The position numbers and the translations under genes were made by a program. Below, piece after piece: positions 1 to 64,000 of a DNA stretch of 64,000 bases. Under the pieces are notes generated by a model. The model did no database searches. It was not told the DNA's origin and saw only the letters and a program-made list of their open reading frames with translations. Origin of the DNA: a virus; the IMG/VR virus record IMGVR_UViG_3300030090_007211, positions 1 through 64,000 of that record. One strand, given 5' to 3'. Numbering within the stretch: the first letter of the stretch is position 1; every line of letters begins with the position of its first letter.

Positions 1-81
1 ACCATAATAGAATTTATTATCTATCTCTGGATGGTTACTTGTTGAAGATTCGTTTTTTCGGATTGCATTTGAATTATTCAT
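1..81 (-). CDS. 5' end of an unknown gene, continues beyond the left edge
   Basis: An open frame starts with ATG at position 81 and runs leftward, without a stop, out of the window (27 codons visible, beginning MNNSNAIRKN). The visible part is polar and has no recognisable domain. The start is supported by a leader, AAATCAAACAACTATG, that nearly matches the leaders of the genes starting at 50016 and 61038, and by a promoter-like pair at 103-134. It is divergent from the glycosyltransferase gene at 197. Confidence 0.5.
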   Translation of the reverse strand, partial: MNNSNAIRKNESSTSNHPEIDNKFYYG

Positions 82-102
82 AGTTGTTTGATTTTGTTAA
101 CA

Positions 103-134
103 CTAAATTACAAAAAATTTTTTAAACTGCCAAA
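103..134 (-). promoter_or_regulatory. Bacteroidota-type promoter for the left-edge gene
   Basis: On the minus strand TTTG (131-134) is followed after exactly 20 bases by TAATTTAG (103-110), an imperfect copy of TAnnTTTG. The same spacing occurs at several other promoters of this window. The gene start is 22 bases downstream. Confidence 0.4.
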
Positions 135-148
135 TAATTTTTAAAAAA

Positions 149-180
149 CTTTAGTTTATTACTATTATTACTTATATTTC
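149..180 (+). promoter_or_regulatory. Possible promoter for the sugar-gene block
   Basis: TATATTTC at 173-180 is one base off TAnnTTTG and lies 16 bases before the ATG at 197. The -33 element 20 bases upstream is weak (CTTT at 149-152). This would be the plus-strand half of a divergent promoter region. Confidence 0.35.
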
Positions 181-196
181 CATAAAAAGTATACTT

Positions 197-1456
197 ATGG
201 CAAAAATTAAAGTTTTAGTGGTACCAAGTGATAGAACTGGGGTATCATATTTTCGTTCAACTATACCCCATATTAAATTAGAAGAATATTTTTCTGATGA
301 ATTTCATGTAGATATTGATTATGAACCACAATTGTATAACGATGATTTTTTAAAACAATATGATATTATTCATTATCATCGTACTTTAGGTGATTATGAA
401 AGAATAAATGAAGTTTTAGATAGATGTGATAAATTAGGGGTTGCAACTATTATGGATATAGATGATTATTGGTCACCAGGACCCAATCATCCTGCGTGGG
501 AGATAATAAAAAAACACCAATTAGATAGAAAGATTGTAGATAATTTAAAATGTGCTAGAAATATTACTACCACTACACCTATTTTTAAAGAAACTATGAA
601 ACCTTATAATAAGAATATTTTTGTTTTACCTAATGCGATTAATCCTCAAGAAAAACAGTTTATTAACAAAACTGAAAAACATAAACGAGTAAGGATAGGT
701 TGGTTAGGGGGTTCTTCCCATTTAAAAGATTTAGAAATCTTATCTACTGTTGTATCATCTTTTAAAAGAGATAATTTATTAGATAAGGTGCAATTCGTAT
801 TATGTGGGTACGATTTAAGAGGTACAATGACTACTATTGATAGGGCAACTGGTAAAGAAAAAACACGACCAATTAAACCTACTGAAAGTGTATGGTATCA
901 ATATGAAAAGATATTCACCGATAATTATAACATTGTAAGTGAAGAATATAAAAATTTCTTACTTACTTTTGAACAAAAAGAATATGATAATGTAGATAAT
1001 GAACCATATAGGAGAGTATGGACTAAACCCATTACTAGTTATGCGGCTAACTATAATCTATTTGATGTTTCTTTAGCACCATTAAAACATAGTAAATTTA
1101 ATGAGGTAAAATCCCAATTAAAAGTTATTGAGGCAGGATTTCATAAAAAAGCGTTAATTGCTCAGGAATTTGGACCTTATGAAATAGATATTATTAATGC
1201 CTATGAAAGAGGTGGTAATATTAATACAGAAACAGGTAATGGTATTCTTATACCGGATAATAAAAATCATAAATTTTGGTATAAGCATTTAAAAACTTTA
1301 GTTTTAAATCCTGACCTTATAACTAAACTAGGGGAAAATTTATATAACACTGTAAATGGTAAATACGACATGAAATCAGTATGTGAAGAAAGAAAAAATC
1401 TTTATAAATCTTTAGTTAAAAAAACAAAATTAGTGGGGGTTGAAAATGTGAGTTAA
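197..1456 (+). CDS. GT4/GT1-type glycosyltransferase
   Basis: A 419-residue protein with the two-domain look of a GT-B glycosyltransferase. The N-terminal half starts with a hydrophobic strand (KVLVVPSDRTGVSYFRS) and has an IIHYHRTLGDY segment. The C-terminal half has IGWLGGSSHLKDL, as at the start of the nucleotide-sugar binding domain, and the LFDVSLAPL...KVIEAGFHKKALIAQ stretch, where GT4 enzymes carry their E-x7-E region. It would transfer a sugar from a nucleotide donor in the cytoplasm; donor and acceptor cannot be read. It is the first gene of a long plus-strand block of sugar genes. Family-level assignment only. Confidence 0.75.
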   Translation: MAKIKVLVVPSDRTGVSYFRSTIPHIKLEEYFSDEFHVDIDYEPQLYNDDFLKQYDIIHYHRTLGDYERINEVLDRCDKLGVATIMDIDDYWSPGPNHPAWEIIKKHQLDRKIVDNLKCARNITTTTPIFKETMKPYNKNIFVLPNAINPQEKQFINKTEKHKRVRIGWLGGSSHLKDLEILSTVVSSFKRDNLLDKVQFVLCGYDLRGTMTTIDRATGKEKTRPIKPTESVWYQYEKIFTDNYNIVSEEYKNFLLTFEQKEYDNVDNEPYRRVWTKPITSYAANYNLFDVSLAPLKHSKFNEVKSQLKVIEAGFHKKALIAQEFGPYEIDIINAYERGGNINTETGNGILIPDNKNHKFWYKHLKTLVLNPDLITKLGENLYNTVNGKYDMKSVCEERKNLYKSLVKKTKLVGVENVS

Positions 1457-1470
1457 ATTACTTATATTTG
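1440..1470 (+). promoter_or_regulatory. Bacteroidota-type promoter
   Basis: TATATTTG (1463-1470) is an exact TAnnTTTG box. TTG (1440-1442) lies at the matching distance, with 20 bases between. It overlaps the end of the preceding gene and would drive the HD-like, dUTPase and cupin genes. Confidence 0.5.
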
Positions 1471-1490
1471 ATAATAAAAAATAATTGGCT

Positions 1491-2075
1491 ATGGAAAATA
1501 CAATAGAACTAAAACATAAAATATTAAAAAATAAAGAAACCTTTTTAGAAAAAAATACTTTATATGGTGTGTTAACTACAGAATTATTAGATTTTTTAGG
1601 TGAAGATTTAATTACGGCACCGGCATCATCAATGACATCCTTACATAATGCTTTTCCTGGTGGATTAGTAGATCATATTCTTAAAACCACTAAATATGCA
1701 ATAGGAATTAACAAATTATTACCAGAGAATGTACAAGTAGACGCACACTCAATTATTAAAGTATGTTTTTTACATCAGATAGGTAAAACATTTCTTTATA
1801 AACCAAATGATAGCGAATGGCATCGAAAGAATCAAGGAAAGATGTATGAATTTAATGAAGATGTAACATCAATGAAAATAGGGGAAAGATCTATCTATTA
1901 TTCTATGAAGTACGGTGTGGATTTAAGTGAAGAAGAATATCAAGCCATTATTAATTATGATAAAACAGAAGAGGATAAACAAGCCAAATGGTATGGTGGT
2001 ACACTTTCCACTATCTTAAAACAAGCGAATGATTTGGCAATAATAGAAGAAAAAAATAATTCAAATGGGAATTAA
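1491..2075 (+). CDS. Degenerate HD-domain protein
   Basis: A 194-residue protein resembling small HD-fold phosphohydrolases of the YhaM/exoribonuclease type: LHNAFPGGLVDHILKTT (residues 51-67) matches the family's first metal-binding histidines. The defining HD pair reads LHQIGK (H95-Q96), so the metal-binding aspartate is replaced by glutamine. The fold is probably kept while canonical phosphohydrolase activity may be lost. I start it at the ATG at 1491, right behind a good promoter; a TTG at 1485 is in frame but less likely. It overlaps the dUTPase gene by 11 bases, suggesting coupling to nucleotide metabolism. Substrate unknown. Confidence 0.6.
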   Translation: MENTIELKHKILKNKETFLEKNTLYGVLTTELLDFLGEDLITAPASSMTSLHNAFPGGLVDHILKTTKYAIGINKLLPENVQVDAHSIIKVCFLHQIGKTFLYKPNDSEWHRKNQGKMYEFNEDVTSMKIGERSIYYSMKYGVDLSEEEYQAIINYDKTEEDKQAKWYGGTLSTILKQANDLAIIEEKNNSNGN

Positions 2076-2655
2076 TGAAGAGTTAAAAGATATTAAAATT
2101 TTACAGGATATGTTAAATAAACTTAACAATCCACAAGGAGTGGAAGATTATAATAAAATTATTGAGGATATTGAAAAAATACAATCTAACGATTATTCAA
2201 ATATAAATTATAATACTACTTATTTTACCAATGATTCTAATAATGAGGATCCTACTTACGCTAAAGAAGGTGATAGTGGATTTGATTTACGAGCATTTAT
2301 TAATGAGCCCGTTACATTAAAACCATTGGAAAGAAAACTTATTCCTACAGGTTTAAAATTTCAATTACCTACTAATACAGAATTACAGGTAAGACCAAGA
2401 TCAGGTATGGCGTATAAACATGGAATTAGTGTTTTAAATACTCCAGGAACTGTGGATGAGGGATATAGAGGCGATGTAGGAATAATCGCAATAAATTTAA
2501 GTAATGAAACCTACACCATCCAACCAGGTGAAAGAATTGCCCAAGGGGTTATTATGAATGTATTAGGGTCTAATTTAAGTAAATTAGTAAAAAAAGAAGA
2601 ACTGAATGAAACAGAAAGAGGATCTACAGGTTTTGGGAGTACAGGCAAAAATTGA
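2065..2655 (+). CDS. dut: dUTPase
   Basis: Trimeric-type dUTP pyrophosphatase, converting dUTP to dUMP and pyrophosphate. It keeps uracil out of phage DNA and supplies dUMP to the thymidylate synthase at 42,257. The family motifs appear in order: DSGFDLRAF (70-78), RPRSGMAYKHGI (110-121), the nucleoside-binding TVDEGYRGDVGIIAINLS (129-146), PGERIAQGV (154-162) and the Gly-rich C-terminal arm RGSTGFGSTGKN. About 65 residues precede the first motif. This acidic, helical N-terminal extension is not part of the usual enzyme (about 140-150 residues). The last 50 bases also encode the start of the next gene as annotated. Confidence 0.93.
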   Translation: MGINEELKDIKILQDMLNKLNNPQGVEDYNKIIEDIEKIQSNDYSNINYNTTYFTNDSNNEDPTYAKEGDSGFDLRAFINEPVTLKPLERKLIPTGLKFQLPTNTELQVRPRSGMAYKHGISVLNTPGTVDEGYRGDVGIIAINLSNETYTIQPGERIAQGVIMNVLGSNLSKLVKKEELNETERGSTGFGSTGKN

Positions 2656-3040
2656 TGTCGCATTTCATGAAGATGATCGAGCACAAAGATTGTTAGATGT
2701 TTTCCCATTAGATAAAGGACAAATTAATATAAGTTATATAAATTCCACTGAACCCATTGTTGCGTGGCATAAACATAAACACCAAACAGATTATTGGTTA
2801 TGTATAAAAGGATCTTTAAAAGTGGGGTGGGCAACAGAAGAAAATGGGTGTGAATTTAAATACCTTTCAGATAAAGAATTAAAAATATTAGAAATTCCTC
2901 CAGGAGTTTATCATGGTTATCAAGCATTAGAGCCTAACACTATCTTAGTTTATTATGTTACTAAAAAATATGATCCCACTGATGAATATAGGGTGCCGGT
3001 AGGACATTTTGATGAAAATTGGGAAATAGAAAATAAATAA
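2606..3040 (+). CDS. Cupin protein, dTDP-4-dehydrorhamnose 3,5-epimerase-like
   Basis: 144 residues with a cupin fold resembling RfbC-type sugar epimerases: WHKHKHQTDYWLCIKGSLKVGW (about 53-75) supplies His and aromatic residues of the strand-turn-strand core, and LEIPPGVYHGYQALEPN is the typical IPxGxxHG segment. It may epimerise a deoxy-sugar nucleotide for the sugar block, but a stand-alone sugar-binding cupin is equally possible. The ATG at 2606 lies 50 bases inside the dUTPase gene. A later non-ATG start near the dUTPase stop cannot be excluded, because the first 15 residues look unlike the family. Confidence 0.65.
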   Translation: MKQKEDLQVLGVQAKIDVAFHEDDRAQRLLDVFPLDKGQINISYINSTEPIVAWHKHKHQTDYWLCIKGSLKVGWATEENGCEFKYLSDKELKILEIPPGVYHGYQALEPNTILVYYVTKKYDPTDEYRVPVGHFDENWEIENK

Positions 3041-3043
3041 CTT

Positions 3044-3202
3044 ATGGATGCGATTAAAAAATTAGAACAGGAAATAAAAAAAGTTAAGATTGAACTTACT
3101 ATGGGTGGTTATCATTCAGGATGGGGTATCAAAGCATATGAAGATAAATTAGTTAAATTAGAAGATAGACTAAAAAAATTAAAAAAAATTAAAAATGATT
3201 AG
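3044..3202 (+). CDS. Small charged coiled-coil protein
   Basis: A 52-residue open frame between the cupin and the next glycosyltransferase. The ATG is 4 bases after the preceding stop, and the end overlaps the next start (ATGATTAG). The sequence alternates Lys/Glu with heptad hydrophobics (KKLEQEIKKVKIELT and VKLEDRLKKLKKIK), broken by a Gly-rich turn (GGYHSGWG), so it looks like a helical hairpin. Function unknown. The tight packing supports it as a real gene. Confidence 0.6.
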   Translation: MDAIKKLEQEIKKVKIELTMGGYHSGWGIKAYEDKLVKLEDRLKKLKKIKND

Positions 3203-4736
3203 TGTTGTTTTCTCGACTAGAAAAGATAAACCCGATTTTATAGAACATTTAAAAAAAACTTCTGGTGTTCATAAATTAGAAGTAATACAAATAATTAATG
3301 ATGGGGAAATGTCTCTAACAGAGGCATATAATAAAGGATTAAAAGATTCTCAAAATAATATAGTAGTTTTTTGTCATGATGATGTTATATTTACCACAAA
3401 AAATTGGGGTAAAAAAATAAAATCTTTATTTGAAAAAAATGGGGATTACGGTATTATTGGTATTGCAGGCACAACTGATTTAGTTGATGGTAAATGGTGG
3501 ACAATTAAAGAATCAATGAATGGGATTGTCTCACATCAACACGAAGGTAAAAAATGGACAAATTATTATTCTAAAGATCAAGGAAATAAACTTAAAGAAA
3601 TGGTAGTTTTAGATGGTTTATTTTTTGGTGTTGATAAAGAAAAAATAAACCATGATTTCGATGAGTCTTTTGATGGTTTTCATTTTTATGATTTATCTTT
3701 TTGTTTCCCCAATTATTTAGATGGTGTAAAAATTGGTGTGACAACCCTTATTAGACTTACCCATTTATCTATAGGAATGACTAATGATGATTGGGAAAAA
3801 AAGAAACTCCAGTTTGAGGAAAAATATAAAGATCATTTACCAATTAGACTCACCAATAATAAAACATGGGAAGAAAAATTAGAGTTTAAACCTGAAAGTA
3901 TTGGGTTTGGTATGGTTACTTATAACGCAGAGCATAGAATAAAACAGAGTGCGTTTACAGTACCTAAATGGATTAAAAATTTTGTTATAGTAAATGATGG
4001 TACACCTTATAACGAAGATGCCTATCCTTCTCACGCAACAATCCTACAACATGAAACTAATAAATCTGTTGGTGCAGCTAAAACTACTGCAATAAATTAT
4101 TTAATGGAAAAAGAATGTGAACATATTTTTATAATGGAGGATGATATACTAATTAAGGATGAGAATGTATTTGAAGAGTATATTAAACATTCTTTAATTT
4201 CAGGTATTAAACATTTGAATTTTGCGTTACATGGACCAGCAAATAAAAAAGGTAGTCAAGGTTTTAAAGATTTAAATGAGAGAAAAGATTTAGATGGTGA
4301 GCCTAACCCACGTATGGTTATACCTTATGATACTGGAGATGAAAATAATCCTAAAATAACCATTGCGTTATATCCAAATTGTGTAGGTGCATTTTCTTAT
4401 TATTATAGACCCGTATTGGAAGATATTGGAGGATTTGATCCCGCCTTTAAAAATGCTTGGGAACATGTGGAACATACATTTCAAGCAATTAAAAAAGGGT
4501 ATCACCCCGCATTTTGGTATTTTGCAGATATAGATAGAAGTTGGGAATATTTGACAGATATACCTAATTCCATTGAGGAAAGCACTATTGCTCACACCCC
4601 TACTTGGAATGAAAATTTTCGCAAAGGAACTTTATGGTATAAACGTAAGCATGGTATGACACCTACAGAAACTCCTGTTGCAACACCAGAACAAGTTCAA
4701 CAACAATTACAAATAATGATACAAAAAAGAGGTTAA
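3195..4736 (+). CDS. Two-domain glycosyltransferase (GT-A type)
   Basis: A 513-residue protein that seems to carry two GT-A modules. The first (1-225) starts ISVVFSTRKDKPDFIEHL and has an FCHDDVIF metal-site motif, like the StrF-type GT2 relatives. The second (about 235-480) has IGFGMVTYNAEHRIKQS, IMEDDILI as a DxD-like motif near residue 315, and a GGFDPAFKNAWEHVEHTF segment typical of acceptor-side loops. A Pro/Gln-rich tail ends it. Such fusions can add two sugars in sequence. Donors are unknown. It overlaps the next gene at the stop/start (TAATGG). Confidence 0.72.
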   Translation: MISVVFSTRKDKPDFIEHLKKTSGVHKLEVIQIINDGEMSLTEAYNKGLKDSQNNIVVFCHDDVIFTTKNWGKKIKSLFEKNGDYGIIGIAGTTDLVDGKWWTIKESMNGIVSHQHEGKKWTNYYSKDQGNKLKEMVVLDGLFFGVDKEKINHDFDESFDGFHFYDLSFCFPNYLDGVKIGVTTLIRLTHLSIGMTNDDWEKKKLQFEEKYKDHLPIRLTNNKTWEEKLEFKPESIGFGMVTYNAEHRIKQSAFTVPKWIKNFVIVNDGTPYNEDAYPSHATILQHETNKSVGAAKTTAINYLMEKECEHIFIMEDDILIKDENVFEEYIKHSLISGIKHLNFALHGPANKKGSQGFKDLNERKDLDGEPNPRMVIPYDTGDENNPKITIALYPNCVGAFSYYYRPVLEDIGGFDPAFKNAWEHVEHTFQAIKKGYHPAFWYFADIDRSWEYLTDIPNSIEESTIAHTPTWNENFRKGTLWYKRKHGMTPTETPVATPEQVQQQLQIMIQKRG

Positions 4737-5527
4737 TGGAAAAATATGATTTAAATGATTGTACTTTCGGTATTAATATTAGATTTACTACCGAAGATAG
4801 AAAAAGGAATATAAAATTAGTAATTGAACATCTATTAAAATATTTAGATACTAATATTATTATTGCTGAAGAAGATAAAACTTCTATTTTTCCTGAATTA
4901 ATTCCTACTATTCAGGGATGGGATGAAAATAAATGTAAATATATTTTTATAGAATCATCTAATGAATTTATGGGTAAAACAAAATCTTTTAATAAAATAT
5001 TTTATGAAGTTAACACACCCATTTATGTTTTACAGGATGCAGATGTTATATGTTCACCTGAAATGTATTTAGAAGCCGCCAATCAAGTTAGAAAACAACA
5101 GTCAGAATTTTGTTACTCATTTGATGGTAATTGTTTTAATGTACCGGAAGATATTATCCCTCTTTTCGAAAAAGATTTAGATTATAATGTTTTAACTCAT
5201 GAAAACACACATCAATTTAGTGATAGATCACCAGGCGGATCCATCTTTATTGATAGTCAATATTATGTGATTGCGGGAATGGATAATGAAAATATGAAAG
5301 CATGGGGATATGATGACGATGAAAGAGTAACTAGGTTTAGAAAACTAGGATTAACAGTTAAAAGAGTAGATGGGACATTATATCATTTAAATCATGAACG
5401 TACACAAAATAGTACACAGAGTAATCAAACACTCATAAATAGAAATGAATTACAAAGAATTTCTCGTATGAATACAGGAGAATTAATAAAAGAAATAAAA
5501 AGTTGGGGTTGGGTAAAAAAACAATAA
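4736..5527 (+). CDS. GT2 / galactosyltransferase-like glycosyltransferase
   Basis: 263 residues. It has a central DxD-type motif (VLQDADVIC, about 97-105) and, further on, GGSIFIDSQYYVIAGMDN followed by WGYDDDERVTRF and YHLNHER. That is the order of the C-terminal domain of beta-galactosyl/N-acetylgalactosaminyltransferases (Glyco_transf_7C-like). It likely transfers a hexose from a UDP-sugar. It shares a start/stop overlap with the preceding gene and is followed directly by the pyruvyltransferase-like gene, so these are probably co-transcribed. Confidence 0.75.
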   Translation: MEKYDLNDCTFGINIRFTTEDRKRNIKLVIEHLLKYLDTNIIIAEEDKTSIFPELIPTIQGWDENKCKYIFIESSNEFMGKTKSFNKIFYEVNTPIYVLQDADVICSPEMYLEAANQVRKQQSEFCYSFDGNCFNVPEDIIPLFEKDLDYNVLTHENTHQFSDRSPGGSIFIDSQYYVIAGMDNENMKAWGYDDDERVTRFRKLGLTVKRVDGTLYHLNHERTQNSTQSNQTLINRNELQRISRMNTGELIKEIKSWGWVKKQ

Positions 5528-5529
5528 AT

Positions 5530-6330
5530 ATGGAAGAAATAAAAGTATGGTATTACAAAGAAGGAACAAGAAATAATTTTGGGGATTTTTTAGGAGATTA
5601 TATTCCTCGAAAATTATCCAATAAAAAAATCATCTATACCCCCGTACAAAGCCCTAACATGAAATATGTTACGGTTGGTAGTGTTTTAAATCATATGATT
5701 GGTATAAATAAAAATTGTATTATTTGGGGTTCTGGTATTATGACTAAAAATGATACTATACCAAAAGGAGTTAAATTATTGGCCGTTAGGGGACCTTATA
5801 CTCAGGAAAGATTAAGAAAATTAGATATTACCCCACCGGAAATAATAGGGGATCCTGCATTAATCTTAAAAAAGATTTATAATCCTTCTGTAGAAAAAAA
5901 ATATAAGTTAGGTATAATACCTCATTACGTAGATTATGAATATGTAAAAAATAAATTAAAAGATAATAAAGAAATAAAAGTTATTGATTTAATAACTAAT
6001 GATATAGAAAAAACAATTGATGAGATTATAAGTTGTGAAAATACTATTTCTAGTTCTTTACACGGCGTAATTGTCTCACATACATATGACATACCTTCAG
6101 TATGGGTTAAATTTTCTAATAAATTATTTGGTAATAGTGTTGCTATGGGTAACAATATAAAATTTAGAGATTATTTTACATCGGTAGGTATAAAACCTTA
6201 TGATGGTTTAAATTATATAAATAAAGAAATAAAAATTGAGGATGTGTTGAAAGATATTGAAAATAATGAAAATCTAATAGTTGATTTTGATTTTGATAAA
6301 TTAATGGAATCATGTCCTTTTTTAAAATAA
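5530..6330 (+). CDS. Polysaccharide pyruvyl transferase family protein
   Basis: 266 residues from the ATG at 5530, placed just after the preceding stop; an upstream in-frame start at 5503 would overlap that gene. It matches the polysaccharide pyruvyl transferase fold: NFGDFLGDYIPRKL near the N-terminus, IIWGSGIM, LLAVRGPYTQERL, IIGDPALIL, and the C-terminal SSSLHGVIVSHTYDIPSVWVK, the most recognisable family motif. Members add pyruvate ketals to sugars, making glycans acidic; some relatives are glycosyltransferases. In this block it probably decorates the same glycan as its neighbours. Confidence 0.8.
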   Translation: MEEIKVWYYKEGTRNNFGDFLGDYIPRKLSNKKIIYTPVQSPNMKYVTVGSVLNHMIGINKNCIIWGSGIMTKNDTIPKGVKLLAVRGPYTQERLRKLDITPPEIIGDPALILKKIYNPSVEKKYKLGIIPHYVDYEYVKNKLKDNKEIKVIDLITNDIEKTIDEIISCENTISSSLHGVIVSHTYDIPSVWVKFSNKLFGNSVAMGNNIKFRDYFTSVGIKPYDGLNYINKEIKIEDVLKDIENNENLIVDFDFDKLMESCPFLK

Positions 6331-6337
6331 AAATTAT

Positions 6338-6991
6338 ATGGCAAATGGTATATATAAAGTAACAGAAGATTTTGAGACAGCATTATCAAAATATACTGGC
6401 GCACCTTATGTTGTTACGGTAGATAATATGTCTAATGCATTATTTTTATCATTATATTATGAAAAAAATATTATTAAAAGATTAAAAGACGATTTTATTA
6501 AAATTCCTAATAGGACTTATCCATCAGTCCCATGTGAAATAATACATGCCGGCTTAAAAGTAGAATTTGAACCTGTATCTGGTAAAACGATTAAAGGTGA
6601 TTATCAGTTAAAACCTAGTAGAGTTATAGATTCGGCTTTAAGATTTACAGGTGATATGTATAAATCTAAATCACATACCTGTATTTCATTCACTGGACCC
6701 TACAAACATTTTAAATTATCTAAAGGGGGTGCAATATTAACAGATGACAAAGAAGCTTATAGGTGGTTTAAAAGGGCAAGATATTCTGGTAGAAGAGAAT
6801 GTTCCTATCATGAAGATAATTTGGATATGTTAGGGTGGAATTTTTACATGATGCCTGAGTTAGCTGCACGAGGTTTACTATTAATGAATCAATTTTATAA
6901 TAGAGATGGTAGTAAGGTGTTTAATAATGATTTAGAGTTACCATACCCTAATTTAAGTAAATTTAAAATATATACACAAAACAATGATTAA
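6338..6991 (+). CDS. DegT/DnrJ/EryC1-like aminotransferase, short form
   Basis: 217 residues resembling PLP-dependent sugar aminotransferases of the DegT family: YTGAPYVVTVDNMSNALFLSL (cofactor phosphate region), IPNRTYPSVPCEIIHAGLK, and CISFTGPYKHFKLSKGGAILTDD, where the PLP-binding lysine is expected. The full family is about 370 residues, so the C-terminal domain is missing. Protein and gene end cleanly, with the next start overlapping by 8 bases, so this looks like a stable short form rather than a recent break. It may act on a nucleotide sugar or serve as a non-catalytic partner. Confidence 0.62.
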   Translation: MANGIYKVTEDFETALSKYTGAPYVVTVDNMSNALFLSLYYEKNIIKRLKDDFIKIPNRTYPSVPCEIIHAGLKVEFEPVSGKTIKGDYQLKPSRVIDSALRFTGDMYKSKSHTCISFTGPYKHFKLSKGGAILTDDKEAYRWFKRARYSGRRECSYHEDNLDMLGWNFYMMPELAARGLLLMNQFYNRDGSKVFNNDLELPYPNLSKFKIYTQNND

Positions 6992-7829
6992 TAATCCTAT
7001 ATTTATAATATCAAACCCAAGATCGGGTAGTTCAGTTTTTAGAATGGTTTTAAATAACTCTGATGATTCTATTTTTCCACCTGAATGTGGGTTTATACAA
7101 TGGTTATATGACAAATATAAAAATTGGAGTAATGTTAAAATTAGTGAGTTTGTAAGTGACGTTCTTAATTCTAAAAAAATGGAGGGATGGTACTTAGATA
7201 AAGATGGTTTATATAACCATATTGAAAAAAATAACCCTAAAAATTATGGTGAAGCTTGTTTTTATGTTTACCAATACTATGGTAAAAAATTAAATAAAAA
7301 TATTAAAGTATGGGGGGATAAAAATAATTATTACATAGATTATTTAGACACCTTAAAGGATATATATCCTAATGCGAAATTTATATGGTTACATAGAGAT
7401 CCTAGAGATGTTTGTTCATCTTATCTAAAACTAGATGATTTATCAGACGAAATAAAATATAAACCCAAAGTACCTAAAGACATTAAAAATATATTCAGTA
7501 ATTTAAAAAATAACCAAAATAAAATATATAATTTCTTTAATGAGGTTGATAACGATAAAAAATTTATCATTTCTTTTGAAGATTTTATAACTCAAAATCC
7601 AAAATCAATTAAAGATTTAGGTTTATTTACTGAATTAGATATTATAACATCTATTAATAATTTTAATAAAAAGAAATACTTTGATGAGCCTACTATTACT
7701 ATATCTTGGAAGAAAAAAATTAAAGAAAATTTAGATGGTAAATATTTAAAAACCTATACTAATCATAAATTTTCGGAAAAAATAGAAGAAGAATATAAAA
7801 AAATTAAATGGGACATAAATGTATATTAA
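6984..7829 (+). CDS. PAPS-dependent sulfotransferase-like protein
   Basis: 281 residues with both PAPS-binding elements of sulfotransferases: the 5'-phosphosulfate loop IISNPRSGSSVFR (8-20) and the 3'-phosphate motif LHRDPRDVCSSYLKL (136-150), preceded by WGDKNNYYID, a common feature of the carbohydrate branch. It would transfer sulfate from PAPS to a sugar or protein hydroxyl. The window has no PAPS synthesis genes, so the donor must come from the host. Its place among glycosyltransferases suggests a sulfated glycan. It overlaps both neighbours by about 10 bases. Confidence 0.8.
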   Translation: MINNPIFIISNPRSGSSVFRMVLNNSDDSIFPPECGFIQWLYDKYKNWSNVKISEFVSDVLNSKKMEGWYLDKDGLYNHIEKNNPKNYGEACFYVYQYYGKKLNKNIKVWGDKNNYYIDYLDTLKDIYPNAKFIWLHRDPRDVCSSYLKLDDLSDEIKYKPKVPKDIKNIFSNLKNNQNKIYNFFNEVDNDKKFIISFEDFITQNPKSIKDLGLFTELDIITSINNFNKKKYFDEPTITISWKKKIKENLDGKYLKTYTNHKFSEKIEEEYKKIKWDINVY

Positions 7830-8586
7830 AAATAATCTAACCATAGAAGAAACCATAGATATTATAAAAGATCACATTCACAGAAGTGAGGGCCTTTCTT
7901 TAACTAGGTTTGGTGATGGGGAAATTTTTTTATTAAATAGGAATTCCCCGAAATACCATCAAATACGTAAATGTAGACACTGGGGGTATAAATACCCTCA
8001 AGAGGTTAATAAATTATATAATGACACAAATAAATCATTAATAAAAGCACTAAAAGAAAGTGATATTATAGGGATAATGGGTAAAAATAATATACTTAAT
8101 AAAAAAATGACGTTTAAGGAATCAGCATGGTCAATTAAAAAACAAAAATTGATATCCTACGGCATCAATCCAGAAACATTAAAAATAACTGATCAGATGA
8201 TATCTAGAGATATAAGATTTGGTAAAATTAGTAATTTTAAAGAAATATTACAAGGAAAAAGTCTTAATATAATATCACCTCACACAGAAAAGCTTAAATC
8301 TAAAAATTTATCTAAAATACTTGAGGCTAATGTAACTTATACACACCACCCATTTAGTATAAATTTTAAAAATAAAGAGGAATTTATAAAAAATTTTAAA
8401 GATATAAAATCTGATGTTGTTTTATTCGGTACTGGAAATATAAAAGATTATGGTGTTGAATTAAAAGAAAAATATAATAAAATTGCCATTGACGTTGGTT
8501 GTTTATTGGATGCGTGGGCATCTATATATAGTAGAGATTGGTTTAAAAAGGGTAATTTACAACATTATTTAATAATTAAAAAATAA
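7819..8586 (+). CDS. GT-D fold glycosyltransferase-like protein
   Basis: 255 residues resembling the GT-D class (DUF1792-like) of glycosyltransferases: SLTRFGDGEIFLL (about 27-39) carries the D-x-E metal motif of that fold, and IAIDVGCLLDAWAS near the C-terminus matches its closing segment. GT-D enzymes add glucose to glycoprotein or polysaccharide acceptors in known cases; here donor and acceptor are unknown. The gene overlaps the sulfotransferase gene by 11 bases. An AT-rich inverted repeat follows it. Confidence 0.65.
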   Translation: MYIKNNLTIEETIDIIKDHIHRSEGLSLTRFGDGEIFLLNRNSPKYHQIRKCRHWGYKYPQEVNKLYNDTNKSLIKALKESDIIGIMGKNNILNKKMTFKESAWSIKKQKLISYGINPETLKITDQMISRDIRFGKISNFKEILQGKSLNIISPHTEKLKSKNLSKILEANVTYTHHPFSINFKNKEEFIKNFKDIKSDVVLFGTGNIKDYGVELKEKYNKIAIDVGCLLDAWASIYSRDWFKKGNLQHYLIIKK

Positions 8587-8612
8587 CTTTAAGGATGACT
8601 TTAAAGTTTTTT
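8585..8612 (+). terminator. Possible weak intrinsic terminator
   Basis: Inverted repeat AACTTTAA (8585-8592) / TTAAAGTT (8601-8608) with an 8-base loop, followed by T residues. The stem is all A/T except one pair per side, so termination would be partial at most. It lies in the only clear gap (39 bases) between the GT-D and GT10 genes. Confidence 0.3.
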
Positions 8613-8625
8613 AATATAAAATGTT

Positions 8626-9486
8626 ATGACAAAAATTTATTTCCCAAATGCGTGGGGTGAAAATAACGTACTTAATATGTTTATTCACCAATCCCCAAAT
8701 AATAAAGGGGTTTGGGGAGATATAGAAGCAGTTACTAATAAAAATGAGGCTGATTATATAGTGGTTCAAGATAATACAAGTGAAAATGTAGATTATAGTA
8801 AAGTAATCTTTTTTGGGAGAGAGCCTAGCTATATACAAGGTATAAACCCAAAATGGGTAAAAAATAAATGTTTTAGATTTTTTCATCATAGTAAAAATAA
8901 TTCATGGATGCCTCAAACTTGGTGGTTAGGTTTAGACTATTCCACATTACTAAAGATGGAAAATTTTAAAAAAACTAAAAATCTTTCAATGATCGAATCA
9001 GGTAAAAGAATGGCAAGTGGTCATATAAAACGTAATAATATTTTACAAGAAATAATAAAAAAATATCCTAATGATATAGATGTTTATGGGAAAATATGTG
9101 GGAATAGAAAAAATATTAAACCTTACAAAACTATATTACCCTATCGTAAAAAAGAAAAAGGGTTGTTAGAATATAGGTATAATTTAGCCATTGAAAATGG
9201 TAGTACAGATTACTATTTTTCTGAGAAAATTGTTGATCCTTTACTTTGTTGGACAATGCCGATATACTGGGGGTGTAAAAAAATAGATAAATTTCTTCCC
9301 AAAGAGTCTTATATCCTATTGGATATGAATAAAAAAGGTGTCGCAGAAGAAATAATAAAAATTTCTAAAAGTGATATAAGAGAAAAAAATATTGATTACA
9401 TAAAAGAAGCTAGGGAAGTAATTTTAAATAAATATAATTTATGGCCCTCAATAGAAAGGTCAATTAAAAATGAAAAAATGTTATGA
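8626..9486 (+). CDS. GT10-family fucosyltransferase
   Basis: 286 residues. The C-terminal half matches alpha-1,3/1,4-fucosyltransferases (GT10): DVYGKICGNRK, then YRYNLAIENGSTDYYFSEKIVDPLLCWTMPIYWGC, which corresponds to the GDP-fucose-binding motif with its conserved Asn, Glu and Lys residues and the W/YWG end. The N-terminal half (IVVQDNTSEN, IFFGREPS) fits the acceptor domain. It would transfer fucose from GDP-fucose, and the two enzymes that make GDP-fucose are encoded about 500 bases downstream. Metabolic fit makes this one of the firmer assignments in the block. Confidence 0.85.
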   Translation: MTKIYFPNAWGENNVLNMFIHQSPNNKGVWGDIEAVTNKNEADYIVVQDNTSENVDYSKVIFFGREPSYIQGINPKWVKNKCFRFFHHSKNNSWMPQTWWLGLDYSTLLKMENFKKTKNLSMIESGKRMASGHIKRNNILQEIIKKYPNDIDVYGKICGNRKNIKPYKTILPYRKKEKGLLEYRYNLAIENGSTDYYFSEKIVDPLLCWTMPIYWGCKKIDKFLPKESYILLDMNKKGVAEEIIKISKSDIREKNIDYIKEAREVILNKYNLWPSIERSIKNEKML

Positions 9487-10016
9487 AATTACATTTAGGT
9501 TGTGGTGATAAAATCATTGATGGATTTGTTAATGTAGATATTCGAAAAAATGTGGGTGTAGATTTAATAGATGATATTTCTCTTTTATCTTCTATAAAAA
9601 ATAATAGTGTAGATTTAATATATGCGTGTCATGTATTAGAGCATTTTGATAGAAATAATTATGAAAAAGTTTTAAAAAGATGGTATGAAGTATTATCTGC
9701 TGAAGGAGTATTAAGATTGTCTGTGCCAGATTTAGGAAAAGTTTTTCACTCTTATGTTGAAGATGGAATAGAATTAGAACAATTAATGGGATTTCTTTAT
9801 GGTGGTCAAACATATAAAGAAAATTATCATTATGTGGGTTTTGATAAATCGACTTTATCTAAAAAATTAAAAAATATAGGATTTAAAAGAGTTGAGGAGT
9901 GGAACTGGAGAGAAACCGATCATTCTCATATAGATGATTTTTCTCAAGCATATATACCCCATATGGATAAAAATAATGGTAAACTAATGAGTTTAAATTT
10001 GATAGCGGTTAAATAA
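9483..10016 (+). CDS. SAM-dependent methyltransferase, class I
   Basis: 177 residues. MKLHLGCGDKIIDGFVNVD is motif I, the SAM-binding Gly loop, at the very N-terminus. VDLIYACHVLEHF matches the acidic loop and the HxLEH signature of the Methyltransf_11 branch, and VLRLSVPDLGKVF is the motif III region. Relatives within sugar gene clusters methylate sugars or sugar nucleotides. It overlaps the fucosyltransferase by 4 bases (ATGA). Substrate not determinable. Confidence 0.8.
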   Translation: MKLHLGCGDKIIDGFVNVDIRKNVGVDLIDDISLLSSIKNNSVDLIYACHVLEHFDRNNYEKVLKRWYEVLSAEGVLRLSVPDLGKVFHSYVEDGIELEQLMGFLYGGQTYKENYHYVGFDKSTLSKKLKNIGFKRVEEWNWRETDHSHIDDFSQAYIPHMDKNNGKLMSLNLIAVK

Positions 10017-10022
10017 TAAAAG

Positions 10023-11021
10023 ATGGGTAAAAAGGCATTAATAACAGGAATCAATGGGCAAGATGGGTCTTATTTATCAGAATTTTTAATAGAAAAGGGT
10101 TATGAAGTATGGGGAATTGTAAAAAGGAATTCTGTATGTGAAACCCAATCTACACGCATACAACATCTATTAGAAAAAAAATTAATTAACTTAGAATATG
10201 CGGATTTAACGGATATGGCATCATTAATTAGGGTTTTAAAAAAGGTATTACCTACTGAAATTTATAATTTAGGTGCACAATCTCATGTAAGGATAAGTTT
10301 TGATCAACCACTTTATACCGCAAATGTAACAGGAATAGGTACTCTTAATTTATTGGAGGCGGCTAAAATGGTATCCCCTCATTCTAAAATATATCAAGCC
10401 AGTTCTTCGGAAATGTTTGGTAACACAATAGATAAAGATGGATATCAACGTGAGACTACCCCTTTGAATCCTGTCTCCCCTTATGGGTGTGCGAAAGTAT
10501 TTTCCTATAATATTTGTAGGAATTATAGAAATGCTTATGGTATGAAAATTTGGAATGGTATTTTATTTAATCATGAATCTCCTCGTAGAGGAACCAATTT
10601 TGTTACTAATAAAGTAGTAAAAGCTGCAGTTAAAATTAAATTAGGTTTACAGAAAAAATTACATTTAGGTAATTTAGACGCTACTAGAGATTGGGGTCAC
10701 GCTAAAGATTATGTTAAAGCAATGTGGATGATGTTACAAACGGATACTCCTGATGATTATGTATGCGCAACAGGCGTGTCTCATTCAGTTAAAGATTTAT
10801 GTCAATATACATTTAATAAATTAGAGTTAAGATATGAAGATTATGTGATTATCGATAAAAAACACATGCGAGCAGAAGAATTACGGGATTTAAAAGGAGA
10901 TGCTACTAAACTTAGAGAACACATAGGATGGGTACCTAGTTATACTTTTGAGACTATGATTGATGAAATGGTGGAATATTGGTTAAAATATTATAAAGAA
11001 AAAAATATCATCTATGCATAA
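10023..11021 (+). CDS. gmd: GDP-mannose 4,6-dehydratase
   Basis: 332 residues. It converts GDP-D-mannose to GDP-4-keto-6-deoxy-D-mannose, the first step to GDP-fucose. It is an SDR enzyme: NADP-binding ALITGINGQDGSYL (5-18), YNLGAQSHVRISFDQP (81-96), the catalytic SSSEMFG (127-133) and YGCAKVF with Y154/K158, and the substrate-binding NHESPRRGTNFVTNK segment, all diagnostic of Gmd. Length is slightly below the usual 345-370. It is followed by fcl with an 8-base overlap. GDP-mannose must be supplied by the host. Confidence 0.93.
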   Translation: MGKKALITGINGQDGSYLSEFLIEKGYEVWGIVKRNSVCETQSTRIQHLLEKKLINLEYADLTDMASLIRVLKKVLPTEIYNLGAQSHVRISFDQPLYTANVTGIGTLNLLEAAKMVSPHSKIYQASSSEMFGNTIDKDGYQRETTPLNPVSPYGCAKVFSYNICRNYRNAYGMKIWNGILFNHESPRRGTNFVTNKVVKAAVKIKLGLQKKLHLGNLDATRDWGHAKDYVKAMWMMLQTDTPDDYVCATGVSHSVKDLCQYTFNKLELRYEDYVIIDKKHMRAEELRDLKGDATKLREHIGWVPSYTFETMIDEMVEYWLKYYKEKNIIYA

Positions 11022-11952
11022 AATATTAGTAACAGGAGGATACGGTTTAGTAGGATCCGAATTTAATGGATCAGAATACAAAAAAATTGGGTCAAAATAT
11101 TGTGATTTAAGAGATAGTCATAACACCAATAGTTTATTTTTACAAAATAGTTTTGATAGTGTTATTCATTGTGCTGCAAAAGTAGGTGGTGTAGGGGGTA
11201 ATATGAGATATAAGGGAGAATTCTTTTATGATAACATAATGATGAATACTAACGTTATTGAATCTGCCCGAAGGCATGAAATTAAAAATTTAGTTTCTTT
11301 TCTTTCCACATGTGTTTTTCCGAATGATGTAGAATATCCTTTAACTGAGAAAAAAATACATTTAGGTCCACCACATAATTCTAATGATGCTTATGCATAT
11401 GCTAAAAGAATGTCCGACATTCAAATTAGATCTTATAAAGAACAATATGACCTTAATTATAAATGCGTAATACCAACCAATATCTATGGCCCAAATGATA
11501 ACTATGATATAGAAAATGGGCATGTAGTTCCTTCTTTAATACATAAATGTTTTATCGCTAAAGAAAGTAATACTCCTTTTACCATTTGGGGGACAGGTAA
11601 ACCCTTAAGAGAATTTATATTTAGTAAAGATGTGGCAAATTTAACTAAATGGGTTTTAGATAATTATATTGAAAATGAACCAATTATTCTTTCTACATCG
11701 GAAGAAATATCTATTAAAGAGGTAGTAGATATCATAGTAGAATTAATGAATTTCAAAGGAGAAGTTAAATGGGATCCAACTAAACCTGATGGGCAATTTA
11801 GAAAACCTAGTGATAATAGTAAAATTAAAGATTACCTACCAACCTTTAAGTTTACCCCCATAGAAAATGGTTTAAAAGAAACAATTTCTTATTTTTTAGA
11901 AAATTATGATAAAATTAGGAAAGGTAACCATATACTTTCTAAATCTCTGTGA
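11014..11952 (+). CDS. fcl: GDP-L-fucose synthase
   Basis: 312 residues. It performs the 3,5-epimerisation and 4-reduction of GDP-4-keto-6-deoxymannose to GDP-L-fucose. SDR features: ILVTGGYGLVGSEF (4-17), VIHCAAKVGGVGGNM (50-64), the catalytic SxxYxxxK region with FLSTCVFP and AYAYAKRM (Y127/K131), and the family-typical IPTNIYGPNDNYD and PLREFIFSKDVA. With gmd it completes the GDP-mannose to GDP-fucose pathway, feeding the GT10 enzyme encoded upstream. Confidence 0.92.
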   Translation: MHKILVTGGYGLVGSEFNGSEYKKIGSKYCDLRDSHNTNSLFLQNSFDSVIHCAAKVGGVGGNMRYKGEFFYDNIMMNTNVIESARRHEIKNLVSFLSTCVFPNDVEYPLTEKKIHLGPPHNSNDAYAYAKRMSDIQIRSYKEQYDLNYKCVIPTNIYGPNDNYDIENGHVVPSLIHKCFIAKESNTPFTIWGTGKPLREFIFSKDVANLTKWVLDNYIENEPIILSTSEEISIKEVVDIIVELMNFKGEVKWDPTKPDGQFRKPSDNSKIKDYLPTFKFTPIENGLKETISYFLENYDKIRKGNHILSKSL

Positions 11953-11984
11953 GTATATTCGTATAAAAAAATACTACATATATA

Positions 11985-12734
11985 ATGGCGAGACGTAAAT
12001 TTAAAGAGATTCCTGAAGAAGACATTCAGGAGTTACACGCATTTTTAGAAAAAACAAATAAAGAAGAAGATTTAGTATTAAGTACATTAAGTGTTAATAT
12101 TAAATGTAGGACTGAAAATCAAAAAAAATTAATCAATTCTATCAAACAAAATGAAATAACCATTTGTAGTGGTTTACCTGGTACAGGAAAAACTTTTTTA
12201 TCGTGTGCTCAAGCATTGAAGCTTTTAAAAAGTAAAAATCCAGGAAAATACAAAAGAATTGTATTAATCAAATCAGTAACCACGTTAAAAAATGAAGAAA
12301 TAGGATTTTTAAAAGGCTCATTAGAAGAAAAAATGGAACCTTATATAGATTCTTTTATGGATAATTTTCGTAAATTAATAGGAAAGGCGAGAACGGGTAA
12401 ATTAAGATCGTTAGGGTTGGTAGAAGTTTTACCTATTGCATTTGCGAGAGGTAGAAGTATAGATAACTCAATAATTATTATTGATGAAGCTCAAAATATA
12501 TCAACAGATAACATTAGAACTTTAATGACTAGAATTGGAGACGATTCCAAAATGGTAATTTTAGGGGATGTAAAACAAAAAGATATAAGAAATAAAAAAG
12601 ATTCGGCATTAGAATTAGTATTAGAAAAATTTAAAGATATACCTAATTTTGGGTGTGTTGAATTAAGAAATCCTAATGATGTAGTGAGAAATCCGATAAT
12701 AAAAACTATTGAGGAAGTATTTGAAAATTTATAA
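11985..12734 (+). CDS. phoH: PhoH-like ATPase
   Basis: 249 residues. RecA/SF1-like NTPase with Walker A GLPGTGKT (63-70), VLIKSVTTL, the Walker B IIIIDEAQN (about 163-171) and KMVILGDVKQKD as sensor region, the normal PhoH order. PhoH proteins are common in marine and other T4-like phages; their role (RNA or phosphate-stress related) remains unsettled. The gene closes the sugar block and is separated from fcl by 32 bases with no clear promoter. Confidence 0.88.
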   Translation: MARRKFKEIPEEDIQELHAFLEKTNKEEDLVLSTLSVNIKCRTENQKKLINSIKQNEITICSGLPGTGKTFLSCAQALKLLKSKNPGKYKRIVLIKSVTTLKNEEIGFLKGSLEEKMEPYIDSFMDNFRKLIGKARTGKLRSLGLVEVLPIAFARGRSIDNSIIIIDEAQNISTDNIRTLMTRIGDDSKMVILGDVKQKDIRNKKDSALELVLEKFKDIPNFGCVELRNPNDVVRNPIIKTIEEVFENL

Positions 12735-12736
12735 TC

Positions 12737-13378
12737 ATGAAAATAGGTATTACAATAGATGGGGTAATAAGAGATTTTATTACTAAATTTGAACAGGTGT
12801 ATGATAAATATTATCCTGTGATAGATGAAGAAACGGGGGAGAATATTGTTATAGAAAGAGACATAAAAGACCTAGATCTTTTAAAATATTTTAAGTTTAG
12901 TGGGGATAGTGTTAATGAAGAAGCAATGGAGATAAATAAATTTTTATACGTAGATGCAGCATTGGAGATATTTGGTCATGCTGGTGAAGTTAAACTAAAC
13001 TCTATTGAACACTTAAATCAATTACATAATATAATAGAAGATATGGGACATACACCTATTATTATTAGTAAGGAATTAAATAATAGTAAACCAGCCACAC
13101 TATTTTTCCTCTCCAAATTTTCAACTAAAGTTAATAATATAATTTTTGTAAGAGATTATGAAGAAAAATGGGAACATGTGGATATATTAATAACTGCCTC
13201 ACCACAAACATTAGAAACTAAACCAAATGGTAAAGTATCAATAAAGGTTATTAATACCTATAATAAACATAACGATTCAGATTATACAATAGTAGATTTA
13301 AAAGAAATTTTAGACGATAAAAAAACATTAACTAAAATTTTAAGTACGGAAACTGTAGAATTTGAGGATATTACATAA
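12737..13378 (+). CDS. HAD-like protein lacking the catalytic nucleophile
   Basis: 213 residues. It resembles phage NT5C-type 5'(3')-deoxyribonucleotidases: GITIDGVIRDF (4-14) is motif I, HTPIIISKEL (about 109) the motif II region and IIFVRDYEEKW...VDILITASPQTL the C-terminal core. In active HAD enzymes motif I is DxDGV; here Thr6 stands where the nucleophilic Asp should be and only the second Asp (D8) remains. It is therefore likely inactive as a phosphatase, or repurposed as a binding or regulatory protein. It follows phoH by 2 bases. Confidence 0.55.
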   Translation: MKIGITIDGVIRDFITKFEQVYDKYYPVIDEETGENIVIERDIKDLDLLKYFKFSGDSVNEEAMEINKFLYVDAALEIFGHAGEVKLNSIEHLNQLHNIIEDMGHTPIIISKELNNSKPATLFFLSKFSTKVNNIIFVRDYEEKWEHVDILITASPQTLETKPNGKVSIKVINTYNKHNDSDYTIVDLKEILDDKKTLTKILSTETVEFEDIT

Positions 13379-13425
13379 AAATCATTTACTTAAATAGGAA
13401 ATTGATTTAATTTTAAAATAAAATT

Positions 13426-13743
13426 ATGGACAATATATTATTAGAAGTGGGTGGAAAAGAGTATTACATAGATGTGGATGCCTTATCTGCCTGTATAAGT
13501 GTTGAAAAAAAATCATTAGTCGGATCAGACAATGAAGAAATACATAATAAAGTAGAAAATGAAGGTGGATTACAGATAGATGTTGCTAAATATGAAATTT
13601 ATAGAGATTTATTAAACACTGTTTTAACCACTAATGAAATTTTTGATGAAAAATTAGGTGTTGCCGGTTTAAATTCTTTACCAATACCCTTTAAATTATC
13701 TTTTAATACCTTATTAATTAAAAGAATCATAAAAGAATTATAA
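13426..13743 (+). CDS. Unknown phage protein, 105 residues
   Basis: A small acidic protein (starts MDNILLEVGGKEYYIDVDAL) with mixed beta and helical character and no recognised domain. It is preceded by a 47-base gap and followed by the next gene after 10 bases. It lies between the HAD-like protein and a glycosyltransferase, so context gives little. T4-like phages carry similar small proteins of unknown function near late-gene regulators. Confidence 0.6.
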   Translation: MDNILLEVGGKEYYIDVDALSACISVEKKSLVGSDNEEIHNKVENEGGLQIDVAKYEIYRDLLNTVLTTNEIFDEKLGVAGLNSLPIPFKLSFNTLLIKRIIKEL

Positions 13744-13753
13744 AAATACAAAC

Positions 13754-14887
13754 ATGAGTGATAAAATTACAAACTTAGAAGAAGCAATTGAAAAAATAAA
13801 CAATAAAGATTTTGGTATTTATTTTTTCACTATAGATACTAAGGGTAATCCTACTGCAGGCGTTGCCAATATCTATGAACATGTAAAAGTTTTACGTGAA
13901 TTAGGATATAATGCACAAATTTTACATGATAAAAACGATTATAAATTAAAAGGTGATGATGAAGGTATTGGTCTGGAGGATTGGTTAGGTGAAGAATATG
14001 CTTCACTACCTCACGTTTCCATAGAATCCCAACAACTACAAGTTGGTCTTGCGGATGTTGTAGTAATACCCGAAGCATTTGCAAGTATAATGAAACAGAC
14101 TACTAATTTCCCTTGTAAAAGAATAGTATTCTTACAATCTTATGAATATATTTTTGAAATGTTAGAAATTGGTGAAAATTGGGGAGCATTTGGAATTAAT
14201 GATGTGATTACTACAAACCAAAATTTAAAAGACTATGTTAATAGTGTATTTAGAAATATGGTTACAGAAATTATACCTGTAGGTATTCCAGAATATTTTA
14301 CACCTAACGAAAAACCTACTGTCCCTACCGTCGCAATTAGTGCGAGAGATAAAAGAGAGGTTTTGAAACTAGTAAAAGTATTTTTCCAAAAATATCCACA
14401 CTATCAATTTGTAACGTTTAGAGATATGTCAGGGTTGGCACGAAAAGATTTTGCTAAAGCTTTACAAGAATCATTTTTAGGGGTATGGATAGATGAATTA
14501 GCAAGTTTTGGTACATTCCCTATAGAATGTATGAAAACTAATACTCCTGTTATTGGTAAAATTCCTAGGTTAGTACCTGAATGGATGGGTAATGTTGACG
14601 ATAAAGGTAATTTACAATTAAATGATAATGGTGTATGGACAGCGAATTTAAACGCTTTACCTGATTTAATCGCAACTATGGTTGGATTATACATGGAAGA
14701 TTCTATACCAACCAACATTACTGAAGGTACTACTGAATATACGACCCAATATACTGAAGAAAAGACTAAAAATACTATTAAAGAAGTATATGGTAAAATA
14801 TTTGATAGAAGAATTGTGGAAATAAACAATTTAATAACAAAAGAATCTGCAACACTAGAAACGTCTACTGTTGAAAATAATAATTAA
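13754..14887 (+). CDS. Glycosyltransferase, GT-B type
   Basis: 377 residues with GT-B features: GIYFFTIDTKGNPTAGVANIYEHVKVLRELGYNA (21-54) is the N-terminal nucleotide-like half, KRIVFLQSYEYIFEML an acceptor-side helix, and IPVGIPEYFTP marks the domain boundary as in GT4 enzymes. In the second half DELASFGTFPIECMKTNTPVIG is the E-rich donor-binding motif. A low-complexity Thr/Glu tail follows. It is encoded with the next GT2 gene just upstream of the late sigma factor gene. Confidence 0.75.
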   Translation: MSDKITNLEEAIEKINNKDFGIYFFTIDTKGNPTAGVANIYEHVKVLRELGYNAQILHDKNDYKLKGDDEGIGLEDWLGEEYASLPHVSIESQQLQVGLADVVVIPEAFASIMKQTTNFPCKRIVFLQSYEYIFEMLEIGENWGAFGINDVITTNQNLKDYVNSVFRNMVTEIIPVGIPEYFTPNEKPTVPTVAISARDKREVLKLVKVFFQKYPHYQFVTFRDMSGLARKDFAKALQESFLGVWIDELASFGTFPIECMKTNTPVIGKIPRLVPEWMGNVDDKGNLQLNDNGVWTANLNALPDLIATMVGLYMEDSIPTNITEGTTEYTTQYTEEKTKNTIKEVYGKIFDRRIVEINNLITKESATLETSTVENNN

Positions 14888-14902
14888 TTAAAAAAAATAG
14901 AT

Positions 14903-15700
14903 ATGTCGAATAATATAACGGTTATTATACCAATACATGAATTAAGTGATAATCTAGAAGATTATTTAAAAAAATCTGTGTTAAGTGTCGCAGAACAAAC
15001 TACTTTACCTACCGAACTTTTAATTGTAAGTGCAAAAAATAAAGAATTAAAAACATTTTTAAATAAATTTGATTTTGGTGCAGTTAAAGATATAACTCGT
15101 ATCGTAGAAAACGATAATGAAGATACATCATTCCAATCTCAAATAAATTATGGAGTAAATGAAAGTAATACACCATATTTTACTTTTTTAGAGTATGATG
15201 ATGAGCTTTCTAAAATATGGATTAAAAATGGTAAAGAATATATAAATCATTATCCTGAAGTAGGAGTATTTTTACCTATCATATTTGAATGTGATGTTAA
15301 CGGACAATTCCTTTCTTTCACCAATGAAAATGTTTGGGTAAATAATGTTTCGGAACAACAAGGGTTTTTAGATAATAATACATTACAAAAAGTCCATAAT
15401 TTTAATTTTGATGGAATGATTGTTAAAAAAGAAACATTCCAAGAGCATGGCGAGTTAAAGGCTAATATGAAACTCACTTTTACTTATGAATTTTTGTTAA
15501 GAATGAGTTATTTCTCTATACCTATAATGGTAATACCAAAATTGGGTTATAAACACATCAATAATAGAGCAAACTCACTATTTGATCATTATAAAAATAC
15601 TGTTGATGTATTAGAGACTAAATTTTGGGTTAACAAAGCAAAGAAAGAATATTTTTTCACAGAAGATAGAGAAATAACATACGAAGCAGAAACCGTATAA
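14903..15700 (+). CDS. GT2-family glycosyltransferase
   Basis: 265 residues. It starts NITVIIPIHELSDNLEDYLKK and continues with SVLSVAEQTTLPTELLIVS, the classic GT2 opening; TFLEYDDELSK (about 93-103) supplies the acidic metal-binding site. FNFDGMIVKKETFQEHG and LTFTYEFLLRMS fit the acceptor loop and ED-type catalytic base region. It abuts the sigma factor gene with no gap (stop at 15700, ATG at 15701), so glycosylation and late regulation are translated from one message. Confidence 0.78.
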   Translation: MSNNITVIIPIHELSDNLEDYLKKSVLSVAEQTTLPTELLIVSAKNKELKTFLNKFDFGAVKDITRIVENDNEDTSFQSQINYGVNESNTPYFTFLEYDDELSKIWIKNGKEYINHYPEVGVFLPIIFECDVNGQFLSFTNENVWVNNVSEQQGFLDNNTLQKVHNFNFDGMIVKKETFQEHGELKANMKLTFTYEFLLRMSYFSIPIMVIPKLGYKHINNRANSLFDHYKNTVDVLETKFWVNKAKKEYFFTEDREITYEAETV

Positions 15701-16438
15701 ATGTCTGAGGAACCCAAAAAGCGTGGACGTAAAAGGACAACTAATTTATATTTCGGACCGGAACAGGAAGAAGCTGTAGTAACTTTTTTAACTTCTGAAG
15801 ATTGGGAAGAAAGAAATAGAATTTATAATAATCATTTACGCGCACCCTTAAATAAAATGATAGAATCCATTATTCGAAGGTATAAGCTTTATAGAAAGGC
15901 AGATACCTTCGAAGATGTACATGCAGATACCTTATCTTTTTTAGCAACCAAAATGGAAAAATTCCAACCTGATAAAAATAAAAAAGCGTATTCTTATTTT
16001 GGAACAATATGTAAAAATTATTTATTAGGGCAATTACTTAAAGCAGATAAAAGAATGAAATCAGACCTTTCTTATGAAGATATGTATAAGACTGTCGAAG
16101 AAATGGATGATTATAAATATAGTATTGAAGATGGTGATAAAACACCTTTAGAAGAATTTATAAGAGAAATTTCTGCCAATATTAAAGCAGAAACTAATCA
16201 TGGTAAAATTACTGAAAATGAAAAATTAGTAGGTAATGCGTTAGTTATGGTGTTAGATAATTGGGAAACTATATTTGAACAAGTAGAAAGTGGGAATAAA
16301 TACAATAAAAATTTAATACTATCTTATATTAGAGAAATATCTGGTTTAACCACTAAAGATATTAGAGTTTCTATGAGAAGATATAAAAAAATCTACTCAG
16401 CCCTTAAAAATTTCAAAATAGATAAAGGTTTATTGTAA
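15701..16438 (+). CDS. T4 gp55-like late sigma factor
   Basis: 245 residues. After a basic N-terminus (KKRGRKRTTNLYF) it has RRYKLYRKADTFEDVHADTLSFL and KAYSYFGTICKNYLLGQLLKADKR (about residues 85-120), matching region 2 of small sigma-70 relatives, including the aromatic-rich segment that melts the -10 box. It resembles gp55-type late sigma factors of T4-like phages, which bind host RNA polymerase and read a -10 box only. Candidate target sites are the ATATTTATWA motifs listed separately. No clear clamp-binding C-terminus is visible. Confidence 0.75.
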   Translation: MSEEPKKRGRKRTTNLYFGPEQEEAVVTFLTSEDWEERNRIYNNHLRAPLNKMIESIIRRYKLYRKADTFEDVHADTLSFLATKMEKFQPDKNKKAYSYFGTICKNYLLGQLLKADKRMKSDLSYEDMYKTVEEMDDYKYSIEDGDKTPLEEFIREISANIKAETNHGKITENEKLVGNALVMVLDNWETIFEQVESGNKYNKNLILSYIREISGLTTKDIRVSMRRYKKIYSALKNFKIDKGLL

Positions 16439-16452
16439 AAAGTACCGTTTTT

Positions 16453-16463
16453 AATATTTATAG
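16453..16463 (+). promoter_or_regulatory. Late-type motif AATATTTATAG
   Basis: Sense-strand AATATTTATAG, 17 bases before the ATG at 16480 and followed by TTAAAG. It is a member of the ATATTTATWA set found before virion genes, and the first one after the sigma factor gene. Confidence 0.45.
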
Positions 16464-16479
16464 TTAAAGATAGTATGTT

Positions 16480-16866
16480 ATGGGAAGACCTAAAAAAACT
16501 AAAATAAATTTAGATAAGAATAGTTTGCAAGAATTTATGCAAGAAATTTATAATGATTGTGTAAATGTAATGAATAGTGCTCGTAAAGAATTAAATGAAA
16601 GAAAAAATAGGGCAGAAATAGAAGATGTTAATGACGAATCTTTAATTGGTAAAGTTAATAATGATACTTTAAAAATTATAGAAGCCACCATTGATAGGAA
16701 ATTAGCTTTAGCTAAATTACAAACTCAAATTATCAGTACAGATAACAAAGATACTGATAATACCTCTCAAACAGATAATAGTTTCACTGATCAAGATAAA
16801 CATTTATTACGTGAATTATTTAATGAGAAGAAAAACGATACTAATACTGACTACGATTTAGACTAA
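16480..16866 (+). CDS. Unknown protein with AT-hook-like N-terminus
   Basis: 128 residues. It begins MGRPKKTK, an AT-hook-like basic GRP motif, followed by a charged helical middle (EFMQEIYNDCVNVMNSARKE) and a polar, acidic C-terminal tail rich in Asp, Asn and Thr. The arrangement could bind DNA. Size and position next to the sigma factor would fit a late-transcription co-activator such as T4 gp33, or a terminase small subunit, but no motif decides between these. It is preceded by a late-type motif and followed by structural genes. Confidence 0.55.
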   Translation: MGRPKKTKINLDKNSLQEFMQEIYNDCVNVMNSARKELNERKNRAEIEDVNDESLIGKVNNDTLKIIEATIDRKLALAKLQTQIISTDNKDTDNTSQTDNSFTDQDKHLLRELFNEKKNDTNTDYDLD

Positions 16867-16870
16867 ATTT

Positions 16871-18538
16871 ATGAGTGAAAAATTAAAAAATATAGTTTGT
16901 GAACCAAAAGATATCATAGGAGATCTAAAACGAGAGATTATGGAATTAATTAGTCTCCGTAAAATTACTTGTGATAATTTACCCTCAGTATCTATACCTA
17001 CATTCCCACCACCAATTCCTTCAATTAATTTAAGTATGAGTGTTATAGATTTCTTAAAAGATATTTTAGCATTGGTACAAGGAATAAGTTTTGAACAAAT
17101 GAGATTACAACTTATAGCTTGGTTAGTGGAACAAATACAACCTTTAGAAAGGAGTTTAGCTTTAAATTTTAAATTAGCGTTAAAAGAATGTTTTGCGTGT
17201 CAAACTAGTCCTATTATACCTACATGGTTATTCTATACTGACCCTACTACAGGGGCATTGGGAGAAGGGATTAATATTGAATTAAATAAAATAGATTTAA
17301 CTTGTTTATTTAGTGTTAATCCTAATAGTGAGGCAGGTAAGTTACTATATGACGGCACACCCCAAACAGATTTGAATAGGTTTTTATGGGATGTTATTCA
17401 AGCTAATGGAACACCTTTATTGTGGAAAGATCCTATCACAGGTAAAGATATTGCTTATTTTACATTTTTAGAAGATGATCCTAGTGCTTACACCACTACA
17501 ACTAATGCTGGTGGACCTCAAGATGGTGACCCTAAAGAAATGGTTTTTAAAATGCATATTGCAAATACTTTTCATAATAAAAGTTTAATCACATTTATTA
17601 ATGATTATGTAAATAGTCAAACACCTTTATTTGATAGTAATAAAGTCATACCAAATACTATTAATTTTATTTATGGGACAATAACTAATAAAATAAAATT
17701 ACCTGAAGAATGTGTTGGTCAGATTGTGGAATTAGAAACTGCAATAGAAGATTATATTAATATAGGAATAAATGATGCAGAAGTGGAAGTGGATAATTCA
17801 TTCTATTCCTTCACTACTGAACAAATGGTTGATATTAAAAATAAAGTTTCCCAACGAATGGCAGGTGTTAAAAATTATGAAAAATGTTGTAATAAACAAA
17901 GTAGTAAAATATCTTTTTCGGAGTTAGTAGATATAAATGATAATATACAGGCGACATCAACTCTAAATGAACAAATTGATGTATATGGTAAAGCAATTAA
18001 TTCTTTAAATGATTCATCTATCTCTAATTTATCATCTAATGACGCAGATAGAGGATCAGAAGAATTCTTTTCTAACTTTATAACTGGATTACAAGTAGCA
18101 CTTACAAAAATGTTTTTATCACCTAAAAATCTTATGTTGGCAAATATGATGTTTTTTTTAGTTAATAATAAACCCATACAGTCTAATACAATTAAAGGAA
18201 TATTAAAAGATTTCGAATGTGTGTTTAGAATAATTTTGGCAGATTTAATCAATAAATTAATTTATGAATTTTTATTGCCACTTATTATTAACGCATTAAA
18301 AAATATTATACTTTGTTATATAACTAAAAAAATAAAGGAAAAACAATTATATAATTTATTAACATTAAAAAGTTTATTACCAGGACCAATTGCAGGAGCA
18401 TTAGATAAAGTAGACCAATTATTAGGTAAAGGTAGTCAAATAACAGATATAGCACAAGGATATGCCAATCAAGTTAATTTAAATTCTCTTAATAATATAA
18501 ATTTAAAGGGAACTAAGTTTGGTAAATTCTGTGATTAA
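16871..18538 (+). CDS. Probable baseplate/tail structural protein
   Basis: 555 residues, no domain recognised. Notable are a Pro-rich stretch (SIPTFPPPIPSINLS, about 40-55), a cluster of Cys (CFACQTS), and a hydrophobic helical region near 430-500 (FLLPLIINALKNIILCYITKKIKE) that could be an amphipathic or membrane-active segment. It lies 4 bases after the preceding gene and directly upstream of the gp5-like OB-fold gene, so a baseplate role is likely. This rests on context alone. Confidence 0.5.
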   Translation: MSEKLKNIVCEPKDIIGDLKREIMELISLRKITCDNLPSVSIPTFPPPIPSINLSMSVIDFLKDILALVQGISFEQMRLQLIAWLVEQIQPLERSLALNFKLALKECFACQTSPIIPTWLFYTDPTTGALGEGINIELNKIDLTCLFSVNPNSEAGKLLYDGTPQTDLNRFLWDVIQANGTPLLWKDPITGKDIAYFTFLEDDPSAYTTTTNAGGPQDGDPKEMVFKMHIANTFHNKSLITFINDYVNSQTPLFDSNKVIPNTINFIYGTITNKIKLPEECVGQIVELETAIEDYINIGINDAEVEVDNSFYSFTTEQMVDIKNKVSQRMAGVKNYEKCCNKQSSKISFSELVDINDNIQATSTLNEQIDVYGKAINSLNDSSISNLSSNDADRGSEEFFSNFITGLQVALTKMFLSPKNLMLANMMFFLVNNKPIQSNTIKGILKDFECVFRIILADLINKLIYEFLLPLIINALKNIILCYITKKIKEKQLYNLLTLKSLLPGPIAGALDKVDQLLGKGSQITDIAQGYANQVNLNSLNNINLKGTKFGKFCD

Positions 18539-18549
18539 AAAAATATATT

Positions 18550-18978
18550 ATGAGTAATAATTCAAATAGTGCACGCAGTCAAGGAGTTTTAGGTGCGATT
18601 AGTACCGTTACTAACTTATTAAAAAATGCGTTTAACCCTTCCACCCCATTACAACCAGTTGCTAGTGCACAAATATTGGCTGGGGCACAATTTAGAGAAG
18701 GATTAAGTGCAATAGATATCGCATCTAAAATTATCCAAAGAAAAAAGGATTTAGGAATCCCTATTGGGCCTTTACCTAGTGGTGGTGATAACTTAGATTT
18801 AATGATGGAAACTATAAGAGTAGAAGAAATTGTAAATGCACTATTAACAAAAATGAAAGTAGAAGTTGCAATACCTCCAGGGACTAGTCTAACAGCTACA
18901 GGAGGAAATGCAGGTGGACCGATAGTAGTTCAAGGAATAACAACTCAAATAGTAAAAGGACAAGGAATTGCAAGATAA
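18550..18978 (+). CDS. Unknown, probable tail/baseplate protein
   Basis: 142 residues, Ser/Ala/Gly/Ile-rich with a low-complexity Gly-Ala C-terminal part (SLTATGGNAGGPIVVQG) and a helical middle (EGLSAIDIASKIIQRKKDLG). No family recognised. It sits between two probable baseplate genes and overlaps the following small gene by 11 bases. Confidence 0.55.
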   Translation: MSNNSNSARSQGVLGAISTVTNLLKNAFNPSTPLQPVASAQILAGAQFREGLSAIDIASKIIQRKKDLGIPIGPLPSGGDNLDLMMETIRVEEIVNALLTKMKVEVAIPPGTSLTATGGNAGGPIVVQGITTQIVKGQGIAR

Positions 18979-19171
18979 TACAGAAAATAAAATAATAGAC
19001 TGGAAAAATATTTCTAATAGTAAAATTAAAGAAAATTTAATGTCTTTACGACATGAACATATTGCGTTGAAATCTCAAGTAGATAAAATTTTAAAGAAAA
19101 TGTCGGAAGTAGAGAAGGAATATTATTATGGGAATTCAATTTTAACTAATAGATATAAAGGTGTTGAGTAA
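18968..19171 (+). CDS. Small coiled-coil protein
   Basis: 67 residues if the TTG at 18968 is the start. An ATG at 19040 would give 43 residues and leave a 61-base gap, so I prefer the TTG, whose 11-base overlap matches the packing around it. The sequence (MSLRHEHIALKSQVDKILKK and MSEVEKEYY) is an amphipathic coiled coil. Its end overlaps the ATG of the OB-fold gene (TAATG). Possibly a chaperone or connector for the neighbouring baseplate protein. Confidence 0.5.
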   Translation: MQDNTENKIIDWKNISNSKIKENLMSLRHEHIALKSQVDKILKKMSEVEKEYYYGNSILTNRYKGVE

Positions 19172-20475
19172 TGAATAATTATTATGAAGATAGTATTAAG
19201 AAAAGTATACCTTTAATTAGATGGGGTATAGTTACCAATAATATTGATAATGGACAATCAGGTATTATTCAAGTTCGTATTGATGGTATAGATGACACCG
19301 TTACAATAGATAGTGAATTACCTCCTTGTTTACCTTTATTACCTAGATTTTTAAATGTTTTACCAAAAGTAGGAGAAGCAGTATATGTTTTTCAATGGGA
19401 TTATGATACTGGTGCACCTAATGCGGAGTTTCAAAATACTAGATTATATTTTGGTCCGGTTATAAGTACTCCCACTAAGTTAGACTATGATGATGCCAAA
19501 CAATCTAATTCAGTTTTACCTTTTGGTCATAGTCAAGTAGGAAATCCTAATATTCAAGAAGGCGCTTATGGTATAAGTGATAACGATATTGTTTTACAAG
19601 GTAGATATAATACTGATATCATACAAAAAGATCGTCAAGTTTGGTTAAGGGCGGGAAAATTTGTTGAGGGGGAGAATAATCAATTTAATACTACAGACAT
19701 AGGGTATATCCAACTTAGATATGGGGGGGAAAAATTAAAAACTACTACTGAAGATAAAGAAATAGTTACCAAAGTTGCACCAATACCTAATAGATTAATA
19801 CAAACTTATATTACTACCTATATAACTGGAAATATTGCATTATCAAATGATTTATCTCCTGAGAGATATGTACAATCCGACATCACTAAAACCACTATTA
19901 ATATAACAGTAAAAGATTTAGAAAGTAATAATATTTTAAATACATTGGTTCAAGACTTTATAGGGGTTACTTCTAGAGAAAGTGCTATTTTAGCATCCAA
20001 TACTTTTATTAATACGTGGAAAGGAAATAAATGGAAATTAAAATGTGATGCACCAGATTTACTTAATAATTATCCTAATGCGTCTAATGGGATTGCAATA
20101 TATTCTATAACCCCTAAAGAAGAAAGAAAAATTATTAAAGTTAATAAAACCACAATAGAAAAAGATGATAAATCAAGTGTCATTAACTTGGTGGCAAATA
20201 AAATAAATCTGTTGAGTCATGATGGGGAACATACTTTTGATTTAACAGACCCAAAACAATTAATTACTGGGGAAGAACAAGAGGTAATCAATAGTGAAGC
20301 CCATCCCTTAGTTTATGGTGATAAATTAGTAGAATTTCTTAAATTAATGAAGGAATATGTTAATTTACATGTTCACCCTTATAATGGTTTACCGGCAGAT
20401 CCTGATTCTACTAAATTAGAAGTATTAAGATTTGACTTAGATACTATATTAAATAAAAACATTAACAGTAATTAA
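19171..20475 (+). CDS. gp5-like OB-fold baseplate hub/spike protein
   Basis: 434 residues. The N-terminal WGIVTNNIDNGQSGIIQVRIDGIDD (18-42) followed by CLPLLPRFLNVLPKVGEAVYVFQWD is the OB-fold of T4 gp5 and related baseplate proteins. Near the C-terminus VNLHVHPYNGLPADPD resembles the His-containing tip segment of phage spike proteins. No lysozyme domain is present, unlike T4 gp5. It would form part of the central tail spike that first contacts the cell envelope. This gene is the main evidence for a contractile tail. Confidence 0.7.
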   Translation: MNNYYEDSIKKSIPLIRWGIVTNNIDNGQSGIIQVRIDGIDDTVTIDSELPPCLPLLPRFLNVLPKVGEAVYVFQWDYDTGAPNAEFQNTRLYFGPVISTPTKLDYDDAKQSNSVLPFGHSQVGNPNIQEGAYGISDNDIVLQGRYNTDIIQKDRQVWLRAGKFVEGENNQFNTTDIGYIQLRYGGEKLKTTTEDKEIVTKVAPIPNRLIQTYITTYITGNIALSNDLSPERYVQSDITKTTINITVKDLESNNILNTLVQDFIGVTSRESAILASNTFINTWKGNKWKLKCDAPDLLNNYPNASNGIAIYSITPKEERKIIKVNKTTIEKDDKSSVINLVANKINLLSHDGEHTFDLTDPKQLITGEEQEVINSEAHPLVYGDKLVEFLKLMKEYVNLHVHPYNGLPADPDSTKLEVLRFDLDTILNKNINSN

Positions 20476-20490
20476 TATATTTATATATAA
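20475..20490 (+). promoter_or_regulatory. Late-type motif ATATATTTATATATAA
   Basis: AT-only motif containing ATATTTATA, 6 bases before the ATG at 20496, in the same orientation as the gene. Confidence 0.45.
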
Positions 20491-20495
20491 AGAAA

Positions 20496-21977
20496 ATGGT
20501 AATTAGATCATACATAGACAAGAATAATACAATTATTTTAAATAGTCAGGCAAACACTGGGAATAACCCTATTGCAGAATTGTATTATGGTGGGTCAGAT
20601 ACACGAGAAGAATATACTAGACATTTATTATATTTTGATGTTACTGACTTACAAGAAAGATATGCGGCAGGTAAATTAGGAGATTTATCTAAAGTAACCC
20701 ATACATTAAAAATGTGTAATAGTTCTTATTTTGATCAGAATTTACAGGCACAAAAATTAATAGATGGAAAACAAAGAACTTCTTCCTTTGATTTAAATTT
20801 GTTTAGAATAAGACAAGAATGGGATGAAGGAACAGGATATGATTACCAAAGAGTACTTAGTGTAGAAAGTGATAATAATATAACATTTGTGGAAAGTGCT
20901 AGTAATTGGTTTTATGCTACTACCACTACTCCATGGTCAGGTACCACTTCATGTGTATATAATGGTTTAACTGGTAGTACTTGTGATGGGCAAACAGGAT
21001 ACACTCAACATATAGATGGAGGTATTTATTTAGGTTGTCCCACAGGAATTACTATTACTACTCAACATTTTGATAAAGGGAATGAAAATATAGAAATGGA
21101 TATGACCGCAGAAGTTAATAGTCTTATTACTGGCGGTACTATTAATTATGGTTATGGTATTTCTTTTGATTGTCAATTAGAAAATACTATTACAGCCCCT
21201 TCACAATACGTAGGGTTTTTTACTAGACATACCCAAACTTATTATGAACCGTTTGTAGAAACTATATATGACAATCCAATAAAAGATGATAGAAAAAATT
21301 TCTATAAAAATAAACTTAATAGACTTTACCTATATAGTAATGTAAATGGAGAGCCAAAAAATTTAGATAACTTACCTAGTGTTACTATATACGATGAAAC
21401 TGGAAATGTATTTTCAGCAATAACTACAGGGGATACTATCCAAGCTACTGAAGGTATATATTACGCAGAAGTATTTGTCCCACCTACCGCCAATGATGGT
21501 GTGTTATATTTTGATGTGTGGGGAGATATAAATGTTGATGGTATAAGTTTAAGTAATGTAGAATTAGATTTCGAAATAAAAGATGATACCCAATATTATC
21601 AAATAGGTAATAATGAATCTCTTCCGGTAGATTACGCTATGTCAATAAGTGGTGTTAAAAGAGATGAAAAAATAAAAAGAGGGGAAGTAAGAAAAATAAT
21701 GGTATCTGCTCGTATACCTTATACTATCAATGAAAGTAAGGTTATTGATAATTTACAATATCGTTTGTGGGTAAGAGAAGGTACGACACAAGTAAATGTA
21801 ATAGATTGGCAAGATGTTAATATGGCATACTTAAAAAATTATTTTCTATTAGACACCTCTTGGATGATACCAAATAGATATTATATCGATATTAAATTAA
21901 CATCTAATCAAGAAGTTAAAACTTACATCGATCAAATGCAATTCGAAATAGTCAATCAAGTTGACGAATTACACTGA
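20496..21977 (+). CDS. Probable tail/baseplate protein with DNRLRE-like N-terminus
   Basis: 493 residues. The first 60 residues (RSYIDKNNTIILNSQANTGN, then AELYYGG and RHLLYFDVTDL) resemble DNRLRE-type beta-sandwich domains found in surface proteins and phage fibres. The remainder is beta-rich, with Thr/Ser/Gly repeats and IYDETGNVFSAITTGDTIQATEG, which suggest immunoglobulin-like or carbohydrate-binding modules. No signal peptide. Last gene of the plus-strand structural block, likely a baseplate or fibre component. Confidence 0.55.
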   Translation: MVIRSYIDKNNTIILNSQANTGNNPIAELYYGGSDTREEYTRHLLYFDVTDLQERYAAGKLGDLSKVTHTLKMCNSSYFDQNLQAQKLIDGKQRTSSFDLNLFRIRQEWDEGTGYDYQRVLSVESDNNITFVESASNWFYATTTTPWSGTTSCVYNGLTGSTCDGQTGYTQHIDGGIYLGCPTGITITTQHFDKGNENIEMDMTAEVNSLITGGTINYGYGISFDCQLENTITAPSQYVGFFTRHTQTYYEPFVETIYDNPIKDDRKNFYKNKLNRLYLYSNVNGEPKNLDNLPSVTIYDETGNVFSAITTGDTIQATEGIYYAEVFVPPTANDGVLYFDVWGDINVDGISLSNVELDFEIKDDTQYYQIGNNESLPVDYAMSISGVKRDEKIKRGEVRKIMVSARIPYTINESKVIDNLQYRLWVREGTTQVNVIDWQDVNMAYLKNYFLLDTSWMIPNRYYIDIKLTSNQEVKTYIDQMQFEIVNQVDELH

Positions 21978-22007
21978 TTTTAGTGGGTTTAAGGGAGTTT
22001 TAAGGTA

Positions 22008-22032
22008 GTCTTATATATAATATATATAAGAC
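22008..22032. repeat. Perfect 12-bp palindrome between convergent genes
   Basis: GTCTTATATATA (22008-22019) and TATATATAAGAC (22021-22032) are perfect inverted repeats around a single A. A further partial copy, GTCTTATAT, follows at 22042-22050. It lies between the convergent gene ends at 21977 and 22097. It could form a hairpin that limits read-through from both sides, or bind a dimeric protein. It lacks the GC-rich stem and T-run of a standard terminator. Confidence 0.5.
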
Positions 22033-22096
22033 AAGGAAAGAGTCTTATATCGTCTAATTTGTAAAAATGTTGGTTTTTGGCTAAATAAAGGGGAAT

Positions 22097-22903
22097 TTAA
22101 TCTTCATCATAGATCATGTCAAATGACATATTCTCTATCTTACTTTTTACTTTTTCTATTACTCCCAACAATATATTTTCTATGGACTCAGGAGTTAGTG
22201 GTATAGGAATATTAATATCGAAATTATCCATAGGTAATTCTATTTTACCCCCACCATCACCAACTGTAGCACTCACATCTACATTAACATGTGTATTAGT
22301 TTTAGGGTGGGCAGTTTCCTTCTTATATGAACTTTCTTGAGGATATTCTTTAAATTTCACATGAACCATTATTGTTCCATTTCTTCTAACACCATAAGGT
22401 AAATCATATCTATCCCAATAATTATTATCAAGTGTTATATATAAATTAAAACCATTATAACCATCCCAAAAAACAACTGGAGAATTAGAAACAAAACTTT
22501 CTTTATTTGTGTCAAACAATCTTTTACTATCATTCCATGTAATATTAAAGTTACCTATAAAATCTTCTCCACGTTCTTCTTTAACGTGTGCAATAATTTT
22601 TTGTAATGCCCTCACAAAAAGATATCCCCTATTTTCCATTTTTCTTATAGGTTCGTATTCCTTAAAAAGTTTATCACCATGCCACCAATAAGTCAATGCC
22701 ATATCAAATGCTACATCATGTGACACACCAAAATGTTCAATTAACCAACCTGCAGCAATCCATCTATCAAAATTATGCATAGGGTCAGAGACACCAAATT
22801 TTTTATGTAATACCTGTAATAGTTTTTTTTCTTGAGGATTAAACTCTGAAGATGCATCTAATAAGGTTGCTTCTAATATGATATCTTTTTTCTTAATTCT
22901 CAT
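22097..22903 (-). CDS. Head-cassette protein of unknown function with leader-like N-terminus
   Basis: 268 residues. It starts MRIKKKDIILE-A, which fits the leader plus (I/L)xE cleavage pattern of the proteins downstream. The middle (DRWIAAGWLIEHFGVSHDVAF and MALTYWWHGDKLFKEYEP) is helical and aromatic-rich; the C-terminal third is beta-like (NTHVNVDVSATVGDGGGKIELP). It follows the major capsid gene with a terminator between, so it has its own late-type motif. Vertex, decoration or internal protein are all possible. Confidence 0.55.
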   Translation of the reverse strand: MRIKKKDIILEATLLDASSEFNPQEKKLLQVLHKKFGVSDPMHNFDRWIAAGWLIEHFGVSHDVAFDMALTYWWHGDKLFKEYEPIRKMENRGYLFVRALQKIIAHVKEERGEDFIGNFNITWNDSKRLFDTNKESFVSNSPVVFWDGYNGFNLYITLDNNYWDRYDLPYGVRRNGTIMVHVKFKEYPQESSYKKETAHPKTNTHVNVDVSATVGDGGGKIELPMDNFDINIPIPLTPESIENILLGVIEKVKSKIENMSFDMIYDED

Positions 22904-22913
22904 AGGGCTAATT

Positions 22914-22926
22914 TAATAATAAATAT
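22914..22926 (-). promoter_or_regulatory. Late-type motif ATATTTATTATTA
   Basis: Minus-strand ATATTTATTATTA 11 bases upstream of the ATG at 22903, immediately after the capsid-gene terminator, so it is the only obvious candidate promoter for this gene. Confidence 0.5.
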
Positions 22927-22936
22927 CTTATAAAAC

Positions 22937-22970
22937 AAAAAAAAAGGGTAGAAATACATCTACCCTTTTT
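22937..22970 (-). terminator. Intrinsic terminator after the major capsid gene
   Basis: Minus strand: stem GGGTAGA / TCTACCC extended by A:T pairs, 6-base loop, then about nine T residues. It starts 23 bases after the capsid gene stop. Confidence 0.85.
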
Positions 22971-22992
22971 AAAATATAATCAAAAATTAAGA

Positions 22993-24720
22993 TTATCTTA
23001 ATTGATTGATATCGAAAGTTACAACACCATCAACTGTTACTTTACCATAGAAACGGTTATTAACCATTTTCTTAGCGTAACGTGTCATGATACCTTTAGT
23101 AGGTGCAAAGTTGAATGGGTTTTGTAATGTAGGTGTCAATTGTAATGGTACGTAAGGTGCGTAAATGTACCCAGTATCCAACAATGATTTACCTTTATGT
23201 CCAACTATGATTGAGTTAGCTGGTGCATATGGATCACGATATACAGTATATCTTCCACCTAATGAACCAATTTTCTCAATACCCATGTTGTATTGATCTT
23301 GCTCAGGAGCTGCGTTAGATACGTGGAAGTATTCTAAGTCATCAAAAATAGCTGATACCTCAGAAGATACTATCACGAAGTTAGCACCACCTCTTAGAGT
23401 TGATTTATGGATTTGAGCAGATACTTGGTTGATTGTAGTAATCAATGTTTGATTCCACTCTTTTTGAGTGTAAGCATTGAAACCACCATCACCAGCAGTT
23501 CTTTTCCATCCATTATAATCCCATCTCATAGCCCAAGCTGCACCATTTCTCAAATCTCTCATGATTTCTCTGTCGATTTCAGCTGCTACTTGCTCAGAAA
23601 GTAAAGCTGTTAATTCAGCTTCAGCATCAATGTTATGGAATGCACTAACGTCTTGCGCTAGTTCAGGAGACCAAGTTGCTCTTAATTTTCTCTCTGTCAC
23701 TGCAACAACTACTTCGTCAAGTTCAAAAGAAACTTCACCCATTTCAGTCGCAAATTCTAGAGATGCATATGAACCCCAACTTACATTACCTATAACTTCT
23801 AACTCTACTGATTCAGAACCTTGGTATCCGTTAACGATATTAGCGTCACAATCAACACAAGCAGGACATCTAAGGTCTAGCTCAATTAATAGACAACCAT
23901 CAGGAGTACAAATATCACCATAGTTAACGATTCCTCTACCATATTGTTGTGCAACTACATTGTAAGGAATTGGTGTTCCAGCATCAATGTTACCACCTGC
24001 ACACTCAATAGGTTTATCAGCAGTTACTACTAATGAAGAAAGGAAAGTTTCAGTATCCATTTCATTTCCATCAGGACCAGTTAATCTACCTGCACCTGTA
24101 GTTGAGAAACCAGAAACACAAATTGTAGCACTTACACCACCATTTGCATCCATTTGTTCCGAAACAGTTTTAGCAGAAAGAGATCCATCAGGCATTACAA
24201 CTTGACCAGTAAATGATCCAGTAGTAATTGTTAATGTACCTTTAGACGCATCAAACATACCATTGTTGTAAAATACATCATAAAGTGATTTTTCCAAGAA
24301 TTCAGATGTTTGTGTTCCTGCACAAGCACTGAATACACATTCTTGACCTGGAAGTGCTGGCCCGTTAAGAGGAGCATGATTTCTTCCAGTTGTTTTAGGT
24401 ACAAAGTAAAATAATTTTCCGATTGGCATGTTCATCGCCTGTACCGATACGATATCGTTAGCCAATAATTTAGAGAATACCCTTCTTACGATAGGGAAAA
24501 CTACAGTTTCGAAAGAACCAGATGAACTAGCATCTGTAGCTTCGTTCAATAGAGCAGAAGCTTGGTTTTCATATAACTGAGCAATGTTCTCTTTTACGTG
24601 ACCTTTTAAACCTTCTAAGAATCCTAAAGAATCCCATTTTCCGATGGTTTTAGATCTGATTTGTTTCAAGTGTTCAAGTCCGATATTTCCAACTTCACCT
24701 GAATTTAATAAATGTCCCAT
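22993..24720 (-). CDS. Major capsid protein, T4 gp23-like
   Basis: 575 residues. Position (after protease and scaffold genes, followed by a strong terminator), size and the layout of the N-terminus match T4 gp23. An acidic helical propeptide of 60 residues ends in SALLNE-ATDASS, a consensus (I/L)xE site for a T4-type prohead protease (T4 cuts gp23 after Glu65). After it, FPIVRRVFSKLLANDIVSVQ and MPIGKLFYF are typical of the gp23 core, and the C-terminal RDPYAPANSIIVGHKG is similar. A Cys-rich insertion near residues 265-300 (CTPDGCLLIELDLRCPACVD) is unusual and might bind metal or stabilise the shell. Confidence 0.85.
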   Translation of the reverse strand: MGHLLNSGEVGNIGLEHLKQIRSKTIGKWDSLGFLEGLKGHVKENIAQLYENQASALLNEATDASSSGSFETVVFPIVRRVFSKLLANDIVSVQAMNMPIGKLFYFVPKTTGRNHAPLNGPALPGQECVFSACAGTQTSEFLEKSLYDVFYNNGMFDASKGTLTITTGSFTGQVVMPDGSLSAKTVSEQMDANGGVSATICVSGFSTTGAGRLTGPDGNEMDTETFLSSLVVTADKPIECAGGNIDAGTPIPYNVVAQQYGRGIVNYGDICTPDGCLLIELDLRCPACVDCDANIVNGYQGSESVELEVIGNVSWGSYASLEFATEMGEVSFELDEVVVAVTERKLRATWSPELAQDVSAFHNIDAEAELTALLSEQVAAEIDREIMRDLRNGAAWAMRWDYNGWKRTAGDGGFNAYTQKEWNQTLITTINQVSAQIHKSTLRGGANFVIVSSEVSAIFDDLEYFHVSNAAPEQDQYNMGIEKIGSLGGRYTVYRDPYAPANSIIVGHKGKSLLDTGYIYAPYVPLQLTPTLQNPFNFAPTKGIMTRYAKKMVNNRFYGKVTVDGVVTFDINQLR

Positions 24721-24759
24721 TTTTTAATGTTATTTATTTTTTTGTTATTATTGTTTTAA

Positions 24760-26385
24760 CTACGAAATTCTTTTCATTAAATCTTTTATCGCTGTAATTT
24801 GAGGATCTACATATGCTGTAGACTCATTCAAATCCGATTTAGAAGACTTAACAGTCTTATTGACTTTATTTTCAACAGATTCCGTAATAGGTGTTTTAGT
24901 ATCTAACTCACCTTTTACTGTTTTATAAATGTTTTTAGATTCCTTAATACTTTCTGCACCATCAAACTTTTTTAAGATTTCCATCTTTTCAGTTTTAGTT
25001 GTAGAATGTTCAGTAAACAATCTATTCACATATGCTAAATTTGTATTAAATAAAGCAACTTCGTTTAATTTGTTTTTGAAAACTTTAAGAGCTTCTTTAT
25101 ATTCTTCATTTTTCTTTTTCAGCTCTTTGTATTCTTTAACAATTTTAGAATCAGCAACTTTTCCTGCATTTTTAGGGGTTCTTCTTCTTTCTGAAAGTGG
25201 TTTACGAGCTTTACGGTTTTCATTAGCATATGCTGTACCAGCTTTCTGTCCACCATATCTTTGTCTACCGCCGCCATAAGCACCATCTTGTCTATTATTT
25301 TGAGTTTTATCTTCTTCAAGATAATCATCTGGATGTTCACCTTGATCACCATGTGATTCACCATCTTTACCATGATACCCTTTATCGGTACCTTTGTAAT
25401 GTGGATAATCACTTCTAGTTTTAGACTGATCACCTTTTCTAGCGCCGCCTTCATCTAAGTAATCATCAGGTTCTCCTTGATCACCATGTGATTCACCATC
25501 TTTACCGTGGTATCCTTTATCAGTACCTTTGTAATGAGCGTAATCACTTCTAGTTTTAGATTGGTCACCTTTTCTAGCACCACCTTCATCTAAGTAATCC
25601 TCTGGATGTTCACCTTGATCACCATGTGATTCACCATCTTTACCATGATAACCTTTGTCAGTACCTTTGTAATGAGCGTAATCTGTACGTGTTGCAGATT
25701 GATCACCTTTCATAGCACCATCGTGTTCATCTAACTCAATTTCATAAACAATTTCTTCAGATAAGTCATCACCACATCCTTCACCTTCACAAAGTTCATC
25801 ATCTTCATAAACTTCTTCAGATTCTTTAATGTAGTATTCAGCTCCTGTTTCATTGTCTGTTAAGTGAATTCCATCTTCATCTTTAATAACCTCAACTTCA
25901 TCTTCATCGCCCATTTTCTTAAATACGGCAATAACTTCTTCATCAGACGCACCAGTTAAATCAAGTTCTTCATCATCACCCAAATCTAAATCGATTGGTA
26001 ATTCTGCAACTTCAATTTCTTCTTCTGCATCTTCTAAATCATCTGCTAAAGCATCAAGATCAAGATCTAATTCCAATTCATCAGCTTCTGCATCTTCTGC
26101 ATCTTCTTCTGAATCTTCTCCAGCATCTATTAAAACTAATTCTTCAGACTCTTCGTCTTCTTCTTGTTCTTTTAATACTGGCACTTCCGTTTTCTCATCG
26201 GACCCTTCAACGATATCGTTCTTCGGTTCTTCGTCTTCCGCTTTTAAAGACGACTCTACGATACTTTCAATTTCTTGCTTCATATGAGTGGCAAGCATTT
26301 CTTTCGTATTGGCTTTTAAGGCATCCTCTAAAGACTTCGCTTCTAACAAAGCCTCTTCGATGATTGATTTTCTTTTTGTAGCCAT
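24760..26385 (-). CDS. Prohead core scaffold-like protein with tandem repeats
   Basis: 541 residues from the ATG at 26385 (MATKRKSIIEEALLE-A), preferred over an upstream start because it gives a scaffold/leader-like helix ending in LLE. Residues about 50-215 are extremely acidic (long Glu/Asp runs). Residues about 225-358 consist of three near-identical units of about 45 residues (KGDQS.TR.DY.HYKGTDKGYHGKDGESHGDQGE). The C-terminal 150 residues are Lys/Glu helices. Location between protease and capsid genes is that of T4 gene 22 (scaffold core). It probably shapes the prohead and is then degraded by the protease; the repeats are not part of known gp22. Confidence 0.7.
   Translation of the reverse strand: MATKRKSIIEEALLEAKSLEDALKANTKEMLATHMKQEIESIVESSLKAEDEEPKNDIVEGSDEKTEVPVLKEQEEDEESEELVLIDAGEDSEEDAEDAEADELELDLDLDALADDLEDAEEEIEVAELPIDLDLGDDEELDLTGASDEEVIAVFKKMGDEDEVEVIKDEDGIHLTDNETGAEYYIKESEEVYEDDELCEGEGCGDDLSEEIVYEIELDEHDGAMKGDQSATRTDYAHYKGTDKGYHGKDGESHGDQGEHPEDYLDEGGARKGDQSKTRSDYAHYKGTDKGYHGKDGESHGDQGEPDDYLDEGGARKGDQSKTRSDYPHYKGTDKGYHGKDGESHGDQGEHPDDYLEEDKTQNNRQDGAYGGGRQRYGGQKAGTAYANENRKARKPLSERRRTPKNAGKVADSKIVKEYKELKKKNEEYKEALKVFKNKLNEVALFNTNLAYVNRLFTEHSTTKTEKMEILKKFDGAESIKESKNIYKTVKGELDTKTPITESVENKVNKTVKSSKSDLNESTAYVDPQITAIKDLMKRIS
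25311..25712 (-). repeat. Three tandem in-frame repeats of about 135 bp
   Basis: Three consecutive copies of about 135-138 bases in the scaffold-like gene encode units of 46, 45 and about 44 residues that differ at only a few positions (for example DYAHYKG versus DYPHYKG). The bases also match closely, indicating recent tandem duplication or gene conversion. Confidence 0.85.
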
Positions 26386-26427
26386 CGTAATTTTTAATTT
26401 TTTATCGATATTATTATAATAATTAAT

Positions 26428-26444
26428 GCGCACCAACTGGCGCC
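26428..26444 (-). promoter_or_regulatory. GC-rich element in the scaffold gene leader
   Basis: GGCGCCAGTTGGTGCGC on the minus strand, a GC-rich block with partial dyad symmetry (GCGC at one end, GGCGCC at the other), in a genome of very low GC. It lies in the untranslated leader between the late-type motif at 26451-26462 and the ATG at 26385. It could be a hairpin controlling scaffold synthesis. Confidence 0.3.
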
Positions 26445-26450
26445 ATTTTT

Positions 26451-26462
26451 TTATAAATATAT
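26451..26462 (-). promoter_or_regulatory. Late-type motif ATATATTTATAA
   Basis: Minus-strand ATATATTTATAA, 66 bases upstream of the scaffold-like gene start, in the gap after the protease gene. This is one of the few copies that leaves a normal-length leader. Confidence 0.45.
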
Positions 26463-26495
26463 GAAAAATTGAAAAAGTGTGACTTTAGTATGAAA

Positions 26496-27188
26496 TTATT
26501 CTGACAAAAAGTCGTCTAAAGAATCAATTAAAAGATCTTTGTCCTTTTTTGTATCAGATTCGGACATTTGTTGCTCCCTAGTAGGTTCTTCATTATATAT
26601 CCAAGAACCCGGAGTTGAGGGTGATGTAACCACATCCCAACATATTAATTCGAAATCATCTTGTACGATATTTTTACCATTTTCTTTTTGTAAAGAACCA
26701 ACCCCTCTAGAAGAAACACCAATTTTTAATCCTTTACGTAAAAGATTTGCTACTTGGTCACCTTCACATGAAATAATACCTTGATTTACAAAACCTGGAG
26801 ACATAATAATTTCTAGTTTACCCATTAATACGTTTCCTTCCCACCATAATTCTACTACATTATGAGAGATACGGCTAATTGCTACTATAGAAGATTCAGG
26901 GTGATCTGCTTCTCCCATCGCTCTTTTATCTTTAATGAGTTTTAAATAATTTTCTGCTTCTTTACGAAGAATACTTTCAGGGTATATTCTACCATTACGA
27001 TTTTCTACTCCGTATTTTTGCATAACTGCATAAACAACTAAAGGTTCTTCTACAATAGATTCACCTCTAGTTAATTTATTTATTTCGTTTATGAAATGTT
27101 TATTATCTTTTGGGGATATATAACCGGCATCATATTCTATTAAGATACCTTTTTTATTTACTTCGTTTCCTTTTAATATGTCCATCAT
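26496..27188 (-). CDS. Prohead protease, T4 gp21-like
   Basis: 230 residues. A serine protease of the prohead type that cleaves scaffold, capsid propeptides and leaders of internal proteins during head maturation. Signature segments: NRNGRIYPESIL (63-74), GEADHPESS (92-100, catalytic His96), LKIGVSSRGVGSL (154-166, catalytic Ser160) and DVVTSPSTPGS (185-195, Asp185). The C-terminal LIDSLDDFLSE contains possible self-cleavage sites. The start could be either of two adjacent ATGs. Confidence is high because motifs and gene neighbourhood agree. Confidence 0.92.
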   Translation of the reverse strand: MMDILKGNEVNKKGILIEYDAGYISPKDNKHFINEINKLTRGESIVEEPLVVYAVMQKYGVENRNGRIYPESILRKEAENYLKLIKDKRAMGEADHPESSIVAISRISHNVVELWWEGNVLMGKLEIIMSPGFVNQGIISCEGDQVANLLRKGLKIGVSSRGVGSLQKENGKNIVQDDFELICWDVVTSPSTPGSWIYNEEPTREQQMSESDTKKDKDLLIDSLDDFLSE

Positions 27189-27202
27189 ATTGATATACTT
27201 TA

Positions 27203-27215
27203 CATATAAATATAT
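27203..27215 (-). promoter_or_regulatory. Late-type motif ATATATTTATATG
   Basis: Minus-strand ATATATTTATATG, 15 bases upstream of the protease start. Confidence 0.45.
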
Positions 27216-27232
27216 CTATACAATAAAAAACA

Positions 27233-27670
27233 TTAATTTTTAGTTTTATAAAAAGTAAAATGGGGTTGATCGTCTAAACAATCTTTTATAATATTTTGCA
27301 CTATATTTGTTGTGGATTCTACCATATGAGATTTATTAACTGGAATCATATTTTTTTGGTATAAAGTTATTTCACAACACATAAAACTTCTTTTCTTTGT
27401 TGTAATACCTGAAGATCTCATATCTAACTCCACAATATATTTATTATGGTGAAAATCTTTTATATCTATATTTTGGTTTATATTATTTTTAATACGTTTA
27501 CGTAATAGACTTATAACTTTATCGTAATTGATTTCTTCATCATCTTCATTTAATTCCCCCCAAGCAGATAAATTAATATATATACTTTTAGGGTTTTTAT
27601 TATCAACGGTACCAATCTTTATCTTGTAATTTGGGTTTATATCTAATTTTAATTCTTTTCCGCGTTTCAT
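27233..27670 (-). CDS. Unknown head-cassette protein, 145 residues
   Basis: Basic N-terminus (MKRGKELKLDINPNYKIKIG), alternating strand-like segments (KSIYINLSAWGEL, KYIVELDMRSSGITTKKRSF) and one CC pair. No family recognised. It sits in the interval that in T4 holds the small core genes 67 and 68, between portal and protease, and probably takes part in head assembly. A terminator at 27742-27770 separates it from the genes upstream. Confidence 0.6.
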   Translation of the reverse strand: MKRGKELKLDINPNYKIKIGTVDNKNPKSIYINLSAWGELNEDDEEINYDKVISLLRKRIKNNINQNIDIKDFHHNKYIVELDMRSSGITTKKRSFMCCEITLYQKNMIPVNKSHMVESTTNIVQNIIKDCLDDQPHFTFYKTKN

Positions 27671-27741
27671 TCATAATACTTTAATTTTTTTATTATTTGT
27701 ATGTGTAAAATATAATGAAAATAAATAAGTTTGTCAATTAG

Positions 27742-27770
27742 GCATAAAAAAACCCTCCGAAGAGGGTTTT
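27742..27770 (-). terminator. Intrinsic terminator
   Basis: Minus strand: AAAACCCTC / GAGGGTTTT stem with a 4-base CGAA/TTCG loop, running into seven T residues and ending ATGC. It starts about 20 bases after the stop of the small membrane protein gene. The end GCATAAAAAAA (plus strand) recurs at two other terminators of the window. Confidence 0.85.
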
Positions 27771-27790
27771 AAATATTTATGTTTATGTTA

Positions 27791-28015
27791 TTATTTTTTG
27801 TCAAGTAGTTTGACTAGGATTAGCACTGCTAATAACCCTACGAATCCAGAGTTTCCTAACGATTCGATAAGGGCAGTAACATTACCTACTACATCCATAC
27901 CAAATACTGCTCCTCCGAATAGTACTTGAACTAGGATACCGACAGTTAAGAACGTCATTAATAAGTCCGTAACTCCTGTGAAAAACCCTTTTACTGTTTC
28001 AAAAATCTTTTCCAT
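27791..28015 (-). CDS. Small membrane protein with two hydrophobic segments
   Basis: 74 residues with two clear membrane-spanning stretches (LLMTFLTVGILVQVLFGG, about 18-36, and FVGLLAVLILVKLL, about 57-71), a short loop and charged ends (MEKIFETVKG, LDKK). The size and topology resemble class II holins. Its place inside the head cassette could instead mean a role at the membrane during prohead initiation. No family recognised. Confidence 0.65.
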   Translation of the reverse strand: MEKIFETVKGFFTGVTDLLMTFLTVGILVQVLFGGAVFGMDVVGNVTALIESLGNSGFVGLLAVLILVKLLDKK

Positions 28016-28034
28016 AATTTAGTTTTTATGTTTG

Positions 28035-28811
28035 TTATTCTTCAGCGGCCACTGATTTTTTAAGTTCATAGACTTTATCTATGTCCTTAACGTATTCATC
28101 TGGATTATAAGACATTCTTAATAATTTATCTTTTACCTTAAGAATTTTATCTTTAAGATCCAAATCAATATCTTCATTTAGTTTATTATCTATAGTATCT
28201 ATACATTCAGTTTTTAGTGTATTGTAAACTGTCTGTCTATCTTCTTCCGAACCATTTAAGACAGTTTTAAGTATACTTTTCTCTTCTTCTGTTATGTCAG
28301 CGTATTTTGTATTAAACCTACTAGTTGCCATTTGAGTTAACACGCTCGGTGGTAAACTAACCACATCTTTATCTTCTTTAACTATTTCTTCTCTCTCTAA
28401 CATTCTTTCTTTAATAACATTAATTGATTCTCTAATAGTATCTAAAGTAGATGGTGATTTTTTTGTATCCACCAATACATTAATGGTATCATATAATGTT
28501 GTATTTTCCGTAGAAATTTCTTTACCTTCTAATAAGGTATTAAGTTTTTTCATCCCTTTATCTAATTCTTTTTGATTAAGATTTTTTAAAAGATTAATAT
28601 TTTCTTTTATATAATCTTTAGCGTCTGCTGCATCATCAAAAGACTTAGTAGAAAGATTTTTATAAATTAAATATTGTTTTCTTAATTCCTCATTCTCTTT
28701 TAATGTTTTTAAATAAACATTAAATAACTTTTTACCTTCCTCATTCTTTTTAATAATAGACTCCGCTAAAATTGAATTGAAGGTATCCTTTATGTTACCA
28801 AAATTTTTCAT
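28035..28811 (-). CDS. Putative prohead core/internal protein with cleavable N-terminus
   Basis: 258 residues, almost entirely charged helices. It starts MKNFGNIKDTFNSILAE-S, in which LAE fits the prohead protease rule. Many other I/L-x-E triplets follow (LLE, LNE, LKE), as in T4 core proteins that are chopped during maturation. Encoded directly after the portal gene, it matches the position of T4 core genes 67/68. Internal core protein is the best guess. Confidence 0.55.
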   Translation of the reverse strand: MKNFGNIKDTFNSILAESIIKKNEEGKKLFNVYLKTLKENEELRKQYLIYKNLSTKSFDDAADAKDYIKENINLLKNLNQKELDKGMKKLNTLLEGKEISTENTTLYDTINVLVDTKKSPSTLDTIRESINVIKERMLEREEIVKEDKDVVSLPPSVLTQMATSRFNTKYADITEEEKSILKTVLNGSEEDRQTVYNTLKTECIDTIDNKLNEDIDLDLKDKILKVKDKLLRMSYNPDEYVKDIDKVYELKKSVAAEE

Positions 28812-28823
28812 TCTTTTTTTTAT

Positions 28824-28834
28824 TTATAAATATT
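28824..28834 (-). promoter_or_regulatory. Late-type motif AATATTTATAA
   Basis: Minus-strand AATATTTATAA 13 bases upstream of the ATG at 28811. Confidence 0.45.
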
Positions 28835-28851
28835 ATACTTTTAATAAAAAG

Positions 28852-30801
28852 TTACTTTTCTTCGGTTTCAATTATCTTATCTATCTCTTTAGACATTTCT
28901 TCTATTTTATTATTTAAAGTGTCTACTTCTTCATCCATCTCACCTAAATCATAGATTTTTTCCTCTTTATCTAAACTTTCTACTAATCTATCATAGTATA
29001 TATTATTATATTTTTTAATTTTTTTATCTAATTTTTTCTTACTTTCTTCTACTAATAAATTTTCTTTCTTCTTAGTAGATTCTACAGGCATTTCTGCATC
29101 TGCAATTTCACCTCCTTCTGTAGCACCTGCATCTGTGGCAGCAGCACTTTCCATACCACCTGCAATATCAGCCCCAAAGTCTGCCCCAAAATCGGCACCA
29201 CCGGTATCACCACCAGTATCGCCTCCTTCAGCACCTCCTTCAGCACCTTCTCCACTTCCACCAAATTCACCATAAAGAGTATCTACTCTATCAAACACAC
29301 CAGTTTTCTTAATTACTGTGGATGTTTGTTCCATTTCTGCACTAGCAGCTTTTTCCATTCTTTGTTGTTCTAAATCTACCCTTATCTCTTCTTCAGACAT
29401 ACCTAAAATATCTCTTTTAGCTCTAGTCATTGAATAAGCACCAAATCCATTTCCTGCATCGGATACTGCATCTTTATAAAGAGTAACTTTCAATTGAGTT
29501 TGTTCAACCTTTAACATCTCCGCTTGGGTAGAAGGATTATTTAAAGAAAGAGTAAAATTTTCTAACTCATCCTCCAACCCTAAAAGGTAAAGATGAATTA
29601 TAGCAATTTTATTTAATTCTTGAATAATTGCTTGTTGTACTCTATTAATAGTTTTAGAAAATCTAATATCTTGTAATGCCAAATTTTTCCCTTCTCCTGT
29701 TACCTCTTCAAAATTTAAAAACGCTTTAGGAACTCTCAAAGCGGTAAATAATTTTTTCTGTAGAAATTGAATGTCTGCAATTTCGGAAAGATTAGTTGCA
29801 CCTGGAAGAGTATCTATTGGGCTTGGTGCATTAGGATCTCTAACAGGGATAAAATAATCTTGATCTTGTGCCATTTGATTATAACGTGTATCTACTTGAC
29901 CTGTTTGTTGATCGATTACCGGACTTCTTTTGAAATTATTAGCAATTTTATTAACATAAGCAGGAACATCTTTTTCATCTATATTACCAACAAATATTTT
30001 AAAGATTCTTCTTTCAGGTGCTCTGGTTACCCTATAGATTAACATTGCATCTTCTGACAATAATAATTGCTTCCAAATTCTTCTTGCCTTTTCTAATATA
30101 GATGTACCATAAGGTAATCTTCTATCATCACCTAGCAATCTAAAATGGGCTACTTGCCACGCATTAAATTCTAATTCTTTTTGTCCCCATTGAAACTTAA
30201 CAGGATTAAATCTATCTTCAGTAGATGTAGTAGTGTTAACACCAAACCCATCGTTTTCTTTTCTACTTATTTCTATGTTAGGTAATTGTTTAACTCCTTG
30301 TACACCATTTTCACTATCCATACTTAAATAAAGGAAATTATCCCCATATTTACAAGTGTTTCTTACCCACATAGGTAAATTAGTATGTATATCTAATCTA
30401 TTGAAAAATAAGTCTTGTAAAACTCTTCTAACTCTTTTACTCTCAGAAAATATGTTAAGGATTCTACCTTCTCCATTAGGTGTGGTAGATTCTTCCATAA
30501 ATATATCTAATGCTGCAGCAATTTCAGGGAAAAATTCCATTCCTTCATAATCTGCATAAGACGCTAAACGGGTAGTTTCATAATAGATAGAATGTTGATA
30601 TATTTCATTATCTACTTTTTTCCATTGATTATTTAAAAATGCATCTTGTTGTAGTTGCAACTTTTGAAAATCGTATTCTTCTTTAGATTGAGTTTTTAAA
30701 AGTTCTTTATCATTTAATGAATATCTAGATTTATTTTCTCTGGTACTTCTTTCAGGACCAAATAAATCACTTAATTGTTGAAATATTGTTTTTCTTGCCA
30801 T
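28852..30801 (-). CDS. Portal protein, T4 gp20-like
   Basis: 649 residues. It forms the dodecameric DNA entry ring at one head vertex. gp20-type segments: YADYEGMEFFPEIAAALDIFMEE, WVRNTCKYGDNFLYL, WQVAHFRLLGDDRRLPYGTSILEKARRIWKQL, the RAPERRIFKIFVGN stem region and LFTALRVPKAFLNFEEVTGEGKNLALQDIRF. From about residue 510 to 575 there is an unusual Gly/Ala/Asp-rich tract (EGGAEGGDTGGDTGGADFG) followed by a charged coiled-coil tail with LLVEE and VESLDKE sites. Neither belongs to the standard portal fold. The tail may contact the scaffold core. Confidence 0.9.
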   Translation of the reverse strand: MARKTIFQQLSDLFGPERSTRENKSRYSLNDKELLKTQSKEEYDFQKLQLQQDAFLNNQWKKVDNEIYQHSIYYETTRLASYADYEGMEFFPEIAAALDIFMEESTTPNGEGRILNIFSESKRVRRVLQDLFFNRLDIHTNLPMWVRNTCKYGDNFLYLSMDSENGVQGVKQLPNIEISRKENDGFGVNTTTSTEDRFNPVKFQWGQKELEFNAWQVAHFRLLGDDRRLPYGTSILEKARRIWKQLLLSEDAMLIYRVTRAPERRIFKIFVGNIDEKDVPAYVNKIANNFKRSPVIDQQTGQVDTRYNQMAQDQDYFIPVRDPNAPSPIDTLPGATNLSEIADIQFLQKKLFTALRVPKAFLNFEEVTGEGKNLALQDIRFSKTINRVQQAIIQELNKIAIIHLYLLGLEDELENFTLSLNNPSTQAEMLKVEQTQLKVTLYKDAVSDAGNGFGAYSMTRAKRDILGMSEEEIRVDLEQQRMEKAASAEMEQTSTVIKKTGVFDRVDTLYGEFGGSGEGAEGGAEGGDTGGDTGGADFGADFGADIAGGMESAAATDAGATEGGEIADAEMPVESTKKKENLLVEESKKKLDKKIKKYNNIYYDRLVESLDKEEKIYDLGEMDEEVDTLNNKIEEMSKEIDKIIETEEK

Positions 30802-30824
30802 TTGTTCTTATTAATAATATACTA

Positions 30825-30837
30825 TTATAATAAATAT
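30825..30837 (-). promoter_or_regulatory. Late-type motif ATATTTATTATAA
   Basis: Minus-strand ATATTTATTATAA 24 bases upstream of the portal gene start. Confidence 0.45.
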
Positions 30838-30854
30838 CTAGTAAAAACTAAATA

Positions 30855-32651
30855 TTACTTAATACCAAATAACCAATTATACTCCCCATTATCGTGACTA
30901 CCTTGATTAGGTTGTTTAGGGTTATAAGTGGGGGTATTGGTATAAAAAGGGTTAACATGTGTTTGTTTAGGGGTAGTTTCTTGAGTTTTAGAAGTTGCGG
31001 TTGCCCAACTATCTAACATTGCCTTAGTTTGATTTTCTATTTTCTCCAACTTCTTAAAGGTAGTCTGTACAATAAAAATAGGCATTGCATATGCCATAAT
31101 TAAATCATCATGATATCCTTCCATGTGATCTGGCCTCCCATTTTTATAAATAAATGTCTTCAATTCGGATATTAATCTTTCGGATCTAATTATAGTTTTG
31201 TTTTCTCGGATATGTTCCTCAAACTCACTTATCATTTGTAGTCTAGTATTACCTACATTAAAACCAGGTACCTTTTCCCCTTGTTTATAAACGCTTTTTG
31301 CATATTTTTCACTAAGTTTTCTACTTTTAGGATCATCATAATGAAGATATTTATATTCCATTTCTAATAATTTCATTACTGTAGAAACTCCCATTCCACC
31401 AGTAATATCCACAATAGTATATGCTTGATATAAATTACCATACTTATAAACTATTTCTGCCAATGAATCAGGTGGTAATTTATATTGGAATTCCGCTACC
31501 TGTTCCAAACCATCAAAATCTAATATTACTATAGTGGAACTATCCTTCCCATCTCCACGTGATACATCTACCCCCATTATGTATTTATGTCCTTCTTCAG
31601 GTTCTTTCCATATCCATGCAGATTGTTCTAATTCTGCTACGTATTTTGGTTCACACACATTATTTTTCTCATGAAATTGTATGTATTCGTCATCTACTAC
31701 ATTTCCACCAGAACTAATAAAAGATACATCTAATTCTTGTGCGATTTGTCTTTTATCACCATTCATATCATTACACATATCTTCATACCAAGGGGAAGTA
31801 GCTTTCCATCCCTCATTTACCATTATTTCGTAGGCATCAATCTCAAGGGTAGAAGTTTCATAAGTGGTACCACTATATTCCCATCTTAATTTGTCCCTCC
31901 CTATAGTTTCACATTTGATCTCTTCATTTTCACCTCTTAACCACCTTAAACCTCTATTGTATCTAACATCTTGATGCCATCTCATTTCTACAATTTTAAA
32001 ATTGTTTTTCCCTGTTTTTGCACCATCATAAGTTCTATAATATAAAGGATCCATACCATTAGGTGTAGAAATTAAAGTTACTTTACCACCGGTACCTAAT
32101 GATGTAAGTGCTGCACCAAATACTTCTGCACCATTATCAATAAATGCTGCCTCATCCATAATAAGGAATGTTGGTGTATATCCCCTTAAAGCATCTTTAG
32201 ATGTAGCTAATGCTTTAACTTCACACTGAGTATCTTTAGTTTTTATATGTCCTTTCGCTTCAATGGATAAATAAGAATCCCCTTCATCTATACCCCATAC
32301 CCATGATGGAATTTGATCTAAAAAATCTTTAATTTTTTTAAGGAATTCTTGCGCTAAGGTTTGTTTATTGGCGAGGACTAGTACTTTCCATGGATTATTA
32401 GGGTCACCAAATGCAATTTTTACTGCAATATATGCAGCAGTAGTAGTGGAAACTCCTGCCTGTCTAGGTTTAGTAACAATATTTCTATTGAATTCTTCAT
32501 AAGATTTTATTATTTCTTTTTGTTTATGAAATAATTTAAAAGGCACATATCCTTCTTGTGTTAAATCATAAGTTTTTAGAAATGTCTCAATAGCGTATAT
32601 TGGGTCACCTAAACAACGAGCAAATATCTTTAATTTTTCAGCTCTCTCCAT
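30855..32651 (-). CDS. Terminase large subunit, T4 gp17-like
   Basis: 598 residues. The DNA-packaging motor: an ATPase with Walker A PRQAGVST (62-69), Walker B FLIMDEAAF (162-170) and the coupling motif LISTPNG (193-199), then a RNase H-like nuclease with GVDVSRGDGKDSS (360-372, metal-binding D362), IVDITGGMG and a final HDDLIMAYA. The last 50 residues are a Thr/Pro/Asn-rich linker ending in EYNWLFGIK. Order terminase, portal, core, protease, scaffold, capsid is that of T4, but sheath and tube genes are missing between terminase and portal. Confidence 0.93.
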   Translation of the reverse strand: MERAEKLKIFARCLGDPIYAIETFLKTYDLTQEGYVPFKLFHKQKEIIKSYEEFNRNIVTKPRQAGVSTTTAAYIAVKIAFGDPNNPWKVLVLANKQTLAQEFLKKIKDFLDQIPSWVWGIDEGDSYLSIEAKGHIKTKDTQCEVKALATSKDALRGYTPTFLIMDEAAFIDNGAEVFGAALTSLGTGGKVTLISTPNGMDPLYYRTYDGAKTGKNNFKIVEMRWHQDVRYNRGLRWLRGENEEIKCETIGRDKLRWEYSGTTYETSTLEIDAYEIMVNEGWKATSPWYEDMCNDMNGDKRQIAQELDVSFISSGGNVVDDEYIQFHEKNNVCEPKYVAELEQSAWIWKEPEEGHKYIMGVDVSRGDGKDSSTIVILDFDGLEQVAEFQYKLPPDSLAEIVYKYGNLYQAYTIVDITGGMGVSTVMKLLEMEYKYLHYDDPKSRKLSEKYAKSVYKQGEKVPGFNVGNTRLQMISEFEEHIRENKTIIRSERLISELKTFIYKNGRPDHMEGYHDDLIMAYAMPIFIVQTTFKKLEKIENQTKAMLDSWATATSKTQETTPKQTHVNPFYTNTPTYNPKQPNQGSHDNGEYNWLFGIK

Positions 32652-32660
32652 AAGATAACT

Positions 32661-32675
32661 TTACTAATAAATATA
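32661..32675 (-). promoter_or_regulatory. Late-type motif TATATTTATTAGTAA
   Basis: Minus-strand TATATTTATTAGTAA 10 bases upstream of the terminase start. The extension TTAGTAAA is shared with the copy at 36094. Confidence 0.5.
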
Positions 32676-32692
32676 AAAATGTAAATAAATCG

Positions 32693-33529
32693 TTAAAATG
32701 CGACTAATTTATCGTTTTTCCACGCCTCATAATTAGGACCTAATTCATAGGTAATTGTTCTCCCATCTCTAACTGGTTTAACTATACCTGCATTTACTGC
32801 CGCCCTAAAAAATGTTGAGTGTTGTCCAGATGTTCTCCCTTTAGAATTAATATATTCTAAAAATCCTGCTTTTGTTTTCTTAGGTTTATCTTGAATATAA
32901 TTTATGAGTGATTGTATCATACCGTCTTTCTTTTCAAAGGTAAGTCCCGCAACCTTATTGAATATTTTTATTCCATTTTGTGCTGCAAAATTTTGAATGT
33001 TTTGTCTTATTTCATCATCAAAACCTCTACCCCATGTTTTTCCATATAAATTAGATACTAATTGTATTGCTTTCTTAGGGGGATTATTTGTAAAAATATA
33101 TTCTATTGCATCTTCTATTGACAATTGTATTCTTTCCAGTGTTTCATTTCCTGCAACTGCATCATCAAATAATCTATATATTTGAAATAACTCTGCTGCT
33201 TTTTGTGGGGGTGATAAATCAGATTCCATTACATCATCACTAAATTTTGATGCAATAGCATGTACATATCTTATATAAGGTCTAGGGTCAAATCCCCTAT
33301 AACCATATCGAATAAGATTATCTAAAAGTTTATACCCAATCATATGATATAAACTTTCATCTTCTATAACTTCCTCCACACTAAAACCATAGATATCTAC
33401 TAATAATGGGAATATATCTTCTAACTCAGAATTTTCAATCTGTTTATAAACCTTATCCATAAACACCTGATGTTTGGCGTTTTCCATCATTACTCTTCTA
33501 TGTTGTGATTCTGTTAATTTAATCTTCAT
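32693..33529 (-). CDS. Putative internal virion protein with capsid-targeting leader
   Basis: 278 residues from the ATG at 33529, chosen because it gives the recurrent leader MKIKLTESQHRRVMME; an ATG at 33541 adds four residues. The body is helical (LIRYGYRGFDPRPYIRYVHAIASKF, PPKKAIQLVSNLYGKTWGRGF). The C-terminal 60 residues (KAGFLEYINSKGRTSGQHST, then FFRAAVNAGIVKP and GRTITYELGPNYEAW) look like a winged-helix/DNA-binding domain. Candidate cleavage after MME is atypical (Met at P3). Its start region overlaps the end of the next gene by about 4 bases of coding context. Confidence 0.6.
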   Translation of the reverse strand: MKIKLTESQHRRVMMENAKHQVFMDKVYKQIENSELEDIFPLLVDIYGFSVEEVIEDESLYHMIGYKLLDNLIRYGYRGFDPRPYIRYVHAIASKFSDDVMESDLSPPQKAAELFQIYRLFDDAVAGNETLERIQLSIEDAIEYIFTNNPPKKAIQLVSNLYGKTWGRGFDDEIRQNIQNFAAQNGIKIFNKVAGLTFEKKDGMIQSLINYIQDKPKKTKAGFLEYINSKGRTSGQHSTFFRAAVNAGIVKPVRDGRTITYELGPNYEAWKNDKLVAF

Positions 33530-33533
33530 AATA

Positions 33534-34784
33534 TTACGCACTCATTTCTAAATAATTATCTAAACTCTCCTCAAACCATTCTTTCGCTTTTGTAGTATCG
33601 GGGTAATAATAATCTAAATTAGGTAATTCTAACAACCCACTTTCTTCATCTAAGAGGGTTTTTACTACATCTATAAAATATGATTCTTGTTCTTCAGGAA
33701 ATACACCTTCTGTATCAATATAATGTTGTAATACCTTATCTATTAATTCAGTAGATATTGGTACCTTTAAATTGTATTTTGCACTATCCCCACTTTTAGT
33801 GTTTCTTACCCATTCTGGTTTACTACCAAATAACTCAGTAATTTCTTCCACTGCCCTCTCTCTTATATCATTTTCTACCACATCATTTATTGTGCTGTGG
33901 TATGCACTTCTCATATCCCTTTCTAATTCACCTAATTCATTGTGACTTAATAAAAATTCTAACACATCTTCTCCATCTACTTCATTATTTTTTATCTGTG
34001 TCCTTAATGTATTAATAAAAGTTGGGTTAATATCTAAGAAATCACCATCATCCCCTAAAACCTCTTCAGGCATACCCATTTCATATAAATCTTCTAATCC
34101 CTGACCACCAATCATAATTTTGTCTGTATATGCAGGAATAGATTCTATCACCTTATCCATTGCCTTTCCTGTCATATCTGATATTATCTCATCTCTAGGG
34201 GTATCCCAATAAGAAAAGAACTCACTAAAATCTTCACTAAATGCCTCTTCTGCTAAATCTCTATCATAAAATAATTCGGCGAAATCATCCCACCCATCAA
34301 TAGATAACACCATATTAGGATATAATCCTTCGGTGTCATTAAATGACATATTATCATAATAATTAAGTTTTATAGGTTTTTTATCATTATAATTTATTTC
34401 CCCAGTGTTAAACTTCTTATTAAACCAACCTAACTTTTTTAATATGTCATATATGGGACTATATTCTCTCCACCTAATAAACTCATCTATTTGGAATTCA
34501 CCAAATACATCCCCACCAACCTCATGATTCCAGTTAGACTTAGGGTCTAATGTCCACTTTATGAAAAAATATAAAACTACATCATAGTCTAACCCAACCA
34601 TTTCACCAAAATAAGTTAATACATCTGCAATGTTATCAAATCTAAAACCTGTTTTAAATGAATCATCATCTTCATCTCTCCATATTTTAAAAAACTCTCT
34701 ATTAAATAGACGAAACAACATGTTTTCTATTTTAGGGCTATCTTCAATAGTCTCTTTAATTATATGTTTAAATGTTAATTTCAT
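33534..34784 (-). CDS. Putative internal virion protein with short leader
   Basis: 416 residues, acidic, no domain recognised. Leader MKLTFKHIIKE-T with a perfect IKE site. The body is rich in Asp, Trp and aromatic residues (FKIWRDEDDDSF, LSIDGWDDFAELFYDRDLAEEAF) and looks helical and globular. It is encoded in a chain of four genes (33,534-36,084) that each carry a version of the leader and overlap or nearly overlap. Confidence 0.6.
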   Translation of the reverse strand: MKLTFKHIIKETIEDSPKIENMLFRLFNREFFKIWRDEDDDSFKTGFRFDNIADVLTYFGEMVGLDYDVVLYFFIKWTLDPKSNWNHEVGGDVFGEFQIDEFIRWREYSPIYDILKKLGWFNKKFNTGEINYNDKKPIKLNYYDNMSFNDTEGLYPNMVLSIDGWDDFAELFYDRDLAEEAFSEDFSEFFSYWDTPRDEIISDMTGKAMDKVIESIPAYTDKIMIGGQGLEDLYEMGMPEEVLGDDGDFLDINPTFINTLRTQIKNNEVDGEDVLEFLLSHNELGELERDMRSAYHSTINDVVENDIRERAVEEITELFGSKPEWVRNTKSGDSAKYNLKVPISTELIDKVLQHYIDTEGVFPEEQESYFIDVVKTLLDEESGLLELPNLDYYYPDTTKAKEWFEESLDNYLEMSA

Positions 34785-35002
34785 ACTTTTTGAAACATCT
34801 GATCCATTACTTGATAAATTGCGTCGATTACTGCATAAGAATCATAACCAAAATTATCTTTATGTGTTTCCACAATAGAACGAATGCAAGAATCTACATC
34901 TCTTTCTAGTCTTTCCCATTTATCGTATTTGTCTTCATAAGAATCTGCGAAATATTCATTTACAATTCTTTTATATTGACTTTCTGTTAATTTAATTTTC
35001 AT
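34781..35002 (-). CDS. Small protein with capsid-targeting leader
   Basis: 73 residues. MKIKLTESQYKRIVNE-Y takes up the first quarter; the remainder (YFADSYEDKYDKWERLERDV...YQVMDQMFQKV) is one or two acidic helices. Starts at the ATG at 35002 (a GTG one codon earlier is in frame). The 20 bases around the start are identical to those of the gene starting at 36084. Ends with a 4-base overlap with the next gene. Confidence 0.6.
   Translation of the reverse strand: MKIKLTESQYKRIVNEYFADSYEDKYDKWERLERDVDSCIRSIVETHKDNFGYDSYAVIDAIYQVMDQMFQKV
34983..35002 (-). repeat. 20-bp leader repeat, copy 1
   Basis: The 20 bases encoding the start of this leader are identical to 36065-36084. Near copies with one or two changes lie at the starts at 33529 and 35252. 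Shared bases as well as residues point to duplication of the leader DNA. Confidence 0.75.
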
Positions 35003-35252
35003 CACCCTCTTTTTTATTCATAAAGAAATCAAACACACTATCAATGTTTGTTTTAGATTCACTTATTTTATCATCCGCCCAATCATGTCCATCACATAAC
35101 ATATCATCAATCCATTGAGGATCAAAATCATTTAACATAATATCTATTTGTCTCCTCATTTGTTTAAGGTTACCAAAAAACATATAGTTTCTTTCTCTAG
35201 ACCCTTCTTTAATAATTTTTTTATATTGTTCTTCCGTTAATTTAATTTTCAT
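34992..35252 (-). CDS. Small acidic protein with capsid-targeting leader
   Basis: 86 residues from the ATG at 35252; the frame is open further upstream inside the next gene, but only this start gives the leader MKIKLTEEQYKKIIKE-G. The body is acidic (LNDFDPQWIDDMLCDGHDWADD). No family recognised. It overlaps the following gene by 11 bases. Confidence 0.6.
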   Translation of the reverse strand: MKIKLTEEQYKKIIKEGSRERNYMFFGNLKQMRRQIDIMLNDFDPQWIDDMLCDGHDWADDKISESKTNIDSVFDFFMNKKEGDEN

Positions 35253-35256
35253 AGTT

Positions 35257-36084
35257 TTACCATTTTTTACATGACCAATAACGTGCTTTCCATTTAGGTC
35301 CGGGATTATCACAATTATGTCTAGCCCTAAAAGAACGTCTTTTATCGGGATCATTTTTCTTTATTCTTACCCCTTTTTGTCCAAAATCTACTTTTACAAC
35401 ATTATCTTTATCATTTTTAACATATACCTTAAATTTTTTAACGTCTCCCGCCATAGGTTTATTTAATTTTACTTTACGACCTTTATATTCCGCTTCTTCT
35501 AGTTGGGTGGATTCATTTTTACTTTTTTTAGATTTTTTTGCTTTTTTCCACAAATCTTCATCTGCTTTGCGTGCACCACCAGAACCAGTAATAAAAGAAT
35601 TAACTCTACCCATTGCCCACGCATTTTGAGGTGTTCCTGGTCTATGACCGCTGTTCCATGCAGCCATCCCTCTATTATATACTTGTTTTAAAATAGAAAA
35701 TGAAATACCACTATCTTTAGATTTATTTTTTAGTGCTTTATCACTAGTTTTAGATTCTACTATTGAATGTGATTCACCAAACATTTTTTCATATGCTTTA
35801 GTGGAAGCACTTTTTTTAGTTTTATATCTTTTTCCTTCTCCTCCTTTACCTGATTTATAATCTGCATCCCATTTAGTTTTATAGGTATCTTTACCAGCGT
35901 ATTTATTTATTTCTTTACGCATTGCAGATTTATTCTTCGTCAGGTACTTTTTAGGTATTTTCCTTTTCTTTTTTTTACCTTCACCTATAGGTTCTTCACT
36001 ACTAAATAGTCCTGTTGACTTCCCATCGAATCTCATTTCTTTTATTATCCTACGTAATTGATTCTCTGTTAATTTAATTTTCAT
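35257..36084 (-). CDS. Highly basic virion-type protein with capsid-targeting leader
   Basis: 275 residues. Leader MKIKLTENQLRRIIKE-M. The body is strongly basic (KKKKRKIPKKYLTKNKS; KKAKKSKKSKN), with a helical stretch QVYNRGMAAWNSGHRPGTPQ and a C-terminal module (KKFKVYVKNDKDNVVKVDFG, FRARHNCDNPGPKWKARYWSCKKW in two pieces) with two Cys and conserved aromatic residues, which I recall as a recurring C-terminal module of marine phage proteins. Likely a DNA-binding internal head protein. An LEEAEYKG site at about residue 196 could be cut between the two parts. Confidence 0.65.
   Translation of the reverse strand: MKIKLTENQLRRIIKEMRFDGKSTGLFSSEEPIGEGKKKKRKIPKKYLTKNKSAMRKEINKYAGKDTYKTKWDADYKSGKGGEGKRYKTKKSASTKAYEKMFGESHSIVESKTSDKALKNKSKDSGISFSILKQVYNRGMAAWNSGHRPGTPQNAWAMGRVNSFITGSGGARKADEDLWKKAKKSKKSKNESTQLEEAEYKGRKVKLNKPMAGDVKKFKVYVKNDKDNVVKVDFGQKGVRIKKNDPDKRRSFRARHNCDNPGPKWKARYWSCKKW
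36065..36084 (-). repeat. 20-bp leader repeat, copy 2
   Basis: Identical to 34983-35002; it covers the start codon and the first codons of the leader. Confidence 0.75.
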
Positions 36085-36093
36085 AACTATAGT

Positions 36094-36107
36094 TTACTAA
36101 TAAATAG
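36094..36107 (-). promoter_or_regulatory. Late-type motif CTATTTATTAGTAA
   Basis: Minus-strand CTATTTATTAGTAA 10 bases upstream of the ATG at 36084. It follows the terminator at 36115-36144, so it probably starts the 36,084-to-32,693 transcript. Confidence 0.5.
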
Positions 36108-36114
36108 TTTTAAA

Positions 36115-36144
36115 GCATAAAAAAATCCCACATTTGGTGGGATT
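36115..36144 (-). terminator. Intrinsic terminator
   Basis: Minus strand: AATCCCAC / GTGGGATT stem, 5-base loop, followed by seven T and ATGC. It lies 31 bases after the stop at 36175. Confidence 0.85.
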
Positions 36145-36174
36145 CTCTTTCACTCTTCACGATTCTACTATCTC

Positions 36175-37626
36175 TTACAAATATTTATGTAATTTCTCAA
36201 CAGTATCTATATCCCCCGCATCTAACGCATCATCAATTAAAGATTCTATTTCACGTTTAGACATTTCGGAATAATCAATCTCTCTCGGTTCTTCTTGTTG
36301 TGGAATAATAGGGTCTTCTACACCAGCGTCTACCATTAAATCATCCAACCCATCTTCAAAATTATCTTCATCACCCATAATAAAATCTTCCAATTCCTCA
36401 TCACTATCGGCTTCGTGTAATTCTTTTAAATGACTAATTACTTCACTACATTTACCACTTTGAGATAATATCTCTTTAATAAATTTCATAAATTTATCTG
36501 CGGGTAATTTAGTTAGTTCATGAAATAACCATTGTTTAATACTATAATCTTCAGGATCAATACATTCTACAAATTTTTCCCACATACCTGGTCCCAATCT
36601 CATACCCCAAATCTCACCTTCTATTGTATCTGCTCTTTGTATAACATGTTTCTGTTCTTCAAAGTCTAAATGACCTTCACCCCAATTAGATGCTGCTAAT
36701 TCCATAGAACCTTTAATTAATTCATGTACTAATAATGGGAATATCCACGCCTTCGCTTCAATTCTTGGTTCTAACTCTCGAGTATCTTTGGGCATTTCTA
36801 AATCTTCATCTTCTTCTCCTCCTTCATTTTCATCTCCTGCTTCTACCCATTTAATTTTTTCTGTACCACCAATTTGTCCGCCCATTGCTTGGTCAGGAAT
36901 TATCCAATACTGAAAATCTGCTAATGACATTAATTTACCATATAATCCCATTAATCTAGGATCAATTTGATCTAATTCATCTGCTACCATATGAAATATA
37001 TAATGTCCTTTTTTAGATGCCCCCTGCATTAATGCATTTATTATATTTCTTTTATCCACCTCAATTTCTAATTCTTCCATTCTTTCTGCACTCTGTGGTT
37101 GGAATTCTTCTGGTTCTTCTTCGTCTCCATCCTCTTCATCATTTTCCAAATCCAATGGGGATCCTGGAGGTAGTAATTCAGCGTCTAACATATCATCTGG
37201 AATATCAAATTCCTCACTCACGATGTCTATTGCTAATTGTTCTAACTCATCTTTATGTTGAGCTTCTATTTTAGCAACTTCTCCCATTATTCTCATCATT
37301 TCCATCATCATTTGTGGATTAACCTGATCAATTCCATGATATCTTTTAACTTTATTTATAATATCTTTAAATCTAGCACTTGCTAATTTTTCAGAATAGT
37401 TTTGATCATTACCTGTTACCGGTAAACCCTTACTTTTACCAAAGGTATGTCGACCTTGACGTAAACTATCTTCAATAGAAGGATTCATTCTTTCAGGATG
37501 TCTTTCATCATATTCTATTTGTTCGTTTAGTGAACGAATTCTATTTTGTTCCTTTTTAAGTAATTGGTGTTCGCTAATTACTCTTTTGGTGATATCACCT
37601 AATTTTATTACTATTTTCTTTTTCAT
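36175..37626 (-). CDS. Large acidic virion-type protein with leader
   Basis: 483 residues. The N-terminus MKKKIVIKLGDITKRVISE-H is a longer version of the leader with an ISE site. The body has acidic blocks (DLENDEEDGDEEEPEEF), Met-rich helices (NPQMMMEMMRIMGEVAKIEA) and long helical parts (KHVIQRADTIEGEIWGMRLG). The C-terminus (REIDYSEMSKREIESLIDDA) resembles a short structural repeat. Function unknown; probably packaged in the head. Confidence 0.6.
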   Translation of the reverse strand: MKKKIVIKLGDITKRVISEHQLLKKEQNRIRSLNEQIEYDERHPERMNPSIEDSLRQGRHTFGKSKGLPVTGNDQNYSEKLASARFKDIINKVKRYHGIDQVNPQMMMEMMRIMGEVAKIEAQHKDELEQLAIDIVSEEFDIPDDMLDAELLPPGSPLDLENDEEDGDEEEPEEFQPQSAERMEELEIEVDKRNIINALMQGASKKGHYIFHMVADELDQIDPRLMGLYGKLMSLADFQYWIIPDQAMGGQIGGTEKIKWVEAGDENEGGEEDEDLEMPKDTRELEPRIEAKAWIFPLLVHELIKGSMELAASNWGEGHLDFEEQKHVIQRADTIEGEIWGMRLGPGMWEKFVECIDPEDYSIKQWLFHELTKLPADKFMKFIKEILSQSGKCSEVISHLKELHEADSDEELEDFIMGDEDNFEDGLDDLMVDAGVEDPIIPQQEEPREIDYSEMSKREIESLIDDALDAGDIDTVEKLHKYL

Positions 37627-37633
37627 ATCCCTA

Positions 37634-38296
37634 TTAATTTATACTTTGTATTCCTACCCAAAATTCCCAAGCCTCTCTACCCATTTTTTCAAATACTCTT
37701 TGTACATGGTTATGTTCATGATTTCCAGTAGTGTTTTCTATTCTTTGTAGTGCTGCTCGTATTAGTACATCTCTAATATATCTTTTATTATCTAATAAAT
37801 AATTTATATGTTTTAATTTTTCTTCTAACATGGAGATATCACTATCATTTTCCCCATCTTCATTATCATATTCCTCCTCTTCAATTTGGTTCTCAAGAGA
37901 CTCAGGATCTTTTCTTTCCCCATATAAAAATCTATATAAGTCATCTCTAGTCCAATTTAAAATAGGATAGGAACCAAACATATTAACGATACCACTTTGT
38001 CTAAGAATTTCGAAATATTTCATTATATCTCTTCTTTCTTGACCAGTAATTTCATTTAATCTAGGAAAATCGTATTGATCTCTTCTTTGTTCAGAAACAA
38101 TAAACTTAGAATGGATGTATTCTTTTAAATCCTTTTTTTTCATTTTAGGGTTAGTATTTTTTTTAAGAGATTTCATTTCTTCTTCATCCATTTTTTTAAA
38201 CCCATCAGTGGCATAATATAATTTTACTTGTTTATCAGTAAAAATCCTACCACTAGGGCTTATATTTTTATTTTTACCTATTTTTTTAAAAGGCAT
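37634..38296 (-). CDS. Unknown virion-type protein
   Basis: 220 residues. The first 45 residues (SPSGRIFTDKQVKLYYATDG) form a motif I recall from other large marine phages. At residue 63-69 SKFIVSE-Q fits the prohead protease rule, so it may have a long, about 69-residue propeptide. After it comes a helical domain (NEITGQERRDIMKYFEILRQ), an acidic spacer and a final helical part (HEHNHVQRVFEKMGREAWEF). No function assigned. Confidence 0.55.
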   Translation of the reverse strand: MPFKKIGKNKNISPSGRIFTDKQVKLYYATDGFKKMDEEEMKSLKKNTNPKMKKKDLKEYIHSKFIVSEQRRDQYDFPRLNEITGQERRDIMKYFEILRQSGIVNMFGSYPILNWTRDDLYRFLYGERKDPESLENQIEEEEYDNEDGENDSDISMLEEKLKHINYLLDNKRYIRDVLIRAALQRIENTTGNHEHNHVQRVFEKMGREAWEFWVGIQSIN

Positions 38297-38305
38297 AATA
38301 AATGT

Positions 38306-38926
38306 TTATTTTCTCGCGTTACAGAAAGCATCTGCTAATCCTGCTCTATAATGAAGTTTTTTACTATTACTTCTTCGAGCTTTGTCTATACAACCTTGAT
38401 CGCAACCATTTTTAAATCCATTATCTATACAATAATCTCTAAATGTCCCTTCAGTGCCGTCTTTTTCTATTTCGTCTGATACATCTTGCATCCAGTCTTC
38501 TTCTTCTTTTACAGTAATTGTAGTATCACTATCTTTAGGTAATCCTTTTTCTATTTCTAATGCTTGTGCGGCATCTTTAGCTTGAATAACTCCTTCATCT
38601 ACCACTACTTCATCAGCAACTTCGATATCCATATCTGGAGTTGATAGGTTTTGTGAAATATAATCAAACATTTGTTGACCATACACATCATAAAGCCTCT
38701 CAATTATTCTTTTAGGATTTTTCCTCATATATCTTAATACTGCTGGTGGAATTTCTTCACCATACTGACCGAATACACCTTCTATTTCTGCTTCTTTAGG
38801 AGATTGACGGTATTTAGATTTACTGTAAGTATCCTTCATTTCATGCTGCTCAAATAGATTTTCCATTATACCTCTTCTTACAGCTCTTTTAATTTCTGAT
38901 TCATAAATTTTAACCTTCTTTTTCAT
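38306..38926 (-). CDS. Virion-type protein with leader and Cys cluster
   Basis: 206 residues. N-terminus MKKKVKIYESEIKRAVRRG followed by IMEN, where MME/IME-type cutting is possible. Acidic middle. The C-terminus DYCIDNGFKNGCDQGCIDKARR with a later C forms a compact Cys-rich motif that may bind a metal or form disulfides outside the cell. It abuts the next gene by 2 bases. Unknown function. Confidence 0.55.
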   Translation of the reverse strand: MKKKVKIYESEIKRAVRRGIMENLFEQHEMKDTYSKSKYRQSPKEAEIEGVFGQYGEEIPPAVLRYMRKNPKRIIERLYDVYGQQMFDYISQNLSTPDMDIEVADEVVVDEGVIQAKDAAQALEIEKGLPKDSDTTITVKEEEDWMQDVSDEIEKDGTEGTFRDYCIDNGFKNGCDQGCIDKARRSNSKKLHYRAGLADAFCNARK

Positions 38927-38928
38927 TT

Positions 38929-39327
38929 TTATACGTTTAATAATTCTTTATTATATTGTAATACCATATCTTTTTCATATAGTTTTGATTCTACTGACTC
39001 TATATCCTCCCCAAAAGAAAAGAATAATCTTTTATCAGGATATTCATCATACCCCTCCAAATTTTCCCATGCGAGTGCTACAATACCATCTACCGCATCC
39101 CACATTGCAAAAGAATCAGATTCTTGAACTATATCAAGTTTTAATTCTCCTACTAACACACCAGATTTTTTAACAAAATTTTCTGCTGGGGGTTCAGGGT
39201 TATTAGATGCAGGATAAGAATCCCATCCTTCACCGTCTATATCTTCTAATATATCAGAAAAGAGAAATTCATATATGAAGTTCCCTTTCCAATTTTGACC
39301 TACCTTATTTATGTAAACTAAATTCAT
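38929..39327 (-). CDS. Unknown acidic protein
   Basis: 132 residues without the leader. Trp-, Asp- and Glu-rich (DIDGEGWDSYPASNNPEPPAEN; WDAVDGIVALAWENL), probably beta-rich and compact. It overlaps the start codon region of the gene at 39,327-40,964 by one base. It could be a partner of that large acidic protein. Confidence 0.55.
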   Translation of the reverse strand: MNLVYINKVGQNWKGNFIYEFLFSDILEDIDGEGWDSYPASNNPEPPAENFVKKSGVLVGELKLDIVQESDSFAMWDAVDGIVALAWENLEGYDEYPDKRLFFSFGEDIESVESKLYEKDMVLQYNKELLNV

Positions 39328-40964
39328 TATTTATACATTCCGTTTCTTTTAATTGTAGGTTTTTTTCTTTCCTTTAATGCTTTAGGTTTTGGGTTAACAC
39401 TAGGTCTAGGAATTTTTTTCCATCTTGGTTTTTTAGGTTTTGTACCTGGACGAGTAGTTGGTTCTTTTATTCCTGGTTCTTTGACGGGTGCATTACCAAA
39501 CAAAGATTCAAAGTCAATTTCAATGTAATCATTACTTGCGAAAGTATCTTGATCCACTTCACCATCCCCATCATTATCCATATCTAATCTATTAGGTATA
39601 TCATCACCATCTCTATCTAAATCTCCAGTTGCTGCTAAAAAGTCTTGCCCTGTGGCGATAGCATCTACTACATTCATCTCTTGTTCCCCAAATGGTTGAG
39701 GTGCGAATCCTACATCATCACCTGCTTCTAAAGCGGTAGTATTGGTAATATTTAAATCTTCATCTAAAGATGCCCATTCTTCATGTTCTCCATGATCTCC
39801 ATGGTCTTCACACGATTTACATCCTTTACCTAAACATTCCTCACAAATAGTGTGTTTTTCGGTTAAAACTTTTTTTAAGGCTAAATTAGCGTTTTTTTTT
39901 AAAAAAGATTCCATTAATTGTTTTTTTGAAAAAGTGCGAGATTCATTTTTTTCTTCTTTCTCCTCAACTTCTTCATCTTGTTTAAGATCTTTTATTTCTT
40001 TTTTTAAATCAATAACTGCATCTTCATGTTGTTTAAGTGCAGTTTCTAAAGTTTTAATAGATTTTTCTTCTGCTTTTTCTTCTGATTCTGCCAATTCTTC
40101 TTCTCCCTCTACTTCTTCTTCTTCATCAAAATCCACTTCTACAGTTTCTTCGTCATCACCTGCTAAGGCATCATCTTCTTCGTCTTCACCTTCAATTTTA
40201 GCGATAATGTCTTCCACATCTTCATCAGGAATCTCTTCCCAATCAATTGCCGCTACAATAGAATTGATTACATATTTATCTAACTCTGCATCTGGCTCAT
40301 CTTTGTCTCTTAACATTTGTGCTACCTTACCAGTTAGTTTTTGTATTTTCTTAGTATAAGAATCTCCTTCATCCTCATCTTCAGCATCTACTTCAATCTC
40401 CTCATCTTCTCCTTCAAATTCAACATCTGCCATATCACCACCCATATCTACTTCAACTTCATCTTCAACAGGTGCTTCAGCGGCTGGTGCATCTACTTTA
40501 ATTACTTTTTTTTGATCTTCAATAACTTCAGGTTCTTTTACTTCTTCTTCCGGTAATACAAATCCAAATCCTGCACCACCACTAAAAGCAACACCATCAG
40601 TCTCAAATAAGTTAGTGTTTTTTTCAACACCAAATGATTCATTTAACATATCAAATTTTAAATTCAAATGTTTAAGTGCGTCAGCATAAGATTTATATTT
40701 TTCACTACTTTTATTTTGTAAACCACCTACATAGTTAAAATCTTCTGCGATAAATTCACCAGAAGTTTTTTCAGAAGTTTTAATAAAGTAATCTCTATTT
40801 TCTCTAACTATACCATAAACTACGCCATTTGCGCCCTTTTTAATTAATTCTACCTCTGAAGTTGAATCACTTTCGTTAATGGTATTCATTTTACCCATAA
40901 GGTCTTTAATTCTATTCAGTTTGTCTTGACCTTTGATTTTTTTCGGATTAGTTAAATTTCTCAT
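39327..40964 (-). CDS. Mosaic acidic virion protein with Zn-type and Ca-type motifs
   Basis: 545 residues. N-terminal leader-like helix ending in TINE-S (about residue 31). Residues 40-110 (KKGANGVVYGIVRENRDYFIK; GGLQNKSSEKYKSYADALKHL) are a module I recall from other large-phage structural proteins. A long Glu/Asp region follows, then Glu/Lys coiled coil. At 370-385 CEECLGKGCKSCEDHGDHG matches a DnaJ-type CxxCxGxGCxxC zinc loop followed by His-rich residues. At 447-474 DLDRDGDDIPNRLDMDNDGDG is a double Asp-rich calcium loop of the thrombospondin-3 type. The C-terminal 60 residues are basic, Pro-rich and disordered. Probably scaffold-associated or internal. Confidence 0.6.
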   Translation of the reverse strand: MRNLTNPKKIKGQDKLNRIKDLMGKMNTINESDSTSEVELIKKGANGVVYGIVRENRDYFIKTSEKTSGEFIAEDFNYVGGLQNKSSEKYKSYADALKHLNLKFDMLNESFGVEKNTNLFETDGVAFSGGAGFGFVLPEEEVKEPEVIEDQKKVIKVDAPAAEAPVEDEVEVDMGGDMADVEFEGEDEEIEVDAEDEDEGDSYTKKIQKLTGKVAQMLRDKDEPDAELDKYVINSIVAAIDWEEIPDEDVEDIIAKIEGEDEEDDALAGDDEETVEVDFDEEEEVEGEEELAESEEKAEEKSIKTLETALKQHEDAVIDLKKEIKDLKQDEEVEEKEEKNESRTFSKKQLMESFLKKNANLALKKVLTEKHTICEECLGKGCKSCEDHGDHGEHEEWASLDEDLNITNTTALEAGDDVGFAPQPFGEQEMNVVDAIATGQDFLAATGDLDRDGDDIPNRLDMDNDGDGEVDQDTFASNDYIEIDFESLFGNAPVKEPGIKEPTTRPGTKPKKPRWKKIPRPSVNPKPKALKERKKPTIKRNGMYK

Positions 40965-40991
40965 TTTAATATCTTTTATAATTTTTATTTA

Positions 40992-41348
40992 TTATGACCT
41001 TTGAAACTTACCTGATTTAATATTTTGAAATTGGTAAGTGATATCAGTATTATCTACATTTGCGGAAACCGCTCCTGAATAAGTGTCACCACTTGTACAT
41101 ACACCTACTGGTTTAGGGTTACCGAGTAACATTAAATCAGTGCTAGGTGTGGTAGTATCACCACAAATAACTAAAGGTATAACTTGACCATCCCATTCAT
41201 TAGGTGGACTAAAAGTATTACCATTAATAGTGAAAGGAGCACCCGCATTATCAATTATTACATAAGCACCATAGATAAATTGATCAAAATTTGCATCTGT
41301 GCTTACATGCATCACAGTGAATGTACCTTGGATTGCTGGATTTGGCAT
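40992..41348 (-). CDS. Small beta-rich protein, possible head decoration
   Basis: 118 residues, no leader, few charges, rich in Thr, Gly, Asn and Val (MPNPAIQGTFTVMHVSTDAN; YGAYVIIDNAGAPFTINGN), suggesting a beta-sandwich. Two Cys (VICGDTTT, GVCTSG). Size and composition would suit a decoration protein, but no family is recognised. Confidence 0.5.
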   Translation of the reverse strand: MPNPAIQGTFTVMHVSTDANFDQFIYGAYVIIDNAGAPFTINGNTFSPPNEWDGQVIPLVICGDTTTPSTDLMLLGNPKPVGVCTSGDTYSGAVSANVDNTDITYQFQNIKSGKFQRS

Positions 41349-41380
41349 AATAAATTATTTTTCTTTTATCTTATTATTTA

Positions 41381-41392
41381 TTAATAAATATT
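41381..41392 (-). promoter_or_regulatory. Late-type motif AATATTTATTAA
   Basis: Minus-strand AATATTTATTAA 33 bases upstream of the ATG at 41348. Confidence 0.45.
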
Positions 41393-41427
41393 ACATTTTA
41401 CATAAAAAAACTAAAATACTATATATT

Positions 41428-42219
41428 TTAATTCTTTAAAAATCTAATAGATTCATCAAGGGTTAAAGATTTATCATAAGCTAAAGTTTCTAACTCACTT
41501 AACTTATCAAGGAATTCCATTCTTCGTAATACTTTAAATGCAATATTTTCAAAAGAATATTCCCCCTCTCTATCTAAACCTGCTTGTCTCATTTTTTTAA
41601 TTTTTTCTTTTAAAGTTTTAATAGATCTTATAACTTTATCGTATTCCGCCGTTTTATATAGTTTAAATGAATGTTTTATACTATCAACTAAAGAGTTCAC
41701 TTTTTGAGTTACTTTCTTTTCATCTATTTTTTTACTACCTTTTTCTGGTTTTACAACCCATCCATCCCACAATACTGAATAAACACCACTAGAAACATGT
41801 GGTTCGGTAGTATCTTGTACATATAATTCTACATCATAACCTTTTATGGTAATATTATGTTTTTCATTCCATAAATTCTTTTTTGAGTTAAAGTATTCTC
41901 TAACTAAATCTACATTTTCATCTACATCCTCAAACTTTAGTAAAATATGTAAATCTACATCTGAAAATCTAGACCAATTATAATTTGCTAAACTCCCCGT
42001 TAGAATAATATCATCAATATCAACCCACCCTATATCTAAAGTCTCAAAGAAATCGTCTGCAATCATTAACATTCTAGTTCTCACATCTCCATACATATGT
42101 TGTTCCGAATCAAAAATTTTAGGGTTTAATGTATTTCGTATTTTAAATGAAGAAAGATCAATTTCTTCTTTTTCTATAATATCATTAACATCTTGTTCTT
42201 TTAGTCTATTAATTTTCAT
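41428..42219 (-). CDS. Nucleotidyltransferase-fold protein with leader-like N-terminus
   Basis: 263 residues. IILTGSLANYNWSRFSDVDLHILL (71-94) is the pol-beta/minimal nucleotidyltransferase signature GS-x10-DxD (G75, S76, D87, D89), with a third acidic residue in GYDVELYVQD (D129 or E131). The C-terminal part is helical. It would transfer a nucleotide to a protein, RNA or small molecule. The N-terminus MKINRLKE-Q could be a short leader with an LKE site, which would make this an enzyme packaged in the virion, like T4 Alt. Substrate unknown. Confidence 0.7.
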   Translation of the reverse strand: MKINRLKEQDVNDIIEKEEIDLSSFKIRNTLNPKIFDSEQHMYGDVRTRMLMIADDFFETLDIGWVDIDDIILTGSLANYNWSRFSDVDLHILLKFEDVDENVDLVREYFNSKKNLWNEKHNITIKGYDVELYVQDTTEPHVSSGVYSVLWDGWVVKPEKGSKKIDEKKVTQKVNSLVDSIKHSFKLYKTAEYDKVIRSIKTLKEKIKKMRQAGLDREGEYSFENIAFKVLRRMEFLDKLSELETLAYDKSLTLDESIRFLKN

Positions 42220-42227
42220 AAGTATTT

Positions 42228-42240
42228 TTATAATAAATAC
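42228..42240 (-). promoter_or_regulatory. Late-type motif GTATTTATTATAA
   Basis: Minus-strand GTATTTATTATAA 9 bases upstream of the ATG at 42219. Confidence 0.45.
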
Positions 42241-42256
42241 TTAAGTAATTGATAAA

Positions 42257-43219
42257 TTAAACAGCAATAGGTACATTTTTCCAATTAGGGTAAGATTCGT
42301 AATGTAAAATTTCGAAATCACTAAATTTATAATTGAAAATATTAAGTGGTTTTTTAAGTTTTAATGTAGGTGCAGATAATTTAGTACCTCTTCTACGTTG
42401 TTCTTCTACATAGGGTAAATGATTATCATAAATATGTGTATCCCCAAAACTACCTATAAGTTCATAAGGTACCATATTAACTTGTTGTGCGATCATATGT
42501 AATAATAAAGCATAGGATGCAACATTAAAAGGTAAACCTAAAAAGGTATCTACTGATCTTTGATTCCACATTAGAGTAATTTTCCTCGTAGGCACTCTTA
42601 ATGCATTTAATTTATTTGGTGTTAAATCAGTAACGTGATGAGATAAAGGGTGTGTTTCTAAATAATAATTTAATCTTTCAGTAAAAGTTAATTCTTGAGT
42701 ATAAACTTGAAACCCATAATGACAAGGAGGTAGTTTCATTAATTCTATTTCCCCTGCATTCCATGCAGATACCATCATTCTTCTACTATCAGGATTAGAA
42801 TGTAAAGTATCTATTAAAATTTGTATTTGATTTACACTATTAATTGATATTTCTTTAGAGAGTCCTTTATTTACATATAAAACTTTTTTAGTAATAGGTG
42901 TTGACCAATTAACCCATTGTTTACCATAGACAGGTCCTAACTCACCATTATCATCTGCCCATTCATTCCATATACTTACACCGTTATCTTGGAGATACTT
43001 AACATTTGTTTCTCCATTGAGGAACCATAATAATTCATGGATAATGGACTTGGTGTGTAATTTTTTTGTTGTAAGTAAGGGGAACCCATCTTCCATTTTA
43101 AATCGTATCTGTTTTCCGAATACTGAAGTTGTTCCCGTTCCTGTCCTATCTTTTTTATGGATACCCTCCTCCAAAATTTCTTTAAGTAATTGATTATATG
43201 TTTCATCTGCCTTCGCCAT
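42257..43219 (-). CDS. thyA: Thymidylate synthase
   Basis: 320 residues. It methylates dUMP to dTMP with methylene-tetrahydrofolate. Family motifs: RTGTGTTSVFGKQIRF (25-40), IIHELLWFLNGETN (59-72), WNEWADDNGELGPVYGKQW, catalytic KLPPCHYGFQ (Cys166), RSVDTFLGLPFNVASYALL and GDTHIYDNH. Length is normal for ThyA with a small insertion before the catalytic Cys. It complements the phage dUTPase. The preceding small gene ends 2 bases upstream of its start. Confidence 0.95.
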   Translation of the reverse strand: MAKADETYNQLLKEILEEGIHKKDRTGTGTTSVFGKQIRFKMEDGFPLLTTKKLHTKSIIHELLWFLNGETNVKYLQDNGVSIWNEWADDNGELGPVYGKQWVNWSTPITKKVLYVNKGLSKEISINSVNQIQILIDTLHSNPDSRRMMVSAWNAGEIELMKLPPCHYGFQVYTQELTFTERLNYYLETHPLSHHVTDLTPNKLNALRVPTRKITLMWNQRSVDTFLGLPFNVASYALLLHMIAQQVNMVPYELIGSFGDTHIYDNHLPYVEEQRRRGTKLSAPTLKLKKPLNIFNYKFSDFEILHYESYPNWKNVPIAV

Positions 43220-43220
43220 T

Positions 43221-43388
43221 TTATATACCCATTGATCCTACACTGTTTATAATATTATATTCTAATTTATCAATTATTTTCGATAAAAGATCTAGTTCCT
43301 CATACATTTGGTGTTCCGACAATAAAATTTCCAATGCATCTTGTAACTCATATAATTGAGATAATAATTTTTGATCAGCACTTACCAT
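43221..43388 (-). CDS. Small coiled-coil protein
   Basis: 55 residues encoded between the KTSC gene and thyA. The ATG at 43388 overlaps the TAA of the KTSC gene; the stop lies 2 bases before the thyA start. Regular heptads (LLSQLYELQDALEILLSEHQ, ELDLLSKIIDKLE) predict a coiled coil. Function unknown. The exact overlaps on both sides support it as a real gene. Confidence 0.6.
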   Translation of the reverse strand: MVSADQKLLSQLYELQDALEILLSEHQMYEELDLLSKIIDKLEYNIINSVGSMGI

Positions 43389-43684
43389 TATTTATTATTT
43401 TTTATTAATTGTATTTGTTCAATAATAGGTGTAGTGTCTACCATACCTTCTATTTTATCCGTTTTATAATTTTTAATATGAGAATTTAATACTTTACCTT
43501 GACTTTCTGCTTTCTCAAAAACATCATAATCATTTCTTTTAACGTCATGATAAAGATATTGCCTTCCCCCTTTAAAAATAATTGCTAATTTTTGACTAAT
43601 AGTATTATAACGAGAAGCTAGTATATTACTAGATTCGTAAATACTTTCTATTGATTCTTTGTCGATGTGTCTATTTAGTAACAT
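43388..43684 (-). CDS. KTSC-domain protein
   Basis: 98 residues. SSNILASRYNTISQKLAIIF, GGRQYLYHDVKRNDYDVF and AESQGKVLNSHIKN reproduce the KTSC domain (ending in SxGxxxNxxIK). KTSC domains occur alone or fused to other phage and bacterial proteins and have been linked to RNA or nucleic-acid binding; the role here is unknown. It is part of a small minus-strand group (43,936-43,221) leading into thyA. Confidence 0.75.
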   Translation of the reverse strand: MLLNRHIDKESIESIYESSNILASRYNTISQKLAIIFKGGRQYLYHDVKRNDYDVFEKAESQGKVLNSHIKNYKTDKIEGMVDTTPIIEQIQLIKNNK

Positions 43685-43687
43685 AAT

Positions 43688-43936
43688 TTAATCGTTGAAT
43701 AATTTATAACTATCTACATTATTTAATTGGTAAACTTTACCCATTACTGATGGGGGTTGATCAATAACATTAGAGCGATGATCTTCTGTGATAACCACAT
43801 AATTACCAGTAATCATCATACCACAATCTTCGTGTTCAATTCTAATAGTAGAAGGAAAAGTAGAAGAATTTTTCTCCCACCCCTCTTCTTTTAAAATTAA
43901 AACAATTTTCTTAAATTTTGGTGCGGTATGCGTCAT
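43688..43936 (-). CDS. Unknown small protein
   Basis: 82 residues, starting MTHTAPKFKKIVLILKEEGW. Mixed alpha/beta pattern (STIRIEHEDCGMMITGNYVVI). No family recognised. It is the first gene of the transcript that continues into the KTSC, coiled-coil and thyA genes and has a promoter of the Bacteroidota type just upstream, so this group is probably early. Confidence 0.6.
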   Translation of the reverse strand: MTHTAPKFKKIVLILKEEGWEKNSSTFPSTIRIEHEDCGMMITGNYVVITEDHRSNVIDQPPSVMGKVYQLNNVDSYKLFND

Positions 43937-43943
43937 AACATTG

Positions 43944-43974
43944 TAAATATAAGTTTTTTTTCTGAAAAATCAAA
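43944..43974 (-). promoter_or_regulatory. Bacteroidota-type promoter for the thyA group
   Basis: Minus-strand TTTG (43971-43974), 19 bases, TATATTTA (43944-43951), one base off TAnnTTTG. The first ATG is 8 bases beyond the box, so the message would be nearly leaderless. Confidence 0.45.
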
Positions 43975-43981
43975 ATAAATT

Positions 43982-44018
43982 GCATAAAAAAACCACATTC
44001 GATTAAAAATGTGGTTTT
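43982..44018 (-). terminator. Intrinsic terminator after hsp20
   Basis: Minus strand: AAAACCACATT / AATGTGGTTTT, an 11-bp stem, then seven T and ATGC. It begins 22 bases after the Hsp20 gene stop and shields the promoter at 43944-43974 from read-through. Confidence 0.85.
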
Positions 44019-44039
44019 ACATATAATAGTTTAAGTAGA

Positions 44040-44501
44040 TTATGAAATCTCTATCTTTCTATTTTCTTTTTTATTTTTAGTTGGAGTTAATTTTGGTAAA
44101 AACAAAGTAGTGATACCGTTTTCCACTTTTGCATGAATTTCATCTGCCACTACATTTTCAGGTAATGGGAATGTACGATAAAATTTTGAAGAATGGAATT
44201 CTTTAGAGATGTATTCTCCGTTATCTTTGTGTTCAATCACTCTTTCCCCTTTAACTGTTAACATATTATTTTCTAATTCTACTGATAATTCTTTTTTAGT
44301 AAAACCAGGAGTGGCTAATTCATATTTATAAGACCACTCATCTTCAAATACATTAGTAGTAGGTAAATTTTGAGAATAATCTCTTTTAGTTACCGGTACT
44401 TTGTTATTTAATCCCCTTACAAATGGGTAGGTGGTTGAATTACTCCAAAAGAAATCCTCATTTAGGAAGTCTCTTAAAAAATCATTAAAATTGTTTTTCA
44501 T
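44040..44501 (-). CDS. Small heat-shock protein, Hsp20 family
   Basis: 153 residues. An alpha-crystallin domain spans residues about 45-140: YKYELATPGFTKKELSVELENNMLTVKGER, then FYRTFPLPENVV and AKVENGITTLFLPK, the typical edges, with the G-I/V-T-L-x-L/I-P signature. The short N-terminal arm is aromatic. Such holdases bind unfolded proteins; T4-like phages often carry one. It may protect abundant virion proteins during assembly, together with the ClpC-like unfoldase encoded nearby. Confidence 0.9.
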   Translation of the reverse strand: MKNNFNDFLRDFLNEDFFWSNSTTYPFVRGLNNKVPVTKRDYSQNLPTTNVFEDEWSYKYELATPGFTKKELSVELENNMLTVKGERVIEHKDNGEYISKEFHSSKFYRTFPLPENVVADEIHAKVENGITTLFLPKLTPTKNKKENRKIEIS

Positions 44502-44586
44502 TTTTAATTTTTTTATTAATATTATTATTATTTGATTTTTAATTAATCAAAATAAATGCCAGTAGGTTTTCTGTGACATTATGTCA

Positions 44587-45510
44587 TTAAGGATTGTTAA
44601 TATGTCTTCCTTTTACTTTGTAATAGTTAACATCTATTTCATATTCCTCTAATTTATTTTTAGGAATATAACATTCTCCTGTTGAAAGTAAATGTTGGAT
44701 TCTTTTCTCCCCAAACTTAATATTAAACTCTACTAAATCAATACCAATAAATTTTCTATTGTGTTTAAGTGATGCAACTCCGGTGGTGGAGGATCCAGCA
44801 AATGGATCTAATATAGTGTCTCCTTCATCACTACCTATTTTAACAAACCATTCTGCCAATTCCACATGGAAAGGTGCTGGGTGTAAAACACTAGGATTGG
44901 ATTCTGCAGCAGTTATTACTACATTATGGGGTAATGCCCCTTTTTCATTTAAAGTAACGGTGGCGTGTTCGTATACCCCATCTCTAGAACCAATTGTTGG
45001 AACCGGTTTTTTCATTCTACGTTTAGTAACTTCGGAATGTGGTACTCTACAATTATCTGCCCTAAATTTAGGTTTATTAGTAGGAGAAAAATGAAATACA
45101 TATTCATATCTATCAATAGCCCTATATTTACAATTAGTCGGCATCGATTGTTTTTTATACCATATATAAGGTTTAGCCACTAATTTCCATCCTTGAAGTC
45201 TCATCTTATATTTTAATTCATCAAGAACTGGGTGAACAACCCCATTATCAATCTTATCATTTATATTAAGAAAGAAACTACCATCTGGTTGAAGAACCTT
45301 TAAAAATTTTTCAGTAAATTCTAAAAACCAATCAACGTACTCATCCACATGAATTGATCCTACTTCCCCATCACTATTACCACTATAATTTTTTCTCATA
45401 GCATAATAGGGAGGAGAGGTAAATATCATATCTACTTTTTCTTTTTTCTCAATCATTGAGTCTAGCACGTTTTTTGTATTACCTAAGTGTAATTTATATT
45501 TACTTTCCAT
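44587..45510 (-). CDS. DNA methyltransferase (N4-cytosine/N6-adenine, beta class)
   Basis: 307 residues from the ATG at 45510; an in-frame TTG at 45534 lies inside the promoter, so it is rejected. Catalytic motif IV TSPPYYAM (near residue 32) comes first and the SAM-binding motif I ILDPFAGSSTTGVAS comes near the C-terminus, i.e. beta-class order. SPPY favours N4-cytosine, though N6-adenine enzymes also use it. No cognate endonuclease lies nearby, so an orphan enzyme protecting phage DNA is likely. Early-type promoter. Confidence 0.88.
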   Translation of the reverse strand: MESKYKLHLGNTKNVLDSMIEKKEKVDMIFTSPPYYAMRKNYSGNSDGEVGSIHVDEYVDWFLEFTEKFLKVLQPDGSFFLNINDKIDNGVVHPVLDELKYKMRLQGWKLVAKPYIWYKKQSMPTNCKYRAIDRYEYVFHFSPTNKPKFRADNCRVPHSEVTKRRMKKPVPTIGSRDGVYEHATVTLNEKGALPHNVVITAAESNPSVLHPAPFHVELAEWFVKIGSDEGDTILDPFAGSSTTGVASLKHNRKFIGIDLVEFNIKFGEKRIQHLLSTGECYIPKNKLEEYEIDVNYYKVKGRHINNP

Positions 45511-45531
45511 AGTTTCTTTCTTATATGTTAA

Positions 45532-45563
45532 CAAAGGTAATGATATTTATTTAAAAAAACAAA
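45532..45563 (-). promoter_or_regulatory. Strong Bacteroidota-type promoter for the methyltransferase
   Basis: Minus-strand TTTG (45560-45563), 20 bases, TACCTTTG (45532-45539): exact match to TTTG-N20-TAnnTTTG, 22 bases before the ATG. Confidence 0.65.
45543..45553 (+). promoter_or_regulatory. Late-type motif ATATTTATTTA for the ClpC-like gene
   Basis: Plus-strand ATATTTATTTA 17 bases before the ATG at 45570, inside the spacer of the divergent early-type promoter at 45532-45563. The two cannot easily be used at the same time. Confidence 0.4.
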
Positions 45564-45569
45564 TTGGCA

Positions 45570-48035
45570 ATGAAAAAAGTACAACCAAAAGTTAAGAAAA
45601 TAATTAACAAATCAATTGATGAAGCAAAATTATATAATGATACTGAAATAAAAGTAGAACATGTGGTGACTGCCTTGATTAATGATTATGATAATGAAGC
45701 AGTGAAATTTTTAGTGGAATTAGACGTTGATGTGGATGATTTACACAAAAAAGTTGAAAAATATTTGGTTAATTCAGAAAATGATACTATATTTAACAAA
45801 TCTTTAGTGCCGATGTCTGAATATACTAAAAAGATAATAAAAGACTCGGAATATGAGTGTGATAAATTAAAAGAAGATTTCTTAGATACTCCCCATATTA
45901 TGCTATCGATTTTAAAAGAAAAAAATAATATTTCAAAAATATTAAATAAAATGGGTGTAGATTATGAAAATTATAGTAGTATGGTTAAAAAACATTTAAT
46001 AGAAGGAAGTTTTGATTCCTTAGATGATGATTCAGGAGAATTGTTTAATAGACCTTCTAGAAGGAAAAATAAGAATAGTAGTACACCAATATTAGATAAC
46101 TTTTCTATAGATGTTACTAAACGAGCATCAGAAGGGAAGATTGATCCTGTTATTGGTAGAGACGATGTTATTCAAAGAGTCGCACAAATACTTTCAAGGA
46201 AAAAGAAAAACAATCCAGTTTTAATTGGTGATCCGGGTGTAGGTAAAACTACGGTAGTGGAAGGGTTAGCACTTAAAATAAATGAAGGTGATGCACCACG
46301 AACATTATTAGATAAAAGAATAGTATCTTTAGATTTGACTGCAATGGTAGCAGGTACTAAATATAGAGGTCAGTTTGAGGAAAGAATTAAAGGGGTAGTA
46401 GATGAATTAATGGAAAATGATAATATTATTCTATTCATCGATGAATTACATACTTTAGTCGGTGCAGGAAATGCTAGTGGAGCAATGGATGCTGCCAATG
46501 TTTTTAAACCGGCACTTTCTAGGGGAGATATACAAATTATAGGTGCAACAACTTTAGACGAATTTAGAGAAAACATAGAAAAGGATGGTGCATTAACTAG
46601 AAGATTTCAACAAGTGGTTATTGAGCCACCTTCTATAGAAGAAACTATAGAGATATTAAATAAAATAAAAGGGTCTTATGAATCTTTCCATAAAGTCACA
46701 TATCCGCAAGATACTATTGAACAATGTGTTAAGTTATCAGATAGATATGTTACCGATAGAGAATTTCCGGATAAAGCCATAGATATTATGGATGAAGTAG
46801 GGGCTAGATCACAAGTTAATGCTAAACCACCTGACGTTATTACTGAATTGGAACAAGAAATTGTTAAAATAAAAGATGATAAAAATAAGGTAGTTAAAAG
46901 TCAAAAATATGAAGAGGCAGCTAAACTTAGAGATAAGGAAAGAAAAGTTACTGAAAAATTAGAAACCGAAAAAGATAACTGGAAAAAGAAATTAAATAAG
47001 AAAAGAACATTAATTACTCCGGAGGATGTTAGTGAAGTAGTCGCCACAATGACTGGGATACCTTTAAAACGACTTTCTAGTGATGAAGGTAAAAGATTAT
47101 TGGATATGGAATCTGAGATGAAGGGAAGTGTTATTGGACAGGATGATGCAGTAATAAAAATTGCTAAGTCATTAAGAAGAAATAGAGTAGGTATTAGAAA
47201 CCCTAAAAAACCTATAGGTACTTTTATGTTTTTAGGTCCAACAGGGACAGGAAAAACTCACTTAGCTAAAAGACTAGCACAATATATGTTTGGTAATGAG
47301 GATTCTTTAATAAGAATTGATATGTCAGAATACCAAGAAAAACATGCAGTTTCTAGAATGATTGGTGCACCTCCAGGATATGTTGGGCATGAAGAAGGTG
47401 GTCAATTAACAGAAAAAGTAAGAAGAAAACCATATTCAATCATTTTGTTTGATGAAATTGAGAAAGCCAATAAAGATGTATATAATATCTTACTACAACT
47501 TTTAGATGATGGTCAATTAACTGATAGTTTAGGTAGAAAAGTAAACTTCAAAAATTGTATTGTAATTATGACTTCTAATATTGGAGTTAAGAGATTACAA
47601 GAATTTGGTACTGGTGTAGGTTTTAGCACTAAATCTTTAAGTGCTAGTAAAGATGCGAAGAAAAGTGAATTTCTAAGTAAAGAACTTAAAAAACATTTCC
47701 CACCTGAATTTTTAAATAGATTAGACGATGTGGTAATATTTAATTCTCTTAAAGAAACTGAAATCAAATCAATTGTAGAGTTAGAACTTAAGAAATTAAC
47801 TGATAGAGTTAAAGAATTAGGATATACTGTAAAAGTTATGAAATCTATTAAAGACTTTTTGGCGGATGCAGGATATGATGAAGAATATGGTGCTAGACCT
47901 TTAAATAGGGCTATTCAGAAATTCATTGAAGATCCTATATCTGAAGAAATTCTTAAAGGAAATGTTAAAGAAGGTCAAATAATTGCAGTATCTTATAGTA
48001 AAGTTAAGGAAAAAGTAGAAATTAAATTATTATAA
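45570..48035 (+). CDS. ClpC-like AAA+ protein unfoldase
   Basis: 821 residues, full length for a class I Clp ATPase. Two N-terminal Clp_N repeats (1-145), D1 ATPase with GDPGVGKTTVVEGLALKI and IILFIDELHTLVGAG, a short middle segment with a UVR-like motif (KSQKYEEAAKLRDKER) typical of ClpC, and D2 with GPTGTGKTHLAKRLAQYMFG, SEYQEKHAVSRMIGAPPGYVG and the C-terminal ARPLNRAIQKFIEDPI. GTGVGFST resembles the ClpP-docking loop (xGF), so it may team with host ClpP. No phage ClpP is seen in the window. It could remodel host proteins or feed phage proteins to host protease. I start it at the ATG at 45570. Confidence 0.9.
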   Translation: MKKVQPKVKKIINKSIDEAKLYNDTEIKVEHVVTALINDYDNEAVKFLVELDVDVDDLHKKVEKYLVNSENDTIFNKSLVPMSEYTKKIIKDSEYECDKLKEDFLDTPHIMLSILKEKNNISKILNKMGVDYENYSSMVKKHLIEGSFDSLDDDSGELFNRPSRRKNKNSSTPILDNFSIDVTKRASEGKIDPVIGRDDVIQRVAQILSRKKKNNPVLIGDPGVGKTTVVEGLALKINEGDAPRTLLDKRIVSLDLTAMVAGTKYRGQFEERIKGVVDELMENDNIILFIDELHTLVGAGNASGAMDAANVFKPALSRGDIQIIGATTLDEFRENIEKDGALTRRFQQVVIEPPSIEETIEILNKIKGSYESFHKVTYPQDTIEQCVKLSDRYVTDREFPDKAIDIMDEVGARSQVNAKPPDVITELEQEIVKIKDDKNKVVKSQKYEEAAKLRDKERKVTEKLETEKDNWKKKLNKKRTLITPEDVSEVVATMTGIPLKRLSSDEGKRLLDMESEMKGSVIGQDDAVIKIAKSLRRNRVGIRNPKKPIGTFMFLGPTGTGKTHLAKRLAQYMFGNEDSLIRIDMSEYQEKHAVSRMIGAPPGYVGHEEGGQLTEKVRRKPYSIILFDEIEKANKDVYNILLQLLDDGQLTDSLGRKVNFKNCIVIMTSNIGVKRLQEFGTGVGFSTKSLSASKDAKKSEFLSKELKKHFPPEFLNRLDDVVIFNSLKETEIKSIVELELKKLTDRVKELGYTVKVMKSIKDFLADAGYDEEYGARPLNRAIQKFIEDPISEEILKGNVKEGQIIAVSYSKVKEKVEIKLL

Positions 48036-48039
48036 TAAC

Positions 48040-49911
48040 TTAGGTAACAGGAGAATTCTCCGCATTCTTTAATAATTGAGTGATTAATTTATCATAATTG
48101 CTCAGATCCTTACTACTTTTAAGAGTATTAGATAATCTTATTAAAGGTTTCAGTCCATATGATTTTGTCTTTGGCCAGTAAAACAGCTTATCTGCTTTTT
48201 TCCAAAACTTTTCTAATTCTGGTCTAATATCCCCAAACATATCTCCTTCTTTTCCTTTTTTATTATAAAATATATCATGTCTTCTTTGGTGTTTTTTATA
48301 ATCGTTTTTTAATATCGATTCTAAGTGGGTATAAATTGCTGGATTTAGATTTAATTCTTTAGAAGGTGCACCTAAAAAACTATTTTTAATTATATTTCTT
48401 ATATTTTTACTTGGTAATCTTAAATTTTCCCATACAGATTCAATATTTGCAGTTTTCTCTTTTAAACTATTACCTTTTATCCCTTTTAATATTTTATATA
48501 TTTCATTAACATCATCATTCAGTGAAGCAATATCGTTTAACAATAAAAGTTTAGTATCTGATCCTGGTTTTTTAAAATCATTACCTACTTTAATCTTATT
48601 AAAATTATAACGTTTTTTATCTTTTTCTTGTAAACTTAATTTTTTATCAAGTAATTTTTGTTGGTATTCCGAAAAGTTTGGGGACTTACCACCATCACTA
48701 TCAGGTAATATTTTAGTACCACATTGATTTAACACACAAATTAATCCACCTGCACTAGTCACATTTTGTAATTTAGTACCTTTAGTGAACACTTCTATTT
48801 TTTTACCATCTATATTATGTATTATTTCTATTGCTGGTAAATCTTTATGACATTTACCAGTGGTACAAACTGCCCAAATAGATACTTTTCCTTTATTCTG
48901 CGAGAATATTTGTTTAGATTGTGCGGGAGTAACTATAAATTTATCGCGTCGTACTCCTTTAATATCTCCACCACCACCATATTTTTTAATTCCGTTTTTA
49001 AGATTAGGATCCCCAAATCCAGGATTTAATAAATATGGATGTATTTTTACCCCTTTTCTAATTTTAATATTATCTAAGACAGTTGCTGCATTATTTAAAT
49101 TTGCGGTATTACCTCCTTGCGTATTAGTTAATAAAGTTTGGTTTGCAAAAACAAAATATTCTGCGTTATTACACTCATGACTAGGAACACCAAAAATTAT
49201 TTCTAACCCTTCTAAACATTCTGGATTATCTTCATTTACTGTTTTACTTTTAACCTCCTCTTTTATCTTATCAACATTGATTGCCACACTTAAAAATTGT
49301 TCTGAGGTATATTTTTCTTTTAAGGTTTTGTAATTAGGTGATCTCCTATATGCGGAACCACATTTATAACCTTCAGGATCACTTCCCCTTTCGTTTTCTG
49401 GACAAAAAGATTGACCTACCCATTTAGTGTCACCAATTTTAGGTGGAGACACATTAAAATTAATTTTATCTTTTATAATACCTTCTTTAACCCAAGAATT
49501 AAAAACATTTTGAATGTAAGTTTTTATAGTATTCATTCTATTTGTTGATAAGTGTCCAGGTTTTACTTTTTTACCATTTTGTTCTCTATCTACATTAGGT
49601 ATTTGAGATTCGCCTGCAGCTAAATTTACATTTACTACAAACCCTGTTGGATTTTTAATTAAGAAGTTTTTGATTTTTTGTAATTCAGGATTTAGTGTTT
49701 TTTCTACATCCCAACTCCATTTAGTGCCGCTTTTACCTGTATAATCGCCTTTCGGTCTATAAAAACCAGGACCGAATTCTACTGATTTATTAATGGTGGG
49801 GAGAGTATTAGTTTCTTCAGTTAATAGTGGATTTTTATATTCACCATTTTCGTAGATCATTAATCCACGCATTCTTTTTAATTCTTCCGTTAGGGTTAAT
49901 CTATTTTTCAT
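48040..49911 (-). CDS. OmpA-like virion protein with second-type leader
   Basis: 623 residues. The N-terminus (LTLTEELKRMRGLMIYE) is a second leader type, shared with the gene at 50,650. Residues about 85-140 (FVVNVNLAAGESQIPNVD; PGHLSTNRMNTIKTYIQNVF) look like an OmpA C-terminal domain, which binds peptidoglycan, with the LSxxRxxxVxxYL helix recognisable. Several Cys follow (SFCPENERG, YKCGSAYR, CTTGKCHK, CVLNQCG). The C-terminal third is charged and helical. It may anchor a virion component to the cell wall during entry. Convergent with the ClpC-like gene, 4 bases apart. Confidence 0.55.
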   Translation of the reverse strand: MKNRLTLTEELKRMRGLMIYENGEYKNPLLTEETNTLPTINKSVEFGPGFYRPKGDYTGKSGTKWSWDVEKTLNPELQKIKNFLIKNPTGFVVNVNLAAGESQIPNVDREQNGKKVKPGHLSTNRMNTIKTYIQNVFNSWVKEGIIKDKINFNVSPPKIGDTKWVGQSFCPENERGSDPEGYKCGSAYRRSPNYKTLKEKYTSEQFLSVAINVDKIKEEVKSKTVNEDNPECLEGLEIIFGVPSHECNNAEYFVFANQTLLTNTQGGNTANLNNAATVLDNIKIRKGVKIHPYLLNPGFGDPNLKNGIKKYGGGGDIKGVRRDKFIVTPAQSKQIFSQNKGKVSIWAVCTTGKCHKDLPAIEIIHNIDGKKIEVFTKGTKLQNVTSAGGLICVLNQCGTKILPDSDGGKSPNFSEYQQKLLDKKLSLQEKDKKRYNFNKIKVGNDFKKPGSDTKLLLLNDIASLNDDVNEIYKILKGIKGNSLKEKTANIESVWENLRLPSKNIRNIIKNSFLGAPSKELNLNPAIYTHLESILKNDYKKHQRRHDIFYNKKGKEGDMFGDIRPELEKFWKKADKLFYWPKTKSYGLKPLIRLSNTLKSSKDLSNYDKLITQLLKNAENSPVT

Positions 49912-49915
49912 CTCT

Positions 49916-49930
49916 TTTTATAAATATAAC
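49916..49930 (-). promoter_or_regulatory. Late-type motif GTTATATTTATAAAA
   Basis: Minus-strand GTTATATTTATAAAA only 5 bases before the ATG at 49911. Confidence 0.45.
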
Positions 49931-49968
49931 ATAAAGGATAAAAAAAAACCATAATATTAATGAATTAA

Positions 49969-50000
49969 TTTGGTTTTGTCAAATTTTTGCCTTATATTTG
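49969..50000 (+). promoter_or_regulatory. Bacteroidota-type promoter
   Basis: TTTG (49969-49972), 20 bases, TATATTTG (49993-50000): exact consensus. The leader TATAAATCAAACAATATG is almost identical to that of the gene at 61038. Confidence 0.65.
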
Positions 50001-50015
50001 TATAAATCAAACAAT

Positions 50016-50657
50016 ATGAAAAAGTTAATCACATTATTATTAGTATTAGTAACCTTAAATGGTTATAGTCAGACACCTATCGATTATGATAATTTTGATA
50101 GAGAAATTGCGGAATACCATTTGAGGAAGACATTTATACATTTTAGAGATACAATAAGTAAAATGGGGTATGGTAAAGATAGGTTTATTTTATATCCTGA
50201 ATTAGTGAAAGATAAAAGTTTAGATATACCTATTTGGTCGGATAAAGTTTATGAATTAATCTCTAAACATAATTGTGATATTTTAACTAACATAAAAGAC
50301 GATGTTTATCATGTAGATAGAGAAAAATGGTGGAAAGATCCTAAAGTACAAAAATTATTTGTAGAAGAAAAATATAAACACATCGAGGATGAAAAAATTA
50401 GAGAATCCATAACTGAAGTAGGTTATAGTGAAAATGCTTTATTTACTACTAAAAAATTTACTACTTATGAAGAATTAGCTACCGCCCTAATAAACCAATG
50501 GGAAAATTCCTATTATCATAAATGTTTACAAAGAAGAAATATGTTTTGCACCTATTTATATCGTTCCCATAATATAATAGTTAAAGATTTATTTGCGTGT
50601 AGCGTAACTTATAACCCATCCACTAAATGTGTACATAGTGTTATAAATTTTATTTAA
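50016..50657 (+). CDS. Secreted protein of unknown function, possible CAP-like fold
   Basis: 213 residues from the ATG at 50016. Signal peptide MKKLITLLLVLVTLNGYSQ-T, typical of Bacteroidota Sec substrates. The rest (EIAEYHLRKTFIHFRDTISK; YEELATALINQWENSYYHKC; FACSVTYNPSTKCVHSVIN) recalls CAP/SCP-type proteins with a W-E-x-S-x-x-H segment, but the match is weak. Made from an early-type promoter, it would be exported to the periplasm or outside during infection, perhaps acting at the envelope, for instance in exclusion of other phages. It stands alone on the plus strand between two virion genes. Confidence 0.6.
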   Translation: MKKLITLLLVLVTLNGYSQTPIDYDNFDREIAEYHLRKTFIHFRDTISKMGYGKDRFILYPELVKDKSLDIPIWSDKVYELISKHNCDILTNIKDDVYHVDREKWWKDPKVQKLFVEEKYKHIEDEKIRESITEVGYSENALFTTKKFTTYEELATALINQWENSYYHKCLQRRNMFCTYLYRSHNIIVKDLFACSVTYNPSTKCVHSVINFI

Positions 50658-52023
50658 ACATATCTTGTTGGATATCCGCTACTCTTTGTTGGTTGGGATC
50701 AATATTTAAAGTGACCCATATATCTCTAATTACATATTCTCCAGTGCCAGAATTACCTGTAATAAATGGTCGAGACCCACTTTCCATTACCCTATAATTA
50801 TTTTCTTGATTTGAAGTAGTGTTAGTCCATCCTTTGAAAATTAAAGGGGATCCTTGAGGACATTTTATTATCATACCCCCACTAGATATTTCACCTTTTC
50901 CATTTGAACTCCCATTCATTGTCCCACCTTTTCTTAGACCAATTTTAAGATTAGGGTCAATTTGTATTAAATGTTTTTCTTTAACAACTATATTACCGTC
51001 TTTTTTCGTTGCTGGGATAATCCCTGGTTCATAACCTTCTATTTGACCATCTACATATTTACTCCAATCTAAATAAGTTTCATAAGATTTTTTATCTTCT
51101 TCCTCATTATCAGGAGTTGGTGTAACATCATTATTAGGTATAGTATCTTTTATTGTTTTTTCCCACTTAGGAAACTTAATTTGGAATCTTCTATTAGGTG
51201 CTGTTTCTTCGTGTGTTGGACTACTAGTATTAGTCCACCCCGCATCTGCAAATAAAGTTGTTTCTCCATTACCCACACCCTTTAGTAAACCTTTTAATTC
51301 TGGTATTTCATCAGATAATAGTTTTACCATTTTATCTGCCCGCGCTTGAGATAAACATCTGTTATAATCTCCTCTTAAAATACCATCTTCATCTTTACAC
51401 CCACTAAATTTACCAGTTATTGAGACATTAGGGTCATTATCTCTGGAAGCGTACCCATTTAAAATAATAGGTGAATTTTTTTTCAAAAATTCTATATATT
51501 CTCCCCATTGAGGTCCATAAGTTTCTTTATTTTTATTCCATTCAGACACAAATTTTCTAAAATTAATATTCCCAACATCTGTTAACTCGGTTTTATCAAA
51601 TATAAATGGATCACTTATATCTAATGTTAATTCTAAACTTACTGTTTTTTCTTTTGGTGGTGGTGGTGTTGGCGGTGGTGTTCCTCCCCCTAACAAACGA
51701 GGTGCCTTAGAAGCGAGAGAAATATATAGAATTGAGCGTCGACTCAAAGTATCACCTGAAACAAACTTTCTATTTCTGAATCTAGCAAATTTTGGTATTT
51801 TTGACATTTTCGATTGCTCAATACCATTAAAGAGTAAATCACCCTTTCTTTTCCTCCCCCAAAATGGAATGGTAGGTGGTACCCAATCTCTACCTTCTTG
51901 ATCTAATTGACCATTTTTTTGTTCTTTAATATTTTGTTCTGCCAAAACATCATGTGAATTATCCTCATAGGTAAACCCCATAAGTTCTTTCATACGCTTT
52001 TGTTGGGAAGTTAGTGGTTTCAT
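50650..52023 (-). CDS. OmpA-like virion protein with second-type leader
   Basis: 457 residues. N-terminus LTSQQKRMKELMGFTYE-D, the same leader type as the protein encoded at 48,040. A basic region (PFWGRKRKGDLL, FARFRNRKFVSGD) and a Pro stretch (GGGTPPPTPPPPKEK) precede an OmpA-like domain at about 120-290: SPIILNGYASRDNDPNVS, CLSQARADKMVKLLSDEIPE and APNRRFQIKFPK match the beta-alpha-beta core and final NRRxxI motif. The Asp and Arg that hold diaminopimelate in OmpA appear present. Possible peptidoglycan-binding virion protein. Confidence 0.65.
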   Translation of the reverse strand: MKPLTSQQKRMKELMGFTYEDNSHDVLAEQNIKEQKNGQLDQEGRDWVPPTIPFWGRKRKGDLLFNGIEQSKMSKIPKFARFRNRKFVSGDTLSRRSILYISLASKAPRLLGGGTPPPTPPPPKEKTVSLELTLDISDPFIFDKTELTDVGNINFRKFVSEWNKNKETYGPQWGEYIEFLKKNSPIILNGYASRDNDPNVSITGKFSGCKDEDGILRGDYNRCLSQARADKMVKLLSDEIPELKGLLKGVGNGETTLFADAGWTNTSSPTHEETAPNRRFQIKFPKWEKTIKDTIPNNDVTPTPDNEEEDKKSYETYLDWSKYVDGQIEGYEPGIIPATKKDGNIVVKEKHLIQIDPNLKIGLRKGGTMNGSSNGKGEISSGGMIIKCPQGSPLIFKGWTNTTSNQENNYRVMESGSRPFITGNSGTGEYVIRDIWVTLNIDPNQQRVADIQQDMFK

Positions 52024-52032
52024 AGTAATGGT

Positions 52033-52194
52033 TTATTTTCTTCGTGATACTGGTTTTCTTGAAACCTTCTTAGGTTGTCTTGATTCTTTAATTGCTTTTC
52101 TTTTAGTAGTTTTAACTTCGTTTACTATTTTCTCTATTAGATCAACCATTTCACTTTCAGTTAACCTAATTACTTTTTTATTTTCTTTAGACAT
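52033..52194 (-). CDS. Small basic protein with capsid-targeting leader
   Basis: 53 residues. VIRLTESEMVDLIEKIVNE-V is the leader; after it comes a strongly basic tail (KTTKRKAIKESRQPKKVSRK, PVSRRK). This is exactly the plan of T4 internal proteins (acidic leader removed, basic DNA-associated remainder). It lies between two virion genes and is otherwise easily missed because of its size. A late-type motif lies 63 bases upstream. Confidence 0.6.
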   Translation of the reverse strand: MSKENKKVIRLTESEMVDLIEKIVNEVKTTKRKAIKESRQPKKVSRKPVSRRK

Positions 52195-52256
52195 TATAAA
52201 TCTTTTAAATAATATATGTTATTAATTGGATGGGCATAAGATGTCCATTACCATTA

Positions 52257-52272
52257 TATATAATAAATATAC
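52257..52272 (-). promoter_or_regulatory. Late-type motif GTATATTTATTATATA
   Basis: Minus-strand GTATATTTATTATATA 63 bases upstream of the small basic gene at 52,194. Between them an imperfect hairpin (ATGGACAT ... ATGCCCAT) could affect expression. Confidence 0.45.
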
Positions 52273-52297
52273 TAAAAAAGATAAAAAATATAGGGTA

Positions 52298-52453
52298 TTA
52301 TTTTATTTTCTTAACATCATAAATGTCAAGTAACTTAAAAGAGTTAATTTTTTTGGTGAGTGCAAAATAAATAATTGCTTCTTGTATACACGTACTTAAA
52401 CAAGTATTGATAACTTCCCCAGATGTTTTAAGACATAATGCAAATTTATACAT
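52298..52453 (-). CDS. Small conserved-type phage protein, early
   Basis: 51 residues (MYKFALCLKTSGEVINTCLS...EAIIYFALTKKI). The pattern of an N-terminal strand with a later helix EEAxxYF is one I recall from small uncharacterised phage proteins. Start at the ATG at 52453, 14 bases after a promoter box of the Bacteroidota type. No function assigned. It lies between virion genes but seems to be expressed from its own early promoter. Confidence 0.55.
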   Translation of the reverse strand: MYKFALCLKTSGEVINTCLSTCIQEAIIYFALTKKINSFKLLDIYDVKKIK

Positions 52454-52466
52454 TTCTTTTTTTATT

Positions 52467-52498
52467 TAAAGGTAATAAAAAAATATGGTAAAAACAAA
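52467..52498 (-). promoter_or_regulatory. Bacteroidota-type promoter
   Basis: Minus-strand TTTG (52495-52498), 20 bases, TACCTTTA (52467-52474), one base off consensus. It overlaps the very end of the gap after the LRR gene (stop at 52500). Confidence 0.5.
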
Positions 52499-52499
52499 T

Positions 52500-54125
52500 T
52501 TACGCAGTTAAATAACCAATACCATCAGGATCAGCTTCAAATGCGTCATATGCTTCTCTATTTTTAGGTGATAGGTTATCTAAGTCAACACCAACTAATA
52601 CAAAACGAGCTAATGACTCTCTTACTAATATTTCTAATGGTTCAATATTAATTTTAGTAATAGGGTTTTTACTGAAATTCATTACAAAACATTGAGTTAA
52701 TTTTTCATAACCTTTTAAAGGAACCTCTTTTATTTGGTTATCTGTCATCGTAAGAATTTCTATATCATTTGGTAAGTAATCTGCTGGTGGTATTTTTTCT
52801 AACCCACATTGATTGGCTGAAATTCTTGTGGCATTTTTAAACTCTGATAAATCAGGTAATTCAGTCAATGGCATATTACTGAAATCTAAAACATCCATAT
52901 CTTTATTAAGATAATCAGTAACAACTACACCATCCGTATGTTCCATTAACCATTTAAGGTATCTATTATTTTGTAATGGTCCTTGATCTTCAGATGCTTG
53001 TCGTCTTATACTTTCTACACCTTCTTTATAAACTTCATCAGTTATAACGTCTTGGGCTTTCCCACCAAACATTGCAAGATATTTAATATACTTACTATCC
53101 ATTAATCCAGATCCCTGTCTAATGTCTTGAGTTGCTAACGCCCCTAATTCTTTTTTGAAGAAATCTTTTAATCCACCATATTTACCAACAATCGCTGGTA
53201 ACTTATCTCTTTCGATACTTCGGTTATTCTTATCATGCAACTGACCAGATTCAAAATGGAATTGTAATGGGAAGGTTCCTTCTCCATCATCACCATCAAA
53301 TAATTCTTTAGGCATTACTACATAATAATCTGAAAGAGTACCATCTGGTTTAGGATTGTTTTTTCTATAAGAATCAAAATAACTATTTCCTTCTCTACGT
53401 GTACACCAAGATGCTAAATTTCCTAATGGTTCACAACTAGATTCTATAGTTTGTGGAGTATAAACTAATACACCTCCATCTCTATACGCTAATTTAGCGT
53501 GTCCTAAATCGATATATTTTTTCATTTTATTCCATAAAGGATTACCACCTTCACCATCATCATCATCCGCCCCAATAAATGGACTCACTACTGAATATAA
53601 ATGAGCTAAATCACTATATTGATTAATATCACTTACATTCTGTGGTGCATTAGGTCTATTAGGTGCACCAGTTTTAAATACTTTTTTCTTTCTTACATTA
53701 TCAAATACCCCTAAGTATTCATTTGCTTCGGGCAAATCTTCTGTTAAAAATCTAACTGCCTGATCAATATCATTATCTTTAATGTGTCTACCAAACACTT
53801 GAATCATCCATTGAACGAATTCTTTTTTCTGTGTAGGATCCGCCTCTACAATATCGTTAAATATTTCTTCGGTAAGCTTAATAGATGTTTTTCCTTTTTT
53901 ATTAGTAACTACATAAGCAATATCCACACCATCATGTCCTTGAATAGCTTCAATATTAACTTTTTTTCTCATACCCCCTTCTGGGCGCTCTCCATCTTTC
54001 TCGTCTTGACCTTCAGTATTATCATCAAGTAATTTTTTATCTATAACATTTTGGGTTTTTAAATATGATACCCTATCCTCTTTAATTAATACTTTAAATT
54101 GACTTTCAGTTACTATATATTTCAT
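52500..54125 (-). CDS. Leucine-rich-repeat virion-type protein with leader
   Basis: 541 residues. Leader MKYIVTESQFKVLIKE-D with an IKE site. The central region (LGNLASWCTRREGNSYFDSY; PLQFHFESGQLHDKNNRSI) is a conserved-looking module with a WCT motif. Residues about 415-490 form short leucine-rich repeats (LDFSNMPLTELPDLSEF, IEILTMTDNQIKEVPL), a protein-binding fold rare in phages but usual in injected bacterial effectors. If the leader works as proposed, this protein would be packaged and delivered into the host. Confidence 0.65.
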   Translation of the reverse strand: MKYIVTESQFKVLIKEDRVSYLKTQNVIDKKLLDDNTEGQDEKDGERPEGGMRKKVNIEAIQGHDGVDIAYVVTNKKGKTSIKLTEEIFNDIVEADPTQKKEFVQWMIQVFGRHIKDNDIDQAVRFLTEDLPEANEYLGVFDNVRKKKVFKTGAPNRPNAPQNVSDINQYSDLAHLYSVVSPFIGADDDDGEGGNPLWNKMKKYIDLGHAKLAYRDGGVLVYTPQTIESSCEPLGNLASWCTRREGNSYFDSYRKNNPKPDGTLSDYYVVMPKELFDGDDGEGTFPLQFHFESGQLHDKNNRSIERDKLPAIVGKYGGLKDFFKKELGALATQDIRQGSGLMDSKYIKYLAMFGGKAQDVITDEVYKEGVESIRRQASEDQGPLQNNRYLKWLMEHTDGVVVTDYLNKDMDVLDFSNMPLTELPDLSEFKNATRISANQCGLEKIPPADYLPNDIEILTMTDNQIKEVPLKGYEKLTQCFVMNFSKNPITKINIEPLEILVRESLARFVLVGVDLDNLSPKNREAYDAFEADPDGIGYLTA

Positions 54126-54135
54126 TTTTTATTTT

Positions 54136-54150
54136 TTTATATAAATATAC
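54136..54150 (-). promoter_or_regulatory. Late-type motif GTATATTTATATAAA
   Basis: Minus-strand GTATATTTATATAAA 11 bases before the ATG at 54125. Confidence 0.5.
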
Positions 54151-54151
54151 G

Positions 54152-54430
54152 TTAAATCGAATTAATTAACAAATTTAAACGCACTGATTTGGAATTTATT
54201 TTTTCCATCACCGATAAAAACACTTTTCTATCATTTTCTTTGTCTGTAATACGGTACTTTATTTCATCAATTAATTTAAATTCACCTATGTTATTTAATT
54301 CATCTAAAATACTATCATAGGTTAACCATTGGCGTTTAGTATCTGCGCCTGCACCATTTATTTTTTCAAACACAAACATTTTATAATTATAATCTAATTC
54401 TCTCTCTATAGGTAATTTTTCCTTATTCAT
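54152..54430 (-). CDS. Unknown small protein
   Basis: 92 residues, helical and charged (MNKEKLPIERELDYNYKMFV...FLSVMEKINSKSVRLNLLINS), no leader. Its start overlaps the stop of the cell-wall hydrolase gene by 4 bases, so it is translationally coupled to it. Possibly an accessory or inhibitor of that enzyme; this is inference from position. Confidence 0.55.
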   Translation of the reverse strand: MNKEKLPIERELDYNYKMFVFEKINGAGADTKRQWLTYDSILDELNNIGEFKLIDEIKYRITDKENDRKVFLSVMEKINSKSVRLNLLINSI

Positions 54431-55245
54431 GCCCCCCTTCCTTTAAATTCTTTTGCCCAATTAGTTTTAGTATCCCTACCAAATTCATGATCTAACCCTT
54501 CTGGTCCGTGAGAAATCCAATATTTACTTTTCTTTCCCCATGATGGATTAACTTTACTTGGGTTATAATAATGAGTTGCACCTTCAGTATTATCATTAAA
54601 GTTTGCACCTTTTAGTAGAAGTTTAGCATACTTAACTGCATTATCCCAAGAAGGTCTATTCATATATCGTTTATCCTTCATGATTTGGTTTATAGATTTT
54701 TCATCTATTTTAACTGGTTGATAAGGATTCCATCCTGAAAATTGTTTATTTTTTAAAACTATATCTAATATACTTCCTTGTCCTGCACTACTTCTATTTG
54801 CAATTACATTTGCAATTGCTTTTATTTCTTCTTCATCATTACTATATTTTTCCATTGCTAATGTCATAGCCACTATTTTAACCGGTAAAGATAAAATAGG
54901 GGGTGCTTTAAATCCTAACTTACGTAAAACTTGTGAACCAATTTCTATACTTTTTAAGTCTTTATATTGAGTATTAAAAAGTTTACCTATCATTAGTGAA
55001 GTTTTATCCCCAAAATCATTATCAGGTTTAAATTTTATTTCATCTGCATATTCAGGAAATTTATCATACAATTTTTGTTGGATTTGTATTAAGGGAGAAT
55101 CTTTTTTAGATTGCATAAATCCATGTTTGAAAGTGTCAAATCCATACCATAGGTCGTTAAAAGTAATATCATCTCTATTAATAACACCTAAGATATCTTC
55201 ATTTAGTAATTTATTAAATTGTTCTTCCGTTAATAAAATCTTCAT
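54427..55245 (-). CDS. SleB-type cell-wall hydrolase with capsid-targeting leader
   Basis: 272 residues. Leader MKILLTEEQFNKLLNE-D; the LLNE site is the same four residues as in the major capsid protein. A peptidoglycan-binding-like segment (KFKPDNDFGDKTSLMIGKLF) is followed by the SleB/Hydrolase_2 catalytic domain: EKYSNDEEEIKAIANVIANR, VLKNKQFSGWNPY, and TEGATHYYNPSKVNPSWGK with GLDHEFGR at the end. It cleaves peptidoglycan glycan strands. A head-packaged wall hydrolase would be delivered with the DNA, perhaps opening the wall for genome entry or acting from inside. Confidence 0.8.
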   Translation of the reverse strand: MKILLTEEQFNKLLNEDILGVINRDDITFNDLWYGFDTFKHGFMQSKKDSPLIQIQQKLYDKFPEYADEIKFKPDNDFGDKTSLMIGKLFNTQYKDLKSIEIGSQVLRKLGFKAPPILSLPVKIVAMTLAMEKYSNDEEEIKAIANVIANRSSAGQGSILDIVLKNKQFSGWNPYQPVKIDEKSINQIMKDKRYMNRPSWDNAVKYAKLLLKGANFNDNTEGATHYYNPSKVNPSWGKKSKYWISHGPEGLDHEFGRDTKTNWAKEFKGRGA

Positions 55246-55252
55246 TTTATAT

Positions 55253-55272
55253 AATATTTATAAATAAATATA
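55253..55272. promoter_or_regulatory. Two-way late-type motif
   Basis: AATATTTATAAATAAATATA reads as ATATTTATAA on the plus strand (34 bases before the HNH gene) and as ATATTTATTTATAA on the minus strand (8 bases before the hydrolase ATG). It is the only near-symmetrical copy and sits between the two divergent genes. Confidence 0.45.
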
Positions 55273-55306
55273 CCGTTTTAATATAACATTTTCAATAATA
55301 AGAGTA

Positions 55307-55711
55307 ATGAGGAAACCTTCTAAAAATAAAACTACCACCTATCACCAAAGAAAAAGAAATAGAGTTTTATATCAGATAAGAAAAATTTGTAAATCTAACC
55401 CTAAGATTAAACAAAAGATTAAGAAAATAAAAGATATAAATAAAAGACTCTATTATGCACAGGTATGGGAAGTTACTGAGAAACAACCATTATATATTTT
55501 AGAAAATTCTGGTAATAGAGGGTGGAAAAATTATCACTTAGATCATATATACCCTATTGCGTTAGGGTATTCACAAGGAATGTCACCCGAAAAAATAGGT
55601 AATATAAAAAATTTAAGGTTTATACCTTATCAAGAAAATTTAAATAAGGGGTCTAAATTAACTACCGAATCTAAAAATGCATTAAGAAGAATAAAAAGAT
55701 TAAAAAAGTAA
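55307..55711 (+). CDS. HNH endonuclease
   Basis: 134 residues, basic. The HNH core is YHLDHIYPIALGYSQG (about 84-99) followed by IGNIKNLRFIPYQENLNKGSK, giving the metal-binding His/Asp and the Asn and His/Asn positions. The basic N-terminus (RKPSKNKTTTYHQRKRNR) binds DNA. Stand-alone HNH genes in T4-like phages are often homing endonucleases. It is oriented against its neighbours and sits next to a tRNA gene, a frequent insertion neighbourhood. Confidence 0.85.
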   Translation: MRKPSKNKTTTYHQRKRNRVLYQIRKICKSNPKIKQKIKKIKDINKRLYYAQVWEVTEKQPLYILENSGNRGWKNYHLDHIYPIALGYSQGMSPEKIGNIKNLRFIPYQENLNKGSKLTTESKNALRRIKRLKK

Positions 55712-55723
55712 TCTTTTTTCGGG

Positions 55724-55798
55724 TCGGGGTGGTAAGATTCGAACTTACGACCTCCACGTCCCAAACGTGGCGCGATAACCGGGCTACGCTACACCCCG
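55724..55798 (-). tRNA. tRNA-Pro (anticodon TGG)
   Basis: The minus strand folds as a complete tRNA: acceptor CGGGGTG / CACCCCG, D-arm with GCCCGGTTATCGCG, anticodon stem CCACG/CGTGG with loop TTTGGGA (anticodon TGG), and T-arm GTAAG-TTCGAAT-CTTAC. The discriminator is A; CCA is not encoded. UGG reads CCA and CCU/CCG codons, and CCA/CCT are the Pro codons mostly used by this AT-rich phage. Only tRNA seen in the window. Confidence 0.95.
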
Positions 55799-55802
55799 AA
55801 TT

Positions 55803-56006
55803 TTAAACTTTATAAGTATGAAAAAGACTCTGTGCTTCTGCAACTAGTGCGTCTTTTTCTCTTTCTAATGCAGCAATTCTATTTTTTTGATCTTCATTTA
55901 AAGTCATTCCTGCAGCTTCTGCCTTAATGTCTGACACTTTACCATCTAATTTATCATGCTTCAATAAAAGAGAATGATATATACCTGCTTTTTCTTCGTT
56001 AGTCAT
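55803..56006 (-). CDS. Small helical protein
   Basis: 67 residues predicted as a two-helix coiled coil (KHDKLDGKVSDIKAEAAGM; DQKNRIAALEREKDALVAEA). It sits 5 bases upstream of the tRNA on the same strand, so both may share a transcript. Unknown function. Confidence 0.6.
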   Translation of the reverse strand: MTNEEKAGIYHSLLLKHDKLDGKVSDIKAEAAGMTLNEDQKNRIAALEREKDALVAEAQSLFHTYKV

Positions 56007-56013
56007 AGTTTAT

Positions 56014-56211
56014 TTATTTACAATTCATTATAGTTATTACTTCGTAAAAACACCCACTATCTGTATTTTCGTTGAGTACTTTTACTAATTCATCCATTTT
56101 ACTTTTTTTATTACTTTCAAAAACCTCACTATTACCATTAGTCATTAAAACGTGAGTTTTTTTACCACTACTGGTAAAAATTTTCTTTATCATGTAACTT
56201 TCTTTTTCCAT
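56014..56211 (-). CDS. Unknown small protein
   Basis: 65 residues with strand-like character (YMIKKIFTSSGKKTHVLMTN; SGCFYEVITIMNCK) and two Cys near the C-terminus. It may start at a later Met (MIKKIF, residue 7). No family recognised. It is 8 bases upstream of the next small gene. Confidence 0.55.
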   Translation of the reverse strand: MEKESYMIKKIFTSSGKKTHVLMTNGNSEVFESNKKSKMDELVKVLNENTDSGCFYEVITIMNCK

Positions 56212-56255
56212 ATTAATAATATTAAGTAATATTTTTAATATTTTAAAGAGTATTT

Positions 56256-56804
56256 TTAATTATCTTGATTTAATCTTCTATGGTATCTTCCTGCAACATT
56301 ATAAAACATTTCACCTAATTTTGATATATGTTCACCTAATGTATTTAACTTTTCTGCCACATGTAAGGTAAGATCCTCTTTACTCATATCTATCCCTAAC
56401 CCGTATAATGTCGGTCGGGGCACACCTTTATGAATTGATACTGACGTATCACTCAATAATTTAAAATATTTTAATATTTTTTGTAGAGTATTACTATAAC
56501 CAATGATTAAATTTTTAAAATCATCATCAACATAGATTTCTTGACTTAACTCTTTTAATCTTTTAATGTCAGATTGGAATTTGTTACCAAAATTAAAAAT
56601 GGCAGCCATTACATTATCTTTACTTAATTCACCACTTTGTAATCCTTCAATGAATTCCCCTAAAAGATTTACTGTTTCCGAAGTTAAATGTCTTAACTCA
56701 CCTTGTAAATTACCTGCATGACTTTGCATGGTAAAGATGTCATCATAACCCCCTACTTCTTTTAATACTCTTTTTAATTGACTTTCTTTTAATTTTATTT
56801 TCAT
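56256..56804 (-). CDS. Helical virion-type protein with capsid-targeting leader
   Basis: 182 residues. Leader MKIKLKESQLKRVLKE-V, a perfect LKE site. The rest is all-helical (ELRHLTSETVNLLGEFIEGL; IIGYSNTLQKILKYFKLLSD). No domain recognised. Its own late-type motif lies 14 bases upstream. Presumed internal head protein. Confidence 0.65.
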   Translation of the reverse strand: MKIKLKESQLKRVLKEVGGYDDIFTMQSHAGNLQGELRHLTSETVNLLGEFIEGLQSGELSKDNVMAAIFNFGNKFQSDIKRLKELSQEIYVDDDFKNLIIGYSNTLQKILKYFKLLSDTSVSIHKGVPRPTLYGLGIDMSKEDLTLHVAEKLNTLGEHISKLGEMFYNVAGRYHRRLNQDN

Positions 56805-56817
56805 TAGTTATATTTCT

Positions 56818-56830
56818 TAATAAATATACT
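56818..56830 (-). promoter_or_regulatory. Late-type motif GTATATTTATTAA
   Basis: Minus-strand GTATATTTATTAA 14 bases before the ATG at 56804. Confidence 0.5.
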
Positions 56831-56844
56831 AAATAACGATAAAA

Positions 56845-57027
56845 TTAAGATTCTTTATTGGTATCGTCTACCTCTTCTATATTCATACTACGATTTTTCA
56901 TTTCTTCCATATACGCAGCAAATCTTTTTTCCATATCTTTTCTCATAGCTTGTTGTTGTGCTTTTATTTTTTCTGTACGAGCTTTAGATTTTTTCTTTTG
57001 ATTTTTACGATGTCTACTTTTAGGCAT
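56845..57027 (-). CDS. Small basic/helical protein
   Basis: 60 residues. Strongly basic N-terminal half (MPKSRHRKNQKKKSKARTEK) followed by an amphipathic Met/Glu helix and an acidic end. It could be a small DNA- or RNA-binding protein. No leader, no clear late motif. It is divergent from the DUF192 gene at 57,100. Confidence 0.55.
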   Translation of the reverse strand: MPKSRHRKNQKKKSKARTEKIKAQQQAMRKDMEKRFAAYMEEMKNRSMNIEEVDDTNKES

Positions 57028-57086
57028 AATTTTAACTTTATTTTTTTGTTATATGTTAATAATATTAAATTATTACTGAATAGTCA

Positions 57087-57099
57087 AATATTTATTAAT
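57087..57099 (+). promoter_or_regulatory. Late-type motif AATATTTATTAAT touching the start codon
   Basis: The motif ends directly at the ATG at 57100. If it is a -10 box, transcription would start inside the coding region, so this copy tests whether the motif acts in transcription or in translation. Confidence 0.4.
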
Positions 57100-57501
57100 A
57101 TGAAAATAAATGAAATATTATTAGAAACTTTAGGGATTCCTTTTCCTAACAGAAGAACAGTTACTATAATTAATGATTTAGGTGAAGAAATTCGAGTAGA
57201 ATGTGAAATACCTACTACTGATGAAGAGAAAAATCAAGGATTAATGTATAGGGACAATTTAGGTAAAAATAATGGGATGTTTTATGATTACACACATAAT
57301 GGATTTTGGATGAAAGATGTTCTTATACCATTAGAAATGATTTTTATTGATGGTGATGAGATTGTGGAGATTGTTGATGCTAAACCTAAAGATACTACTA
57401 TTATTAAACCTTCTTTACCTGCAGATGCCAATTTAGAAGTTAATAAAGATTTTTGTCAACAAAATAATATTAGTGTTGGTAATAAGATTTATAAGTCGTA
57501 A
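57100..57501 (+). CDS. DUF192-family protein with leader-like N-terminus
   Basis: 133 residues from the ATG at 57100; the frame is open upstream but the motif and leader place the start here. MKINEILLE-T resembles a short leader with an LLE site. The body matches DUF192: VECEIPTTDEEKNQGLMYRDNL, GMFYDYTHNGFWMKDVLIPL and EMIFIDGDEIVEIVDAKPKD, the family's GLMxR and FWMKxxxIPLDxxFID motifs. Function of DUF192 is poorly known; many are exported. Overlaps the end of the convergent protease gene by 13 bases. Confidence 0.8.
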   Translation: MKINEILLETLGIPFPNRRTVTIINDLGEEIRVECEIPTTDEEKNQGLMYRDNLGKNNGMFYDYTHNGFWMKDVLIPLEMIFIDGDEIVEIVDAKPKDTTIIKPSLPADANLEVNKDFCQQNNISVGNKIYKS

Positions 57502-58568
57502 ATTTCTGGTTTAATTTTCCCAAATTTCCTAACTATTTCCCCAGCTTTAGCGTTAGCTTCATTTTCTATTGGTGATCCATCTGCACCTTCTTCCGCATTC
57601 CCACTTAATTCCCCATTTTGGTTTTGTTTATGATGAACCAATTCGTGTGCAATAGATCTTATAATATCTGCTAAGGATCTATTTTTACCCAATACTTTTA
57701 CCTCATTATCTTTAATATTATAACTTGCCAATGTTTCTACTTCCTCACTATCGTCTGTAATTTCCACACCAAAGTTATTATCTAACTCTAATTCATTTTT
57801 AGTAAAATCTACAAAATCTGTAATGGTAGATTCTTCCAGAGGTAATAACTCATCTCTCTTTTCAAAACTAGTAGGTTCGATTTTTATAGAATATTGTTTT
57901 TCAATATTCCTTAATATTTTAACCAATAAAGGTCCTACCATTTGTTGGGCTTCCACCTTATCTAACCCATAGAAATGTTCTAATCTATGAAATAACATAT
58001 CTATCATTTTATCTTCACCCATATTCGTTAAATAATAATCCCCACCAAACAAGTTCGCCACTAAAGGGACTTGATAATAATATTCCGACCCAACTTCTAT
58101 ATGATAATCTGTAGGGACTTGAGCATACCCTTCTGAATCATCTATACTTACCATTAACCCTTGTTCTTCTAACTCTTTTATAACTTCATATGCAATTTCT
58201 TCCATTGCCCATGAGTGGGGCATTTGTTTATGTGGTACTACTTTAGTTAGTGGGTTAGTATAACCATCTTTTCTACTATACCCATTTTCATCAAAACCAA
58301 ATCTATCGGCAGTAAAGTCACTTTCGGAGGTATCTACTTCACTTACTCTCCATCCCCTTCTATCCATTTCTCTCCAATCATTCATAATATCTTCCACATA
58401 ATCTCTAATAGGGCCATCATCTAATACCTCATCCACTGCATCATAAACTACTTTAACTGGAGTTACCGTAATATCTTTCATTATATTATCATTAATATAA
58501 TCATAAAATTTTTGTTGTTTAGGATTACTAATTTCTTCTTTTAATATATTTTTAATTAACTTTCTCAT
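57489..58568 (-). CDS. Zinc metallopeptidase with capsid-targeting leader
   Basis: 359 residues. Leader MRKLIKNILKE-E, LKE site. A long acidic helical region follows, and the catalytic part is at the C-terminus: IIRSIAHELVHHKQNQNGEL (302-321) has the HExxH zinc motif (H308, E309, H312), with the third ligand probably in IENEANAKAGEIVRKFG (E335 or E337). This is a gluzincin-like arrangement. A packaged protease could act on host envelope or cytoplasmic proteins after ejection, or during head maturation. Overlaps the SNase gene by 4 bases. Confidence 0.78.
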   Translation of the reverse strand: MRKLIKNILKEEISNPKQQKFYDYINDNIMKDITVTPVKVVYDAVDEVLDDGPIRDYVEDIMNDWREMDRRGWRVSEVDTSESDFTADRFGFDENGYSRKDGYTNPLTKVVPHKQMPHSWAMEEIAYEVIKELEEQGLMVSIDDSEGYAQVPTDYHIEVGSEYYYQVPLVANLFGGDYYLTNMGEDKMIDMLFHRLEHFYGLDKVEAQQMVGPLLVKILRNIEKQYSIKIEPTSFEKRDELLPLEESTITDFVDFTKNELELDNNFGVEITDDSEEVETLASYNIKDNEVKVLGKNRSLADIIRSIAHELVHHKQNQNGELSGNAEEGADGSPIENEANAKAGEIVRKFGKIKPEIYDL

Positions 58569-58918
58569 CTTTTACCACCCTTATATTCTATAGCATGTCC
58601 TTCATTTATTAAAGTTTTTTGTAATGATATATCTCCTAGGGTTTCTACAAATAATTCCCCTAAACATCTACCATACTTCCCAACTCCATGGGATTTTAAT
58701 ATAAATACATTGTTATTTTCATTTAGTATCTCTATAACTCTATCTTTAGCAGCTAATCCACGTTTTTTTTCTTCTAAATCTCTAGTTCTACTTTCGGGAG
58801 CATCTATTCCTTGAAATCGTATTCTCACCTTTTTCCACGTATCAAATCCTAAGTCCACCAATGCATCCAACGTATCTCCATCTATAACACGATCCACTTT
58901 AGCGTTATACGTATACAT
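58565..58918 (-). CDS. Thermonuclease (SNase) family protein
   Basis: 117 residues. VDRVIDGDTLDALVDLGFDT (8-27), VRIRFQGIDAPESRTRD (31-47) and GKYGRCLGELFVE (80-92) reproduce the SNase fold and its catalytic Arg/Asp/Glu positions. It would cleave DNA or RNA with calcium. No leader or signal peptide, but its gene is locked between two leader genes by overlaps of 4 and 14 bases. It may attack host DNA in the cell, or bind a packaged partner. Confidence 0.88.
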   Translation of the reverse strand: MYTYNAKVDRVIDGDTLDALVDLGFDTWKKVRIRFQGIDAPESRTRDLEEKKRGLAAKDRVIEILNENNNVFILKSHGVGKYGRCLGELFVETLGDISLQKTLINEGHAIEYKGGKR

Positions 58919-59399
58919 TTTTTTCGATTATTCTAATTTTATCGTGTGGTAATAAAACTTTTAAAGTTCTACCATTTTCCCATTTTACCTCTAAGTGTTC
59001 TTCAGGTTCTCCTGAAAAAACATGTGAGGATATGTTTTTAACAACACCTTTTGTTCCTTTAGGTATTGCGTTTACTTCATCCTCCATATTAATCATTTCA
59101 ATGGTATCACCAACCATTGGGTAATCGTCATCATACAAATACCTAGCAAATTTATCTAAAATAGTTAAATAAAAATCTTCATCCTCCAAATAATCTAAAC
59201 TATAAACACTCTCAATATGTGGTATTACTTCATTATTAAGTATACTCTTAATAGTCTTAAAAGAATACATATAGCCATCACCAAAAAATTCAATTAATCT
59301 TTCTTCATTGAATGTATTAACTAAATCATCAAAAATTACATCCTTTAATGATCTTTTTTGTGTTTCTTCTCTTAATATATTTTTAATGATATATTTCAT
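58905..59399 (-). CDS. Virion-type protein with leader and DUF4314-like C-terminus
   Basis: 164 residues. Leader MKYIIKNILRE-E, LRE site. A helical middle (SLKDVIFDDLVNTFNEERLI) precedes a C-terminal SH3-like domain (MVGDTIEMINMEDE, IPKGTKGVVKNIS, LEVKWENGRTLKVLLPHDKI), similar to DUF4314. The domain may bind peptide or nucleic acid. Expressed with the SNase and zinc peptidase genes from one late-type motif. Confidence 0.65.
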   Translation of the reverse strand: MKYIIKNILREETQKRSLKDVIFDDLVNTFNEERLIEFFGDGYMYSFKTIKSILNNEVIPHIESVYSLDYLEDEDFYLTILDKFARYLYDDDYPMVGDTIEMINMEDEVNAIPKGTKGVVKNISSHVFSGEPEEHLEVKWENGRTLKVLLPHDKIRIIEKNVYV

Positions 59400-59401
59400 A
59401 T

Positions 59402-59415
59402 ACTATAAATATATC
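59402..59415 (-). promoter_or_regulatory. Late-type motif GATATATTTATAGT
   Basis: Minus-strand GATATATTTATAGT, 3 bases before the ATG at 59399; it would drive the 59,399-57,489 three-gene unit. Confidence 0.45.
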
Positions 59416-59437
59416 AAAACATTTAAAATAAGAAATA

Positions 59438-60136
59438 TTAGGGATTGATAATAAAATAAGTTGCTATTCCTGTTGCCATACCTAAAAAGGATCCTCCCGC
59501 CGCACTAAAACGTCTTTTAATATTACGTTTATATTTAAATCCTGCCTCATAATCTAAATTAGTGTAATAATCTGGATCCATATGTTTCCTACTTATTTTT
59601 TGAGGGAATAAATCAATAGTTATAGTAACGACAAACGGAACTAAAAATTGTTTGGTAGTAGGGGAGTTGCCTCTAAAAAATCTATTATTTTTATAGTCAT
59701 AAGTTTCCAATACCACAGTAGATAAACCAGTCAAATAACTACCAATAAATACAGGTGTCATATCACATCTTTCTTTTGCGTCTAAGATGCCGTTAATGTT
59801 ATCACCCATTTGAGTTTGAGTTAATACATTACCAATTTTTAAATCTTGTTTATAAATTATTCTTTCGGATTGATTCCATCTACTTAAGGAGTAGATGTCA
59901 TATTTTTTTTCAAAAGGTATTAATCTCTTCATCCCTAATTTATTTTTTCTCCCTAAAATAATTAAATCTCTATCTTCATATACATAGATTCCTTTAACGT
60001 ATTTTCCTTCGGTAGTTAAAATAACATCAGGTTCATGAGTTTGTGCAGACACATTATTAAAAATAATACTAAATAAAATAAAACAAATGGTTGTTATAAT
60101 GTGTGATACACCACAATATTTTATTATGCGTTTCAC
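59438..60136 (-). CDS. Exported membrane-associated protein, unknown function
   Basis: 232 residues with a GTG start at 60136; no better ATG is in frame. N-terminal signal segment (YCGVSHIITTICFILFSIIF, then NNVSAQ-T), the Bacteroidota SAQ type. The body has strand-like segments (VILTTEGKYVKGIYVYEDRD) and a hydrophobic C-terminal part (AAGGSFLGMATGIATYFIIN) that may be a membrane segment. It could sit in the envelope and alter the infected cell surface. A hairpin (CCCATA/TATGGG) lies directly before the start codon. Confidence 0.6.
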   Translation of the reverse strand: MKRIIKYCGVSHIITTICFILFSIIFNNVSAQTHEPDVILTTEGKYVKGIYVYEDRDLIILGRKNKLGMKRLIPFEKKYDIYSLSRWNQSERIIYKQDLKIGNVLTQTQMGDNINGILDAKERCDMTPVFIGSYLTGLSTVVLETYDYKNNRFFRGNSPTTKQFLVPFVVTITIDLFPQKISRKHMDPDYYTNLDYEAGFKYKRNIKRRFSAAGGSFLGMATGIATYFIINP

Positions 60137-60162
60137 ATCCCATAACTACTTTAGTATGGGGC
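60137..60162 (-). promoter_or_regulatory. Hairpin at the start of the exported-protein gene
   Basis: Minus-strand CCCATACTAAAGTAGTTATGGG forms a 6-7 bp stem that ends 2 bases before the GTG start codon. It could be an operator or a translation-control structure. No consensus promoter is visible in the 97-base gap. Confidence 0.3.
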
Positions 60163-60233
60163 ATATTTAGGGTGGAAAATCACTATTTACAATACTATGA
60201 CTAATGTATTGATCTTGTGTGACAGTTATAACT

Positions 60234-60353
60234 TTATTTTTGTTTAACCTCTAAAACTACTTGTTTCTTAGGTTTTTGTGTAACTTTTAATTTCTTTGCT
60301 AACTTAACTAAATCTTGTTCAGTTAGTCTAATAGAACCTCTTCTAATTTTCAT
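60234..60353 (-). CDS. Very small basic protein with leader-like start
   Basis: 39 residues (MKIRRGSIRLTEQDLVKLAK, then KLKVTQKPKKQVVLEVKQK). LTEQDLVKLAKK resembles the leader, but there is no Glu at the cleavage position; the tail is basic. It is similar in plan to the 53-residue gene at 52,033. A late-type motif lies 36 bases upstream. Small size leaves some doubt. Confidence 0.5.
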   Translation of the reverse strand: MKIRRGSIRLTEQDLVKLAKKLKVTQKPKKQVVLEVKQK

Positions 60354-60388
60354 TGTCACTAAATTTTCATTTAAATTTATCTTAAGTT

Positions 60389-60405
60389 ATATATAAATAA
60401 ATATG
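60389..60405 (-). promoter_or_regulatory. Late-type motif CATATTTATTTATATAT
   Basis: Minus-strand CATATTTATTTATATAT 36 bases before the ATG at 60353. Confidence 0.45.
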
Positions 60406-60448
60406 TATAAAAAGATTAAACCTGTAAAAATATTAAAAATGGGTTAGT

Positions 60449-60973
60449 TTATCTTAGAATTATATCCCACAATTTATCTTTAGAGGTAGATAGTATATCT
60501 CCTTGACCATAAGGTCTTAGTTGACTCATTTGTTTTTTAGTTGACATTGAGTATCCATCCTCATTCTGAAACCATTGACCATCTTTAAATACAAATATAG
60601 GATACCAATCATAAGAAAATACTACATAAACACCATTTTTATATTCACCATGAGTATTACTACCTTTAAATGGTATTTTATTCAAAACTAAATCTCTACC
60701 TCTAATATTGGCGGTTTTCATTTTTCTCTTAGTGATATCTTTTCTTTCTAATGGTGTATTGGGTGTTCTCCAGTTATCTTTAAATAATTGATACACCTCA
60801 AATGCATCCATTCCCTCAATACCAAGTTGTTGGTTAAGATATTTTAAGATGTCTTGATAAGGAGAAGTACCCACAAATCCCTCACGAGTTAATATATCTA
60901 TAAGTTTTTTATGATATTGTTCCTGTTTATCTGAAACCTCTTCTTTTAATATTTTTCTGATAATATTCTTCAT
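60449..60973 (-). CDS. Virion-type protein with capsid-targeting leader
   Basis: 174 residues. Leader MKNIIRKILKE-E, LKE site. The body has a helical half (YHKKLIDILTREGFVG; LKYLNQQLGIEGMDAFEVYQ) and a strand-rich half (GVYVVFSYDWYPIFVFKDGQ). No family recognised. Late-type motif 5 bases upstream. Confidence 0.62.
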   Translation of the reverse strand: MKNIIRKILKEEVSDKQEQYHKKLIDILTREGFVGTSPYQDILKYLNQQLGIEGMDAFEVYQLFKDNWRTPNTPLERKDITKRKMKTANIRGRDLVLNKIPFKGSNTHGEYKNGVYVVFSYDWYPIFVFKDGQWFQNEDGYSMSTKKQMSQLRPYGQGDILSTSKDKLWDIILR

Positions 60974-60977
60974 ATTC

Positions 60978-60990
60978 TTATAATAAATAT
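60978..60990 (-). promoter_or_regulatory. Late-type motif ATATTTATTATAA
   Basis: Minus-strand ATATTTATTATAA 5 bases before the ATG at 60973. Its last base is also the first base of the -33 element of the divergent promoter at 60990-61021. Confidence 0.5.
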
Positions 60991-61021
60991 TTGGAGTTTA
61001 GAATAAATTTTCGTATATTTG
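60990..61021 (+). promoter_or_regulatory. Bacteroidota-type promoter
   Basis: TTTG (60990-60993), 20 bases, TATATTTG (61014-61021): exact consensus. The leader TAATAAATCAAACAATATG is shared with the gene at 50016. Confidence 0.65.
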
Positions 61022-61037
61022 TAATAAATCAAACAAT

Positions 61038-61634
61038 ATGGAAAAATCTAAAATTTATGAACACCCAAAAACAGGTGTTAAATACCTAAATACTTGTGAC
61101 GCAGTTAGAGGAAGTAGTAGTTCAATCGCACAATCAGAGAATAACGATTGTGTAGTTAGAGCTTTTGCTGCTGTAACTGAAGTAGATTATGAGGTAGCAC
61201 ATGATTATGTTAAAAGAGTATTTAAAAGACCACACCGAAAAGGTACACCCAGATTTGGTCCGATTATGTCACAACGTGAAGGATTATACACTTGTGGTAA
61301 GATGAAATATGAAAGGATGACTAATCATGATAAAACTACATATAAAAAACCTGTAAGATATTATTGTTGGGATGATTATAAATACAAATACCACCATGTA
61401 GAATATACTTTAGATAGTAAATACTGTCCCCTAATTACCACTTATGGTAAAACCAGAGCAAGTCAAATGACTGTGGGAACTTTTTTGAAAGAATATAATG
61501 TAGGTAGATATTTAATACATGTCCGTTCACATGCATTTGCAATAGTGGATGGTGTAGTGATGGGAAATCTTGCCGATGCTCGTCAGTTAAAATGTAGAAT
61601 AATAGATGCTTATAAATTTAGAAATGATGAGTGA
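61038..61634 (+). CDS. Papain-like cysteine peptidase-type protein
   Basis: 198 residues. NDCVVRAFAAVTEVDYEVAH (36-55) looks like a catalytic-Cys helix (C38) of a papain-fold protein, and GRYLIHVRSHAFAIVDGVVMGN (156-177) supplies the His (H165) and Asn (N177) in the expected order. The middle is basic and aromatic. It would be a cytoplasmic protease or a related deamidase/transglutaminase-type enzyme. No signal peptide, early-type promoter. Substrate unknown; an early enzyme acting on host proteins is plausible. Confidence 0.65.
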   Translation: MEKSKIYEHPKTGVKYLNTCDAVRGSSSSIAQSENNDCVVRAFAAVTEVDYEVAHDYVKRVFKRPHRKGTPRFGPIMSQREGLYTCGKMKYERMTNHDKTTYKKPVRYYCWDDYKYKYHHVEYTLDSKYCPLITTYGKTRASQMTVGTFLKEYNVGRYLIHVRSHAFAIVDGVVMGNLADARQLKCRIIDAYKFRNDE

Positions 61635-61869
61635 TATATTAGTACCAATAATATTTTTAATGATTCTTACCTTCGTATTTTGGATGGGGTGGGCAATTGG
61701 AAAAAATCAGTATCATCATAATAAAATAAAAAAAGAAACTCCTAAATCTTTGGAGGAATTAGAAAATGAGTTGGAGGGTGCTTTAGAGATTGAAGATTAT
61801 GAGACTGCCATTAAGATAAATAAAATCATTCATAAAATTCATCTTAAAAATAAGAAAAAATCTACTTAG
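61627..61869 (+). CDS. Single-pass membrane protein with UVR-like tail
   Basis: 80 residues from the ATG at 61627, which overlaps the stop of the cysteine-peptidase gene; ATGs at 61606 and 61624 are in frame. One N-terminal membrane span (ILVPIIFLMILTFVFWMGWAIG) is followed by a cytoplasmic charged part with EELENELEGALEIEDYETAI, similar to UVR motifs that mediate Clp or UvrBC contacts. It could tether an unfoldase such as ClpC to the membrane; this is speculation from motif similarity. Confidence 0.6.
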   Translation: MSDILVPIIFLMILTFVFWMGWAIGKNQYHHNKIKKETPKSLEELENELEGALEIEDYETAIKINKIIHKIHLKNKKKST

Positions 61870-63638
61870 AATTTTTGTCCATGATAATTTTCTAAGGAAT
61901 TTATTAGATCCTGATGATACGTTTTAAAATTTTCTTTTGACCATCCTTCAGTATATTTGTCCTGATAGGATATATTATTTTCATTACGATATAATTCTAC
62001 ATCATCCCCAACTCTATCATAACCCATAAAATTAATCATTGCAATATAATCCTCTAAATTTCTTAGGTTATAATCTTTGTCTACATATGATTCCCAATCT
62101 TCTTTATTTATTTGTAAACTAGGAGTGTATTCCAAATCCCAATCACCAATAATTACGGGGTTTAAAGAATTTAATCTTCTCTCTTTTAATATATGATATA
62201 AAATATTATTATATAATTCTAACATTTCTTCTTCTCTCAACCCATACATCGCCCCGTAGAAATTTTTAAGTTTTTTATATAACCAATCAGATCTTAATTC
62301 ATTATTTAATCCATTTTTTCTCACCATCAAAGGGTAGAATTTATTTCCATACTCTCCTTTAAATGTATCATAAGCTGGGTGAGATATCTCCTTAAAATAA
62401 TAATGGTTTTCATCTTCATCTATTGTGTCTACAACTCTTTGGGTAACTTTATCTATAAAGGTAATTTTTTTAGATTCCCCCAATACCCAAGTTTCCTTAT
62501 AATCATCCCAATCTTCATCTTCTTGAAATTCTATTACTTTTTCAATAATTACATCACTCAGTATATCTGAAATAATAGGTGTAGTAATATCTTCCTCTCC
62601 GGCCGATAGATCATGTTTACTTAAATACCATAAAACCATAGAAGGAACAGAACTTTTTATAACCTCTATACTTTCTCTACTCAACCCAGATTCCCCATAA
62701 TAGTATATAATTTTAGGTTTGTCTATAGTTAAACCATAATCCGACACCAAATCAAATACTATTTCATTTAAAGTTAATTCAACCCTTTTTAAGATATCTT
62801 TAACTACTCTATTAATAAATCCATTTCTATGATATTCTCTATCTTGATTTTTTCTTATTTTGGATTCATTTAACCCCAGAGTGTCCAGACTATCATATTG
62901 AACAAATCCTTTTTCTACGCCCTCCGCGTATATATCTTTAATTAATTTACGAGCAATTGGGTCAACCATAGGGTCATAATTCCCAAAACTGATTTTTTTC
63001 CCAATACCCATTGTTTGAAATAAGTGGTACGCAATAAATCTTTTTAACTCACCTAAAACATAATACGTATCAAATTTACCCACATTACTATGGAAAGGAT
63101 CATAATAAATCTGGGGTTGTGCCATATTAAAATAAGGAAAATGTAACTCAATAGTTTCATCAGTGAGAATTAAATTATTTTTAATTTCGTTATAAACTTT
63201 ATCCACTAGTTTATTAATACTTTTATGTTCTCTCAATACAATTGGTGCATCCGGAGCGTTTTCCCCTTTAAGGTATTTGTTATAAAGTTTAGGTATGAAA
63301 AATCTAGAAAGTATTTGTATTATATCCTCCAAATTAAAATATCCGAATTTATACTCAAACCATTTAAAATAATCTGGTATTAATTGCTGTACTATTTGTT
63401 GAGTGAGATTAATTAAAGGTTGGTAACTTTTTCTCGCTTTTTCTAATTCTTTTAAGGTTATCTCAAAACTAAGAAATATCTCATCATCATGTGTCTTTAT
63501 TCTATCTATCACAAAATACCAAAGACCCTCATCTTCTAAATCAGCCTCTGGTTCAAAAACATCCATTTTTTTTAACATATCATCTGCTACCTTTTCGTAG
63601 AATGAATAAGATGTATTATGTTCAGTTAAAGATTTCAT
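61866..63638 (-). CDS. Large unknown virion-type protein
   Basis: 590 residues from the ATG at 63638 (MKSLTEHNTSYSFYEKVADD), chosen because a late-type motif lies 5 bases upstream; the frame continues open a further 57 bases. Helical and aromatic-rich (NLTQQIVQQLIPDYFKWFEY; LREEEMLELYNNILYHILKE), with no recognisable domain and no clear leader cleavage site. It overlaps the convergent membrane-protein gene by 4 bases. Confidence 0.6.
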   Translation of the reverse strand: MKSLTEHNTSYSFYEKVADDMLKKMDVFEPEADLEDEGLWYFVIDRIKTHDDEIFLSFEITLKELEKARKSYQPLINLTQQIVQQLIPDYFKWFEYKFGYFNLEDIIQILSRFFIPKLYNKYLKGENAPDAPIVLREHKSINKLVDKVYNEIKNNLILTDETIELHFPYFNMAQPQIYYDPFHSNVGKFDTYYVLGELKRFIAYHLFQTMGIGKKISFGNYDPMVDPIARKLIKDIYAEGVEKGFVQYDSLDTLGLNESKIRKNQDREYHRNGFINRVVKDILKRVELTLNEIVFDLVSDYGLTIDKPKIIYYYGESGLSRESIEVIKSSVPSMVLWYLSKHDLSAGEEDITTPIISDILSDVIIEKVIEFQEDEDWDDYKETWVLGESKKITFIDKVTQRVVDTIDEDENHYYFKEISHPAYDTFKGEYGNKFYPLMVRKNGLNNELRSDWLYKKLKNFYGAMYGLREEEMLELYNNILYHILKERRLNSLNPVIIGDWDLEYTPSLQINKEDWESYVDKDYNLRNLEDYIAMINFMGYDRVGDDVELYRNENNISYQDKYTEGWSKENFKTYHQDLINSLENYHGQKF

Positions 63639-63642
63639 ATAA

Positions 63643-63653
63643 TGATAAATATT
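63643..63653 (-). promoter_or_regulatory. Late-type motif AATATTTATCA
   Basis: Minus-strand AATATTTATCA 5 bases before the ATG at 63638, overlapping the stop codon of the upstream gene. Confidence 0.45.
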
Positions 63654-64000
63654 ACTTTTTTCTATAAAATATTTGGGGGTTACCTTTATCGTCAATTACT
63701 GTGAATTCTATGTAAGGATTGTTTAAGGAAATATTCGGGTCAGATAATAATTGTTTTTGTATTAGTGTAAATGGTTTTCTTTTAACCCAAGTTTCTATTT
63801 TACTTAATTTATTAATTGTGGTAGTAGTATAATAAAATTGTAGTTTATCTTCTTTAGATAATTTTTTATTTTTAACCCATTCTCCATCTACTAATTTATA
63901 ACCCCTTTTTAAAAGTTGTTCCTTTCTTTCATCATATGTAACTAAATTTCTATATGCGTCTAAAAATTGTTCTTCAGATAAATCATCACTTATTTGGGTA
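63652..64000 (-). CDS. 3' end of an unknown gene, continues beyond the right edge
   Basis: An open minus-strand frame enters from the right edge and stops at 63652-63654 (about 115 residues visible). The visible part is charged and helical (QFLDAYRNLVTYDERKEQLL; GYKLVDGEWVKNKKLSKEDK) and ends in VIDDKGNPQIFYRKK. The stop overlaps the late-type motif of the next gene. No domain recognised. Confidence 0.65.
   Translation of the reverse strand, partial: TQISDDLSEEQFLDAYRNLVTYDERKEQLLKRGYKLVDGEWVKNKKLSKEDKLQFYYTTTTINKLSKIETWVKRKPFTLIQKQLLSDPNISLNNPYIEFTVIDDKGNPQIFYRKK

What the first reader, a model, noticed from the sequence alone, without database searches (positions are those of the whole stretch)
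54427..55245. Cell-wall hydrolase that appears to be packaged inside the head
The SleB-type hydrolase carries the leader and the same LLNE cut site as the major capsid protein. Wall hydrolases of tailed phages usually sit on the tail tip or are made late as endolysins. A head-packaged one would have to pass through the tail, and would place wall-degrading activity in the host at genome entry, or be released with the DNA in the periplasm.
Basis: partly seen in the sequence, partly recalled or inferred. Interest (0 to 1): 0.7.

Follow-up and report, generated by a model that had tools for sequence, protein, structure and literature searches.

The report
Wall-cutting enzyme tagged for phage head
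A virus of bacteria appears to put a cell-wall-cutting enzyme, together with dozens of other proteins, inside its own head by means of a short removable address tag, so that the enzyme could be delivered with the viral DNA; the tag and its cutting site are well supported by comparison, but the delivery itself has not been shown.

Summary
The ORF at 54427-55245 (-) is a SleB-type lytic transglycosylase (PF07486; fold matches 4FET/4F55). It has a 16-residue N-terminal leader, MKILLTEEQFNKLLNE, ending in the motif cut in this phage's gp23 capsid protein (LLNE|A).

The leader behaves as a separate sorting signal. All five full-length orthologue loci keep it and an [IL]-x-E end. Similar leaders sit on about 45 unrelated proteins of this 152-kb T4-type genome. 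In an independent IMG/VR sample, 23 of 27 unrelated proteins picked only by leader residues 1-12 have [ILVM]xE next, against 13% by chance (p about 3e-17). Across orthologues P1 Glu and P3 Ile/Leu are kept while P2 drifts, as T4 gp21 specificity predicts. One orthologous PG-binding protein has swapped leader class. About 25 sampled SleB relatives in other viruses lack it, with one exception.

A T4-like capsid-targeting leader removed by the S77 prohead protease is the best explanation (0.65). Action on the wall at entry is inference: T7 gp16 is a precedent for a head-packaged wall hydrolase, and I found none in a T4-type phage. The genome also has a leaderless, membrane-anchored M23 peptidase better suited to lysis.

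The parts
54427..55245 (-). SleB-type cell wall hydrolase precursor, 272 aa; mature form of 256 aa predicted (29.3 kDa, pI 9.2)
   Evidence: PF07486 4.9e-10; fold match 4FET/4F55; mass and pI
55198..55245 (-). 16-residue leader MKILLTEEQFNKLLNE; predicted prohead-protease cut after Glu16 (LNE|D)
   Evidence: kept in all five full-length orthologue loci with [IL][NS]E ends; lone helix 7-15 with low-confidence break at 16-19 in the model
54910..55101 (-). helical N-terminal domain, residues 49-112, resembling a peptidoglycan-binding domain
   Evidence: high-confidence helical part of the model; the resemblance is by eye, Pfam did not call PG_binding_1 here
54526..54834 (-). Hydrolase_2 (SleB) catalytic domain as matched by Pfam
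54850..54852 (-). Glu132 codon, the presumed catalytic glutamate
   Evidence: invariant in 29 aligned SleB domains
55255..55271 (-). promoter-like ATATTTAT (55264-55271) and TATAAATA (55255-55262) upstream of the hydrolase start
   Evidence: ATATTTAT within 40 nt upstream of 20/46 leader genes, 5/7 head genes, 22/130 other genes
54152..54430 (-). 92-aa soluble protein overlapping the hydrolase stop codon; homologue in the same place in relatives; not a holin by sequence
22993..24720 (-). gp23-type major capsid protein with propeptide 1-60 ending LLNE|A
26496..27188 (-). gp21-type (S77) prohead protease, the presumed processing enzyme
   Evidence: PF03420 1.3e-24; phrog_207 head maturation protease
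52500..54125 (-). neighbouring leader protein MKYIVTESQFKVLIKE|D, 541 aa, orthologues keep the leader
56256..56804 (-). neighbouring leader protein MKIKLKESQLKRVLKE|V, 182 aa
57489..58568 (-). leader protein of another class, MRKLIKNILKE|E, metalloprotease-like (phrog_87 1.2e-5)
58905..59399 (-). leader protein MKYIIKNILRE|E with a DUF4314 domain
32693..33541 (-). leader protein MKIKLTESQHRRVMME|N next to the terminase gene

Best explanation
The protein is a capsid-targeted internal protein of a T4-type phage. Its 16-residue N-terminal leader works like the T4 capsid-targeting sequence (CTS): it recruits the enzyme into the prohead core. The phage's S77 prohead protease then cuts after Leu-Asn-Glu16, the same kind of site it cuts in the major capsid protein. 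The basic 29-kDa mature enzyme, a SleB lytic transglycosylase with a probable peptidoglycan-binding region, stays with the DNA and is most likely ejected with it at infection. There it could cut peptidoglycan locally where the tail tube crosses the wall, a job like that of the T7 gp16 transglycosylase. Shown here by sequence: the enzyme family, the leader, its [IL]xE end, its spread over unrelated proteins, its conservation in orthologues, the cognate protease and the matching capsid site. Inferred: packaging, cleavage, ejection and action at entry; the last two are the weakest steps (action at entry about 0.35).
For: Leader kept in all five full-length orthologue loci with ends LNE, INE, ISE, LNE, LNE. 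Same leader class on unrelated proteins, with [ILVM]xE in 23/27 against 12.8% background, p = 3e-17, in a sample chosen without the motif. In 44 orthologue pairs P1 Glu is kept in 38, P3 [ILVM] in 41, P2 identical in 21, as expected for an L/I-x-E protease like T4 gp21 (PMC9026906). MCP site [LIMV]xE in 79/79 relatives. S77 protease and gp23 in the same genome. Leader-class swap between orthologous PG-binding proteins. The three further full-length orthologue contigs tested have S77, none of 22 leaderless SleB contigs does. Upstream ATATTTAT shared with head genes. No signal peptide or membrane segment in the leader; downstream neighbour not holin-like; a separate leaderless TM-anchored M23 peptidase exists in the genome.
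Against: No virion or cleavage data. The P1' residue (D, E, K, N) differs from the capsid site (A, S, T). Injected T4-type internal proteins are thought to reach the cytoplasm, where a wall enzyme has no substrate. A leader-like start also sits on a protein with a tail-lysozyme domain in another contig (L258). S77 was found in only 17 of 35 leader contigs of 30 kb or more (fragments; 5 of 5 at 175 kb or more).
Confidence: 0.65

Rival explanations
1. Ordinary endolysin: the SleB enzyme is made late, accumulates in the cytoplasm and is released by a holin to break the wall at lysis; the leader is vestigial or has another role.
For: PHROGs label the best matches endolysin. SleB proteins are considered lysis enzymes in Vequintavirinae (PMC7344957). 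The upstream element suggests expression with head genes, also fitting a late lysis gene.
Against: The leader is kept with its [IL]xE end in every orthologue, which a vestigial tag would not require. No holin-like neighbour, no signal peptide (the Certrevirus SleB has one, PMC7344957). A TM-anchored M23 peptidase without leader is present.
Confidence: 0.2
2. The leader is a targeting signal for another virion part (tail or baseplate) or an assembly site, and the enzyme works as a tail-associated lysin.
For: A protein with Phage_lysozyme2 and PG_binding_1 domains in another viral contig starts MKIRTLIE|G. The T4 tail-tip lysozyme is the usual wall enzyme of such phages (general knowledge).
Against: The [IL]xE end matches the prohead protease site, and in T4 gp21 acts on head proteins (PMC9026906). 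The L258 contig showed no S77 gene and is a fragment, so it is weak evidence either way.
Confidence: 0.1
3. The leader and the LLNE motif are coincidence: a common amphipathic N-terminal helix with a chance match to a three-residue motif.
For: L/I-x-E is short, and some apparent leaders do fail, such as the HSP20 at 44040-44501, whose relatives lack the motif.
Against: p = 3e-17 in an independent sample; retention of P1 and P3 in orthologues while P2 changes; leader-class swap with the end kept.
Confidence: 0.05

Closest known systems
T4 internal proteins IPI, IPII, IPIII and Alt with capsid-targeting sequences, processed by gp21 (PMC9026906, PMC3012670)
   Same: Short N-terminal leader (10-19 residues for the IPs) on otherwise unrelated proteins; [LI]-x-E at its end; cognate S77 protease and gp23 with the same motif.
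   Different: About 45 candidate proteins instead of a handful; several interchangeable leader classes; cargo includes wall-active enzymes. Packaging and cutting are not demonstrated here.
T7 gp16 internal virion protein with a lytic transglycosylase domain (PMC8954989)
   Same: A lytic transglycosylase carried in the head and ejected to act on the wall, if the present reading is right.
   Different: gp16 is a 1318-residue ejectosome subunit of a short-tailed phage with a different catalytic family and no protease-removed leader described in the passages read; here a small SleB enzyme in a T4-type phage.
SleB / Hydrolase_2 phage hydrolases (Vequintavirinae, roseophages, many IMG/VR phages)
   Same: Same catalytic family, with invariant Glu and QFS.WN and HYYNP motifs.
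   Different: About 25 sampled relatives lack the leader, and S77 was not found in their contigs; Vequintavirinae SleB is considered a lysis enzyme with a signal peptide (PMC7344957).
Giant phage head proteins of SPN3US and phiKZ processed by gp21 relatives (PMC10052503, PMC9026906)
   Same: Many head proteins, some with short propeptides (20 and 24 residues), cut after x-E motifs by a gp21 relative.
   Different: Motif A-x-E or S/A-x-E there; about 80% of SPN3US head proteins are uncut; no shared N-terminal leader reported in the passages read.

Membership tests
T4-type capsid-targeted internal protein | Short N-terminal leader (10-19 residues) shared by otherwise unrelated proteins | tested here: met
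   16 residues; class found on 27 proteins with unrelated mature parts and about 45 ORFs of this genome
T4-type capsid-targeted internal protein | Leader ends in L/I-x-E | tested here: met
T4-type capsid-targeted internal protein | Cognate prohead protease and capsid protein with the same motif in the genome | tested here: met
   PF03420 and PF07068; MCP site
T4-type capsid-targeted internal protein | Expressed with the head genes | tested here: inconclusive
   shared upstream ATATTTAT element only, Fisher p = 0.0005 for leader genes against others
T4-type capsid-targeted internal protein | Present in heads and cut in vivo | not testable with these tools
   needs virion proteomics
SleB / Hydrolase_2 lytic transglycosylase | Family profile match above the curated cut-off | tested here: met
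   PF07486 40.4 bits against cut-off 27
SleB / Hydrolase_2 lytic transglycosylase | SleB fold and conserved catalytic Glu | tested here: met
   4FET/4F55 best matches, probability 1.00; Glu132 invariant in 29 sequences
SleB / Hydrolase_2 lytic transglycosylase | N-terminal peptidoglycan-binding domain | tested here: inconclusive
   helical domain in the model, but no Pfam call
SleB / Hydrolase_2 lytic transglycosylase | Muralytic activity | not testable with these tools
   needs a zymogram
Canonical endolysin in a lysis cassette | Adjacent holin, or a signal/anchor sequence on the enzyme | tested here: not met
   no hydrophobic N-terminal segment; overlapping neighbour soluble
T7 gp16-type ejectosome protein | Very large core protein with an N-terminal transglycosylase domain | tested here: not met
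   272 aa with a SleB fold against 1318 aa for T7 gp16 (PMC8954989)

The most novel reading that the evidence does not exclude
Members of this T4-type clade, probably infecting Bacteroidota, use the head as a delivery vehicle for dozens of proteins sorted by interchangeable, protease-removed leaders. The cargo includes a wall-active set: a SleB transglycosylase, an NlpC/P60 endopeptidase and further peptidoglycan-binding proteins, acting from the injected side at infection. To my knowledge it would be the first capsid-packaged wall hydrolase in a T4-type phage and an unusually large protein payload for this genome size.
Probability: 0.4. Interest if true: 0.78.

Novelty: new variant of a known kind. 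Interest (0 to 1): 0.6.

Why it matters
It extends the T4 internal-protein principle from a handful of small proteins to about 45 ORFs in one genome and to wall-active enzymes. It gives a sequence rule (leader plus [IL]xE end) that makes the head cargo of uncultivated phages predictable and testable. It also raises a mechanistic question: how an enzyme carried in the head of a T4-type phage would reach its periplasmic substrate.

Tried and rejected
Megablast of the region and tblastn of a leader consensus against cultivated phages: no match. First IMG/VR scan with the single hydrolase sequence: none; with the three-sequence alignment it worked. The first AlphaFold run on five sequences was poor (mean pLDDT 53.7); the 29-sequence run was usable (75.5). 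A T4-style TATAAATA late promoter was tried first: its genome-wide excess is small (77 against 65 expected); ATATTTAT is the better marker. HSP20 at 44040-44501 was first counted as a leader protein and withdrawn because relatives lack the motif. The NlpC/P60 leader protein gave no relatives in IMG/VR or in cultivated phages at the sensitivity used. No paper in the library contains the leader sequence MKIKLTESQ.

Full report
WHAT IS THERE. The window is bases 1-64000 of a 151,931-base IMG/VR virus record. It holds a T4-type head module on the minus strand: gp23 capsid protein 22993-24720, scaffold-like acidic protein 24760-26436, S77 prohead protease 26496-27188, portal 28852-30801 and a terminase with T4-type Pfam matches. 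ORF 54427-55245 (-) encodes 272 aa with a Hydrolase_2 (SleB) domain at residues 138-240. An AlphaFold model from 29 aligned sequences (mean pLDDT 75.5) has the SleB catalytic domains 4FET and 4F55 as its best solved matches (probability 1.00, target TM 0.64-0.68, E 0.007-0.016). Glu132 is invariant in 29 SleB domains. In the model residues 7-15 form a lone helix, followed by a break with pLDDT below 50 at residues 16-19, where the cut is predicted.

THE LEADER IS A MODULE. The N-terminus MKILLTEEQFNKLLNE belongs to a class (MKIKLTESQ-x-K-R-L/I-L/I-x-E) found on many ORFs of this genome. Other classes are MRKLIKNILKEE, MGRLGKLKRQLIEEANKRLLxE and MKFLDILNE; in all I count about 45 ORFs by reading. 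That count is a judgement, and at least one early member (HSP20, 44040-44501) was withdrawn. Full-length SleB orthologues occur in five IMG/VR records (L105 to L109, two of them with the same protein sequence), all with the leader. They end LNE, INE, ISE, LNE, LNE in the four distinct relatives and the window protein. The linker that follows is the least conserved part of the protein (38% mean pairwise identity against 59% for the leader and 60% for the catalytic part). About 25 more distant viral SleB proteins that I translated have no such leader. The one exception, L127, carries a leader of a different class (MKDLIRKIIKEE|T) fused to a minimal 153-aa SleB.

TESTS AGAINST CHANCE. (1) I scanned IMG/VR with a degenerate DNA pattern covering leader residues 1-12 only. 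Of 27 proteins with unrelated mature parts, 23 have [ILVM]xE at residues 12-22, against 12.8% of equal windows in the same proteins (p = 3e-17). (2) Over 44 orthologue pairs of leader proteins, P1 Glu is kept in 38 and P3 [ILVM] in 41, but P2 is identical in only 21. This is the pattern expected from a protease that reads L/I-x-E, the specificity of T4 gp21 (PMC9026906). (3) The capsid protein's own site is [LIMV]-x-E in 79 of 79 relatives. (4) A peptidoglycan-binding protein (record 70161-71072) carries a GRIEKIKRQLIEEANKRVLNE leader, while its orthologues carry an MKKVIKLKESDLQRIVKRVISE-type leader: the leader class changed while the mature part and the [IL]xE end stayed. (5) ATATTTAT lies within 40 nt upstream of 20/46 leader genes and 5/7 head genes but 22/130 others (p = 0.0005 for leader genes); the hydrolase has it.

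LITERATURE FRAME. T4 internal proteins have 10-19-residue propeptides that target them into the prohead core and are removed by gp21, which cuts after L/I-X-E; their mature parts are diverse and only the targeting sequence is conserved (PMC9026906; PMC3012670). That description fits what is seen here. Wall hydrolases inside the head are known from T7 gp16 (PMC8954989; PMC6116005). I found no report of one in a T4-type phage in the library searched, and no paper containing this leader sequence.

WALL-ACTIVE CARGO. The same genome has three more leader-bearing proteins with peptidoglycan-binding domains: 81266-82249 (NlpC/P60 + PG_binding_1, MLIKITESQFKKIILRE|D), 82962-84470 (PG_binding_1, MKILVTESQFKKLILKE|Q) and 70161-71072 (PG_binding_1). 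Next to the first two is a leaderless M23 peptidase with an N-terminal membrane anchor (84504-85079), a better candidate for ordinary lysis. The gene that overlaps the hydrolase stop codon (54152-54430) has a homologue in the same place in relatives and is soluble by its sequence, so there is no holin-like partner there.

WHAT IS NOT SHOWN. No experiment shows packaging, cutting or ejection. S77 was found in 17 of 35 leader-bearing contigs of 30 kb or more, and in all five of 175 kb or more; fragments may explain the rest, but this is not proof. Residue P1' differs from the capsid site. One leader-like N-terminus sits on a protein with a tail-lysozyme domain (L258), so a tail destination for some of these proteins cannot be excluded. 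How an injected enzyme would reach the periplasm is open. That the host is a member of Bacteroidota is my inference from the T9SS sorting domains and the Flavobacterium phages among the closest cultivated relatives.

VERDICT. Observation confirmed; capsid targeting well supported by inference (0.65); wall attack at entry plausible only. New variant of a known kind.

Noticed in passing
record G000: L004:9791-11068 (112791-114068 -), L005:11435-15037 (133935-137537 -), L005:15188-18328 (137688-140828 -): Three phage proteins carry Por_Secre_tail sorting domains of the Bacteroidota type IX secretion system, one with an M43 metalloprotease and two with MAM and PKD domains: the phage may have the host secrete or display its own proteins.
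   Followed up: partly
record G000, about 45 ORFs, mostly 22-84 kb, 127-131 kb and 141-151 kb: Capsid-targeting-like leaders of several classes sit on about 45 proteins of one 152-kb genome, including DUF192, DnaJ-zinc-finger-like, nucleotidyltransferase-like and metalloprotease-like proteins.
   Followed up: partly
L091-L094 (Flavobacterium phage immuto, MW353176), record 102-119 kb: A cultivated relative has leader-like N-termini (MENFDLKKFLVEN, MKKSQLRQIIKE, MKKQILSEQFRRMQ) clustered directly upstream of its terminase and portal genes; a ready test system.
   Followed up: partly
window upstream regions, e.g. 55264-55271; 21-26 nt before many starts: ATATTTAT is a strand-specific upstream element enriched before leader and head genes, a likely late promoter unlike TATAAATA.
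   Followed up: partly
24760-26436 (-): The acidic scaffold-like protein next to the capsid gene holds three copies of a repeat KGDQSxTRxDYxHYKGTDKGYHGKDGESHGDQGE.
   Followed up: no
L258:97-2463: A 789-aa protein with Phage_lysozyme2 and PG_binding_1 domains starts with a short leader-like MKIRTLIE|G in another viral contig.
   Followed up: partly
record G000 84504-85079 (-) and 82306-82965 (+): TM-anchored M23 peptidase and a lipoprotein-like M54-type protein beside the leader-bearing NlpC/P60 protein: a possible lysis or envelope gene cluster.
   Followed up: no
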